41,466 nt of DNA from a virus. Under the pieces are notes generated by a model, which did no database searches, was not told where the DNA came from, and saw only the letters and a list, made by a program, of their open reading frames with translations. Below are positions 1 through 41,466 of the stretch, piece after piece (the stretch's first letter is position 1; every line of letters starts with the position of its first letter). Made by a program: the position numbers and the translations under genes. The DNA is taken from IMG/VR virus record IMGVR_UViG_3300047317_000125, positions 1 through 41,466 of that record. One strand, written 5' to 3'.

Positions 1-23
1 CGTCCACATGCGTTCTGACCCCT

Positions 24-108
24 GCCGGGGTGATGAAATTGGTAAACATAGCGGACTTAAAATCCGCCGCTTCACAGCTTGCCGGTTCAAGTCCGGTCCC
101 CGGCACCA
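24..108 (+). tRNA. tRNA-Leu (anticodon UAA)
   Basis: The 85-base sequence folds as a class II tRNA. The acceptor stem pairs GCCGGGG (24-30) with CCCCGGC (98-104), followed by A105 as discriminator and an encoded CCA at 106-108. The anticodon arm GCGGA-CTTAAAA-TCCGC shows anticodon TAA, and a long variable arm follows, as expected for leucine. The T-loop region reads GGTTCAAGTCC. The gene is intact and serves as the integration target: its last 16 bases are repeated at the right end of the prophage. Confidence 0.95.
93..108 (+). other. attL core (16-bp direct repeat)
   Basis: CCGGTCCCCGGCACCA forms the 3' end of the tRNA gene and recurs exactly at 41352-41367. The flanking bases differ on both sides (T92/C41351 and T109/A41368), so the identity is exactly 16 bases. 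With the integrase gene starting 160 bases inward, this is the left attachment site. The phage copy restores the tRNA 3' end. Confidence 0.93.
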
Positions 109-269
109 TGAATTAAACCTATCGTTAGACAGCTTTATCCGTGCAAAGGTAAGTCTTGGTTAACAAAGGGGTTTTTAGAGATTGTCTGCCATGCCGAAAC
201 AACGTGATTGACCGTTGTTCGTAGATGTTTGTAGACTTTTCTCCCCACCCACTTCCCAGACCTCTCCCC
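109..269. other. attL-to-integrase spacer, no gene
   Basis: This 161-base stretch has no convincing reading frame. It is more AT-rich than the surrounding DNA and carries the integrase promoter candidate. It would be the place for integrase arm-type sites; a short near-repeat GTAGATG/GTAGACT lies at 221-237, but I cannot establish a binding site. Confidence 0.5.
208..237 (+). promoter_or_regulatory. candidate integrase promoter
   Basis: TTGACC (208-213), an 18-base spacer and TAGACT (232-237) resemble a sigma-70 promoter. Transcription would start near 244, after the ATG-like start at 225 and before ATG 270. This supports 270 as the integrase start. Confidence 0.45.
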
Positions 270-1280
270 ATGGCATCGATTACGCACCATAAGGATGGAT
301 GGCGTGCGCAGGTCTACGTTCGTGGCGAGCGCGATTCAAAAGTGTTCAGGACGCAACGCGAGGCCAAGTCTTGGGCATCTGCTCGAGAGGATGAGATGCG
401 CCGACTGGGCAGCGTTCCAGAGGAACAAAAGCACACTCTGAGGCAGACGCTCGAGCGCTACATTGAGGAAGTGACGGAGAAGAAGAAGGGAAGTCGTCAC
501 GAGACATTACGCATCAAGGCGTTCCTCCGCGACTTCTCCGAGATCGCCGACTTGCCTCTGGCTGAGGTCAAGACCCCGGTATTAGCTGGATGGCGCGATG
601 CCAGGCTGAAAACCGTCTCAGGTTCGACTGTCAATCGTGATATCAACTGGTTGCGCAATGCACTTCTGACAGCTCGAGACGAATGGCACTGGATTACCCA
701 TAATCCGTTCGCTGGATTCAGGTTCCCAAAGGACCCGGCGCCTCGAGACAGGCGAGTCACGCCGGCTGAGGTCAAAGCGATCTGCCGGGCCTGCGGCTAT
801 GTGACCGGCCAGCTTCCTGTCACCAAGACGCAGGAAGTCGCGTATGCGTTCCTGGTCGCTCTACGCAGCGGCATGCGCATGGGGGAGATTTTGGGGTTAG
901 GGCGGCACAATCTCGATCTGAAAAAGCGAACTGCAACGCTTACCCACAAGATGCAATATCTGACGGGGAAGCCTCGAGTCGTTCCGCTCACACGGCATGC
1001 AGTCAGGTTGCTGACTCCGCTTTCTGCTCGAGATATGTGCTTTACGGTGACGGCCGGCTCGCTCGAGACTCTGTTCAGGAAAGAGCGGGATCGCCTCGCA
1101 GTGGCGACCCCTTCATTTTCCACACTTCACTTTCATGACTCGAGAGCGGAGGCGCTAACCCGACTCGCGCGCCGGGTTGACGTGATGACGCTTGCCCGCG
1201 TTTCTGGGCATAGAGATTTGAAAATTCTCATGGAAACTTATTATCGAGAATCATCAGAGGATATCGCCGCACGCCTCTAG
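270..1280 (+). CDS. int: tyrosine recombinase (phage integrase)
   Basis: Catalyses site-specific recombination between attP and the tRNA-Leu attB. The 336-residue protein has an N-terminal arm-binding part, a SAM-like core-binding domain (about residues 50-150) and a catalytic domain. The active-site set is visible: R203 in SGMRMGE, K234 in TGKPR, H289-x-x-R292 in HDSR, H314 in SGHRD, and Tyr324 or 325 in ETYYR. An upstream in-frame start at 225 would add a proline-rich leader unlike the family and lies ahead of the predicted transcription start, so ATG 270 is preferred. The 3' end overlaps the convergent excisionase-like gene by 4 bases. The gene contains eight CTCGAG hexamers, unlike the rest of the phage. 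Confidence 0.95.
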   Translation: MASITHHKDGWRAQVYVRGERDSKVFRTQREAKSWASAREDEMRRLGSVPEEQKHTLRQTLERYIEEVTEKKKGSRHETLRIKAFLRDFSEIADLPLAEVKTPVLAGWRDARLKTVSGSTVNRDINWLRNALLTARDEWHWITHNPFAGFRFPKDPAPRDRRVTPAEVKAICRACGYVTGQLPVTKTQEVAYAFLVALRSGMRMGEILGLGRHNLDLKKRTATLTHKMQYLTGKPRVVPLTRHAVRLLTPLSARDMCFTVTAGSLETLFRKERDRLAVATPSFSTLHFHDSRAEALTRLARRVDVMTLARVSGHRDLKILMETYYRESSEDIAARL

Positions 1281-1486
1281 GCCGGCTGCAATGCCCGGTC
1301 AACCTGCTCGATCGGGATCAGTCCGCATCGGTTTAGCTTGAATTGGCCGGCGCGTACCATTTTCGAGACCGTGTGCCGACTGAGTCCCAGCATTTCGGCG
1401 GCTTGTGTGATCGTTACCTGCGTTGGGCGCGGACGGCGAGATTCATAGAATGTCCATGCTCGCTCGATTAGATCCTGCTCGCTCAT
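1277..1486 (-). CDS. helix-turn-helix protein, putative excisionase/AlpA type
   Basis: A 69-residue DNA-binding protein. Residues about 27-50 (VTITQAAEMLGLSRHTVSKMVRAG) fit the MerR/excisionase-type helix-turn-helix, and IPIEQVDRAL at the end is typical of these small proteins. The start is ATG 1486, preceded by a GAGGGAG ribosome site; the longer frame to 1534 lacks one. It is the last gene of the leftward operon and converges on the integrase gene with a 4-base overlap, the usual place of xis. Excision control is inferred from fold and position; a transcriptional role is also possible. Confidence 0.7.
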   Translation of the reverse strand: MSEQDLIERAWTFYESRRPRPTQVTITQAAEMLGLSRHTVSKMVRAGQFKLNRCGLIPIEQVDRALQPA

Positions 1487-1530
1487 AATCAACTCCCTCG
1501 TTTTCTCGATAACCCTCTGCGCAGCAAGCA

Positions 1531-1857
1531 TCATGGCGATGAAAGAGCGCGGATAGCGTCAGCGCATCGACGCGCCTCCTCGTCTTGAGTCTCGGCGAAG
1601 ATTTGCCCCATTCCGCCTCGGGCCAATTGCGACCGACAAACTCTCTTTTCGAGAAGGTCGATCACTTCCTCCAGCGCCGCGCGGCGGGATGCTTGCTCTG
1701 CCGCCTGCCATAGCCACAACAGAAACTCCTGCGGCACACCCCATTCGGCGAACGCAAGACGATGAGGATCATTGCGGCCACCATCGCGCTTGTCCAACTC
1801 GTGGCAGGGCGCGTCCATGTATTCCTTGAAACGCTGAAACTGCTCTCGATCATTCAT
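1531..1857 (-). CDS. hypothetical early phage protein
   Basis: A 108-residue protein of unknown function. It begins MNDREQFQRF and ends with a helical Ala/Arg/Glu-rich part (AEQASRRAALEEVIDLLEK, then EEARRCADAIRAL). That pattern is common at the C-terminus of small phage early proteins whose domains are exchanged freely. Its ATG overlaps the stop of the upstream gene in an ATGA (1854-1857), so it is probably translationally coupled. No catalytic or metal motif is seen. Confidence 0.7.
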   Translation of the reverse strand: MNDREQFQRFKEYMDAPCHELDKRDGGRNDPHRLAFAEWGVPQEFLLWLWQAAEQASRRAALEEVIDLLEKRVCRSQLARGGMGQIFAETQDEEARRCADAIRALSSP

Positions 1858-2039
1858 TGATCACCTCCTGCGGCGAAATAGGCGAGAAGTCCGGCCACGA
1901 GTGACGTTCCAAGCACGCCTCCTATCGTCAGGACGAATGCTCCGTCTCCTTGGGTTGCGGTGGCATAGCCGACTGAGCCAGTAGCTATCCCGGTCATGGC
2001 GCAAATTGCAGCCTGCGCAAATGGCGTAGTTGAAGTCAT
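1854..2039 (-). CDS. small membrane protein, hypothetical
   Basis: A 61-residue protein with two hydrophobic stretches: about residues 8-27 (AAICAMTGIATGSVGYATA) and 33-55 (LTIGGVLGTSLVAGLLAYF). It probably makes a two-helix hairpin in the inner membrane. The start at 2039 overlaps the upstream stop in ATGA; a longer frame to 2201 would run antisense-like through the neighbouring gene with implausible composition. The glycine-rich second helix resembles small holin-like or superinfection proteins, but function is unknown. Confidence 0.65.
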   Translation of the reverse strand: MTSTTPFAQAAICAMTGIATGSVGYATATQGDGAFVLTIGGVLGTSLVAGLLAYFAAGGDQ

Positions 2040-3199
2040 TCTGTCTCTCCGCTTGCCGGACGCGCAGCGGTCAGGATCTCCCACTCGTGGCCGTTCTCGG
2101 TTATGTTGAAAATACGGATCGTCGCTGTGGGAATGCGCTTTGCCAGTTTCAGCTTTAATTCGAGTTCGCCATTGGCTGGGGGATCTACATCGATGGGCCA
2201 CGCGTTGTTGACCTCGTTTTCGACGGCATCGTCGATCGTATGGAAGAACGTTTCGCCATCGTCATCCGGCCAGACCATATCGGCGTCATCGGCGGTCAGC
2301 GCCCGCGTCTGCTCCACTGGTTGCGCGGCGCGATATTTGGCTGCGTCATCTGCCATACGGCGAAGTTGCTCCAGCACCGACACATCGCCTCCATCTGGCG
2401 GGTCCATGTAATAGACGCTCGGCAGCACTGAAAGCACATACTGTTCGATCTGTTTGGCCTGCGATATGTCGGCAGTCTGCTCAACCGGTTGCGCGATGAT
2501 GTAAAGCGGAACAAACTCACTGCCAATTGCTTTAGCGTGCTTCATATCTTCATTAGATGGCTGATCCTGAGCATCGGAAAAATCCAAAGACCCATCGCGA
2601 GCTTTCAATGCCCACCCAACCGGTTCCACAGGTTTCAGGGATGCAACGCGGACCAATAGACTTTCTATGAACTCAAGGTAATCGTCATCTTCGGTGCAAC
2701 CGGCATCTTTCAAGACAAGGCCCAGACGCTCTTGCTCGCGGTTCAGAGTTCCGACGTAATGCAATATCTGATCGCCCCAACACTCCGTTGAGTTGTCATC
2801 AAGGCCAACGAGCAGATAGGCGTGTTCGGCTGCTTTCCGTCCAGCAGGAGAATCTTCACCAGCGATGCGCGGCATCCAGTAGAACAGCGCTTTCTGAAGC
2901 TCGCGGATGGTCGCCCGCTCGTCCAGCACCACGGCAGTCGGAGAGGGCTGCGCGACGAGCGTTACGCCAAGATTGCCTTGCAAGTCGGTTGCGCCGGTCC
3001 CGACAACGGGGAAGACGTTTGCCACCGGCTGCGCCGATTGCGCTGGCGCGGCAGATAGCCGACCAATTGCGCGTAATACGTCTTCAACATTTTCGGGAGA
3101 TGTCCGCGCGGATTCGTACCCTTGCAGCGCCGAGTAAATCTGTTCAGGTGTCAGTTTCATATTCGCCCTCACTTCGAGCCTGGTGGGTTGGGTGGTCAT
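2036..3199 (-). CDS. large mosaic early protein, unknown function
   Basis: About 387 residues from ATG 3199, which has GGAG nine bases upstream. ATG 3160 (MKLTPEQIYSALQGYE) also has a good ribosome site and may be the true start. The protein looks like a chain of short modules joined by linkers such as AQPVEQT, repeated three times, and PTAVVLDE. Two of these linkers recur, nearly identical at DNA level, in the gene at 5776-6360. The C-terminal part is acidic and ends GHEWEILTAARP. No enzyme motif is visible. It is in the middle of the leftward early operon. Confidence 0.7.
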   Translation of the reverse strand: MTTQPTRLEVRANMKLTPEQIYSALQGYESARTSPENVEDVLRAIGRLSAAPAQSAQPVANVFPVVGTGATDLQGNLGVTLVAQPSPTAVVLDERATIRELQKALFYWMPRIAGEDSPAGRKAAEHAYLLVGLDDNSTECWGDQILHYVGTLNREQERLGLVLKDAGCTEDDDYLEFIESLLVRVASLKPVEPVGWALKARDGSLDFSDAQDQPSNEDMKHAKAIGSEFVPLYIIAQPVEQTADISQAKQIEQYVLSVLPSVYYMDPPDGGDVSVLEQLRRMADDAAKYRAAQPVEQTRALTADDADMVWPDDDGETFFHTIDDAVENEVNNAWPIDVDPPANGELELKLKLAKRIPTATIRIFNITENGHEWEILTAARPASGETE

Positions 3200-3203
3200 G
3201 GGT

Positions 3204-4082
3204 TTAGTCTCCGCACATGCAGTCGGCGATGCGCTCATCTATCTCATTCTTTTCAAACAGGCCTGTCTGGCGAGAATGGAAATCAATCTCTCGAATCATT
3301 CCCGCATAGTCTGGTCTGTCACGTCTGAATACTTGGCCAGTTTCATTCTCCATGCGAGCCCACCATATCGCTGATTCGGGTTTCTTTTGAATGATGGCAA
3401 TTAGCTTGTGCTGTGCTTTCAGAAAGCACAGGTCACAATTGCCCTCGTCGCTGTTCGGATCTAATTTCAAATCGAAAGGCATACTCTTCCAAAATGCATT
3501 CACGTCGGCCTTTGTGACGCCCGCGTGCCACATTGGAATTACGTTGTCCCAGCGCTCCCGGTTGGGTCGAAGCATCCGTTCGGCTCGCCTAGGCTCGTCG
3601 CCACGAATTCCGACGATGTTGTCCCAATGGTTAAATCCGGAATCCCTCATATAGCGCGCAGCTGTTTTTATTTTTAGGTAGGACGTGCATAGGCGTTGTA
3701 CAGGATTCGGTAAGATAGGGGGAAGTCCTTTTTCTGCCTTCCTGTAGTCTGCGAGACGTTTCATGAGTCGCTCAAACGGCTCGCCATTACGAGCTGCGCT
3801 AGCGAAATCTACGCGTCGGTACTTGGATTCTCCAGCACTTTTACCGTAATAATCATCGTATTCAAGCCAGACAATTTCAATACCGAAATGGATTTCGCAG
3901 TCACGTACAAATTCCAATGTTTCTTCGCGTTCCTTACCGGTATTTTGGAAGCAAACGTGAATATCATCCGGCAACGTCCCACCGTGGGCGTCCAGAATAT
4001 TAGCGAGCATGTAGCCTGACGATCGTCCACCGCTGAACCCGATTTGGGCTGGGCCTTCGATGAAATATGGATTGCGGCTCAT
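3204..4082 (-). CDS. PAPS-reductase-like PP-loop ATPase family protein
   Basis: A 292-residue protein of the adenine-nucleotide alpha-hydrolase superfamily. The PP-loop SGGRSSG lies at residues 17-23, followed by VCFQNTGKEREETLEFV, the usual second strand-helix with the conserved NTG(K/R). Cysteine pairs CDLC (about 235-238) and CMCGD at the C-terminus suggest a metal or iron-sulfur site. Such phage proteins are often called phosphoadenosine phosphosulfate reductases, but sulfate reduction is not shown. Nucleotide activation for sulfur transfer or base modification is equally possible. ATG 4082 has GGGAG nearby. It lies in the early operon next to a cysteine-rich protein. Confidence 0.85.
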   Translation of the reverse strand: MSRNPYFIEGPAQIGFSGGRSSGYMLANILDAHGGTLPDDIHVCFQNTGKEREETLEFVRDCEIHFGIEIVWLEYDDYYGKSAGESKYRRVDFASAARNGEPFERLMKRLADYRKAEKGLPPILPNPVQRLCTSYLKIKTAARYMRDSGFNHWDNIVGIRGDEPRRAERMLRPNRERWDNVIPMWHAGVTKADVNAFWKSMPFDLKLDPNSDEGNCDLCFLKAQHKLIAIIQKKPESAIWWARMENETGQVFRRDRPDYAGMIREIDFHSRQTGLFEKNEIDERIADCMCGD

Positions 4083-4093
4083 CTCTACTCCCT

Positions 4094-4109
4094 ATAGTTC
4101 GATTGCTTC
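4094..4109. repeat. repeated intergenic spacer, copy 1
   Basis: ATAGTTCGATTGCTTC here recurs exactly at 4394-4409, 300 bases away. Both copies lie just downstream of a stop (TGACC on the minus strand) and just upstream of the next gene. They flank the cysteine-rich gene like cassette borders. Confidence 0.8.
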
Positions 4110-4122
4110 CGGACTGGTGTGG

Positions 4123-4380
4123 TCAAAACGGAGGGCAATCGCATTTGCTCGGATACTCGCCACAATCCCGGCAGCGCCGCGGCACCCAGCCGAACAGGAT
4201 CCAATGTTGGCAGAACTCGACGAAACGGTAATGCCGCGTGTAACCAACTAGGTCGGAATACAGACAGTCCGTCGCTCGGCATCGCGTGCATGGAGTCATC
4301 CATCCGTCGCACTCGATGTCGTAATGCGATTCCTTGTCTGGAATGCACCCAAACCACCAGCAGATCAATCGCTTCAGCAT
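4123..4380 (-). CDS. cysteine-rich zinc-binding-like small protein
   Basis: An 85-residue protein starting MLKRLICWWFG at ATG 4380, which has GAGG five bases upstream; ATG 4395 has none. Eight or so cysteines form pairs CTRC, CRDC and CDC near the ends, the arrangement of a zinc ribbon or a double zinc knuckle. The N-terminus is hydrophobic (LICWWFGC). Similar short phage proteins beginning MLKRLxCWxFGH occur in early regions, with no known function. The gene is framed by two identical 16-base spacers. Confidence 0.7.
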   Translation of the reverse strand: MLKRLICWWFGCIPDKESHYDIECDGWMTPCTRCRATDCLYSDLVGYTRHYRFVEFCQHWILFGWVPRRCRDCGEYPSKCDCPPF

Positions 4381-4393
4381 ATTTTCCTCACTC

Positions 4394-4409
4394 ATAGTTC
4401 GATTGCTTC
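4394..4409. repeat. repeated intergenic spacer, copy 2
   Basis: Second exact copy of ATAGTTCGATTGCTTC (first at 4094-4109), between the cysteine-rich gene and ninB. Confidence 0.8.
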
Positions 4410-4422
4410 GCGCGCTGCGCGG

Positions 4423-4809
4423 TCAGACTTCTATAAACTCGACGCCCAGCTCGTTGATAGCGTGGAACTCAATTTTCATGGTGTAGCTCTGGAATTGCGT
4501 CTTGTTCATCTGCGACGTGCTCATTGCCACCAAGCCGCCTGGTCCTTCCTGCTTGGCAGCAAACATGTCCTTGTAGAACTCATGCCACACATCGCGCGAG
4601 AATCGCTTGCCGTCGATCTCTGCCTGCTCGGATATGTCGTCGAGCAGCGCCCAATAGCGGGCGTTGGATTGCGTCGAGCGCTTAGCGGAATAAGCATCCA
4701 CGCTGACCACCAGCGGCTGTCCTATCCGCGCCTGTTCTGCCGCGTTCTCGCGAATGAAATTCCATGCTGCCGCAGCGGCTTCTTTGTTGCGCAAGGTGAA
4801 AACAGGCAT
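4423..4809 (-). CDS. ninB: NinB/Orf family recombination mediator
   Basis: A 128-residue protein matching the lambda NinB (Orf) family. Lambda Orf binds single-stranded DNA and SSB and can replace RecFOR functions in phage recombination. Family features seen: a charged N-terminal strand, the central block QSNARYWALLDDISEQ, then KRFSRDVWHEFYKDMF, and a C-terminal STSQMNKTQFQSYTMKIE stretch. ATG 4809 has GGGGGA upstream, inside the end of the preceding gene. It lies close to the ERF gene, so the two form a recombination unit. Confidence 0.9.
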   Translation of the reverse strand: MPVFTLRNKEAAAAAWNFIRENAAEQARIGQPLVVSVDAYSAKRSTQSNARYWALLDDISEQAEIDGKRFSRDVWHEFYKDMFAAKQEGPGGLVAMSTSQMNKTQFQSYTMKIEFHAINELGVEFIEV

Positions 4810-5091
4810 TTATTTCCCCCAAGCTTTCGGCCAAAGTTCGGACTTCAGGCGGCGCAGATCAGAAGCTTCCAGCGCCATCCCATCAAGCACCGTTGCCAAC
4901 CGCGCAGCTTCTGCAAACGCTGCGCTGGCTTGTTCAGCGTCTTCCATGTTCAACGCATGGCGGATCAGATCAACAGCTTCTTGCGCGCGCGCCTGCATCA
5001 GCGACATGTGGGATTTGTATTCGCCATTCACGCTGGCATACTGGCCACGCGCTTCGATGAGTACCGGGTCGATTGACGATAAATCCATCAT
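4810..5091 (-). CDS. hypothetical helical protein between erf and ninB
   Basis: A 93-residue, mostly helical protein (MDLSSIDPVLIEARGQYASVN...) rich in Ala, Glu and Leu. It overlaps the erf stop by ATGA (5088-5091) and abuts ninB without a gap. Position between two recombination genes suggests an accessory role, such as single-strand DNA or SSB binding, but no motif shows this. Confidence 0.65.
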   Translation of the reverse strand: MMDLSSIDPVLIEARGQYASVNGEYKSHMSLMQARAQEAVDLIRHALNMEDAEQASAAFAEAARLATVLDGMALEASDLRRLKSELWPKAWGK

Positions 5092-5678
5092 GCAGGCACC
5101 GCGGTTTTGAGTTCGCGCTTGCGCTTCGTGTACGCGGTAGCAATTTCCTGGCGCTGCTCCTGCGAGAGAGGCTTAGCGCCGATCACGTCACCTTTCTCCT
5201 GCAATGCCTCGACGGTCTGGCACTTGTTGATATCGGCAATGAAGCCTTCCATTTCCTTCTTGGAGATCGTCTCCGGCTTTTTGCCAACGCCAGAGCCAGC
5301 ATTACCGTCGTCATCGTCCTGATACAGGCCCGTCATGGCGGCCAGTGCGTACCGACGCGCGTAGGTCATCGCAGAGCCATACCCCTGCGGATCCTGTTTC
5401 GGCAACGGGATGACCAGCGTGTCCTCGATCCACTCGCCCGAGCTATGGATCAGGCGCGTCGTCAGGTGCAGCTTGTCGTCGTCAGAAGGGGTCGCTGCCT
5501 GAAGGAACGAAATACCGGCGTCGTTCAGCGCGGGCTTGATCGCGTCTACCACTGCGGGCAAATCCGCATACTTGTTGCGGAAGTGCGGGTTGGTCGCATC
5601 CTTCGCTGCGAATGTGATCGACTTCTGTGCTTCCAGCAGTGCTGGTGCGATCTTGGTGAGGCTTTCGCTGGTTTTCAT
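5088..5678 (-). CDS. erf: ERF family single-strand annealing protein
   Basis: A 196-residue protein of the ERF superfamily (P22 Erf). It anneals complementary single strands and can circularise the phage genome by recombination of terminal redundancy. Family landmarks: SLTKIAPALLEAQKSI near the start, NPHFRNKYADLPAVVDAIKP, HSSGEWIEDTL, and PQGYGSAMTYARRYALAAMTGL, the most conserved ERF motif, followed by an acidic DDDDGNAG linker and a helical C-terminus. ATG 5678 has GGAG six bases upstream; the longer TTG start has none. A headful P22-type phage would need this gene. Confidence 0.95.
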   Translation of the reverse strand: MKTSESLTKIAPALLEAQKSITFAAKDATNPHFRNKYADLPAVVDAIKPALNDAGISFLQAATPSDDDKLHLTTRLIHSSGEWIEDTLVIPLPKQDPQGYGSAMTYARRYALAAMTGLYQDDDDGNAGSGVGKKPETISKKEMEGFIADINKCQTVEALQEKGDVIGAKPLSQEQRQEIATAYTKRKRELKTAVPA

Positions 5679-5772
5679 TTCTGCTCCGCATCTGTTCGTA
5701 TGCTTCAAGCGCTTCGAGCGCTTCCTGTTGTTCTTGCAGCTCTTGCTGCGATCGCCAGTCGTCGTCTTCCAT
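5482..5772 (-). CDS. possible small overlapping ORF upstream of erf
   Basis: The 97-base gap before erf is covered by a frame starting MEDDDWRSQQELQEQQ, acidic and Gln/Glu-rich, which looks like genuine coding sequence. The frame then continues about 200 bases into erf with unlikely composition. It may be a real overlapping gene, or the surviving 5' end of a gene whose remainder was replaced by erf. The start lies three bases after the upstream stop. Confidence 0.35.
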   Translation of the reverse strand: MEDDDWRSQQELQEQQEALEALEAYEQMRSRNENQRKPHQDRTSTAGSTEVDHIRSEGCDQPALPQQVCGFARSGRRDQARAERRRYFVPSGSDPF

Positions 5773-5775
5773 CGC

Positions 5776-6360
5776 TCACACCAGACTCTCGGGATTAGCG
5801 GCGGTCATGGCTGCGTCGATAGCTTCGTCCAACGCATTGCCCCATTTCAACTCCCGAATTCCTTCGACTTCGTGATAGCACGACGGTCCATTCACAATAC
5901 CTTTGTCACGCTGGCGCGTTTCCAGTGAACTATCGCGGCTTCGCATCCACCGATACCGCTTCGCATCGCGCGCATCTTCGGTCAACGCCCGCGTCTGCTC
6001 CACTGGTTGCGGGGATGCGGCGCACGCATTCAGATACACAGGAACGTAATTGTCATTGGGTGCGTAGGTGAAAATCACGGTGGTATCTTGGTCCCCATAC
6101 GCTGCAAGGTTACGCAGCGCTTGTCGATGAACGTAGAACGCCACCCGCTCATCGTCCAGCACCACGGCAGTCGGGGATGATGCGATCCGCGAGCGCAGCA
6201 GTTTCTGTGCGTGAAAAACACATTTCAGCGCCTCGCCGGTGCTGCTGCCCTCGAACTGTTGGATGGCTTCTTCCATCGCTTCTTCGTTGAGACTGAGGAC
6301 GTAGAGCGGATCAACCAAATCCTCGTCCAGCACCACTGCAGCTTTCTTTTCTTCGCTCAT
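5776..6360 (-). CDS. mosaic early protein, unknown function
   Basis: A 194-residue protein with an acidic N-terminus (MSEEKKAAVVLDEDLVDP). It carries the linker PTAVVLDDE around residue 64, PQPVEQTRALTEDARD around 117, then a KRYRWMRSRD motif and a C-terminal ALDEAIDAAM helix. The last two are standard parts of modular phage early proteins. Two linker segments are nearly identical at DNA level with the gene at 2036-3199, which shows recent exchange or duplication. Function unknown. Confidence 0.75.
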   Translation of the reverse strand: MSEEKKAAVVLDEDLVDPLYVLSLNEEAMEEAIQQFEGSSTGEALKCVFHAQKLLRSRIASSPTAVVLDDERVAFYVHRQALRNLAAYGDQDTTVIFTYAPNDNYVPVYLNACAASPQPVEQTRALTEDARDAKRYRWMRSRDSSLETRQRDKGIVNGPSCYHEVEGIRELKWGNALDEAIDAAMTAANPESLV

Positions 6361-6367
6361 GTCGTCC

Positions 6368-6514
6368 TCACACCAGATTAGCGACTGCCACCACCAGCGC
6401 TGCCGCCGATGCGAAAAGCAGAGCGGTGCGGCCGGGAAAGTTGATCAGCGCCAAGTCGATCCGGTCAGTCAGTGAAGGGCGCACATGCTTGACGTCCTGC
6501 ATCCAGTAGTTCAT
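6368..6514 (-). CDS. small single-pass membrane protein
   Basis: A 48-residue protein from ATG 6514, preceded by GGGAG and a 6-base spacer. A polar N-terminal half (MNYWMQDVKHVRPSLTDRI) is followed by one hydrophobic helix (TALLFASAAALVVAVANLV) at the very C-terminus. The longer frame to 6679 overlaps the next gene and is unlikely. Probably a tail-anchored inner-membrane protein; function unknown. Confidence 0.65.
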   Translation of the reverse strand: MNYWMQDVKHVRPSLTDRIDLALINFPGRTALLFASAAALVVAVANLV

Positions 6515-6524
6515 TTCAGGCTCC

Positions 6525-6794
6525 CTAAAAGTAATCGCTAATGCTGACGGGCCACATGGCGAGCGGAATTTGAACAATCCCGACCATGTCAGGGTGAGTC
6601 TTAAGCCGCTCAACAATTCTCTTGTCGCTATTGCATTGCGGACTGGTGATTTTGTAGAAAAACACCCGGTTCTCTGCATCTATTGCCCACCACGAATTGC
6701 GATAGATCATGTGCAGACCGCCTTTCGTCGAATCGGTCAATTCCGAAACCGGGATTCGCGTCCAGTTCTTTTCGTTGTGAATCAGTGTAGACAT
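6525..6794 (-). CDS. hypothetical early protein
   Basis: An 89-residue soluble protein (MSTLIHNEKNWTRIPVSEL...) with a strong GGAGGG ribosome site before ATG 6794. Beta-strand-like segments FFYKITSPQ and VGIVQIPLAMWPV suggest a small alpha-beta fold. No known motif recognised. It follows the membrane protein at 6796-6999 with one base between them. Confidence 0.65.
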   Translation of the reverse strand: MSTLIHNEKNWTRIPVSELTDSTKGGLHMIYRNSWWAIDAENRVFFYKITSPQCNSDKRIVERLKTHPDMVGIVQIPLAMWPVSISDYF

Positions 6795-6795
6795 T

Positions 6796-6999
6796 TCACC
6801 CTCCGCAAATAACGTTGACCGCTCGATCCCAGAAAAGCGCCGTCATCACCAGCGCCGTAAAGCACGACCCGAACAGCGCACTCCAGATCACCAGCAGCAC
6901 GTCCGCGCCGAAGAAGTCAGGATGCGCGACAGGCTCACGGTCTATTCCGGCGAAGGCGCGGTGCAGGCGGCCGGCGATGCGGGCTAGGGCGTGGTTCAT
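6796..6999 (-). CDS. small membrane protein
   Basis: A 67-residue protein with a basic N-terminal region (MNHALARIAGRLHRAFAG) and one long hydrophobic segment, about residues 33-56 (VLLVIWSALFGSCFTALVMTALFW). The start overlaps the upstream DUF551-like stop in ATGA. A single-pass inner-membrane protein is likely. Function unknown; it is one of several tiny membrane proteins in this operon. Confidence 0.65.
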   Translation of the reverse strand: MNHALARIAGRLHRAFAGIDREPVAHPDFFGADVLLVIWSALFGSCFTALVMTALFWDRAVNVICGG

Positions 7000-7199
7000 T
7001 TCGGAAACTCCGGTAGCGGCATCCAGTGTGTCGGCCAGTAAAGATCATCACCGCTGTCATCGTTCATAAAAACACCGCCCATTCGGCGCGCGGTTGCCCA
7101 AAATCGCGTAGTGCCCGGCTTGTTGTATGCCCATCCAGTTACGAGAACGATCGAATCTTCGTCGGGCAGTCGGTCGTCTGTTTTAATCCAGTCGCTCAC
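6996..7199 (-). CDS. DUF551-like protein
   Basis: A 67-residue protein read from GTG 7199, with a strong GGGAGGAG ribosome site; the ATG-started longer frame has none. The pattern DWIKTDDRLPDEDSIVLVTGW near the start and THWMPLPEFP at the end is diagnostic of DUF551, a common small phage family of unknown function. A second, broken gene with the same layout lies at 39909-40097. The GTG overlaps the stop of a 28-residue ORF (GTGA). Confidence 0.85.
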   Translation of the reverse strand: MSDWIKTDDRLPDEDSIVLVTGWAYNKPGTTRFWATARRMGGVFMNDDSGDDLYWPTHWMPLPEFPK

Positions 7200-7282
7200 G
7201 AACTCCTCCCTTTCCAGAAAAGGCCGATCAGGGTGTACAGCACAAGAATGGCTGCGAGGGTGGTGTAGGTTAGGGCGCTCAT
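7196..7282 (-). CDS. 28-residue membrane mini-protein
   Basis: A tiny ORF starting MSALTYTTLAAILVLYTL and ending FWKGRSS. One hydrophobic helix is followed by a basic tail. It has a GGAG ribosome site, its ATG overlaps the upstream stop in ATGA (7279-7282), and its stop overlaps the next GTG in GTGA. This perfect overlapping chain argues that it is translated. Function unknown; a small single-pass membrane peptide. Confidence 0.65.
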   Translation of the reverse strand: MSALTYTTLAAILVLYTLIGLFWKGRSS

Positions 7283-7503
7283 GCTTTACTCCGCTCAAAC
7301 TTGTCGCACGATGCCATTTTCTGCACAGCAAAACCGCCGAGAGTGCATCGGATATTCTTTTCTTCGGTGATCACATAGCTCTTTGAGATTGCCCATTCTG
7401 GCCGGCGATCTCTGAACTCCGAAGAGAAATGCGTACAGTGCTGGCAACACATCGGCTTCTTGCGGTAGTTCTGGCTTTCTTTTGCTTCGCTTTGCTTGCT
7501 CAT
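7279..7503 (-). CDS. cysteine-containing hypothetical protein
   Basis: A 74-residue protein. CCQHCTHF near residues 19-26, then a CTL and a CDKF at the end make a four- or five-cysteine set that may bind zinc. The N-terminus is polar and Lys/Gln-rich. ATG 7503 has GGAG seven bases upstream. No family recognised. Confidence 0.65.
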   Translation of the reverse strand: MSKQSEAKESQNYRKKPMCCQHCTHFSSEFRDRRPEWAISKSYVITEEKNIRCTLGGFAVQKMASCDKFERSKA

Positions 7504-7697
7504 TGCAGTACTCCTGTGCAGTGGACAATCCGCGGCTCCTGTTTTGCCACTTCGCAGCGGATCTCATTCGCCAGGATGATGATTCGGCCCGACAGGCGCC
7601 CGCGATCCTCCGGCGACATGCGATCCCAAACTAGTTCCTCGGCGGCGGCTTCCATCTCGCGAACGATCTGTTCGACTTTCGAGCGACTGAAGTGCAT
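7500..7697 (-). CDS. hypothetical helical protein
   Basis: A 65-residue protein (MHFSRSKVEQIVREMEAAAEELV...) of two or three helices, ending RIVHCTGVLQ. ATG 7697 has GGAGG seven bases upstream; a GTG one codon earlier is too close to that site. It overlaps the upstream stop and the downstream start. Function unknown. Confidence 0.6.
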   Translation of the reverse strand: MHFSRSKVEQIVREMEAAAEELVWDRMSPEDRGRLSGRIIILANEIRCEVAKQEPRIVHCTGVLQ

Positions 7698-8011
7698 CAC
7701 TTACCTCCAGCCAAACGGCGCTTCACAATGGCTTCCTTCGCTTGGAGAAGAAGGCAGTGGATCAGGTGAAGATCGCGGTTCTCACCGCGGGCAATCGCAT
7801 GCATCAGCGCTTCGTCCTGAGCCGGCGTGAAGTGCTCGCTCATTTGTTCGAGCAGATCGGCACGCGTCACCGAAGCCTCAAGCTCCATGCGCAGGTCGTA
7901 AGTCGCGAGCGCCGCGTTATCCAGCGCTTCCTGCAAACGATCGTTCTGGTACTCAACCGCGCTTTGCGTGCGCTGTACGTTGCGCAGCTGGTCATAGTCG
8001 GCGTAGAGCAT
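7697..8011 (-). CDS. hypothetical helical protein
   Basis: About 104 residues from ATG 8011 (MLYADYDQLRNVQRTQSAVEY), with GAGG six bases upstream. ATG 8023 is in frame but has no ribosome site. Predicted nearly all helix, with a heptad-like middle (LQEALDNAALATYDLRMELEA) that could form a coiled coil, and a basic C-terminus. Function unknown. Confidence 0.65.
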   Translation of the reverse strand: MLYADYDQLRNVQRTQSAVEYQNDRLQEALDNAALATYDLRMELEASVTRADLLEQMSEHFTPAQDEALMHAIARGENRDLHLIHCLLLQAKEAIVKRRLAGGK

Positions 8012-8017
8012 TTCAGG

Positions 8018-8032
8018 CCTCATCGGTGTGGT
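8018..8032. repeat. 15-bp repeat flanking the octapeptide gene
   Basis: CCTCATCGGTGTGGT occurs here and again exactly at 8880-8894. The copies lie directly after and directly before the octapeptide-repeat gene and contain the GATGAGG used near the next start. They may be cassette borders. Confidence 0.7.
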
Positions 8033-8871
8033 TAATGCGCTTTGACGAATTTGTGGTTGTCGTCGAGACGGTACGCAACGTTCGCTTCGATGCCGTCCTC
8101 ACCGACATAGCCGATCACAGTGCGATAGCGATCGTTCTTTTCATCCCACCAGCGGATACGAATTTCGCCTCTGTAGCCAGCGGTTGCCGTGCCGCTGTAG
8201 CCAGCGGTTGCCGTGCCTCTGTAGCCAGCGGTTGCCGTGCCGCTGTCGCCAGCGGTTGCCGTGCCGCTGTAGCCAGCGGTTGCCGTGCCTCTGTAGCCAG
8301 CGGTTGCCGTGCCTCTGTAGCCAGCGGTTGCCGTGCCGCTGTCGCCAGCGGTTGCCGTGCCGCTGTCGCCAGCGGTTGCCGTGCCGCTGTAGCCAGCGGT
8401 TGCCGTGCCTCTGTAGCCAGCGGTTGCCGTGCCGCTGTCGCCAGCGGTTGCCGTTCCGAGGGCGCCGACAGTCACGGACTTGCCATCACCGACCGTCAGC
8501 GAAGCACCGATGACTTCGACGTTGAGAGAGCGCGGCTCATTGGCCATCAGGTAATCAGTCGCGTCTTTCTTGTCGCCGACGAACACGACCTTGCCGCGCG
8601 GGAATTTGCACTTGCCGCCGAGCATCACGATCGAATCCGATTCCACTTCGACGACAAGCCATTTCGACGTGCTATCGAGGTACGAACTGCAGCCGTGATC
8701 GCCATGACCGTAGAGCCAGCCGTGCAGCCCATTGCCGCATTCAGTGTTTGCGATCCAGTCCGGCGCTTCAGCGATCTCGCCGACTTGCGGCCACACGAAA
8801 CCGCTATGCGACGACATGTCAGCGCGGCATGTGCGCAGAACAAGAGACGTTTCTTTTTTCGGCTTGGTCAC
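8032..8871 (-). CDS. DUF7666-like protein with ice-nucleation-type octapeptide repeats
   Basis: A 279-residue protein and the first gene of the leftward operon. GTG 8871 has GAGGAG upstream. Residues 1-135 form a domain with GFVWPQVGEIAEAPDW, CGNGLHGWLYG and VVEVESDSIV, a pattern I associate with DUF7666. Then come twelve tandem octapeptides GTATAG followed by DS, YR or YS, and a closing domain with IRWWDEKNDRYRTVIGYVGEDGI. Read as AGYxGTAT, the repeat resembles the AGYGSTxT unit of bacterial ice-nucleation proteins, which stack into a beta-solenoid with TxT ladders. Function in the phage is unknown. Confidence 0.85.
   Translation of the reverse strand: MTKPKKETSLVLRTCRADMSSHSGFVWPQVGEIAEAPDWIANTECGNGLHGWLYGHGDHGCSSYLDSTSKWLVVEVESDSIVMLGGKCKFPRGKVVFVGDKKDATDYLMANEPRSLNVEVIGASLTVGDGKSVTVGALGTATAGDSGTATAGYRGTATAGYSGTATAGDSGTATAGDSGTATAGYRGTATAGYRGTATAGYSGTATAGDSGTATAGYRGTATAGYSGTATAGYRGEIRIRWWDEKNDRYRTVIGYVGEDGIEANVAYRLDDNHKFVKAH
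8168..8455 (-). repeat. 12 tandem 24-bp units inside the octapeptide gene
   Basis: Twelve uninterrupted 24-base units (core CCAGCGGTTGCCGT on the plus strand) differ only at the last codons (GAC/TAC and AGC/AGA). In coding order the unit endings are DS, YR, YS, DS, DS, YR, YR, YS, DS, YR, YS, YR. Near identity at DNA level suggests recent expansion; copy number can change without breaking the frame. Confidence 0.95.
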
Positions 8872-8908
8872 TTCATGCTCCTCATCGGTGTGGTGTGTTC
8901 GATGAGGT

Positions 8909-8957
8909 AATCATACACAAGCGAAAACTGTGACGCAAGAGAAAACTGTGGCACAAG
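8909..8957 (-). promoter_or_regulatory. left operator cluster (candidate)
   Basis: Read on the minus strand, three sites start at 8957, 8939 and 8921, exactly 18 bases apart: CTTGTGCCACAGT, CTTGCGTCACAGT and CTTGTGTATGATT. The first two belong to 17-base repeats with 15 matches. CTTGTG also starts three sites beside the cro promoter, so both clusters probably bind the same repressor. Confidence 0.6.
8910..8938 (-). promoter_or_regulatory. leftward early promoter PL
   Basis: On the minus strand TTGCGT (8938-8933), a 17-base spacer and TATGAT (8915-8910) make a good sigma-70 promoter. It lies inside the left operator repeats and drives the operon starting at 8871, so repressor binding would block it directly. 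Confidence 0.7.
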
Positions 8958-8960
8958 ACG

Positions 8961-8983
8961 AAAAAAATCCCGCCGAAGCGGGA
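8961..8983 (-). terminator. rho-independent terminator behind the repressor unit
   Basis: On the minus strand TCCCGC-TTCG-GCGGGA followed by seven T residues. A tight hairpin with a TTCG loop. It ends the repressor transcript (repressor plus the 55-residue ORF) just before PL, separating the two leftward units. Confidence 0.88.
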
Positions 8984-8989
8984 CAAGGA

Positions 8990-9157
8990 TTAGTGAGGGA
9001 GTTTTTTGACTACCTGAATGGCTTTCAGGAGGTGATAGGCAAGCTCTGCTGCGAGGGTCTTGGGATCTTCTTGTACATCGCTCTTAGTGCTTCTCTCAGG
9101 TGTGCGCTGCCGCCTATAGGCATCTAGGTCAACGACCGCGCTGTTTTGGTGGCTCAT
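8990..9157 (-). CDS. 55-residue protein linked to the repressor
   Basis: A small ORF starting MSHQNSAVVDLDAYRRQRTP inside the last codons of the repressor gene and ending just before the terminator. A GGGG site lies six bases before ATG 9157. The second half (KTLAAELAYHLLKAIQVVKK) is an amphipathic helix. Overlap, ribosome site and terminator placement indicate co-expression with the repressor in the lysogen. No family recognised. An immunity, antitoxin-like or exclusion role is conceivable but unproven. Confidence 0.6.
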   Translation of the reverse strand: MSHQNSAVVDLDAYRRQRTPERSTKSDVQEDPKTLAAELAYHLLKAIQVVKKLPH

Positions 9158-9635
9158 GTTTTTCCCCGGATGGAAGGTCGCGGGCTAATACGTCTTGAGC
9201 GTGCTGTTCTCCTTCCTGCAAAAGATGGTCGGTCAGAGAGGGCAAATCAAGTCCCGCTTGTGCATCTTCCGGGCGTTCCCTATGCAAAGCGAGTAAGAGT
9301 AAACCCTTAATCGATTCGAATACCTTCCGGCTGAAAGGATCGCCCCTGTCCAGGCGCACGACACACTGAATCAGCTCGTCCGCTTCGTTGGACAGAGCAG
9401 GTAAAGGGGCTTTAATCGGAGCTTCGCCAGATGCATGAATTCCGAAAAGAAGGAACCAGGGCGTCGTCTTGAGTACGCCTGCAAGCGCTTCCAGGTTCTC
9501 GATCTTCGGATAGGTGCCGTCGTCCTTGCACCACTGCTGGACCGTCTGGTAACTGACACCGCAGGCGTCAGCGACGGCCTTAAACGTCAGGTCGTTTTTC
9601 GACTGAAGCTTTCTTAGGCGCGCGTGGAAATTCAT
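9129..9635 (-). CDS. CI-type repressor (helix-turn-helix, no protease domain)
   Basis: A 168-residue DNA-binding protein. Residues 14-37 (NDLTFKAVADACGVSYQTVQQWCK) form a Cro/C1-type helix-turn-helix, followed by LEALAGVLKTTPWFLLFG, the usual end of the XRE domain. The C-terminal 90 residues are helical and acidic and lack the Ser-Lys active site of S24 LexA-type repressors. It faces the cro-like gene across the operator region, as in lambda. ATG 9635 is chosen because homology starts there and the predicted promoter lies just upstream. Without the protease domain, RecA-stimulated self-cleavage is not expected. Confidence 0.88.
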   Translation of the reverse strand: MNFHARLRKLQSKNDLTFKAVADACGVSYQTVQQWCKDDGTYPKIENLEALAGVLKTTPWFLLFGIHASGEAPIKAPLPALSNEADELIQCVVRLDRGDPFSRKVFESIKGLLLLALHRERPEDAQAGLDLPSLTDHLLQEGEQHAQDVLARDLPSGEKHEPPKQRGR

Positions 9636-9641
9636 ATCGGA

Positions 9642-9670
9642 AGTATCTCCACAGGCAAACCTTGTGGCAA
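9642..9670 (-). promoter_or_regulatory. candidate repressor-maintenance promoter (PRM)
   Basis: On the minus strand TTGCCA (9670-9665), 17 bases, GATACT (9647-9642). The start would fall at or next to A9635 of the repressor ATG, giving a leaderless mRNA like lambda PRM. The -35 box overlaps an operator. Confidence 0.4.
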
Positions 9671-9712
9671 TTGAAATGTTTCTTGTGCTACAAGCGGCGC
9701 TTGTGCTAAGAT
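9661..9712 (+). promoter_or_regulatory. right operator cluster (candidate)
   Basis: Three sites begin with CTTGTG: 9661 (CTTGTGGCAATTG), 9682 (CTTGTGCTACAAG, a perfect inverted repeat CTTGT-gct-ACAAG) and 9700 (CTTGTGCTAAGAT). They cover the space between the divergent repressor and cro-like genes and match the left cluster near 8930. Confidence 0.65.
9683..9712 (+). promoter_or_regulatory. candidate rightward early promoter PR
   Basis: TTGTGC (9683-9688), 18 bases, TAAGAT (9707-9712). Both boxes lie inside the second and third operators, so repression would be direct. The cro-like ATG is about 18-27 bases after the likely start. Confidence 0.45.
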
Positions 9713-9736
9713 GGTTTTCAGATTCAACAACCTCCG

Positions 9737-10033
9737 ATGCGAGCCATGAAGAAGAACCAAGCACTCAAGCGAGCCGTCGCGAAATTCGACTCCATTGCCG
9801 ACATGGCGCGGCAGATGGGTGTTTCGTACCAGGCCGTCCAAGACTGGATCAAGCGCGGCCGCGTTCCGGCTGATCGCTGTGTACTCCTCTCCGAACTGAC
9901 CGGCGAGAGCCGCGAAGAACTCGTTGGCTGGCCGCCAAGCAACATCGTCGAGCGTGCCAAGGCGAGCGATGACGTTCAGCCACCCGTTGGCGGTTCGAGC
10001 GGCGACGAAAAGCTCTCCAAGATGGTCGCTTAA
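9737..10033 (+). CDS. Cro/YdaS-type transcriptional regulator
   Basis: About 98 residues, divergent from the repressor. Residues 18-45 (DSIADMARQMGVSYQAVQDWIKRG) form a helix-turn-helix followed by RVPADRCVLLSELTG, the pattern of Cro-like/YdaS antirepressors. Two starts are possible, ATG 9737 and ATG 9746 (MKKNQALKRAV); neither has a clear ribosome site. It is the first gene of the rightward early operon and probably competes with the repressor for the CTTGTG sites. Confidence 0.85.
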   Translation: MRAMKKNQALKRAVAKFDSIADMARQMGVSYQAVQDWIKRGRVPADRCVLLSELTGESREELVGWPPSNIVERAKASDDVQPPVGGSSGDEKLSKMVA

Positions 10034-10088
10034 AACTCCAGAAGTAAAGACGGGACCGGCGTTCGTATTCGGCATTTTGATTTCTCAG

Positions 10089-10113
10089 TGGCGTCAGATA
10101 TGGCGCCATTTTT
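10089..10113 (+). terminator. weak hairpin with T-run between cro and cII-like genes
   Basis: TGGCG pairs with CGCCA across a ten-base loop and is followed by five T residues. The position, between the cro-like and CII-like genes, matches lambda tR1, but the stem is only five pairs. Confidence 0.35.
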
Positions 10114-10154
10114 AACCGGGTGCATTGATAACCGGTGAATTGGGGCGATAACAC

Positions 10155-10526
10155 ATGACATCAGCGGCTATCAAAGGCAATCAAATGCAACTCGACTTTG
10201 AACCTGGACTCGTTGAGCGCTACGGCAGCCTGAAGGATTGCGTTGCCACTGGCGTTTATCAGCGCGGCCTCAAGCGCGTCGCAATCGATCTCGATCAAGC
10301 CCCCAGCAATCTCAGCGTGCAGCTCTCGGAAGATGGCTCTCGCCACTTCTCGATCGACTCGTTTGAGAAGTACCTGGAAAAGACCGGCGACATGTCGCCC
10401 ATCTATTACCTCGTCGAGAAATTCCTTGCCGACAAGAAAAACGCGAAGGCCGCGGCACTGGAGCAGATCCAGGCGCTGGGCCCGCAGATGATCGAATTGC
10501 TGCGCCAAGCAGGTATCGCAGCATGA
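10155..10526 (+). CDS. CII-like (CP76-type) phage regulatory protein
   Basis: A 123-residue protein second in the rightward operon. The order MQLDFEPGLVERYGSLKDCVATGVYQRGLKRVAIDLD, then NLSVQLSEDGSRHFSIDSFEKYL and a helical C-terminus resembles the phage CII/CP76 regulatory family. The helix-turn-helix would be residues about 25-50. ATG 10155 follows GGGG; ATG 10185 is an alternative. Its stop overlaps the next gene. A role in choosing lysogeny is inferred from family and place. Confidence 0.65.
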   Translation: MTSAAIKGNQMQLDFEPGLVERYGSLKDCVATGVYQRGLKRVAIDLDQAPSNLSVQLSEDGSRHFSIDSFEKYLEKTGDMSPIYYLVEKFLADKKNAKAAALEQIQALGPQMIELLRQAGIAA

Positions 10527-10843
10527 ACCGGGATATCAACTGCGGCGAGTGCGGCGTCCTTTTGAAGGATGCGCATTGGAAGCGGAAATTCTGCAAAGAG
10601 TGCGGAATTAAGCGTGACCGCGACGGAGCCCGGTCTGGCGGTAAGAGCGGCGCGTATGCCGTCATGAATTGTGCGATCCGTCATGGATTCCTCAAGCCGG
10701 CGAAGGAGCATTCATGCGTCGATTGTGGCGCCCAGGCTGAGCACTACGACCACCGCGACTACAACAGGCCGCTTGACGTTGAGCCAGTTTGTGCCTGCTG
10801 CAATGCTCAGCGTGGGAAGGCCATCCCAAGGAGAGCCGAGTGA
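10523..10843 (+). CDS. Cys/His-rich zinc protein, HNH-like C-terminus
   Basis: A 106-residue protein with CGECG and FCKECG near the start, CVDCG in the middle and CACCNAQRGKA at the end: four cysteine pairs. The part CVDCGAQAEHYDHRDYNRPL followed by VEPVCACCNAQRG resembles a zinc-supported HNH/treble-clef fold, with YDH in the place of the catalytic H. DNA binding or nicking is plausible. It overlaps its neighbours by ATGA and GTGA. Confidence 0.65.
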   Translation: MNRDINCGECGVLLKDAHWKRKFCKECGIKRDRDGARSGGKSGAYAVMNCAIRHGFLKPAKEHSCVDCGAQAEHYDHRDYNRPLDVEPVCACCNAQRGKAIPRRAE

Positions 10844-10911
10844 GCGATTTCATATCCGTCTACATGGGTGTGCTGTTTGTGCTCTGCATTATCGGCTGCT
10901 GGAAGATCTAA
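10840..10911 (+). CDS. 23-residue membrane mini-protein
   Basis: GTG 10840 overlaps the previous stop in GTGA and has AGGAG seven bases upstream. The peptide (start VSDFISVYMGVLFVLCIIGC, end WKI) is a single hydrophobic helix. Its stop is 10 bases before the DUF1376 start. Coupling and ribosome site suggest translation; function unknown. Confidence 0.55.
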   Translation: MSDFISVYMGVLFVLCIIGCWKI

Positions 10912-10921
10912 GAGGTACAGC

Positions 10922-11677
10922 GTGCACTACTACGAGCACAACGTCGGCGACTACAGAAAGGACACCGCGCATTTGTCCTTACTGGAGCATGGCGTTTATC
11001 GCCAGTTGCTCGACACGTATTACCTGGATGAGCACCCCTTGACTCTCGATCATGCGAAGTTGATGCGTTCGCATAGCGTTCGCAATGCGGATGAGGTGCG
11101 AGCACTCGAAAACGTATTGGCCGACTTCTTCGAACGCACTGAACAAGGGTATGTGCATAAGCGTTGCGAGGCGGTTATCGGCGCTTATAAGGCCAAATCT
11201 GCGAGTGCAAAGAAGTCCGCAGAGGCCCGCTGGGCAAAGGAAAGAGGCAATGAAGATGCGGGCGCAATGCGTTCGCATAGCGATGGCAATGCTAACCATA
11301 AACCATCAACCATTAACCAACAACCAAAAGAAAAGACAAAGGCACCGCGCGCCAAGCGCGCTCCACGCACACCCAAGACGCCATTGCCTAGCGACTTTTC
11401 TGTGAGCGATCGGGTTAGGGATTGGGCGGCTGAGAACGGTCATGTTCGGCTTGAGGAACATTTCGAGTCGTTTGTCCGCAAAGCTCGAGCAAAGGGCTAC
11501 GAGTACGCGAGTTGGGATGACGCCTTCATGGAAGCCATCCGAGGCGATTGGGCCGGATTGAAAAAGCAACAGGGTCCACCTCGAGCGATGAGTTGGTCCG
11601 AAAAGAACGACGAAGTAATCGCACAGCTAACCGGCAGGAACCGATATGAACCAGATGACCGAACCATCGACGTATGA
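10922..11677 (+). CDS. DUF1376 (YdaU-like) replication-associated protein
   Basis: A 251-residue protein from GTG 10922 (VHYYEHNVGDYRKDTAHLSL), with AGAGG upstream. The N-terminal DUF1376 domain includes HGVYRQLLDTYYLDEHPL and VHKRCEAVIGAY, a winged-helix-like unit used by many phages as an initiator. A lysine/proline-rich low-complexity linker (about residues 115-150) follows, then a C-terminal domain (LEEHFESFVRKARAKGY...WDDAFMEAIRGDW). The repeated sequence encoding the linker may be the origin, as in lambda gene O. It overlaps the P-like gene by 32 bases. Confidence 0.85.
   Translation: MHYYEHNVGDYRKDTAHLSLLEHGVYRQLLDTYYLDEHPLTLDHAKLMRSHSVRNADEVRALENVLADFFERTEQGYVHKRCEAVIGAYKAKSASAKKSAEARWAKERGNEDAGAMRSHSDGNANHKPSTINQQPKEKTKAPRAKRAPRTPKTPLPSDFSVSDRVRDWAAENGHVRLEEHFESFVRKARAKGYEYASWDDAFMEAIRGDWAGLKKQQGPPRAMSWSEKNDEVIAQLTGRNRYEPDDRTIDV
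11063..11340 (+). other. candidate replication origin inside the DUF1376 gene
   Basis: Two exact copies of ATGCGTTCGCATAGCG (11063-11078, 11267-11282), each with the palindrome ATGCG-TT-CGCAT, stand before an AT-rich run of tandem AACCA-type units (11294-11324: AACCAT, AACCATC, AACCATT, AACC, AACC) and an A-rich purine tract to 11340. Iterons followed by an AT-rich tract inside an initiator gene is the lambda-type origin layout. Confidence 0.5.
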
Positions 11678-12263
11678 CCGGCAGGAGCGCCCGAAGTGGC
11701 CGCTGAATGCGCTCTCGCAGTTGGCGATTGAAAAGCTGTTCTCGAAGATGAGCGCGTTCTACGGCGACAAGTTCGCGATGATGTGGCGCGGCGCGAAGAT
11801 CGACGAGGTACAGAAAGCCTGGGCAATCGAGCTGGCGAAACTGTCGCGCGAGCAACTGAAGGCTGGTAGCGATTCGATGACGGCGCTGCCGAAGCCGCCG
11901 ACGCTGCCGGAGTTCATCAATCTCTGCAAGCAGGCGCGACTTGAACAGGCTGCGTTTCAGACGCCGAGGCTTGAGCATGTGACGCCGGCCGATCAGAAGG
12001 TCATCGACGCTAACCTCGCGCAGATCAAGCGGTTCAGCAAGCCTAAACGGCTGTCTGCTGCCAATCCGGGCTGGGCGTATGACTTCTACATCCGCGGTAC
12101 GGCTTTGAACGCGCAGCAAACGTCGGTAGAGGTTCTGAAAAGCTGCCGCGAAGCGATCCTTTCGACCGTCGGCCGCGAGTATCCGGGAACGCAGGAAGGT
12201 AAGCGCGCCGAACAGTGCGCCGAGATCCTGCGCAAGTTGGTCATGGAAAACGTGGGAGCGTAA
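11646..12263 (+). CDS. lambda P-like replication protein (helicase loader type)
   Basis: A 205-residue protein following the initiator. FSKMSAFYGDKFAMMWRGAKIDEVQKAWAIEL and PKPPTLPEFINLCKQAR match the phage P-like group, which delivers host DnaB to the origin. ATG 11646 has AGGA six bases upstream and lies within the end of the DUF1376 gene. No ATPase motif is present, so it is a loader or adaptor rather than a helicase. Confidence 0.75.
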   Translation: MNQMTEPSTYDRQERPKWPLNALSQLAIEKLFSKMSAFYGDKFAMMWRGAKIDEVQKAWAIELAKLSREQLKAGSDSMTALPKPPTLPEFINLCKQARLEQAAFQTPRLEHVTPADQKVIDANLAQIKRFSKPKRLSAANPGWAYDFYIRGTALNAQQTSVEVLKSCREAILSTVGREYPGTQEGKRAEQCAEILRKLVMENVGA

Positions 12264-12265
12264 TC

Positions 12266-12754
12266 ATGGGCAAGAAATGGACTGAAGAAGAAAAATCGGT
12301 ACTGGCTCGGTATTACCCGGGCGCCGACTCGGTTGATGAAGTGGCTGAAATGCTCGGGCGGCCGCCGCTGGCAGTCATCAAGAAGGCTCTGCAGATGGGC
12401 CTGAAGCGACCCGATCCGCATGACGAATCGATGCAGCGCCTGAAGAAGGTGATAAGCGACGTGCCGCGTTCGCCGTCAGAAATCGCGGCGCTGCTCGGGT
12501 TCTCGCGCAACTCGATGGCTGATGTGCTGCGCCGCGGGCATAAGGAAGGTCTGTGCCATATCGCTGAATACCGGCCGGCTGAAGGGCGCGGCCGCGATTC
12601 CCCGCTATGGGTAGCTGGCGCGGGCGAGAACGCACAGAACGACTTCGCCGTCGAACGTAAGGAACGCGAGGCGATGCGTGCAGCTCATGCGGCCAAGCCG
12701 TTCAAGGCGTTTAGGGATCCGCTAGTCGAGGCATTTTTCGGCCGGGCAGCATAG
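12266..12754 (+). CDS. double helix-turn-helix DNA-binding protein
   Basis: A 162-residue protein starting MGKKWTEEEKSVLARYY at ATG 12266, with GGGAG upstream; the longer frame to 12215 overlaps the P-like gene. Residues 4-50 resemble a SANT/Myb-like unit (WTEEE...VDEVAEMLGRPPLAVIKKALQMGL). Residues 65-105 form a winged helix (PRSPSEIAALLGFSRNSMADVLRRGHKEGL) with a wing SPLWVAG. Possibly a regulator of later genes. Such proteins occur between replication genes and recombination nucleases in many betaproteobacterial prophages. Confidence 0.7.
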   Translation: MGKKWTEEEKSVLARYYPGADSVDEVAEMLGRPPLAVIKKALQMGLKRPDPHDESMQRLKKVISDVPRSPSEIAALLGFSRNSMADVLRRGHKEGLCHIAEYRPAEGRGRDSPLWVAGAGENAQNDFAVERKEREAMRAAHAAKPFKAFRDPLVEAFFGRAA

Positions 12755-12756
12755 CC

Positions 12757-13038
12757 ATGCAATCCAAAAACAAACCCCGACCACGCGCCAACGAGCGCGA
12801 ACACATCGCCCTGATCAAGGAAATGGACTGCGGCGTATGCGGTCAGCGCGGCCCGAGCGACGCACACGAGCTTAACCAAGGTCAGTGGTTCACCAGCATC
12901 CCGCTCTGCCGATCTTGCCATATGGATGGCTTCAATGGGATCCACGGTCAGAAGCGAATCTGGTCAGTGCTGAAGAAAGACGAACTATCGGTGCTTAACG
13001 AAACGATCGAAGCGCTGCTTTATGGGAGAGCGAAGTGA
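12757..13038 (+). CDS. Ref-type RecA-dependent nuclease-like protein
   Basis: A 93-residue protein with CGVCGQRGPSDAHELNQGQ, then IPLCRSCHMDGFNGIHGQK and a helical tail DELSVLNETIEALL. This cysteine/histidine order matches the Ref family of phage P1, an HNH-like nuclease that cuts displaced strands in RecA D-loops. The first His of the usual AHH pair is kept and the second replaced by Glu (AHEL). Start ATG 12757 follows the preceding stop by two bases. Full catalytic competence is uncertain. Confidence 0.75.
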   Translation: MQSKNKPRPRANEREHIALIKEMDCGVCGQRGPSDAHELNQGQWFTSIPLCRSCHMDGFNGIHGQKRIWSVLKKDELSVLNETIEALLYGRAK

Positions 13039-13262
13039 AGAAGACTGAATGGTTTCCGGCGCATATAAAGCCTGTTCACATTGGCGTCTATGAAGTTCAG
13101 AACATGTACGGCGCGGATCATCCTCCTCTTTTCAATTACTGGACCGGTGAGCGGTGGACTGGAGCGATGATCGAAATTTGCGATCTGATCACGCGGCCTG
13201 ATCCGATGAATTTCGCGACACAGGATCGTGTTTGGCGCGGCCTTGCAGATAAGCCTGAATAA
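13035..13262 (+). CDS. small protein, tandem paralogue 1
   Basis: A 75-residue protein with ATG overlapping the preceding stop. The pattern W-F-P-A-x-I-x-P-V-x-x-G-V-Y-E near the start, a W-x-G-x-x-W core and WRGL near the end recur in the next gene. Likely a small beta-rich domain of unknown function. Confidence 0.7.
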   Translation: MKKTEWFPAHIKPVHIGVYEVQNMYGADHPPLFNYWTGERWTGAMIEICDLITRPDPMNFATQDRVWRGLADKPE

Positions 13263-13299
13263 GTCGCTTGGGTAATTTCACGGATGAATGGGTGAGGGG

Positions 13300-13536
13300 A
13301 TGAATTCCACTATCGCGCAAGATTTGACGGGATGGTATCCGGGCGTCATCGCTCCAGTTCGTCCTGGCGTCTACCAGCTGCTGAACACTTCGACGGGCAT
13401 GCTCTTTTACTCGCGCTGGAACGGCAACGCATGGTGCGTGGGCTGCACTGAAGCTGAGTTTGCCGCCACGTTCAGCCGTCCGAGCGTTGTGCAGTTCAGA
13501 TGGCCGTGGCGCGGTCTTCGAAGCCCGTCATGCTGA
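13300..13536 (+). CDS. small protein, tandem paralogue 2
   Basis: A 78-residue protein related to its neighbour: WYPGVIAPVRPGVYQLLN parallels WFPAHIKPVHIGVYEVQN, then YSRWNGNAWCVG and a final WRGL. ATG 13300 follows GGTGAGGGG closely; ATG 13288 in the same frame is the alternative. The pair arose by duplication and has diverged strongly. The 3' end overlaps the Lar-like gene. Function unknown. Confidence 0.65.
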   Translation: MNSTIAQDLTGWYPGVIAPVRPGVYQLLNTSTGMLFYSRWNGNAWCVGCTEAEFAATFSRPSVVQFRWPWRGLRSPSC

Positions 13537-13769
13537 ACGCCAAGATATGTCCCCGCTGTGGCGAGAGCATCCATTTAATCATCGAGCGGATTCCATACCG
13601 GTCCACAGACATTGCAGTTGTCCATTGCCAGGCATGCGGGCATACAGAGGCTGCGATGGGTGGATATGGAGAGCGTTGGGCCGATAAAGCGATTAGCCGA
13701 TGGAATGCGCCTTTATCTGATTCAGGCAATCCTAATGCTGCCTGGGTAAACGAGGTTCCGACATGCTGA
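13530..13769 (+). CDS. Lar-like zinc-ribbon protein (putative restriction alleviation)
   Basis: A 79-residue protein starting MLNAKICPRCGESIHL. Two cysteine pairs, CPRCG and CQACGHTE, about 32 residues apart, followed by AISRWN near the end, match the Lar/restriction-alleviation fold. In Rac, Lar raises host modification relative to type I restriction; that activity is only inferred here. ATG 13530 overlaps the preceding stop; ATG 13500 would give a longer N-terminus. Confidence 0.7.
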   Translation: MLNAKICPRCGESIHLIIERIPYRSTDIAVVHCQACGHTEAAMGGYGERWADKAISRWNAPLSDSGNPNAAWVNEVPTC

Positions 13770-14134
13770 GCATCGAACTACCGCTGCCGCCTTCGGTGAA
13801 CAGCTACTGGCGGAAATCGCCCCGCGGCATGTACATCACGCAGCAGGGCAAAGACTTCCGCCAGCAGGTCGCAGAGATCGTCGCGGAGCAACAGGCAGTC
13901 AAGTTCGGCGCGGATCGCATCTACATGGCCGTGAGGATCTGCATGCGGGACAAGAGGCCGTCTGACCTGGATAACCGTCTGAAGGCGCTTTGCGACGCTC
14001 TGGAGCATGCAGGCGTGTTCGACGACGACGAGCAGATTGACGGGCTTAGCGTGACGCGTGGCCCGATCGTAAAAGGCGGTCGATGCTATGTGTGGATGTG
14101 CGCGACCGGCAAGCCAATGAAGCATTTTGAGTGA
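13763..14134 (+). CDS. rusA: RusA Holliday junction resolvase
   Basis: A 123-residue metal-dependent endonuclease that resolves recombination junctions before packaging. The family opening LPLPPSVNSYWR is clear. D68, D70, K74 and D89 (in RPSDLDNRLK and FDDDEQ) stand at the spacing of D70, D72, K76 and D91 of E. coli RusA. It fits the ERF, NinB and Ref genes functionally, though on the opposite early transcript from ERF and NinB. Confidence 0.95.
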   Translation: MLSIELPLPPSVNSYWRKSPRGMYITQQGKDFRQQVAEIVAEQQAVKFGADRIYMAVRICMRDKRPSDLDNRLKALCDALEHAGVFDDDEQIDGLSVTRGPIVKGGRCYVWMCATGKPMKHFE

Positions 14135-14145
14135 GGGGATTAGCG

Positions 14146-14373
14146 ATGACGATGGAGGATATTGGAATGCGGGGATATCTAGGCAATCAGGCTGGAGGTA
14201 TATACGGTTCAGGCGTTCAAGAAGAACTTGCACGCCAACAGCGAGACGCCTATTACCGGCAAATCTTGGCGCAACAGAACGCGAATCCTTTCAATTCAAT
14301 ACAACAGATGGCGCAGCCGCAACCCACAAAACCTAAGGACGATCCTTTGCTCGTCCTGCTCACTGAGGAGTAA
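14146..14373 (+). CDS. hypothetical Gln/Pro-rich protein
   Basis: A 75-residue protein starting MTMEDIGMRGYLGNQ. GAGGGG lies seven bases before ATG 14146; starts further upstream lie before that site. The middle is Gln- and Tyr-rich (QEELARQQRDAYYRQILAQQN) and the C-terminus is PQPTKPKDDPLLVLLTEE. Likely disordered or helical. No family recognised. Confidence 0.6.
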   Translation: MTMEDIGMRGYLGNQAGGIYGSGVQEELARQQRDAYYRQILAQQNANPFNSIQQMAQPQPTKPKDDPLLVLLTEE

Positions 14374-14376
14374 CAC

Positions 14377-14658
14377 ATGAAGCTCAAGCCCTACAAAGAA
14401 ATCATCGCCATGTCGAAAGAAAAGCTCGACGAGGCATTGGCTCCGATCCGCGCACGCCAGGTTAAAGGGCAAGCGGAACTGGAAATGGCAAAAATCGATG
14501 AGCAGATCGTTTCGACCGATGCGCAGATTCAGGAAGCCTGCGCATCCAAGACGATCGACTTCACTCGACTCCTGCGCCTGATGGATGAGCACGCACTGGC
14601 CGAGCGGCGCAAGAAGCAATACAGCAAGATCCTCGGCGATCTGTTCCCGGAGGATTGA
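14377..14658 (+). CDS. hypothetical coiled-coil protein
   Basis: A 93-residue basic protein, almost all helix (EKLDEALAPIRARQVKGQ, ELEMAKIDEQIVSTDAQIQEA), with heptad-like Leu/Ile spacing. It starts three bases after the previous stop. Function unknown. Confidence 0.65.
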   Translation: MKLKPYKEIIAMSKEKLDEALAPIRARQVKGQAELEMAKIDEQIVSTDAQIQEACASKTIDFTRLLRLMDEHALAERRKKQYSKILGDLFPED

Positions 14659-14660
14659 CC

Positions 14661-14993
14661 GTGTGTTACGGAAATCCTGCGAAGTCGCTCGAAATCGCGC
14701 GCGCGCGCCTGACGCACGAGCAGTGGCAACGCTTCGAGCGCGACTTTGACGACTTCTGTGTGGTGCAGGGGCTGGAGTATAACGGCCTCGTTCTCGATTG
14801 GGCGCGCTGGGCGTTTTTTCAGGGGCGGCAGCAGGTGGAGATTGACTGCGTGCGCGATGTGGACGGACCGACGATTACGATCAGGTTTGCAGACCAACTC
14901 GTAGCCGATCACCACACCCGCCTAGCCCTCGCCATGATGGACGACGAGCAGGCTGAGCAGAGTCTGGAGCGGTGGATGGGGAGAGAGGAATGA
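14661..14993 (+). CDS. hypothetical protein
   Basis: A 110-residue protein from GTG 14661, with GGAGG seven bases upstream; a TTG six bases earlier is unlikely. It begins with helical sequence (CYGNPAKSLEIARARL, then QWQRFERDFDDF) and continues with a short strand pair (VDGPTITIRFADQ) and a helical acidic C-terminus. No motif recognised. It overlaps its downstream neighbour by ATGA. Confidence 0.65.
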   Translation: MCYGNPAKSLEIARARLTHEQWQRFERDFDDFCVVQGLEYNGLVLDWARWAFFQGRQQVEIDCVRDVDGPTITIRFADQLVADHHTRLALAMMDDEQAEQSLERWMGREE

Positions 14994-15199
14994 AAGTTAG
15001 CGAACTGATAGCGCGGTTGCAGAAGATGCCGCAGGACAAAGACGTGGCTATTGATGCCGCGGACTATTACGGAGATACCGACACCGTCCTGGTCGGCGAC
15101 GTGACGAACTGGGTCAATTGCGGAAAAGACAAAGCCGGATATGTCTTTATTTCGCCGTCTGATACTACGGTGGGTGGCGAAAAGGTAAGCGATTTATGA
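14990..15199 (+). CDS. small conserved phage protein
   Basis: A 69-residue protein (MKVSELIARLQKMPQDKDVAIDAAD...). The opening KVSELIARLQKMPQDKDV is common in small phage proteins and is followed by two strands (DTVLVGDVTNW, GYVFISPSD). GAGAGGA precedes ATG 14990. Function not known. It overlaps both neighbours. Confidence 0.65.
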   Translation: MKVSELIARLQKMPQDKDVAIDAADYYGDTDTVLVGDVTNWVNCGKDKAGYVFISPSDTTVGGEKVSDL

Positions 15200-15405
15200 C
15201 CATCCCCTACAAACCCATGCGAGGCCGACCCGACCGCCTGAACTGCGAGACGCCCGAAGCGCAATCAGCCAGCGGCAAGCGAGGAGGACTGAAGAAACTC
15301 GACGCGAACCAGATCAAGGCGCTGTGGGACCAGACTCAGGCGATGACGCGCGCAACCTTCTACTGGAAGGTGCCGGAGGTGGCGAAGTTAGATACAGCCG
15401 CATAG
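15196..15405 (+). CDS. hypothetical basic protein
   Basis: A 69-residue Lys/Arg-rich protein (MTIPYKPMRGRPDRLN...) with a helical second half (DANQIKALWDQTQAMTRATFYWKV). The basic N-terminus could contact nucleic acid. It overlaps the preceding stop. No family recognised. Confidence 0.6.
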   Translation: MTIPYKPMRGRPDRLNCETPEAQSASGKRGGLKKLDANQIKALWDQTQAMTRATFYWKVPEVAKLDTAA

Positions 15406-15437
15406 ACATTGAAATCGAACGAACCGGAGGTTACGCA

Positions 15438-15629
15438 ATGCCAATCATGAAAGAGTGCAACAGCGGCGCATGGCTGGGCGAGGTCAAGAAGCGCGTGGAC
15501 CGGCTGACGGCTTTGCTCGTGGTGGACAGGAAAGAGCAGGCGCTGGCCGAGGCGAGGGAACTGGTCGCGGCGTCGCAGATTCTTTATGGCGAGGTGGTCA
15601 ATGAGCAGAACAAAGGAGATGCCAAATGA
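15438..15629 (+). CDS. hypothetical helical protein
   Basis: A 63-residue protein from ATG 15438 with a GGAGG site seven bases upstream; the longer frame overlaps the preceding gene. Mainly helical (WLGEVKKRVDRLTALLVVDRKEQALAEARELV), amphipathic, ending in a polar tail. Function unknown. ATGA overlap with the lipoprotein gene. Confidence 0.6.
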   Translation: MPIMKECNSGAWLGEVKKRVDRLTALLVVDRKEQALAEARELVAASQILYGEVVNEQNKGDAK

Positions 15630-15907
15630 GATATATAGCGCTTGTTGCTCTCGTATTTCTTGCAGCGTGTAAGCCTGCTCCAAATATGCCAATGAAAGAG
15701 ACCGCTCCTATCATGCAGAGCGAGCGGGTCAGCGTTACGCGGATCGGTGTATTTGAGGATGACCTCGCATACGATAATCGTCGCGGCATCTATGTCATAA
15801 AGGACAGCCAGACAGGTAAGGAGTACATAGGAGTGAGCGGGATTGGAATAACCGAATCAGGAATCCACTCTTGCGGGAAGTCCTGCGTTCAGGAAGATGA
15901 GCGCTAA
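15626..15907 (+). CDS. lipoprotein (lipobox LAAC)
   Basis: A 93-residue protein with MRYIALVALVFLAACKPAP: a charged start, a hydrophobic core and the lipobox LAAC, so signal peptidase II should cleave before Cys15. Lys16 after the Cys is compatible with outer-membrane sorting. The mature part is small (VYVIKDSQTGKEYIGVSG) with a Cys pair near the end. Phage lipoproteins of this size can block receptors and exclude superinfecting phage. Exclusion is inferred only from type and length. Confidence 0.75.
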   Translation: MRYIALVALVFLAACKPAPNMPMKETAPIMQSERVSVTRIGVFEDDLAYDNRRGIYVIKDSQTGKEYIGVSGIGITESGIHSCGKSCVQEDER

Positions 15908-15938
15908 TATCTGAACTAGACGATAGGTAGAAACTATC

Positions 15939-16217
15939 ATGCCTGGAAATATTGGAAGGCCGAAGGGAACGCCAAAGACCGGAGGCCGCAAGAAGGGAAC
16001 GCCGAACAAGACGACAGTCGCCGTCAAGGAAGCGTTTCGTCAGGCGTTCGATGATCTCGGCGGAATTACTGCTCTTGTGACATGGGCGAAAGCGAACCCG
16101 ACGCAGTTCTATCAACTGTTCTCGAAGCTGATCCCGACCGAGATTGACGCGACCCTGAGCGGCAAGGAAGGCGCGCCGGCTGTGACGGTGAAGGTGGTGA
16201 AGTCGGAGGCGAAATGA
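15939..16217 (+). CDS. DUF5681-like basic protein, possible small terminase
   Basis: A 92-residue protein with a basic glycine-rich start (GRPKGTPKTGGRKKGTPNKT) and a helical middle (VKEAFRQAFDDLGGITALVTWAKANPTQFYQLFSKLIP). Such proteins occur near packaging genes and are sometimes called small terminase. This phage has no other small terminase candidate beside terL at 29394, so the role is attractive but unproven. It follows a 31-base gap after the lipoprotein. Confidence 0.55.
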   Translation: MPGNIGRPKGTPKTGGRKKGTPNKTTVAVKEAFRQAFDDLGGITALVTWAKANPTQFYQLFSKLIPTEIDATLSGKEGAPAVTVKVVKSEAK

Positions 16218-16441
16218 CGCCGTTCTATCGCCGGAACGACAGCAGTCTTTTGCTCCAAGGAGAGGAAGAATTCTCGCCTGAGCATGAGGATCAATTCTTC
16301 GAGATGTTCGGCGCGCACATGCATTACAAGCGCTGTGCGTGTGGGTCAGTGACGTTCCACATCATCGATAGTCGCCTGATCTGCGCACACTGCATCGCTG
16401 AAATCACCAATTCACTGCCTCAAAGTGCCGAACATCATTGA
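16214..16441 (+). CDS. hypothetical cysteine-pair protein
   Basis: A 75-residue protein with CACGSVTFHII and CAHCIAEI, two cysteine pairs spaced like a zinc ribbon. The N-terminal half is acidic (GEEEFSPEHEDQFFEMF). It overlaps the previous stop by ATGA, and its last codons lie over the -35 box of the late promoter. Function unknown. Confidence 0.65.
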   Translation: MTPFYRRNDSSLLLQGEEEFSPEHEDQFFEMFGAHMHYKRCACGSVTFHIIDSRLICAHCIAEITNSLPQSAEHH

Positions 16442-16465
16442 TATATAACGATTTCGGTATAAAAT
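16438..16465 (+). promoter_or_regulatory. candidate promoter of the structural operon
   Basis: TTGATA (16438-16443), a 16-base spacer and TAAAAT (16460-16465), five of six matches in both boxes. The spacer is AT-rich. The inverted repeat GGAAT...ATTCC (16471-16488) lies at the likely start. This is the best promoter match before the structural genes. Confidence 0.6.
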
Positions 16466-16497
16466 ACGCGGGAATCCTAACTAATTCCGAGGTCGGC

Positions 16498-16902
16498 ATG
16501 ATGCTCGTAGCTCTTTTCAAGTCCGTGCTGCATACGACCGAGGGTGATACGGTCTGGGGCAAGCTTAAACAGAAGGTCGTCGAGACGGCTGAAGCGCCCG
16601 CGCACGTGGCCGAAGGCTGGTACGAAAGCGCGGCTGAAGCGCTCGAAGCGCATGAGTTGGCTGTGCTGGAGGCCGAGAACGTGAAGCTCGAAGCACAGAT
16701 CGCGGCCGAGCAGACGAAGCTGGACGGCCGCACCAAGGCCGCGCGTGAGTTGAAGGCGAAGGTGGGAAACGCATCGGGCTCTGTTGCCGCTTCTGCGGAA
16801 CAGGAGCCGGTGTCGAGCCAATCTCAACAACAGACGGAGTCGTCGGAATCTGCGAGTCCTGTTTCCGAATCGGAATCAGGGTCGGCTGAGGCGCCGCAGT
16901 GA
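16498..16902 (+). CDS. hypothetical coiled-coil structural protein
   Basis: A 134-residue protein starting MMLVALFKSVLH at ATG 16498 with GAGGT upstream. Residues 40-100 form a long Ala/Glu-rich helix (AAEALEAHELAVLEAENVKLEAQIAAE), and the last 40 residues are a Ser/Glu/Gln-rich tail. First gene after the late promoter and overlapping gp4 by GTGA. A virion or scaffold-like role is possible. Confidence 0.65.
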   Translation: MMLVALFKSVLHTTEGDTVWGKLKQKVVETAEAPAHVAEGWYESAAEALEAHELAVLEAENVKLEAQIAAEQTKLDGRTKAARELKAKVGNASGSVAASAEQEPVSSQSQQQTESSESASPVSESESGSAEAPQ

Positions 16903-17420
16903 AGGCGACCAAGGCCTACTTCGTCGAGAACGGCCTCGCAGAGCTTGGGCTCTCCGGGGCCGTGTACGATTTCCCGCCCGAGGAAATGGAACGGATCTGC
17001 AATCGGCTCGATGCCAACCTGGCCGAGCTTGAGACGAAGGGCGCACGTATCCGCGGTTGGGTCTACGCTGACTCGCCCGATATCGCCAATTCCGAGACGG
17101 TCGTGAACGTTCCGGCTGGCCTCGTCAACCTGATCATCCTGTCGGCTGCGATCGTGGCCGCGCCGAGCATCGGCAAGAATCTCAGCTCGATCACCGTTGC
17201 GGAGCTCAAGCTGGCGCGCGACAACATTCTGTTCTTCGGAAAGACGGTGCCTCAATACCAGCGCCCGAGCAACATGCCGATGGGCAGCGGCGTTCAAGTA
17301 TGGGCGGATGGCGTCCAGTTTTACCCGCAACGTCCGCCTCAACTAGACGCCGGCCCAGACTCGCATATCGCGCCAGACATGGAACTCTGGAGTGGCGATA
17401 ACGACATTACGGGGATGTGA
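16899..17420 (+). CDS. P22 gp4-like head-completion/tail accessory protein
   Basis: A 173-residue protein (P22 gp4: 166) that would bind the portal after packaging and start tail assembly. Family-like segments are DFPPEEMERICNRLDANLAELETKGARIRG, NVPAGLVNLIILSAAIVAAPSIG and ELKLARDNILFFGKTVPQYQRP. The GTG start overlaps the preceding stop. Gp4 has a reported muramidase activity in P22; I do not see a clear active site here. Confidence 0.8.
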   Translation: MKATKAYFVENGLAELGLSGAVYDFPPEEMERICNRLDANLAELETKGARIRGWVYADSPDIANSETVVNVPAGLVNLIILSAAIVAAPSIGKNLSSITVAELKLARDNILFFGKTVPQYQRPSNMPMGSGVQVWADGVQFYPQRPPQLDAGPDSHIAPDMELWSGDNDITGM

Positions 17421-17422
17421 CC

Positions 17423-17917
17423 GTGCTTACACAGGCTGAACTCAAGGAAATCGTTCACTACGACCCCGATACGGGGTTATTCACATGGGCTAAAGGGCGC
17501 AAGAAAGCTGCCCTTGGCACTCCTGCTGGACGGCCGCGTAAGCCAGATGGGCGCATGATGGTCGGTGTTCTAGGCAGTAAGTATCTTGGTTCGCGTCTAG
17601 CGTGGCTTTACATGACCGGCCAATGGCCTGAGAAGCTTGTCGATCATCGCGATCGCGACCTTACGAATGATCGTTGGATTAATCTTCGGCTGGCGACGCA
17701 TAGCGAGAATTCGCACAACGCTAGCCTGCGCCCCGATAATACGTCTGGCGTGAAAGGCGTCTGGTACGCGAAATCAGTGAAACTATGGGTGGCAGAGATC
17801 GCGTATCAGGGAAAGAGCAAGAAGCTCGGCTACTTCAAGACAAAAGAACTCGCTGTCGAGTTCATGGGGTTGGCTCGCGAAATGATCCATGGCGAATTCG
17901 CCTGTCACGGAGCTTAA
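17423..17917 (+). CDS. HNH homing endonuclease with AP2 domain
   Basis: A 164-residue protein from GTG 17423 (GGGG upstream). The N-terminus (LTQAELKEIVHYDPDTGLFTWAKGR) is the standard opening of phage HNH_3 enzymes. VDHRDRDLTNDRWINLRLATHSENSHN contains the HNH residues, and SGVKGVWYAKSVKLWVAEIAYQGKSKKLGYFKTKELA is an AP2-type DNA-binding unit. A free-standing mobile gene inserted between gp4 and the next structural gene; it breaks no neighbour. Confidence 0.93.
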   Translation: MLTQAELKEIVHYDPDTGLFTWAKGRKKAALGTPAGRPRKPDGRMMVGVLGSKYLGSRLAWLYMTGQWPEKLVDHRDRDLTNDRWINLRLATHSENSHNASLRPDNTSGVKGVWYAKSVKLWVAEIAYQGKSKKLGYFKTKELAVEFMGLAREMIHGEFACHGA

Positions 17918-17918
17918 G

Positions 17919-18131
17919 ATGGCGACCATCAACGATCTCCCGTTCAACGATACGCCGAACCTTTCGGACTCCGTACCAATCTACAAGACCGACAGCGGCG
18001 TGACGCAGCGCACGTCGCTCAATCTGCTTCTGCAAGTCCTCGCGCAGCTCCCCACGGTCCAGCCTGTTGCCGGGTCTGGCGAATTGTGGATCGACAAGAC
18101 AGCCGGCAACGTGATCAAGGTCGCCCTCTAG
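17919..18131 (+). CDS. small structural protein with tailspike-like N-terminal motif
   Basis: A 70-residue protein starting MATINDLPFNDTPNLSDS at ATG 17919 (GGAG upstream). The pattern TINDL, SD..P.Y..., GVTQR is shared with the start of the tailspike at 35672 (TINDL, SDD.FPIW, GVTR). It may therefore bind the same virion partner. Function otherwise unknown. Confidence 0.65.
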   Translation: MATINDLPFNDTPNLSDSVPIYKTDSGVTQRTSLNLLLQVLAQLPTVQPVAGSGELWIDKTAGNVIKVAL

Positions 18132-18140
18132 GAGTTTTCC

Positions 18141-18368
18141 ATGCCCGCTACAAAGAAGAATCCGCACTGGTCCGAGCTTCCGCCGGGACCGCCGTCGTTT
18201 CTGGACCCGTTCGGTATCCGCCGTGACGTGTCGGTGACGCTCTCGCAACTGGCTGCGAGCAACAATGTCGTGCAGGCCAAAGCTGTCCGTGACTGGTTTA
18301 TCGCCGTGGCGAATCAGGCTGACCTGATCGCTGGCGGGACGGGTTCTGGCGTGAGCGGGGGTGCCTGA
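18141..18368 (+). CDS. hypothetical structural-region protein
   Basis: A 75-residue protein (MPATKKNPHWSELPPGPPSFLDPFG...) with a Pro-rich start, a helical middle (SVTLSQLAASNNVVQAKAVRDWFIAVANQ) and a glycine-rich end. It shares one base with the next start. No family recognised. Confidence 0.65.
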   Translation: MPATKKNPHWSELPPGPPSFLDPFGIRRDVSVTLSQLAASNNVVQAKAVRDWFIAVANQADLIAGGTGSGVSGGA

Positions 18369-18736
18369 TGAATGTCACGGCCATTAGTTCGCTGAAGAAG
18401 TTCCACCTCGTCACGGCGGCATCGACGAACATCAACTCGCTGGCGGCTGTTCCGACCGGCCTAGATGGCTTCGCCGCGTGGGCGACGGTGACGTGCTACC
18501 TGAAGGTGTTCGATAAGGCGACAGCGCCTGTGCTAGGAACGGATGCGCCAGCGATGACGTTCCAGATACCGGCGAATGTGCCTCAGCGTATGGACTGGGG
18601 CGTCGAGACATGCGCTCTTAAGTACGGTTTGCAGATCGCCGTGACGCTGAACCCTGCCGACAACGACACGACCGTGCTTGCCGCGGCGAATACGTCGGGC
18701 GTCGAAGTGTTCTATTCACCACAATCGGGCGTCTGA
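18368..18736 (+). CDS. small beta-rich phage structural protein
   Basis: A 122-residue protein with LKKFHLVTAASTNINSL, then YLKVFDKATAPVLGTDAPAMTFQIPAN and a closing strand region. Similar sequence (surface loops plus YLKLYNKA-type strand) occurs in small tailed-phage virion proteins. Decoration or tail-tip protein is inferred; no enzyme motif. Confidence 0.65.
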   Translation: MNVTAISSLKKFHLVTAASTNINSLAAVPTGLDGFAAWATVTCYLKVFDKATAPVLGTDAPAMTFQIPANVPQRMDWGVETCALKYGLQIAVTLNPADNDTTVLAAANTSGVEVFYSPQSGV

Positions 18737-18789
18737 TCATGTTAGGCGCGTGTTGTGGCGCTGTGTGTCGAGCAATCATGGAGGTTGAC

Positions 18790-18957
18790 ATGAGCAAAAA
18801 GCATCCCGGCTTCGCTGCTGAACAGTCGAAGATCGCGCGCAAGGAAGGCATCCCGATGAAGAACGCGGGCGCCATCCTCGCGAGCGCTGCGCGTAAAGCG
18901 TCGCCGGCCGCGAAGAAGGCGAATCCCGACCTTAAGAAAGTGGCGAAGAAGAAATAA
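18790..18957 (+). CDS. lysine-rich small protein
   Basis: A 55-residue protein from ATG 18790 (GGAGG upstream; the longer frame to 18739 is unlikely). MSKKHPGFAAEQSKIARKEG and GAILASAARKASPAAKKANP, with a Lys-rich tail, give about 14 Lys/Arg. Similar short proteins occur beside phage structural genes. It may bind DNA or RNA. It shares one base with the gp10-like start. Confidence 0.65.
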   Translation: MSKKHPGFAAEQSKIARKEGIPMKNAGAILASAARKASPAAKKANPDLKKVAKKK

Positions 18958-20666
18958 TGGCCCGTGTCCCGCTCGCCGATGTACAACCGTTTCCGATCCC
19001 GCTGATGACAGCCGGAACGGTGACAACCGACGACGGTAACATTCAGGGCTCTTTCCCGATCAATCTCAAGCTGCGGCAGATCTCGACGGACCAGAAGCCT
19101 GGCACGCCTACGGACCACGGTGGTTTATCGCAATGGGCCGCGTCGTCTGCTGTAGGCGAATCGGATCGCGGCGGGATCGTCTGGAACAACGTGATGTACC
19201 GCGTACAGGGTAGCTCGGTCTACTCCTACGACACGACGGGCGCGCGGACGAAGATCGGCACGGTTGCTAATGACGGGCTGAAGTGCCGGCTGGATTACGG
19301 CTTCGACAACCTGATCATCGTCTCGGACAATCTGCTCTATTACTACGCGCCGGGTGGTTATAGCCAGGTGTCGGGTATCTCCGTAGCGTCAGGCGGAACA
19401 GGTTACGCGCCGGGTGACACGATCACGCTTGGGCCGCTCGGTGAGTACGCAACTGTTAAGGTTCTGACCGTTTCGGGCGGCGTTATCACGTCGGTTGGCG
19501 TGGTGACGGCGGTTCAGGTGCTGACCAAGTTCATTCCTGGCAATCCTGTGCCTCAGGTTCTGTCGAGCGGTGGCGGGACTGGCGCAACGTTCAATCTGAC
19601 GTGGGGAAGCCTCGGAAATATCATCAACGTGGACATGTCGCGCTCGGCAGGAATCACGCCGATCATCGATGCGACGTTCATCGCAGGCTATGTGATGGTC
19701 ACGGACGGGACTGATGTATGGTGCAGTTCGCTCACGAACCTGACATTCTTTCCTGGCTACTTCGGCAGCGCTGAGTACGATCCTGACGGGATCACGGCGC
19801 AATACAAGCTGAACAATCAGCTTTACGTGTTCGGGCAGCGAACCACGCAGACGATGGCAAATACGGGAGGCAATAACTTCCCATTCACGGCGCAGCAGTC
19901 GTACACGATCGATATCGGCTGTGTCTCGCGTCAGACGATGTGCTATTTCAACCAGACACTTGCCTGGATCGGCGGTGGGCGGAACATGCCAAACGGCGTT
20001 TGGACGCTGAACGGCAACGCGCCGGCGAAGATCAGTTCCGCCGCAGTGGACTTCGAGATCGCCAAGCTGACGGCTGAGCAGGTCGCTGTGGTGACGCTGG
20101 AGGCTATCTCGTTCGAGGATTCCGAGCTTCTGTATGTGCATCTGCCGACTAAAACGCTGGTGTTTGACGCGACCGCGACCGTCGGCGTGGGACTGAAGTT
20201 CTGGACGCAACTGAACAGCGGGCCGACTGACAGCAACTTCTACCGCGCTCGCAACTTCACGCGGTTTAATGGCATGTGGTTATGCGGCGACCTAGCGGAT
20301 AACCGGGTTGGCTATCTGGACTCGACGACTGGCGGCCACTATGGTGATCCGGTGCTACATCAGGTCACAGGTCCGATGGCGCTTTTACCGCTCGTTTCGT
20401 CAGGACTGCGATCGGTCGAACTGAAGTGCATCACCGGACAATCAGGCGATACGTCGCGGATTGCGATGCAGTACTCATCGGACGGGATTCGATGGTCGCA
20501 GGTGCGATTCGCTTCTGCGGCGCCGCGTGGTGGGTATGACAGACGCATCCGGTGGCTGCCGGCCGGGTTGGCTAGGGATCGGATGCAGGTTCGGATTTCG
20601 CACGTCACGACTCAGCATGTTGTTTGGTTTGGCTTGCTGGTCGAACTCGAAGCGCTGGCAACCTGA
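18957..20666 (+). CDS. P22 gp10-like packaged-DNA stabilisation protein
   Basis: A 569-residue beta-rich protein (P22 gp10: 472) of the tail hub that closes the portal channel after packaging. Seen: PFPIPLMTAGTVTTDDGNIQGSFPINL near the start, YRVQGSSVYSYD and NLIIVSDNLLYYYAPGGYS, then later VMVTDGTDVWCSSLTNLTFF and TMCYFNQTLAWIGGGRN. Between them lies an insert of about 85 residues (GGTGYAPGDTITLGP to GGGTGATFNLTWG) of a repeat type seen in phage virion proteins. The insert explains the extra length. Confidence 0.82.
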   Translation: MARVPLADVQPFPIPLMTAGTVTTDDGNIQGSFPINLKLRQISTDQKPGTPTDHGGLSQWAASSAVGESDRGGIVWNNVMYRVQGSSVYSYDTTGARTKIGTVANDGLKCRLDYGFDNLIIVSDNLLYYYAPGGYSQVSGISVASGGTGYAPGDTITLGPLGEYATVKVLTVSGGVITSVGVVTAVQVLTKFIPGNPVPQVLSSGGGTGATFNLTWGSLGNIINVDMSRSAGITPIIDATFIAGYVMVTDGTDVWCSSLTNLTFFPGYFGSAEYDPDGITAQYKLNNQLYVFGQRTTQTMANTGGNNFPFTAQQSYTIDIGCVSRQTMCYFNQTLAWIGGGRNMPNGVWTLNGNAPAKISSAAVDFEIAKLTAEQVAVVTLEAISFEDSELLYVHLPTKTLVFDATATVGVGLKFWTQLNSGPTDSNFYRARNFTRFNGMWLCGDLADNRVGYLDSTTGGHYGDPVLHQVTGPMALLPLVSSGLRSVELKCITGQSGDTSRIAMQYSSDGIRWSQVRFASAAPRGGYDRRIRWLPAGLARDRMQVRISHVTTQHVVWFGLLVELEALAT

Positions 20667-20667
20667 C

Positions 20668-21081
20668 ATGGCAAACCTTACGCGCGTACCGCAAAGTCAA
20701 CTCACTGCCGCTCTGGGTGGTGATGCTGGCGTGGCTGACGCGATCGGCAATGTATGCAACGGCGCGGCGATGAACGGCTATCAGCCGGTGGCGTCGAGTG
20801 GCAAAGCATCGGGCGTGTGGGCGCAGATCGGAACGCTCACATATGTGGAAATAACGCTGGTGATTACTTCGGGCGGAAAGCCTACGGTGACGCTTCCATT
20901 CACTCACCAAGGATTGAGCGACCAGAGGGGAATTATTCCTGGCGCATCGGCCAACGGTGTCATGGTTTCGGGCGTGGTTGGGCCGGAATCAGCAGTACTG
21001 ACATTGAGTCGTTACGACGGCGCGGCATTGGATGCAGGGACATATTTTCTTTCTGGTTGCTATGAATCTTCGGTGGGGTGA
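20668..21081 (+). CDS. virion protein at the gp26/gp14 position, knob-like end
   Basis: A 137-residue protein starting MANLTRVPQSQLTAALGG two bases after the gp10-like stop. The second half (VTLPFTHQGL, GVMVSGVVGPESAVLTLSRYDG, YFLSGCYES) resembles C-terminal knob domains of phage fibres. In P22 this place holds the needle gp26 and gp14. No long coiled coil is present, so it is not a typical needle. It may be a plug or fibre-knob protein. Confidence 0.65.
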   Translation: MANLTRVPQSQLTAALGGDAGVADAIGNVCNGAAMNGYQPVASSGKASGVWAQIGTLTYVEITLVITSGGKPTVTLPFTHQGLSDQRGIIPGASANGVMVSGVVGPESAVLTLSRYDGAALDAGTYFLSGCYESSVG

Positions 21082-21084
21082 AAC

Positions 21085-21771
21085 ATGGTTGCAGCAGCGG
21101 TAGGAGCGGCGGCCGTCGTCGGCGGTGTCGCAAGCTCGGCAATGTCGGCCAGTGCGGCCGGCAGCGCGGCGGATGCGCAGAAACAGTCGGCGCAGAACAG
21201 TCTTGAGTTCAGCGAGCAGCAATACGCTGACCAGCAGAAGAACATTTCGCCATACCTTGCGGCCGGTCAGCAGGGTGTGACAGCGTATGGCGACTTGCTC
21301 GGGTCAAACGGCACGGACGCGCAGAATGCTGCGATCGGCGGCATCAAGAACGGCGCGCAGTATCAAGGGTTGATGCAGACGGGGAACGAGAACATCCTGG
21401 CGAACGCATCGGCCACAGGCGGACTGCGCGGCTCGAACACGAGCAACACGCTCGCCAACACGTCAATCAGCACGCTCAACGGCCTCATTACACAGCGGCT
21501 GGCTGGCTATGGCCAGTTGATGAGCAACGGTCTGAACGCGATCAGCGGCCAGCAGGCGGCGAACAATGCGGCATATACAGGCGTCTCGAACGCGAACAAT
21601 CAGCAGGCGAACGCGGCGACTTCCTACGCTGGTGCGCTGTCGAACTCGTTCAATTCGGGCATCGGCTCAATCACGCAGGGCATCAACCGCTATGCGCAGA
21701 CGAGCACGGCCAACAATCCGACTTACGGGACGACCGACGCCGGCAACCCGATCTACTTCACGGGGACCTAA
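21085..21771 (+). CDS. P22 gp7-like DNA ejection protein
   Basis: A 228-residue protein (P22 gp7: 229). An N-terminal hydrophobic Ala/Gly helix is followed by QQYADQQKNISPYLAAGQQGVTAYGDLLG and GNENILANASATGGLRGSN, motifs frequent in podovirus internal ejection proteins; the remainder is Asn/Gln/Ala-rich. It would leave the virion with the DNA and help cross the cell envelope. It begins the gp7-gp20-gp16 block. Confidence 0.82.
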   Translation: MVAAAVGAAAVVGGVASSAMSASAAGSAADAQKQSAQNSLEFSEQQYADQQKNISPYLAAGQQGVTAYGDLLGSNGTDAQNAAIGGIKNGAQYQGLMQTGNENILANASATGGLRGSNTSNTLANTSISTLNGLITQRLAGYGQLMSNGLNAISGQQAANNAAYTGVSNANNQQANAATSYAGALSNSFNSGIGSITQGINRYAQTSTANNPTYGTTDAGNPIYFTGT

Positions 21772-23133
21772 ATGGCCGATCTGATCGACTTCTCGAATAT
21801 GGGAAAGGGCATCGACACCCAATTGGGTAACGATGCTCTGACCGGCCAGCAACTCGGCTTCAATGATGCGACGATGCCGGGGCGGATCCAGGCGACGAAC
21901 GCTGGGAATACGGCGGCCGTGTCGAATGCTGGGCTTCAGGTCAACAACAACCAGCGCCAACAGGCTTTCCAGTTGGAATCCGCGGCGCTGTCGAGCAATC
22001 CGAATGCGACTTCGGCTGACTGGCAAGCGCTCGCACAGAAGTATCCCGAGTTCGCCGGCGCGGTGAATGCCAACACGAACCAGCAGCAAACGAACTGGGC
22101 GAATATCCGGCAGCGTATGTCATCCGACGCTGTGGCGACTGTGGCCGGCATGCAGGCGCGCTTGCAGGCGAACGACGTACCGGGCGCGCTCCAGTTGCTC
22201 GAAGCCCGCGCAGTGCGTCAGGAGAACGCAGGCGATCAGGCTGGCGCCGCGCAGACGCGCTCGTTTGAGCAGTTGATCAATCAGAATCCCGAAGGCGCCA
22301 AGCAGCTTGCGTCGAGCATCCTGAACGCCGGCAGCGCGAATACCGCTGGAGAACTGTATGCGAATCAGGCGAACCAAGCTACAGCGGCAGTTGCGCAGAA
22401 TACAGTCCCGGCAAAGGTCGCAGCGGCAAATGCTGGTGCTTCTCTGGCTGGAACGCAAGCCGCCTATGCCCCGGCGCAGGCCCAAGCGGGAATCCAGTCA
22501 ACTCAGGCGGGAACGGGGCTGACGCAGGCCAATACTGGGCTTGTGAATCAGCAGATTACTGCGCCTCCGGCTGCTATCGCTGCTGCTCAACCGGAGTACA
22601 CGGCCGGCCAGAGCAATCAGCAGTTGGCCGATCAGTCTGGTGAGCTCGCGAACGCCTTCAGTTCGATCCAGAACGGCGGCACAAGCGGCTTGCTCGGCGC
22701 AACGTGGGATCAGGCTGGGCGCCGCTGGACTGGCGACACGTCGAAGCTCCAGCAGTTGCGGCAGGAAGCATCGAGCCTCGTCACGCAGGCTGAGACCGCG
22801 AGCATGGTGAATGGAAATTTCACCGATGCATCGACGGCGCGCGCGGTGCAGAACGTTCCGCAGATCACCGACAGCCCGCAGGCATGGGCGAACTACCTGC
22901 AAGCGCGTCAGAAGTTCCTGGCCTCGAAAGCTGCATGGTCGAACGCGCGCGGCGATTGGGCGCGAGGAAATAACGGCTCGTTTGGTCCCGCGTACCGTGA
23001 CATGACAATCCAGATGCCCAACGGTCAGTCGGCATTCGTCAAGCAGGGCGACAGCTTCACGCAGTTCAGCAAGAAGGCAGCGCCGAGCTATTACACGGCG
23101 CCGGGTGCTCAATCTTTCGATCCGACGCAATGA
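21772..23133 (+). CDS. P22 gp20-like DNA ejection protein
   Basis: A 453-residue protein (P22 gp20: 471), Gln/Ala/Asn-rich and predicted mostly helical. It starts MADLIDFSNMGKGIDTQLGND immediately after the gp7 stop and ends overlapping the gp16-like start by ATGA. Its composition, size and order between gp7 and gp16 carry the assignment, more than local motifs. Confidence 0.8.
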   Translation: MADLIDFSNMGKGIDTQLGNDALTGQQLGFNDATMPGRIQATNAGNTAAVSNAGLQVNNNQRQQAFQLESAALSSNPNATSADWQALAQKYPEFAGAVNANTNQQQTNWANIRQRMSSDAVATVAGMQARLQANDVPGALQLLEARAVRQENAGDQAGAAQTRSFEQLINQNPEGAKQLASSILNAGSANTAGELYANQANQATAAVAQNTVPAKVAAANAGASLAGTQAAYAPAQAQAGIQSTQAGTGLTQANTGLVNQQITAPPAAIAAAQPEYTAGQSNQQLADQSGELANAFSSIQNGGTSGLLGATWDQAGRRWTGDTSKLQQLRQEASSLVTQAETASMVNGNFTDASTARAVQNVPQITDSPQAWANYLQARQKFLASKAAWSNARGDWARGNNGSFGPAYRDMTIQMPNGQSAFVKQGDSFTQFSKKAAPSYYTAPGAQSFDPTQ

Positions 23134-26100
23134 GCAATCAAACCTTTCCGGTATCGTTTCGTGATCCCGTCTACGCGGCGGCGGATCAGGCCGCGTCTGA
23201 GGCGGCCGGCATTCCGTCTGGTCTGCTGACGAGCATTCGTGTCGCCGGCGAGAAGTCGAACGCGAATCAAGTCTCAAGCGCAGGAGCGACTGGCGTCTAT
23301 CAGATCACGCCACCGACTCGAGCGGCGATCATCAAGAAATATGGCATTGACCCTTCGGCATCGCCTGAAGCGGCTGCTCTCGGTGCCGCGTATCTGCTGA
23401 AAGAGGGTATCCAGCGCACAGGCAGCGCGGCCGGCGCGGTGACGCAATACATCGGCGGCACTGACCCCGCCAATTGGGGCGGCCAGACGCGCGCGTACAC
23501 CAATCGCGTGATGTCGCACTTCACCGGCAGCGGTGGACAGGATGCGCCTCAACCTGGGCCGAGTCCGATTCCTGCCGCTCGGTTGCCGAGCGCTGCATCG
23601 TATGGGCTCGATCCGTCTGTGGTCGGGACCGACACAGCGCCGCAGCAGCAGCCGATGCAGAACGTTGCGCCGACTCAGCCAGCAGTCGCGCCGGGTGCTG
23701 GCGTCAACAATCAGATCGTGGCCGACTACAACGCTGGACGGCTGTCGCCCGCTGATATGGATGCGGTTGACGCGCGCGTGAAAGCCGGGAAGATTCCGGT
23801 TGATCCATCGCAACTCGTGCGGCCACAGCAACAGCCGACCGCGCCGGATGCAAGCGCTCCTGCTGCGCAACAACCGAAGCCGATCGGCCCGCAGACGCTC
23901 GCCGCCATTCAGAACGGCACGTTGACGCCAGATCAGCAGGCAGTCATCCAGCAAGGGCTCAAGAACGGCACGCTGGTAATGCCGCAGACCGCGGCGGCCG
24001 CGCCCGCATCAGATGCGACAAGCGGCTGGAACCCGCTCGGTGGCGTGGCGTCGGATACGCAATTGCCGACCGGCCCTGTGACGGCTCAAGCGCCCGCACA
24101 AAGCGGCTCAACGATCGGCGATATCGCAGAGAAGGGCGTCGGCGGCGTCGCTGGAAGCCTGCTCGACATTGCCGCGGCTGGTGGACGCCTCGTTGGCGCT
24201 GACGATTTCGCCAATCAGGCTGTCGCAGCTCGCAACCAGATCAACGATAAGGTGGCACGAGATACAAGCGGCAGTCTGGCGGGTAAGGTGGCCGGTGTCG
24301 TTGGATCGGCTGTGCCATATGCGGCTATGGGTGGCGCTTCGTTGCCAGGTGCGATCGCTGGCGGTGCAGTTGCTGGCGCTGCGCCGGCTGTAGCCGACAA
24401 CAAATCAGGCGCTGAGATTGCGCGCGATGCCGCAGTAGGCGGAACGGCAGGCGCTGTCGGTATGGGCGTCGGCAAACTGCTCGGTAAGGGTGTATCGGCG
24501 CTGGCTGAGAATCCGACGATCGCCAAGGGCATCGCCAAGGTTCAAAGCATGTTCGGCGGCACGCCTTCGCCAGCGACTCAGGTTTCTGCTGCTGGCAATG
24601 CTACTGACGCGCACGTGGCGGCCGACATTGCGCAGGCATCTGGCAACACGCCCGAGCAACTGGCAACGAAGCTCGAAAGCGCGCCGGCGCCGCAGACTCC
24701 CGGCTACACGCCGACTGCGGCGGAACTGGCTAACGATGCGAACGTGACGACCGTGCAGAAGGCCAGCACGAACGCCAATCCATCGACGTTTGCCAATGCC
24801 AGCGCAGAGAACGACGCGGCGATCGCACGCCAACTCTCGCAGCAGGGTACGCCGGCGAATCCCGGCACGCCCGCGAATCCGCAGGCAGCAGATCAGGCAG
24901 CCGAAGCTGCGGCGCAGCACAGCGATGCTCTGGCCGCACAAGGTCAGGCCGAAGTTCAGCCGCTCGCGACAGACGTGGCGCAGAAGCTCCAGACGCCTCA
25001 GTTTGAGGCTCCGGTCAAGCTTGCGCAGCGCATGGCGCGTGATGAAGGCTCGACCGTGTTCGACGACTTCCAGAAGGCACGGCAAGCCGACGCTGGCAAT
25101 ACGCTTCAGCAGATCATCGGCACGCCCGAGCAACTGGATGCGCTGAAAGCCGCTCGCAGCACACAGGCGTCGCAGGATCTGGAGCAGATTTTCCAGAACG
25201 CGAAACCTGCTAACCCCACGCCCGTCCTCAACACGATCGACAGCATTCTTGCGGGCCCGAGCGGCAAGCGGCCGGCCGTCGCGCAATCTCTCAACAATCT
25301 GCGCAATATCATCGACAACGACGGCGCGCCGATCACTGATGCCCAGACGCTATATGACTCGGTGCGCAAGGGCATCGACGATATGGTCGATCCCAAGATG
25401 GCGACCGCGAATCCGGCCGGCGTACAGGCCTCGCGCCAACTGCTCCGCGTCAAGGAAGTGCTGGATAAGCAACTCGAGAAGTCGGCGCCGGGATTCCAGA
25501 ACTATCTGGACAACTTCAAGCAGGCGTCTGGCCCAATCGATGCGATGCAATCAGTGCAGAGCCGTCTGTACAGCGCTGTCGATCCGGTAAGCGGCGAAGT
25601 CGATCCTGGCAAGCTTGTGAACGCGATCAACAGCGTCAAGACCGAGCAGATGAAGCCGGGCGCACGGGCTGCCGACAAGGTTCCGCAGGACACGCTTGAT
25701 GCGCTGACCGAACTGGCGCGTCATCTGCAAAACAAAAGCGACCTGACCGGGCTTCCAGCAGAGGGGCAGGAGTACATTCGCCGCGCGCTCGGATCGAGCG
25801 ATAAGCACGCAGCTGCGCACGCTGAGTTCCAGAAGGTGCTTGATGCCCAATCTCCGGCCTACAAGGAGTTGCACGGCGCGCACGCACAGACGGTCGCCAC
25901 GATCGAATCTCAGCGCACCAGCCAGACAGCGCTTGCACAGGCTCAGGAGGCATTGCAGAACGCTGATTCGCCAGCCGGTCTGCGTTCGATCGACAAGATT
26001 CTTCCTGATATGGAAGCGGCAGACCGCGCAAAGGCTGTGGCGCTGCGTCAGGCGCGCGCGCGCGAACTGGCGATGAGCGAAGTCGCAGAGCGCAATCTGA

Positions 26101-26630
26101 ACAGCGCCGGCAAGACCGAGTTCAACCGAAACCAGTTCCGCTCGACGACCGACAAATACACGCCGTACATGTCGGCCAATGACGCCAAGCAGTTCGCCAG
26201 CGTCTCGGATGATCTGCTACGCCAGACGGCCAGTTACGCCAAGACGGGCAAGATCGCCGGCAGTGACACTGCGCAGAACCAGGGCGCGGTGAAGCGCTTC
26301 GGCAACAATCTCGGCTCGGCGCTGAAGGATTCCGCGGTGCAAGGTCTGATCACTGGCGGCGTCGGCTCGGCGTTCGGTCCGGTCGGTGCAGTTGGCGGCA
26401 TGGCAGCCGGCGCACTGAGCGGCGCATTGACGCGCACCGTCACGCAGAAAGTTTCGGCTATTACGACCGAAAATGCGGCAAAACTGCTATCTAACGGTAA
26501 ACTTCTGGCAGCAGCGCTGCGCAATTACCAGTCTCTCGCCGCGCGTCAGCTTTTCATCCAGCAACTCTCGCAGAAAGCGGGGTATGTGGCTGGCGAAGCA
26601 GCAGCAAACCAGTTTAACAGTCGCCGTTAG
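23130..26630 (+). CDS. large gp16-like ejection protein with lytic-transglycosylase start
   Basis: A 1166-residue protein (P22 gp16: 609). Residues 25-130 look like an SLT domain: AGIPSGLLTSIRVAGEKS with catalytic Glu in AGE, then VSSAGATGVYQITPPTR and AVTQYIGG. A Pro/Gln-rich linker follows. Residues about 330-460 are glycine-zipper helices (VAGVVGSAVPYAAMGG, AIAGGAVAGAAPAV) suited to membrane insertion. A long helical region leads to another Gly/Ala-rich stretch and end. It would cut peptidoglycan and form part of the DNA-entry channel. Much of the extra length is the N-terminal enzyme and helical repeats. Confidence 0.82.
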   Translation: MSNQTFPVSFRDPVYAAADQAASEAAGIPSGLLTSIRVAGEKSNANQVSSAGATGVYQITPPTRAAIIKKYGIDPSASPEAAALGAAYLLKEGIQRTGSAAGAVTQYIGGTDPANWGGQTRAYTNRVMSHFTGSGGQDAPQPGPSPIPAARLPSAASYGLDPSVVGTDTAPQQQPMQNVAPTQPAVAPGAGVNNQIVADYNAGRLSPADMDAVDARVKAGKIPVDPSQLVRPQQQPTAPDASAPAAQQPKPIGPQTLAAIQNGTLTPDQQAVIQQGLKNGTLVMPQTAAAAPASDATSGWNPLGGVASDTQLPTGPVTAQAPAQSGSTIGDIAEKGVGGVAGSLLDIAAAGGRLVGADDFANQAVAARNQINDKVARDTSGSLAGKVAGVVGSAVPYAAMGGASLPGAIAGGAVAGAAPAVADNKSGAEIARDAAVGGTAGAVGMGVGKLLGKGVSALAENPTIAKGIAKVQSMFGGTPSPATQVSAAGNATDAHVAADIAQASGNTPEQLATKLESAPAPQTPGYTPTAAELANDANVTTVQKASTNANPSTFANASAENDAAIARQLSQQGTPANPGTPANPQAADQAAEAAAQHSDALAAQGQAEVQPLATDVAQKLQTPQFEAPVKLAQRMARDEGSTVFDDFQKARQADAGNTLQQIIGTPEQLDALKAARSTQASQDLEQIFQNAKPANPTPVLNTIDSILAGPSGKRPAVAQSLNNLRNIIDNDGAPITDAQTLYDSVRKGIDDMVDPKMATANPAGVQASRQLLRVKEVLDKQLEKSAPGFQNYLDNFKQASGPIDAMQSVQSRLYSAVDPVSGEVDPGKLVNAINSVKTEQMKPGARAADKVPQDTLDALTELARHLQNKSDLTGLPAEGQEYIRRALGSSDKHAAAHAEFQKVLDAQSPAYKELHGAHAQTVATIESQRTSQTALAQAQEALQNADSPAGLRSIDKILPDMEAADRAKAVALRQARARELAMSEVAERNLNSAGKTEFNRNQFRSTTDKYTPYMSANDAKQFASVSDDLLRQTASYAKTGKIAGSDTAQNQGAVKRFGNNLGSALKDSAVQGLITGGVGSAFGPVGAVGGMAAGALSGALTRTVTQKVSAITTENAAKLLSNGKLLAAALRNYQSLAARQLFIQQLSQKAGYVAGEAAANQFNSRR

Positions 26631-26638
26631 GACTCCAA

Positions 26639-27097
26639 ATGAACAAACCGGCCTTTGCAGTCGAGCGATTCCAAGATGTGTACGCGGAACTGTTGCCGCT
26701 GCTACACGAGCACTACGACGAGATCAGCATTCACAAGCAGATGGGCTATGACCTGAAGCCGAATGTCGCGCTGTACAAGGCGATGCAGGACGCCGATCAG
26801 TTGATGATGATGATTGGTCGGCTCGACGGCCAGATCGTCGCGTATTTTGTCGTTTTCGTGCGGCCGAGCATCCACTATCAGGATTGCCTCGAAGGCATTG
26901 GTGACATTTTCTTCGTCGAGCAGACGCGGCGCGGCGCCATGTTCGGGAATGCGCTGTTCGAAGCGACCGAGAACGAATTGAAGCGCCGCGGCGTGAAGTG
27001 CTTCATGGCCGGCGAGAAGCTGGCGTTTCCTGCCGCGCCATTATTCGAGCGTCGCAAATTTGAACCCATCGAAAGGAAGTGGGCACTATGGCTCTGA
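26639..27097 (+). CDS. GNAT-type N-acetyltransferase
   Basis: A 152-residue protein. Strand RLDGQIVAYFVVFV, then GDIFFVEQTRRGAMFGNALFEATENELKRRG with the Q/R-x-x-G-x-(G/A) acetyl-CoA loop (QTRRGAMFG), and CFMAGEKLAF followed by LFERRKFEPIERKWALWL fit the GNAT fold. Such genes often stand before the portal in podoviruses. The substrate is unknown; a virion protein or a host target is possible. It overlaps the portal start by 10 bases. Confidence 0.82.
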   Translation: MNKPAFAVERFQDVYAELLPLLHEHYDEISIHKQMGYDLKPNVALYKAMQDADQLMMMIGRLDGQIVAYFVVFVRPSIHYQDCLEGIGDIFFVEQTRRGAMFGNALFEATENELKRRGVKCFMAGEKLAFPAAPLFERRKFEPIERKWALWL

Positions 27098-29397
27098 CCA
27101 AAGAAGAACGTCTCGGGAAGGTCTGGGAGCGCGCAACCTCGCGCTTCGACCGGGCTTATGCGCCCCAGCAGCAGATTCGCCTGGCTGCGCTGGAAGATCG
27201 GCGTTTCGCCTTCGTAGACGGAGCCCAATGGGAAGGTGGCCTTGGCGCGCAGTTCAACAACCGACCGCGCTTCGTCGTCAACAAGACGCAGAAAGCCGTG
27301 CGCCGGATCGTGTCGGAGTACCGCGCCAATGCGATGACGGTCAATTTCCGCTCAAGCGATGACGACAGCCGGCAGGAGGATCTTGACGCGCTGCGCATCG
27401 TCTACCGCTCCGACGAGCAGTACAGCGGCGCGCAGGACGTGTACGTGTCTGCCTTCGAAGAAGCCGTGGCCGGCGGAATCGGCGCCTGGCGCCTGACGAA
27501 TGATTACGATTATCGCGCAGAAACGGACCTCGACGACGACACGCCGCAACGCATCCTTTTTGAGCCGATCAACGATGCGGATATCAGCGTTTTCTTCGAC
27601 CCGAACAGCCGCAAGCTCGACAAGTCGGACGCAATGTGGTGCGTGGTGCTGAATCCGATCAGCTGGGATACGTACACGTCCGAGTACATCGAGAGCGCGG
27701 AAGTCAAGCTTGACGAACGCCCGTCCAGCTTCAAGACGGTTCGCTCGCTGAAGCAATTCGACTGGTTCTCCAACGATGCTGTCTACATCGGTGAGTACTA
27801 CGAAGTAGAGAAAAAGACCGAGGAATATGCGGTCTGGCGCGAGCCGCACTCCGGACAGGAACAGAAGGTCTACGCTGGCGTTGATGCAGACTCTCGCGAA
27901 GATGCGGCAGAGAAAGCCGACGAATTGAAGTCGAACGGTTATGTGCTGGTGCGAAATGGCAAGCGCAACCGTAAGCGCGTGCGCAAGTATTTCCTCGACG
28001 GAACAGGCATCCTGAAGGATTGCGGCTACATCGCCGGCTCCGAAATCCCGATCGTGGTCGTGTTCGGTATCCGCCAGATCATCGACGGCATCGAGCGCTT
28101 CCAGGGCGCTGTGCGGCTCGCCAAGGACTCGCAGCGCCTGTACAACATGCAGATCAGCACGTTGGCCGATATCACGGCATTCACGCCGCGCGAGAAGCCG
28201 ATCTTTCTGCCCGAGCAGATGGCCGGCCATGAGTTGACGTGGGCCAATGACCTCGTTGCGAACAATCCGTATCTGCTGGTCAACGGGCTGACGGGAGCCG
28301 ATGGTTCCGTGACGGCAGTCGGCCCGATTGGCTACATCAAGCAGCCCGACGTTCCGCCCGCGCTGGCCGGTCTCGTGCAGATTACCGCAGCCGACATGCT
28401 GGACGTGACAGGCGGCGATCTGGCGGCCGATCAGGTCAACTCGAATACGTCCGATGCACTGGTGAGCCGCGTGCAGGCCCATCAGGATATGCAGGTCTAC
28501 ATCTTCATCGACAACATGGCGCGGGCTCTGGAGCGGTGCGGCAAGATTTACATGTCGATGGCCTGCGAGGTCTACACCGAGGAAAACCGGCCGTTCGCGG
28601 CGCTCGGCGAGGACAACCGCACGTCCGAGACGACGAAGATCAATGTCCCGTCGCTGAACGCAGCCGGCGAGCCGGTCATTACGCGCTCCTTCACTCCTGG
28701 ACTCGACGTGTTCGTTGACGTTGGCCCAGCGTTTAACAGCCGCAAGGATTCGACCGTCAACACGCTCATCAAGCTCCTGCCGGGTGTGACCGATCCGCAG
28801 ATGGCGCAACTCGTCATGAACACGCTGATCCAGAACCTCGACGGTGAGGGGATGCAGGATCTGTCTCAGTACTCGCGCAAGCAGCTTGTGCAGGCTGGCG
28901 TGGTCAAGCCAACCGACGAGGAAGCGCAGCAGCTCGCCGAGGAACAGCAGCAAGCCGCAAACGCACCGCCAGACGCCGCCACGGTCGCTCTGCTGGCTCA
29001 GGCGCGCGAGTCCGATGCCAACGCCAGCAAGAGCCAGGCGTCGGCCGTACAGTCTCTTTCGGCTGCCGAACTCAACCAGGCAAAGGCGGCGCAAGCTGTC
29101 TCGCAAACGAACGCGTCTCAGCTTTCGACGATTATCGGCATGCTGCAAAGTATGCAGGGCAACGTGCAGGGCACCGCAGAGCAGATCAGCGCCGGCCAGC
29201 CGCAGCATCCGCTTGATGGCAAGGTGAATGCGGCTATCGCAAGCGGCAACGCGGCGCCGTCACCGGGTATCAATCCGCTTCATGGCGTGCAGCAAGTTCA
29301 ACCTGACCCGAGCGCGCAGCAGTTGACGGCAGGCAATCAAGCACCGCCGCCTCAAGCGCCGATCCATGCATCTAACCGTCCTGCTGTCGGTAAATGA
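27088..29397 (+). CDS. P22-type portal protein
   Basis: A 769-residue protein (P22 gp1: 725) forming the dodecameric DNA gate. Recognisable parts are LAALEDRRFAFVDGAQWEGG, VVNKTQKAVRRIVSEYRAN, FEEAVAGGIGAWRL, PISWDTYTSEYIESAE and RQIIDGIERFQGAVRLAKDSQRLYN. The C-terminal 200 residues are Gln/Ala-rich helix (QQLAEEQQQAANAP, AAELNQAKAAQAVSQTNA), like the P22 barrel but with a Pro/Gln tail. ATG 27088 is preferred to GTG 27079. Overlaps terL by ATGA. Confidence 0.92.
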   Translation: MALTKEERLGKVWERATSRFDRAYAPQQQIRLAALEDRRFAFVDGAQWEGGLGAQFNNRPRFVVNKTQKAVRRIVSEYRANAMTVNFRSSDDDSRQEDLDALRIVYRSDEQYSGAQDVYVSAFEEAVAGGIGAWRLTNDYDYRAETDLDDDTPQRILFEPINDADISVFFDPNSRKLDKSDAMWCVVLNPISWDTYTSEYIESAEVKLDERPSSFKTVRSLKQFDWFSNDAVYIGEYYEVEKKTEEYAVWREPHSGQEQKVYAGVDADSREDAAEKADELKSNGYVLVRNGKRNRKRVRKYFLDGTGILKDCGYIAGSEIPIVVVFGIRQIIDGIERFQGAVRLAKDSQRLYNMQISTLADITAFTPREKPIFLPEQMAGHELTWANDLVANNPYLLVNGLTGADGSVTAVGPIGYIKQPDVPPALAGLVQITAADMLDVTGGDLAADQVNSNTSDALVSRVQAHQDMQVYIFIDNMARALERCGKIYMSMACEVYTEENRPFAALGEDNRTSETTKINVPSLNAAGEPVITRSFTPGLDVFVDVGPAFNSRKDSTVNTLIKLLPGVTDPQMAQLVMNTLIQNLDGEGMQDLSQYSRKQLVQAGVVKPTDEEAQQLAEEQQQAANAPPDAATVALLAQARESDANASKSQASAVQSLSAAELNQAKAAQAVSQTNASQLSTIIGMLQSMQGNVQGTAEQISAGQPQHPLDGKVNAAIASGNAAPSPGINPLHGVQQVQPDPSAQQLTAGNQAPPPQAPIHASNRPAVGK

Positions 29398-30677
29398 GTG
29401 AAATCTCGCTTCCGGATTGGGCGGAATGTCTGCTGACGCCAGGCCCGCGCTATACCGTGCTTCACGGTGGGCGCGGCTCGGCCAAGTCAATGTCTGTTGG
29501 CACTGCACTTCCCATCCGTGCGGCGGCTGAACCGTTGCGTATCCTGTGCTGCCGGGAAATCCAGCAGTCTATTCAGGAGTCTGTGAAATCGATGCTGGAG
29601 TCGCGTATCCGCGCAATGGGCCTCGCAGGCTCGTTCTACGATATCCAGAAGTCTGAAATCAACGGCGCGAACGGCAGCAAGTTCATCTTCCGCGGTCTAA
29701 GTGATATCACCGCGGACTCGATCAAGTCGCTGGACAATATCGATATCGTATGGGTAGAAGAAGCTCAGGCGCTGTCACAGCGCTCGCTCGATCTATTGCT
29801 TCCGACCATTCGGAAAGACACGTCTGAGATATGGATGACGATGAACCCGGAACTGGATACCGATCCGGTCTACACGACGTTCATCGAGAAGCCGCCGGCC
29901 AACGCGCGCGTGATCCAGGTCAACTGGAACCGGAACCCGTTCTGGAATAGCGCGCTGGAGGCAGAACGCCTACGCTCCCAAGCCGACGATCCTGAGCGGT
30001 ACGATCACATATGGGAAGGTGTTCCTCTGTCGGCCGCATCTGGCGCGATCTATCGCGTGGAAATGCATGCGCTGTCGGTGAATAACCGGATTCGTCCGAT
30101 TGCTGAAGATCCGGCGCTAACCACCCATGCGGTCTTCGACCTTGGCGTGGCCGATCTGACCTCGATCACGATCGCCCAAGCGGATATCAGCGGCTTGCGC
30201 GTGCTGGCGTTTTACGAGGATCACGGTCTTGCGCTGAAAGACTATAGCGACTGGCTGCGGCAGAATGGGTGGGGACATTGCACGATCTGGCTTCCTCACG
30301 ATGGCCGCGCGCGCTCATTGCACACCGGCATGTCGTCGGAATCTCTCATGAAGTCGTATGGGTGGAATGTGCAGATTGTTCCGTCACTGCCAGTTGAGAC
30401 AGGCATCCAGAACACCAGGGCGGCGCTCAAGAACGCGTTTATCTCTGACGACAACGGCTGCAACGTGCTTCTTGAGCATCTGCGCCGCTATACCCGGAAC
30501 AAGGCGGGTCATCCGCAGCATGACGAGCATTCACACGCCGCGGACAGTTTCCGCTATACCGCTATCGCAATGGGGCATTTCAAGGCAGCGTCGGAGCGCG
30601 TTGCAAAGCAGGCTGACTTAGCCGCGCGCGTGAAAGTCATCCCAACCGTGAACCATTGGGGCAATGTAAGTCGATGA
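29394..30677 (+). CDS. terL: terminase large subunit
   Basis: A 427-residue packaging ATPase-nuclease of the PBSX/Terminase_3 type. Walker A is GGRGSAKS (residues 25-32), Walker B IDIVWVEEA (116-124) with E122/E123, and motif III is MTMNPE. The C-terminal nuclease shows FDLGVADLTSIT (first metal Asp) and DEHSHAADSFRYTA near the end. The 3' end overlaps the convergent hydroxylase gene by 41 bases. No small subunit gene is adjacent. Confidence 0.95.
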   Translation: MSEISLPDWAECLLTPGPRYTVLHGGRGSAKSMSVGTALPIRAAAEPLRILCCREIQQSIQESVKSMLESRIRAMGLAGSFYDIQKSEINGANGSKFIFRGLSDITADSIKSLDNIDIVWVEEAQALSQRSLDLLLPTIRKDTSEIWMTMNPELDTDPVYTTFIEKPPANARVIQVNWNRNPFWNSALEAERLRSQADDPERYDHIWEGVPLSAASGAIYRVEMHALSVNNRIRPIAEDPALTTHAVFDLGVADLTSITIAQADISGLRVLAFYEDHGLALKDYSDWLRQNGWGHCTIWLPHDGRARSLHTGMSSESLMKSYGWNVQIVPSLPVETGIQNTRAALKNAFISDDNGCNVLLEHLRRYTRNKAGHPQHDEHSHAADSFRYTAIAMGHFKAASERVAKQADLAARVKVIPTVNHWGNVSR

Positions 30678-31254
30678 CCATGCTGATGCGGTCGATCGCC
30701 GACTCGTTCCGCACCTCATGCTCGAGTTCATTGCGGAACCAGAAAAGCCGCCCGGTCAGCATCTGCATCGCCTCGTCCTTACTGCCATCGCTTTCCTCGC
30801 CGCAGTAGATCACGGCGCCGGGTTGGCCTTGTAGCACCAGATGAAAACGCTTCCAGTACCGGACATGCTCGGGAGTGTCGGCGTGGCGGAAGATCCGGCC
30901 ACCCGGTTTGATGCGGTTGATCATCACACGGCCGATCCGCGTGGCGCGCGTGAACTGCGCAAGGTCGAACACGAAGCCATGCGCTTGCGGCAACTGGTCC
31001 CACGCAGGCCGGAACACCGATTCGTGCTGGTCATATCCAGGCAGCATGTTCTGCTTGTACAGCTCGATCTGCTCATCGGTCAGGCCGGTGGCGATCTCCG
31101 GGAAGCGCAGCATGATCGTGTCGGTGTCGCCGAATGGCCCCTGCGGATACTTGCGCAGGAAATCATCAGCTTCCCAGCGCGACGGCTCCATGGCGACGGC
31201 GAGCGCCAGCGCGGACACGTCCATGTTGTCTTTGATGATGCGAAAGTGGCGCAT
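30637..31254 (-). CDS. aspartyl/asparaginyl beta-hydroxylase-like 2OG-Fe(II) oxygenase
   Basis: A 205-residue protein of the cupin-type 2-oxoglutarate oxygenases. Iron ligands H124 and D126 (RHADT) and H179 (LEHEV), with R189 as likely 2OG partner (IDRISMVIDLH), are all present. It therefore looks active. It would hydroxylate a protein side chain or small molecule; the target is unknown. It is the last gene of a four-gene leftward cassette inside the late region, a moron. Its end overlaps terL on the other strand. Confidence 0.85.
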   Translation of the reverse strand: MRHFRIIKDNMDVSALALAVAMEPSRWEADDFLRKYPQGPFGDTDTIMLRFPEIATGLTDEQIELYKQNMLPGYDQHESVFRPAWDQLPQAHGFVFDLAQFTRATRIGRVMINRIKPGGRIFRHADTPEHVRYWKRFHLVLQGQPGAVIYCGEESDGSKDEAMQMLTGRLFWFRNELEHEVRNESAIDRISMVIDLHCPNGSRLG

Positions 31255-31256
31255 AG

Positions 31257-31478
31257 TTACCCCGCGTTGAACGATGCAAGCACTACGCCAATCGGCAAAT
31301 CTTCCACCGCATTTCCAATGTGCGTAATCTTGATGCGCTCAAGTTCTCGGGTCCATCCGAAAAGACCGCGAGGTGGCAACGTGCGCAAGGCATCGTGTTC
31401 GTTTTCGGCAGCGACAACCATTGAGTCATATTCGTCATAGTCAACACGGTCGCCGCGCTCTAGTAAGTAAAGTTTCAT
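31257..31478 (-). CDS. small conserved phage/bacterial protein, unknown function
   Basis: A 73-residue protein from ATG 31478 (MKLYLLERGDRVDYDEYDSM); a TTG start 12 bases upstream is possible. KLYLLER, DYDEYDSMVVAAENEHDA and a final GVVLASFNAG form a pattern found in small proteins of many phages and bacteria. It is encoded between the membrane protein and the hydroxylase. Confidence 0.7.
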   Translation of the reverse strand: MKLYLLERGDRVDYDEYDSMVVAAENEHDALRTLPPRGLFGWTRELERIKITHIGNAVEDLPIGVVLASFNAG

Positions 31479-31479
31479 A

Positions 31480-31737
31480 TCAGAAAGCAATCCTAAAAAG
31501 GGCGATGATACCGCCTACCGCTGCAATAGCGACCGACCATCCAAGGATCGTCTTGAGCACGGTCAAGCCATTGCGCCGAACATCTGCAATCAGTTCGGCG
31601 ATAGCTTCGATCAATGACTCATGCACGAGATACAGGATGCGCGCGGCTGCGAGGCCAAAGAATACGAACATGGTGACGGACGGCGGCAGCAGAAAGATGC
31701 TCCCGAGGCATATCCAGAAGTACCAGACTAACCACAT
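31480..31737 (-). CDS. two-helix membrane protein
   Basis: An 85-residue protein with a first hydrophobic segment of about residues 1-35 (WYFWICLGSIFLLPPSVTMFVFFGLAA) and a second near the C-terminus (ILGWSVAIAAVGGIIALF). A polar amphipathic helix lies between (VHESLIEAIAELIADVRRN). ATG 31737 has AAGGA upstream, inside the end of the RHH gene. Function unknown. Confidence 0.7.
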   Translation of the reverse strand: MWLVWYFWICLGSIFLLPPSVTMFVFFGLAAARILYLVHESLIEAIAELIADVRRNGLTVLKTILGWSVAIAAVGGIIALFRIAF

Positions 31738-31880
31738 GATTTTTCCTTTCTCTCGCTCTCGTCAAGGTGTTTCTCAATGATCGAGCGGATGATCTCAGCG
31801 ACCGAATAGTCGCGTTTCTCGGCAATTTCCTTCAGCTTTGTAAGCATCGGCTTGGGGAAGTGAATTTGAAGGCGTTCCAT
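31728..31880 (-). CDS. ribbon-helix-helix (Arc/CopG-type) regulator, 50 residues
   Basis: A 50-residue protein: strand MERLQIHFPKPM, helix TKLKEIAEKRD, then YSVAEIIRSIIEKHLDE. This is the complete ribbon-helix-helix layout, with Arg/Gln/His in the DNA-facing strand. It starts the leftward cassette and overlaps the membrane-protein start by 10 bases. Direct repeats just upstream may be its operators. In P22 the Arc and Mnt repressors, of the same fold, occupy the immI region elsewhere in the late genes. It probably represses its own cassette. Confidence 0.82.
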   Translation of the reverse strand: MERLQIHFPKPMLTKLKEIAEKRDYSVAEIIRSIIEKHLDESERKEKSCG

Positions 31881-31894
31881 AGATGTATGTTAGA

Positions 31895-31925
31895 GGTAAT
31901 TTGCACTACCAGGGGTAATTTTCAC
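31895..31925. repeat. 19-bp-spaced direct repeat, candidate RHH operator
   Basis: GGTAATTTGCAC (31895-31906) and GGTAATTTTCAC (31914-31925), 11 of 12 identical and 19 bases apart, lie between the divergent RHH and scaffold genes. A -10-like TATACT (31928-31933) follows on the plus strand. Two nearly equal half-sites suit binding of two RHH dimers. Confidence 0.55.
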
Positions 31926-31978
31926 CGTATACTCCATTTGTTGCAGATTGAAAACTTCCGCCAACAAAAGGTGAGCGA

Positions 31979-32839
31979 ATGGACCAGCTAGACGAAGTAC
32001 AGACGGGCGCGCCCGAACTCGACAACCAACCTACCACGCCGGTGCTGTTTGAGGACGCTGAAGAACTTGAACCCGGCGCGCCAGAAGTCGGGGACAACGG
32101 CGATCCGACCGGCGAAGCGCCCGAAACTCCCGCAGGCGAAGAGTCTCAGCAGCCGCGCGAAAGCAAGACCTTCCAGGAAATCCGGAAGATGGCGAACGGC
32201 GCGCTGAAGGATAAGCGGCGCCTGGAGCGCGAGCTGGAAGAATTGCGCGCCAAGTTCCCGAAGCCTGAACCGACGCTTGGCCCGAAGCCGACGCTAGACC
32301 AGTTCGACTACGACGAAGCGAAGTACGAAGAAGCGTTCGCCGGATGGATGGCGCAGAAGGCGGCCGCAGACGACGCTGATCGAAAGAAGATGGATGAGCA
32401 GCGCCGCGAGCAGGAAGAGCTTGAAAACTTCAAGAAAACCTACCAGAAGCGCGCTGAATCGCTCGGCGTAAGTGACTTCAAGGAAGCCGAGTCTGAAGTC
32501 GGCGAAATGCTCAATGCGACTCAGAAAGGTCTTATGATGCGCGGCGCCGACGATCCGGCCGCTCTCGTCTACGCTCTGTCCAAGTCGCCCGCCAAGCTGA
32601 TCGAACTGTCCCACATCACGGACCCGGTAAAGTTTACTGTGGCCGTCGCAAAACTGGAGATGAACTTGTCCGCACGCAAAACCAGCCGTCCCGCGCCGGA
32701 ACCGCGCGTATCGTCCGAGCGCAGCGCCACCGGCCACAGCGCTTCTGCATCGCAACTCGAAAAGCTCCGTGAGGAAGCGGCGCGCACAGGCGACTACACC
32801 CAAGTGACGGCGTACAAGAGGAAAAACGGCATTAAATAG
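31979..32839 (+). CDS. P22 gp8-like scaffolding protein
   Basis: A 286-residue, highly charged helical protein (P22 gp8: 303) needed for coat assembly and then released. The N-terminal 70 residues are acidic and Pro-rich, the middle is coiled-coil-like (RRLERELEELRAKF, KKMDEQRREQEELENFKKTYQKRAE), and the C-terminus is basic (ASQLEKLREEAARTGD, AYKRKNGIK), where P22 scaffold binds coat. AAAGGTGAG precedes ATG 31979. It stands directly before coat. Confidence 0.85.
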   Translation: MDQLDEVQTGAPELDNQPTTPVLFEDAEELEPGAPEVGDNGDPTGEAPETPAGEESQQPRESKTFQEIRKMANGALKDKRRLERELEELRAKFPKPEPTLGPKPTLDQFDYDEAKYEEAFAGWMAQKAAADDADRKKMDEQRREQEELENFKKTYQKRAESLGVSDFKEAESEVGEMLNATQKGLMMRGADDPAALVYALSKSPAKLIELSHITDPVKFTVAVAKLEMNLSARKTSRPAPEPRVSSERSATGHSASASQLEKLREEAARTGDYTQVTAYKRKNGIK

Positions 32840-33057
32840 TGCGCCTATTGCTTAGTACTACTTGATTAACATTACTAAAAGTAGTAGCCTTATCGCAATT
32901 GCTGTGCGAGGCGCATAAGAGACATTCCTTACGCGCTTCGCCTGCTAGCTTTACGTATCTCAGCACCATCGACGCACATGGCGTCAGTCCTGGCTGGATG
33001 CGAAATCTGTGGCCTTTGGGCCATTCATTTTTCGTCTCTTATTTAGGATTGCACATC
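32840..33057 (+). other. structured 218-base leader of the coat gene
   Basis: No gene is seen in this stretch. It holds an 8-pair hairpin TACTACTT/AAGTAGTA (32856-32886, 15-base loop), a long-range 9-base complement ATAAGAGAC (32915-32923) with GTCTCTTAT (33034-33042), and a hairpin TGGCC-TTTG-GGCCA (33010-33023) followed by TTCATTTTT. The last resembles a weak terminator. AGGA precedes the coat ATG. Confidence 0.5.
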
Positions 33058-34374
33058 ATGTCAAACCCGCCGTCAGCCCCTTTTCTCTCGACCGCAAACT
33101 CGTTCTCAAAAGAGGAACGGGTAGCCTTTGAACGCCTGCTTGAAGGCTTCCATGACCAGTTGGTCATGTCGAAGGCCGTCACCGTGTTCCAGAACGATCA
33201 GACCATGATGGCTCGCGCCGGCGATATCATCCGCCGCCCGATGCCGTACATCGCGCGCTCGTTCTCGGGCCTCGACCAGACCGCCAACTTCGTCGGCAAG
33301 ACGCAGCTCACCATTCCGGCGGCGATCGACACGATCCGCTCGTCGCCGTGGACGATGGACGCAACCGAACTGCGCGACGCACTGCAAGAAAACCGCCTCG
33401 GCGACTCTGCGAAACAGAAGATCGCGTCGGACATCAACCTCGCGGTCGTCAATGCAGTTTCGACACTCGGCACGCTCGTCGTGAAGCGCACCGTCGCGGC
33501 AACCGGCTTCGACGATCTGGCCCAAGCTGATGCGCTGATGAACGAGTCGGGCATTGACTATGACGAGCGCTACGCTGTGTTCGGCTCGCGCGACTACAAC
33601 GCGATGGCCGGCAATCTTGCAAGCCGCGCGTACATCGTTGAAGGCCAGAAGGCTGCTGACGCATACGAAATGGCGACCGTTGGCCGCCGCGTCGCTGGCT
33701 TCGAACGCGTGCTGAAGGCTGACTACATCGCCCGTCTGACGGCTGCGGCCGGCGTGACGGTCACGGTGAACGGCGCGAACCAGTACACGGTCCCGAAGGC
33801 TCTGGCAGCAAGCCCGACTGGCCCGCTTCAGTCGAACGTCGATAACCGGATTCAGGCGCTGGCGATCACCGTCACGTCGGGTACGGTCAAGGTTGGCGAC
33901 GCCTTCACGATCGCCGGCGTCAACAACGTCCACCCGATCACCAAGGTCGATACCGGCCAGCTCAAGACGTTCCGCGTCGTCAGCATCGTTTCGGGTGCAG
34001 GCGGTACGGGTACGATCCAGATCGCTCCGGCGATCATCAGCGGTACGGGCGGCACGGACGCAGAACTGGCCTACCAGAACTGTACCGCGGCTCCGGCATC
34101 TGGCGCTGCTATCACGTGGCTGAACACGGTCACTGCCGGCGTCAACTGCTTCTGGAAGAAAGAAGCGGTCGAAATCCTGCCGGGTCGCCTGGCTGTTCCT
34201 TCGGATCAGGGTCTCGCAGTGATGCGTGGCACGACCGATCAGGGCATCGAGATCGTGATGACCAAGCAGGCGCACATCGAGACGTACAAGTCGCTGTATC
34301 GGGTGGACGCCTTCTATGGCGTCAGCGTCACGAACCCTGAGATGTCAGGCATCGTTTTGTTCAACCAGACCTAA
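33058..34374 (+). CDS. P22 gp5-like major coat protein
   Basis: A 438-residue protein (P22 gp5: 430) of the HK97 fold. The start MSNPPSAPFLSTANSFSKEE follows AGGA; a longer frame to 32899 runs through the leader and is not used. FLSTANSFS...AFERLLEG, DIIRRPMPYIARSFSG, TQLTIPAAI and NRLGDSAKQKIASDINLAVVNAVSTLG are P22-coat-like. Residues about 240-360, rich in Gly/Thr (VTSGTVKVGDAFTIAGVNNVHPIT), correspond to the inserted I-domain. The C-terminus ends NPEMSGIVLFNQT. Confidence 0.9.
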   Translation: MSNPPSAPFLSTANSFSKEERVAFERLLEGFHDQLVMSKAVTVFQNDQTMMARAGDIIRRPMPYIARSFSGLDQTANFVGKTQLTIPAAIDTIRSSPWTMDATELRDALQENRLGDSAKQKIASDINLAVVNAVSTLGTLVVKRTVAATGFDDLAQADALMNESGIDYDERYAVFGSRDYNAMAGNLASRAYIVEGQKAADAYEMATVGRRVAGFERVLKADYIARLTAAAGVTVTVNGANQYTVPKALAASPTGPLQSNVDNRIQALAITVTSGTVKVGDAFTIAGVNNVHPITKVDTGQLKTFRVVSIVSGAGGTGTIQIAPAIISGTGGTDAELAYQNCTAAPASGAAITWLNTVTAGVNCFWKKEAVEILPGRLAVPSDQGLAVMRGTTDQGIEIVMTKQAHIETYKSLYRVDAFYGVSVTNPEMSGIVLFNQT

Positions 34375-34387
34375 GCAAGTACTTAAA

Positions 34388-34411
34388 AGCGCCCTTCGGG
34401 GCGCTCTGCTT
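34388..34411 (+). terminator. hairpin terminator after the coat gene
   Basis: AGCGCCC-TTCG-GGGCGCT, a perfect seven-pair stem with a TTCG loop, then CTGCTT. The T-run is weak, so it may only reduce read-through to the tail genes and raise coat mRNA stability. Confidence 0.65.
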
Positions 34412-34428
34412 ATATCGGGGAGAGCAAT

Positions 34429-35481
34429 ATGGCGACTACCAGCGAGGCGCGTGCGCTTCCATTTTTCACGGACCTCTACGGCGCGCCGTTGGAGTCCGGT
34501 TCCATCTATATCGGCCAGCCTGGCCTCGATCCCGTCGCCTATCCAGCTATCGTCACATCTGACATTGCGGGCGCGGTCGTCCTCCAGCAGCCTATCCGCA
34601 CTGTGCATGGTCGCGCTACTGCGGCCGGCGCGCTCGTGCATATGTTCTGCCCGATTCCGTACTCGATCACGATCCTGGATTCAGCAGGTCGTGTCGTTTA
34701 TGCATCGCTGAACGAAACCGATCCGATCTTCACGTCGCTTAATAACTCATCGGTTCAGAGTGCCGGCAGCATTGCCGAGCTTCAGAGCCGATCGGGAGCG
34801 TCAACGAATCAGGTGTGGGTCAAAGATTACGGCATGTACATCGCCGATCCGACAGACCAGACAACGCCTCAAGCGATCCCGCTCGTCATCGTCGGTAATG
34901 ACGGGATGCGCTACAAGCTCGGATTGCAGTTCGTCAATGGGCAATGGCTTCACATCTCAGGCCCGGCCTCGGCAGCGCTTCAGGGCGATTCTGTGCAGGG
35001 CGCATGGATGAGCTGGAACGACGATTCCAATGGAACCGCCTTTCTCTCGTGCAACAGAGGCGGCGGCCCAGGCGGCTTCCAGCTACGCACGGTGACGGCT
35101 GACGGCGCAACGGTCGTTGGAAAGGTCGCAATTTCAGGCGCTGGGGCTTTGACAGCCGATAGCGACATTACTGCAACCGGAAACCTGATCGCAGATGGCG
35201 GCCGTCTGTACCTCATCGGCGGCGGCTCGCGCGCACTGATCTATGACGGAACGCAGTACAACCTTCCGGGCGCCGATCTGTACGTCAACGGCTCGAAAAC
35301 AATCCTTGAGTCGAATCTGTCTGCCGAATCGTCGCCGGTCATTGCAGACATCATGAAAACGTCAAAGGTCGGCGGCCTGACGTTGACGACCGGATCCGCT
35401 CCGGCCAGTCCCGGCACGTGGTTTGCCATCGTTACAGGCGTCGGATCGACCGGCGTTTCAATGTGGGTAAGAACAGCATGA
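34429..35481 (+). CDS. tail fibre/spike with head-binding N-terminal domain
   Basis: A 350-residue protein. Residues 8-100 (LPFFTDLYGAPLESGSIYIGQPGLDPV, ILDSAGRVVYASL) follow the P22-tailspike-type head-binding domain that fixes the spike to the tail hub. The following part is beta-rich (LVIVGNDGMRYKLGLQFVNGQ, AWMSWNDDSNGTAFLSCNRGGG) and ends GSTGVSMWVRTA. GGGGAGAG precedes ATG 34429. It lacks a pectate-lyase helix and may be an adaptor or a shorter fibre. Confidence 0.78.
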   Translation: MATTSEARALPFFTDLYGAPLESGSIYIGQPGLDPVAYPAIVTSDIAGAVVLQQPIRTVHGRATAAGALVHMFCPIPYSITILDSAGRVVYASLNETDPIFTSLNNSSVQSAGSIAELQSRSGASTNQVWVKDYGMYIADPTDQTTPQAIPLVIVGNDGMRYKLGLQFVNGQWLHISGPASAALQGDSVQGAWMSWNDDSNGTAFLSCNRGGGPGGFQLRTVTADGATVVGKVAISGAGALTADSDITATGNLIADGGRLYLIGGGSRALIYDGTQYNLPGADLYVNGSKTILESNLSAESSPVIADIMKTSKVGGLTLTTGSAPASPGTWFAIVTGVGSTGVSMWVRTA

Positions 35482-35675
35482 GCACATACACCAGCGTGGC
35501 AAACCCGAAGTGGTTCGATGCCGCTCACACCATGGTAACGGTTGATGTCTTATTCGAAACCGTTGGCGCGGTGAAATTCAACGCATCGCCACTCGACGTT
35601 ATGGACTACGGGCGCGAAATCTACGCGGACATCGTAGCGGGGAAATACGGACCTATCGCGGAACACACGGCATGA
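35478..35675 (+). CDS. small conserved tail-region protein
   Basis: A 65-residue protein (MSTYTSVANPKWFDAAHTMV...) with VANPKWFDAAHT, DVMDYGREIYADIVAGKYGPIA. The same arrangement occurs in small proteins and domains next to tail fibre genes of many phages, where it may assist fibre assembly. It overlaps both neighbours by ATGA, so it is translated with them. Confidence 0.7.
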   Translation: MSTYTSVANPKWFDAAHTMVTVDVLFETVGAVKFNASPLDVMDYGREIYADIVAGKYGPIAEHTA

Positions 35676-37372
35676 CAACAATCAATGATCTCTCGGTTGC
35701 TTCGTCCGTCAGTTCTGACGACAAGTTTCCAATCTGGCAGAACGCCAACGGGGTGACGCGCGCGCTTCCTGTATCTGTTCTAGACGGGCGATACCTGACG
35801 CAAGCTGACGTGGCATCGCTTGCCGCTGATGCCAAAGTTGAAATGTTCATTTCGAGCATTCTTCCGAACCCGCTAGGATTGCCGACGTTTGTGGCCGGCA
35901 CGACGACTTCGCTTACCCTCGATAATCAGTACTACTCAGCAGAAAACATCGAGCCGTTCTTCGATGCGTCTTTTCAGGGCCCGGACCAATATAGCCTTAT
36001 CGGCTATGGCTTGAACTTCAATACGCCTATTCCGGTAGGTGTACAAATGGTCTATGTGCGCGGCGGCGCTGCTCGGGTAATCGGTGCGCCGTCTGACGGA
36101 ACCGTAACCACGGCCAAAATTGTGGATGGCGCAGTAACCGAATCTAAGATATCAAACTCATCGGTCAGTGATGCAAAGCTGGAGTGGGGCCTTACACTTC
36201 GCAGAAATTTTAGCTCGATAGCACAATTGCGCGCCACGAACGATACGCGCTTCCAATCATGTTTCGTGACCGGTTATTACAACTCGCTGGATGGCGGGGG
36301 TGGGCCATACGAAATAGATGCATCTGATACGACTAGTTCAGATAACGGAGGGTCGATTATCGTCGATGCACTTGGGCGCCGATGGAAGCTGAATACGCCG
36401 CCTGATTGGTATGTCGAACAGTTTGGTGGCGGCGGCATCGGCGGAGGTGCCGATGATGCGGTCTATATCAACAAGGCGATCGATGCACTTCCATTGCGTG
36501 GTGGTACGGTTCGCCTGCGCGGCAAACAATACAACATCGCGACTACTATCCAGATCGGCGATGGAAACGGCACTAACGTTCCGTCTACCAGAAGCGGTAT
36601 CAAACTAGTCGGCACAGGATCTGGTTATGGTCCTCAAAATCCTTCGTCAACTACGATCCAGATTATCGATACTGGTGCCTCGTCACCATATCTGGACAAG
36701 ATGCTATCGATCAATGGATCGATCAACGACGTACAAATCGAGGGTATCAAGTTCTATGGTGGTGGCGCGAACGGTTGCCTGATTAACACTGGCATCTTTA
36801 TGCAGGCGTCGTGCGGTACACGATTTACCAGCGTCGGGATCTTTCAGTATAAGGTCGTCGGCCTTTGGATACTTGCCGGTGGAGCGCCAACGGGGAACTA
36901 TAACGTCTCGAACGAGTTCCATCTCGTGACAGCCGCGTCTACGGCTAACGGCCATATCGGGCTTTTGATGGACGGCGTTTATTCAGTATCTAATGACACA
37001 TGGTTAAGTTCGTTTTACAACTGCCGATTCGATACAACCAGCTCGCTTAACGCGACGGCCGGTTACTTGAAGTTCGTTGATAGTATAAATTTTCACCGAT
37101 GCCATTTCGTAGGAAATAACACGGCCGGCGTTCCTTTGAGTGGCTGCGTTGGCGTGTACTTCAATGCGGTTGGTAATAACGGCTTCCCGTCTGGGATCCA
37201 TTTTGACTTCTGTTCTGTTCTCACTACTTTCGTCAACGAAACAGCGAGCGACAAGATACGAGTGAATACTTTTACAGGGTATGGAACGTATGACAACGAG
37301 ACGATCCCAACCCATCCGAAGCTAATCGGATATACGGATCAAGGTCATCCGTTCAATGGATGGGGGACCTGA
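35672..37372 (+). CDS. tailspike with right-handed beta-helix
   Basis: A 566-residue protein. The N-terminal 45 residues (TINDL... GVTRALPVSVLDGRYL) probably attach it to the virion. Then a linker with TTAKIVDGAVTESKISNSSVSDAKL. From about 245, VEQFGGGGIGGGADDAVYINKAIDALPLRGGTVRLRGKQYNI opens a pectate-lyase-type beta-helix that continues to about 540. Such spikes bind and often cleave surface polysaccharide; the catalytic residues are not identifiable. The acyltransferase at 40112 may modify its receptor. Confidence 0.85.
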   Translation: MTTINDLSVASSVSSDDKFPIWQNANGVTRALPVSVLDGRYLTQADVASLAADAKVEMFISSILPNPLGLPTFVAGTTTSLTLDNQYYSAENIEPFFDASFQGPDQYSLIGYGLNFNTPIPVGVQMVYVRGGAARVIGAPSDGTVTTAKIVDGAVTESKISNSSVSDAKLEWGLTLRRNFSSIAQLRATNDTRFQSCFVTGYYNSLDGGGGPYEIDASDTTSSDNGGSIIVDALGRRWKLNTPPDWYVEQFGGGGIGGGADDAVYINKAIDALPLRGGTVRLRGKQYNIATTIQIGDGNGTNVPSTRSGIKLVGTGSGYGPQNPSSTTIQIIDTGASSPYLDKMLSINGSINDVQIEGIKFYGGGANGCLINTGIFMQASCGTRFTSVGIFQYKVVGLWILAGGAPTGNYNVSNEFHLVTAASTANGHIGLLMDGVYSVSNDTWLSSFYNCRFDTTSSLNATAGYLKFVDSINFHRCHFVGNNTAGVPLSGCVGVYFNAVGNNGFPSGIHFDFCSVLTTFVNETASDKIRVNTFTGYGTYDNETIPTHPKLIGYTDQGHPFNGWGT

Positions 37373-37380
37373 CGACGATC

Positions 37381-37560
37381 ATGGACCAATATAAAGAAAC
37401 AGCAGTTGCGGCGGGGAAGGTTGGTTCAGTTTGGTTCGGTGTCTGGCTGGGCCACGCGATCGACCACATCACATGGACGGCCATTGCATCGGTTGCGGCG
37501 ACTCTATACAGCGTCGTCCAGACCTATATCTCGATCATGCGTTACCGGAGGGGAAAGTGA
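37381..37560 (+). CDS. small holin-like membrane protein
   Basis: A 59-residue protein from ATG 37381 (MDQYKETAVAAGKVGSVWFG). An in-frame ATG at 37360 overlapping the tailspike end would add seven residues; paired starts are known in holins. Two hydrophobic segments (VGSVWFGVWLGHAI and WTAIASVAATLYSVVQTYIS) and a basic C-terminus (RYRRGK) fit a small holin. The stop overlaps the endolysin GTG. Confidence 0.72.
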   Translation: MDQYKETAVAAGKVGSVWFGVWLGHAIDHITWTAIASVAATLYSVVQTYISIMRYRRGK

Positions 37561-38009
37561 ACCCTGACAATGAAGCGCAGCTTATTGTCGAGCTGCGGCG
37601 CGATGAGGGCGTGCGGTATGTGCCATATCGCGACACCAAGGGTATTCCGACTGTCGGCGTCGGTCACAACTTGCAGGCGTCTCCGCTGCCGGCCGGGTGG
37701 ACTTACCCGCTAACGGATGATCAGGTCAATCAGCTTCTGATGAGCGACCTTGCGAACGTGTTCTCGGACCTGAATCGGGATCTGCCATGGTGGACTGATC
37801 TGAACGACGTTCGTCAACGCGTGATCGCCAACATGATGTTCAACCTCGGATCGAATCGGCTGCTTGGCTTCAAGAACACGCTGGCGGCGATGCGGCAGGG
37901 CCGCTATGACGACGCCGCGGCGGGAATGCTCAATTCTGCATGGGCCTCGCAAGTCGGCGCACGTGCGCAACGTCTCGCGCAGATGATGCGCACTGGAGAA
38001 TCGCTATGA
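37557..38009 (+). CDS. endolysin, T4-type lysozyme (GH24)
   Basis: A 150-residue muramidase from GTG 37557, preceded by GGAGGGG. E17, D26 and T32 have exactly the spacing of E11, D20 and T26 of T4 lysozyme (RRDEGVRYVPYRDTKGIPTVGVGH). FNLGSNRLLGFKNTLAAMRQGRYDDAA is the usual C-terminal lobe. No signal sequence is present, so release depends on the holin. Confidence 0.95.
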   Translation: MNPDNEAQLIVELRRDEGVRYVPYRDTKGIPTVGVGHNLQASPLPAGWTYPLTDDQVNQLLMSDLANVFSDLNRDLPWWTDLNDVRQRVIANMMFNLGSNRLLGFKNTLAAMRQGRYDDAAAGMLNSAWASQVGARAQRLAQMMRTGESL

Positions 38010-38569
38010 GCGCATGGGATAGCGCGCTAAACGTCATCAAGACTTTGGCGCCGACGATCGCAACGGCATTAGGCGGCCCGCTGGCTGGTGGCGCAGTGAC
38101 AGCGCTAGAAAGCGTGTTCGGCATTACTGCCAAACCTGACGCATCTACCGACGACCGTCAAAGCACACTCGCCGCGGCAATCAGCGGTGCAACGCCAGAG
38201 CAGTTGGCGGCAATACGCAAGGCGGATCAGGACTATCAGCTTGCCATGACACAGGCGGGGTTCAAGAACGTCGAGACTCTGGCTTCTCTGGCAGTTCAGG
38301 ACCGCGCCAGCGCGCGCGCCATGCAGATCAGCACAAAGAGCTTTACTGCGCCGTTCTTGGCGCTGTTCGTGACCCTGGGTTTCTTCGGCGTGCTTGCCGT
38401 AATGATGTTCTATCCGCTGCCGGCCGCGACGCACGATGCTTTGATGCTCATGCTCGGCTCGCTCGGGACGGCATGGATCAGCGTGATTTCCTACTACTTC
38501 GGCAGCTCGCAATCGAGCGACCGCAAGACGGAACTGCTCGCCCAATCGACGCCGGGGTCGCCGCAATGA
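38006..38569 (+). CDS. GTA-type 3TM holin family protein
   Basis: A 187-residue protein from ATG 38006 (GGAG upstream). APTIATALGGPLAGGAVTALESVFG, then ATPEQLAAIRKADQDYQLAM, VQDRASARAMQ, a hydrophobic FLALFVTLGFFGVLAVMMF and MLMLGSLGTAWISVISYYFGSSQSSDRK match the 3TM holin family first described for gene transfer agents. It overlaps the lysozyme and next genes by ATGA. Whether it or the 59-residue protein sets lysis timing is open. Confidence 0.85.
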   Translation: MSAWDSALNVIKTLAPTIATALGGPLAGGAVTALESVFGITAKPDASTDDRQSTLAAAISGATPEQLAAIRKADQDYQLAMTQAGFKNVETLASLAVQDRASARAMQISTKSFTAPFLALFVTLGFFGVLAVMMFYPLPAATHDALMLMLGSLGTAWISVISYYFGSSQSSDRKTELLAQSTPGSPQ

Positions 38570-38799
38570 ATCCGATCCTTCGCTATCTGCTCAACCTTCT
38601 GATTCTGCTCGACCAGGCTGGCAACACTCTCACAGGTGGATCGCCTAACGAAACCATCAGCGAGCGCGCGGCGAAGGCCCGTAACGAAGGTAAGGAGTGG
38701 GGATGCGTTTTATGCCGCGTCCTCAACTGGATCAACCCAGGCCACTGCGATAACGCTCTCACATCGACCATCGGCGATGACGCCGTGATCAAGGACTGA
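38566..38799 (+). CDS. small conserved lysis-region protein
   Basis: A 77-residue protein starting MNPILRYLLNLLILLDQAGNTL, a hydrophobic helix, then GGSPNETISERAAKARNEGKEWGCVLCRVLN, and GHCDNAL near the end with three cysteines. This set is common in small phage proteins beside lysis genes; the function is unknown. It is not a recognisable Rz/Rz1 spanin. ATGA overlap with the upstream gene. Confidence 0.7.
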   Translation: MNPILRYLLNLLILLDQAGNTLTGGSPNETISERAAKARNEGKEWGCVLCRVLNWINPGHCDNALTSTIGDDAVIKD

Positions 38800-38800
38800 C

Positions 38801-39934
38801 ATGAAACGACTGCTCACACTTCTGGCGCTCGCACTCGCTACGGCTACATCGTTCGGCGCGACGCTCAATCCGATCCAGTTGCTCAATCCGGCAGGCTCGA
38901 CCGCAGGGCAAGCGATCGTCTCGACTGGCCCAAGCACTGCGCCGGCTTGGGCGCCTGTCACCGCTACGGCTCTTGCTGCTCAGGCGGCCAATACGGTGGT
39001 CGCAAACGTCACTGCGGCCAGTGCATCTCCTACGGCCGTCGCATTGCCAAGTTGCAGCACAGCAAACAGCGCGCTCAAATACACGACCTCGACCGGCTTC
39101 TCGTGCGGCACGACTTATGCGCTGACTAGCGGGACGCTTGCGCAATTCGCTGCGACGACTTCGGCTCAGTTGCTTGGCGTTATTTCGGATGAGACCGGGA
39201 CTGGTTCTCTAGTATTCGGAACCAACCCAACCATTTCGGGAGCGACGTTTCCTGGAGCAATCCAGATAAATTACCCGAACGCTACGACGCCCCTGCAATT
39301 GTCATGGAACAACAATGGTTCTAGCAGGTGGATCTGGCAGAACGATGGCACTGCTGAGACGGGATCGAACGCGGGTAGCAATATCCAGCTTAACGCTCGT
39401 ACAGATGCTGGCGCTTTCCTGTCTACCCCTCTATCCATCAGCCGGGCCACCGGCACGATGACGCTGACCGGTCTGGCTGTATCCGGTGCGATCACGCCGA
39501 ATCAGACAATTGGCATTGTCGGCACTACGACGAATAACAATGCCAATGGCGGCAGCGTAGGAGAGTACGTAACAGCAAGCGGAAGCGCAGTATCGCTGAC
39601 TTCTGGAACTGCTGCCAATATCACGTCAATCAATCTGACTGCCGGCGATTGGGATGTTACGGGGGTGATTCAGTTCGTGCCTGCTGGAACAACGACGACG
39701 AGCACTTTATTTAGCGAAATCGGCAATGCCACGCTCTGCACAACTTCAACCTTCGATCAAACTGCGGTTCTTCGAGGTATCGCATCTGCTGCGGGCGCCG
39801 GAAATACGCTGCCCGCTCCTGTTGCGCGGTTCAGCCTATCGTCTACCACTACCATCTATTTGTGCGGGGCTGCGCAATTTGCCACTAGTACCATGACGGC
39901 AAACGGCCTTATCCGCGCTCGGCGGGTGCGTTAG
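38801..39934 (+). CDS. tail-fibre-like protein with Sec signal peptide
   Basis: A 377-residue Ser/Thr/Ala-rich beta protein. The start has two positive charges and a hydrophobic core (LLTLLALALATATSFGA), a clear signal peptide with a probable cut after SFGA. The body contains VFGTNPTISGATFPG and a C-terminal domain (VSLTSGTAANITSINLTAGDWDVTGVIQFV) typical of phage fibre and needle-knob proteins. A cytoplasmically assembled fibre needs no signal, so it may act outside the cell. AAGGA precedes ATG 38801. Confidence 0.75.
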   Translation: MKRLLTLLALALATATSFGATLNPIQLLNPAGSTAGQAIVSTGPSTAPAWAPVTATALAAQAANTVVANVTAASASPTAVALPSCSTANSALKYTTSTGFSCGTTYALTSGTLAQFAATTSAQLLGVISDETGTGSLVFGTNPTISGATFPGAIQINYPNATTPLQLSWNNNGSSRWIWQNDGTAETGSNAGSNIQLNARTDAGAFLSTPLSISRATGTMTLTGLAVSGAITPNQTIGIVGTTTNNNANGGSVGEYVTASGSAVSLTSGTAANITSINLTAGDWDVTGVIQFVPAGTTTTSTLFSEIGNATLCTTSTFDQTAVLRGIASAAGAGNTLPAPVARFSLSSTTTIYLCGAAQFATSTMTANGLIRARRVR

Positions 39935-40097
39935 GAACTCCAGCCAAGTAGTGTGTCACGCCGTCCTTATCCCAGTTCGGCTGACGTACGTCATATATGA
40001 ACTCACGCAGCGTGGCGACAGTCATCTTCCCGTCGATCAGGCAGACGTATTCCTTGAATTAAGTCGGCTGCTGCTGCGCCGCATCAATCCATTTCAT
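39909..40097 (-). pseudogene. DUF551-like gene broken by a nonsense codon
   Basis: Reading leftward from ATG 40097 (GGGG upstream), the frame MKWIDAAQQQPT is stopped by TAA at 40061-40059, then continues in the same frame as FKEYVCLIDGKMTVATLREF through VTHYLAGVPNAP to TAA at 39909. The whole resembles DUF551 and the intact gene at 6996-7199. A single G-to-T change from GAA (Glu) would account for the stop. The 3' end overlaps the fibre-like gene. Confidence 0.7.
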
Positions 40098-40111
40098 GAA
40101 TTTCCCCTTGG

Positions 40112-41215
40112 TTAGAGTATGGCGCGCTTGCCGGTGTTGCTTTGTCGGTAGATACGCAAGACAGCCTCACGTGCCGGGTCTTCAATAAACCGGTTGATCG
40201 CCGCCGCGCCAAGCAGGGCGGTGGCGATATAAGCCGAGTAGTTAATCCACGTCGGTGTGTGCGTCAGCCACGACGGATGCTCAAGCAGCACACGAACAAC
40301 GATCTGATGGAACATGTACAGCGCGAAACTGATACCGCCGAGATACACCAGCGCCGGCTGCGCGAGCAGCCACGACACCCTCCCCGCCTCGCATGCCAGA
40401 ATCAGGATCAGCGCGCCGAACACTAGGCAGCTTCCCGAGCTACCAAACCATCCTTGGAAGGCATTCCCCAAGACCTGGCTTACTCCGCGCATTTGCACTA
40501 TATCCATGCAGTAGTGCATTGATGCAATCGTTGCGACCACCGCCGCGATCTCCAGAATGGTAGCCGAGCGCGTCGATAGACGCTTGACCCATGGGCTCAA
40601 GTGCCGGTAGAGGTAGAACGCCGAAACACCCACAACGAATTCCACGAGTCGGGTGAGAGGTAAGATGTAATTGGCCCACGTCCTGTAAGGATCTACGCTG
40701 TTGCGTGCGAGATACAGAACAGATGACGTTATAAGTGCGCAAGCCAACAGGTTGCGCAGCCATACGCGCCGTAGGTCAACCAGTAGCAGCGGCAGCATGG
40801 CGTAAAAGAATGCCTCGTCGGATATGCTCCACGACACCCCGTTCAGGGAGAACACATAATCGTTGCCGGGTATCCAAGCCTGCAGTAGGAACAGATTGGA
40901 CACCATCGCCGGCAGCGGCCCGTGTGCGCCTTCAATTAGCAGATATGTCAGCACGGCCGTAAACAAATGGACGGGTAGCACGCGCGCGGTCCGCGCAATA
41001 GCATAGCGGGACAACGCCGGCCGCGTCAGAGGCAATCCTTCGTAGGTGTAGGCCAGAATGAATCCGGACAGCACATAAAAGAACCCGACTGCCTGAAAAA
41101 TGGCGAAATGGTTAGTGAACTGAATTGGCCCGAATACCTGTGTCCCATGCAGTACGACTATCAGGGCCGCGGCAAAGAACCGCAAGGAAGTGAGCGCATC
41201 GATCTTGTGTTTCAT
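40112..41215 (-). CDS. acyltransferase 3 family protein (O-antigen acetylase type)
   Basis: A 367-residue polytopic membrane protein. DALTSLRFFAAALIVVLHG at the start, with the family RF and LHG (active His), FFYVLSGFILAYTY, and RYAIARTARVLPVH are hallmarks of OafA/Oac-type acyltransferases. About ten hydrophobic segments follow, and the end is basic. Phages carrying such genes beside att, such as Sf6 with oac, alter host O-antigen. Lysogenic conversion is therefore the likely role; the sugar target is unknown. Confidence 0.92.
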   Translation of the reverse strand: MKHKIDALTSLRFFAAALIVVLHGTQVFGPIQFTNHFAIFQAVGFFYVLSGFILAYTYEGLPLTRPALSRYAIARTARVLPVHLFTAVLTYLLIEGAHGPLPAMVSNLFLLQAWIPGNDYVFSLNGVSWSISDEAFFYAMLPLLLVDLRRVWLRNLLACALITSSVLYLARNSVDPYRTWANYILPLTRLVEFVVGVSAFYLYRHLSPWVKRLSTRSATILEIAAVVATIASMHYCMDIVQMRGVSQVLGNAFQGWFGSSGSCLVFGALILILACEAGRVSWLLAQPALVYLGGISFALYMFHQIVVRVLLEHPSWLTHTPTWINYSAYIATALLGAAAINRFIEDPAREAVLRIYRQSNTGKRAIL

Positions 41216-41351
41216 TGCAACACTCAGACAAATAGAGTAATGGGGCGCAGTCTACATCAAGATTTGGTAAGGTTTAGGCAGTTTGCTTCCCGTTCATCCC
41301 CAAAAATTCCCCACGCCACCCGGAGAATCAATATTGACCGTATCATAAACC
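41216..41351. other. spacer between acyltransferase gene and attR, no gene
   Basis: The stretch is AT-richer than the phage average. I see no ORF and no convincing promoter for the acyltransferase gene, though its promoter must lie here if the gene is expressed in the lysogen. Confidence 0.5.
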
Positions 41352-41367
41352 CCGGTCCCCGGCACCA
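41352..41367 (+). other. attR core
   Basis: Exact second copy of the 16 bases at 93-108. No other tRNA part is present, so this is the displaced bacterial 3' end. Host DNA (41368-41466) follows, in which I recognise no gene. Confidence 0.93.
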
Positions 41368-41466
41368 ATCGTCCTGCCAAGGACTTGCGCGCTTTCAGCC
41401 GAACCCGGTTCAACCTGCGCGCAACCGGATCAGACGCCTTTCCTTCCCGCCGTATCTGAAATGCGC

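Follow-up and report, generated by a model that had tools for sequence, protein, structure and literature searches.

PF05118 proteins include human AspH, an Asp/Asn beta-hydroxylase of EGF domains which lacks an acidic iron ligand, and also enzymes whose substrates are small molecules, free amino acids among them. In phage P22 the immI region carries the Arc and Mnt repressors, which are ribbon-helix-helix proteins, as well as sieA. In phages, genes for hydroxylases dependent on 2-oxoglutarate (2OG) have been annotated time and again as auxiliary metabolic genes, with no substrate known for the enzymes. Aspartyl/asparaginyl hydroxylases were annotated in the Limnohabitans phage DC33 as ORF8 (PMC12195039) and in cyanomyophages (PMC3037559); both papers list the gene under auxiliary metabolism, and their accessible passages link it neither to a GNAT acetyltransferase nor to ejection genes. 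The public record of DC33 (PQ492659) is classed under Inoviridae, an apparent misclassification, as the paper describes a tailed phage of 39 kb whose head is icosahedral (PMC12195039). According to the passages available from a further paper, Rac is a GNAT of phiKMV-like phages which is encoded beside structural genes and acts on host proteins; phage GNATs can therefore modify proteins (PMC7552054).

The stretch of DNA analysed here in its whole length (the window) is a virus record of 41,466 bases. Judged by its gene content, it is a temperate P22-like phage of Burkholderiaceae, since tRNA-Leu and integrase occur together with P22-type genes for portal, terminase, scaffold and coat proteins. 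Relatives were found in genomes of Paraburkholderia and Robbsia and also of other Burkholderiaceae. The tRNA-Leu gene is the probable attachment site, and the start of the record may represent the prophage boundary. Additionally, two reverse-strand genes were noted: one (positions 3204-4082) encodes a phosphoadenosine-phosphosulfate-reductase-like protein (phrog_424), which also matches the defence protein SspD (E 2e-15) and may have a part in DNA phosphorothioation or in evading it; the other (40112-41215), located beside the right-end tail-fibre gene, encodes an O-acetyltransferase akin to O-antigen acetylases and is likely a serotype-conversion gene. The features relevant to the reversed genes between terminase and scaffold are compiled in Table 1.

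Table 1. Positions of the features of the window discussed in the text.
Feature	Position	Strand	Remarks
tRNA-Leu	24-108		directly before integrase
Integrase	225-1280
DNA-ejection protein	21085-21771	+	phrog_598 DNA ejection, E 1e-18
GNAT acetyltransferase (GNAT)	26639-27097	+	before portal gene; phrog_1249 acetyltransferase; AlphaFold2 pLDDT 93.6, GNAT-fold matches
Terminase large subunit (TerL)	29394-30677	+	phrog_3717, E 2e-52; left flank of cassette
HYD, 205-aa Fe(II)/2-oxoglutarate oxygenase	30637-31254	-	PF05118 Asp_Arg_Hydrox
U77, 73 aa	31257-31478	-	phrog_5444, E 8.6e-20; occupies a slot of varying content between MEM and HYD
MEM, 85-aa small membrane protein	31480-31737	-	hydropathy; 2-3 hydrophobic segments
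RHH, 50-aa Arc/CopG-type ribbon-helix-helix regulator	31728-31880	-	first gene of operon
TAACAT, possible -10 element	31887-31892	-	6 nt before RHH ATG; by eye from upstream alignment
Direct repeat AGAGGTAATTTGCAC / AGGGGTAATTTTCAC (+ strand letters)	31892-31906, 31911-31925	-	candidate RHH operator
GTATACT	31927-31933	+	alignment of upstream regions of reversed loci
Head scaffolding protein	31979-32839	+	phrog_648, E 7e-37; right flank, divergent from RHH

All four reverse-strand ORFs of the original prediction are present at the positions given there, between terL and the scaffold gene. Their spacing is operon-like, with an overlap of 10 nt between RHH and MEM and gaps of 1-2 nt between MEM and U77 and between U77 and HYD, while the 3′ ends of HYD and terL overlap tail to tail by 41 nt. 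HYD relatives were collected from viral contigs and genomes. For an unbiased sampling, contigs were picked by coat protein or TerL instead of HYD, which gave 33 distinct junctions with both flanks; the relatives are mostly metagenome contigs, several of them from one sampling campaign, and the independent lineages number fewer than 33. HYD is present and reversed in 33/33 of these TerL-scaffold junctions, MEM in 30, RHH in 22 and U77 in a single one. The gene compositions were RHH-MEM-HYD (21 junctions), MEM-HYD (8), HYD alone (3) and RHH-MEM-U77-HYD (1). Among the near relatives, the order scaffold, RHH, MEM, HYD, TerL is repeated, far beyond chance, in more than 20 contigs; the search of other genomes for a shared gene order, which had been proposed along with the prediction, thus revealed co-occurrence of RHH, MEM and HYD. 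Between the TerL and scaffold flanks of contigs with a coat protein only ~51-54% identical, the cassette is absent. All three genes are under purifying selection, with dN/dS values of ~0.05-0.09 for HYD, 0.18-0.43 for MEM and 0.06-0.30 for RHH; divergence is slower in HYD than in MEM and RHH. Within one genus-like group of P22-type phages of Burkholderiaceae, the cassette is thus a reverse operon that has become fixed, with HYD retained always, MEM nearly always and RHH mostly. Since HYD is kept in reversed orientation in every related virus examined, it probably does something that these viruses need.

U77 is a passenger from a family of other phages. Relatives of U77 were found in 91 phage records, the matches listed being phages of 230-270 kb. 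Within the group only one other phage has it, with 38% identity and in two contigs (L182/L282 and L283). Elsewhere the slot between MEM and HYD is occupied by a 93-aa, a 100-aa or a short MTVAELI-type gene, or by nothing. The unknown protein had been predicted to be a conserved part of the cassette, which is contradicted by the finding that almost all relatives lack it at this place. The expected recurrence of the unit therefore applies to RHH-MEM-HYD and not to four genes, and the unit consists of three genes plus the passenger U77. A four-gene system was rejected due to the fact that U77 varies between loci; moreover, RHH is missing at 11/33 junctions with HYD kept, and HYD stems from the late virion region instead of being a lysogen gene. 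That U77 is a small ORF which is indeed not conserved here would also fit unrelated or spurious ORFs of the antisense strand that lie together by chance. This reading is given a negligible probability and is already refuted for RHH, MEM and HYD by the conserved order, the purifying selection and the family matches of RHH and HYD.

HYD was assigned to PF05118 (Asp_Arg_Hydrox) with 40.7 bits against a curated cut-off of 22.6, and the family was matched by 39/39 of its relatives. The iron ligands H124, D126 and H179 (HxD...H) are invariant in 59/59 homologues and the 2OG-binding R189 is kept in 58/59, which bears out the earlier statement that the hydroxylase holds all iron and cofactor residues. 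An AspH-like iron site with two histidines was rejected, as D126 of the HxD motif is invariant. The N-terminal region is phage-specific and conserved (YPQGPF...DQHE). The AlphaFold2 model (pLDDT 88, pTM 0.85) is a double-stranded beta-helix with L-proline cis-4-hydroxylase (4p7w, E 5e-10) as top Foldseek match, whereas in VIA-align prolyl hydroxylases, proline 3-hydroxylase and AspH were tied (Z 14.4-15.6), and the structure therefore does not decide between a protein and a free amino acid as substrate. HYD might accordingly be a small-molecule hydroxylase of free proline, another amino acid or a metabolite, tailoring a metabolite together with GNAT during infection, and both by fold and by profile it is indeed matched best by two enzymes that share its HxD...H triad, free L-proline cis-4-hydroxylase and proline 3-hydroxylase. 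We consider such a role unlikely: the sequence identity to these enzymes is only 17-19%, the peptide-modifying AspH and the prolyl hydroxylases match about as well, and the linkage to ejection genes described below would be left unexplained.

In 46 more distant contigs HYD is encoded in forward orientation in the late region, with a head-closure gene upstream. GNAT follows directly downstream of forward HYD in 45/46 of these contigs, the 46th of which ends just after HYD, and a DNA-ejection protein comes next in 26/27 forward loci examined. The ejection protein that directly follows HYD-GNAT in forward-type loci is a homologue of the one in the window. The same HYD-GNAT-ejection block occurs in Pseudomonas phage PfAn1, for which no paper was found in the literature search, and in a Paraburkholderia prophage. 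In a second branch, formed by Burkholderiaceae prophages (L144-L147, L153-L156), GNAT is replaced, again just before the ejection gene, by a putative cupin, so designated from an HxH... pattern without a database match. When the HYD tree was rooted on the cupin branch, the reversed copies formed one clade (support 100) nested in the forward GNAT type; the root is an assumption, while the count of one orientation change is independent of it. It is a quick tree with several long branches in which the placement of L003 (the DC33 record), L004 and L148 is unsure, and the reversed clade is independent of these three. A single nested clade implies a single relocation of HYD, and this relocation and the anatomy of the cassette are regarded as highly probable. 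HYD thus originates from an older module of late genes, which encodes a small virion protein, HYD itself, either GNAT or the cupin, and a DNA-ejection protein. The GNAT of the window is the ancestral partner of HYD, left behind in the forward late region and now separate from it; its model is matched about equally by ribosomal-protein and aminoglycoside acetyltransferases.

Both the fixation of HYD and its ancestry bear on the possibility that the cassette serves lysogenic conversion, with RHH-controlled prophage genes of which MEM would block superinfection or change the envelope and HYD would modify a host protein or surface molecule. Small enzymes often occupy late-gene gaps as morons. A classic moron, sporadic at a late-gene junction, is argued against by the fixed presence of HYD (33/33) and by its ancestral place in the late virion region, and only U77-type passengers are sporadic. 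RHH is moreover dispensable, and none of the four proteins was matched by a defence-system model; a role in anti-phage defence was rejected on the same ground, as there was no PADLOC match. On the other hand, the orientation opposite to the late genes, the regulator of its own, a small membrane protein which diverges faster than HYD, the variable cargo slot, and the presence of integrase beside tRNA-Leu and of the O-acetyltransferase elsewhere in the phage are all in line with conversion, the main rival of the mechanism favoured below, which we regard as possible, if somewhat unlikely.

RHH matched Pfam RHH_1 with 26.1 bits (cut-off 20.5) and additionally Arc-like repressor PHROGs, in agreement with the prediction that the cassette has an RHH regulator of its own. 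It is absent from 11/33 loci, 8 of which keep MEM and HYD, and RHH control of the operon is therefore not essential. In L017, L018 and L019 a short ORF upstream of MEM ends in KEGKPCG, as the C-terminus of RHH does in similar form, and seems to be what is left of an RHH gene after its deletion. Antitoxins are often RHH proteins, and together with weak matches to antitoxin models this would fit a toxin-antitoxin pair of RHH and its neighbour which stabilises the prophage, with HYD as a bystander. Such a pair is very improbable, since loss of RHH from 8/33 loci that keep MEM and HYD would free a toxin, C-terminal RHH remnants are found in L017-L019, and no toxin family is matched by the cassette proteins; a type II system was rejected because the presumed antitoxin is lost while MEM and HYD are kept.

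The direct repeat listed in Table 1 has 13/15 matches at a spacing of 19 nt and precedes the RHH start by 12 nt; when the 98 nt between RHH and scaffold were shuffled 300 times by dinucleotides, no repeat as good was obtained (0/300). Autoregulation by RHH is likely, by analogy with RHH proteins that bind tandem sites such as direct repeats. A TATNAT-like element is present 6 nt before the RHH start in many relatives, and the start lacks a Shine-Dalgarno sequence; the RHH transcript may be leaderless. GTATACT is conserved between the start of RHH or MEM and the scaffold gene in most reversed loci, even in those without RHH, and is a possible -10 element of a scaffold promoter. As to the independent expression suggested in the original prediction, a scan for consensus sigma70-type promoters and terminators gave nothing above shuffles, although the direct repeat resembles an operator.

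MEM matched no family in Pfam, PHROGs or NCBIfam and no phage record. In the alignment its hydrophobic segments flank an invariant D-x-R-R-N-G-x-x-V loop, the first R of the RR pair being nearly invariant. The contigs found through MEM carry HYD as well in 22/22 cases, and the 3 junctions without MEM belong to the group of a Robbsia prophage. In L064, which lacks MEM, a hydrophobic single-span ORF of 27 residues (~6916-7000) overlaps with the start of HYD.

The mechanism which we favour, with a probability of about 0.4, is that HYD modifies a virion protein, namely an ejection protein, under the control of RHH and with the participation of MEM. HYD would be active as a Fe(II)/2OG hydroxylase of proteins at a late stage; the retained iron and 2OG residues, the dN/dS of 0.05-0.09 and the modelled hydroxylase fold are in line with an intact enzyme. 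A virion protein is suggested as target by the fixation of HYD (33/33) and its ancestral position beside GNAT and the ejection gene, and the most likely candidate would be an ejected internal protein from among those encoded beside ancestral HYD. GNAT, or the cupin, would be the second tailoring enzyme of the module. RHH would bind the direct repeat (31892-31925) and repress the operon to which it belongs, which would uncouple the synthesis of HYD and MEM from the late transcript, and MEM may attach the unit to the inner membrane and localise or assist. Against the mechanism stand that the argument from the position beside ejection genes is one of guilt by association, and that after its reversal HYD no longer shares a transcript with these genes. 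The wider proposal that phages carry a dedicated module for ejection-protein modification, consisting of a 2OG hydroxylase and a GNAT or cupin, from which one lineage moved the hydroxylase into an operon that RHH controls and that also encodes a membrane protein, is doubtful at present. A literature search, in which most subscription journals were outside coverage, retrieved no paper on hydroxylation of phage virion proteins and nothing that links a hydroxylase-GNAT pair to ejection proteins. If the proposal is true, protein hydroxylation would be a further step of virion maturation. The long association of HYD with a second small enzyme and ejection proteins, its group-wide fixation and its intact relocation offer injected proteins as a testable substrate class.

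Compared with known systems, HYD shares the profile and the double-stranded beta-helix fold of the PF05118 family (human AspH; 4p7w; proline 3-hydroxylase 1e5r), and with the proline hydroxylases also HxD...H plus the arginine. It differs from AspH, 4p7w and 1e5r by an identity of only 13-19% and a phage-specific N-terminal region, and from AspH by its acidic iron ligand D126. The cassette resembles the immI region of P22 in having a small Arc-like RHH among late genes and a small membrane protein nearby; unlike immI it lacks an antirepressor, its RHH is often lost, and HYD has no counterpart there. The GNAT of the window has no similarity to phiKMV-like phages at E 1e-5, and Rac is presented without a hydroxylase partner in the available passages of PMC7552054. 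The hydroxylase of DC33, like HYD of the forward type, is also followed by GNAT; this homologue and that of ctXG1253 are 25-26% identical to HYD, forward, and without RHH or MEM. In PfAn1, HYD (44% identical, annotated as hypothetical protein) and GNAT (37% identical) adjoin an ejection protein and a transglycosylase, and the block is encoded forward in the late operon, again without RHH or MEM.
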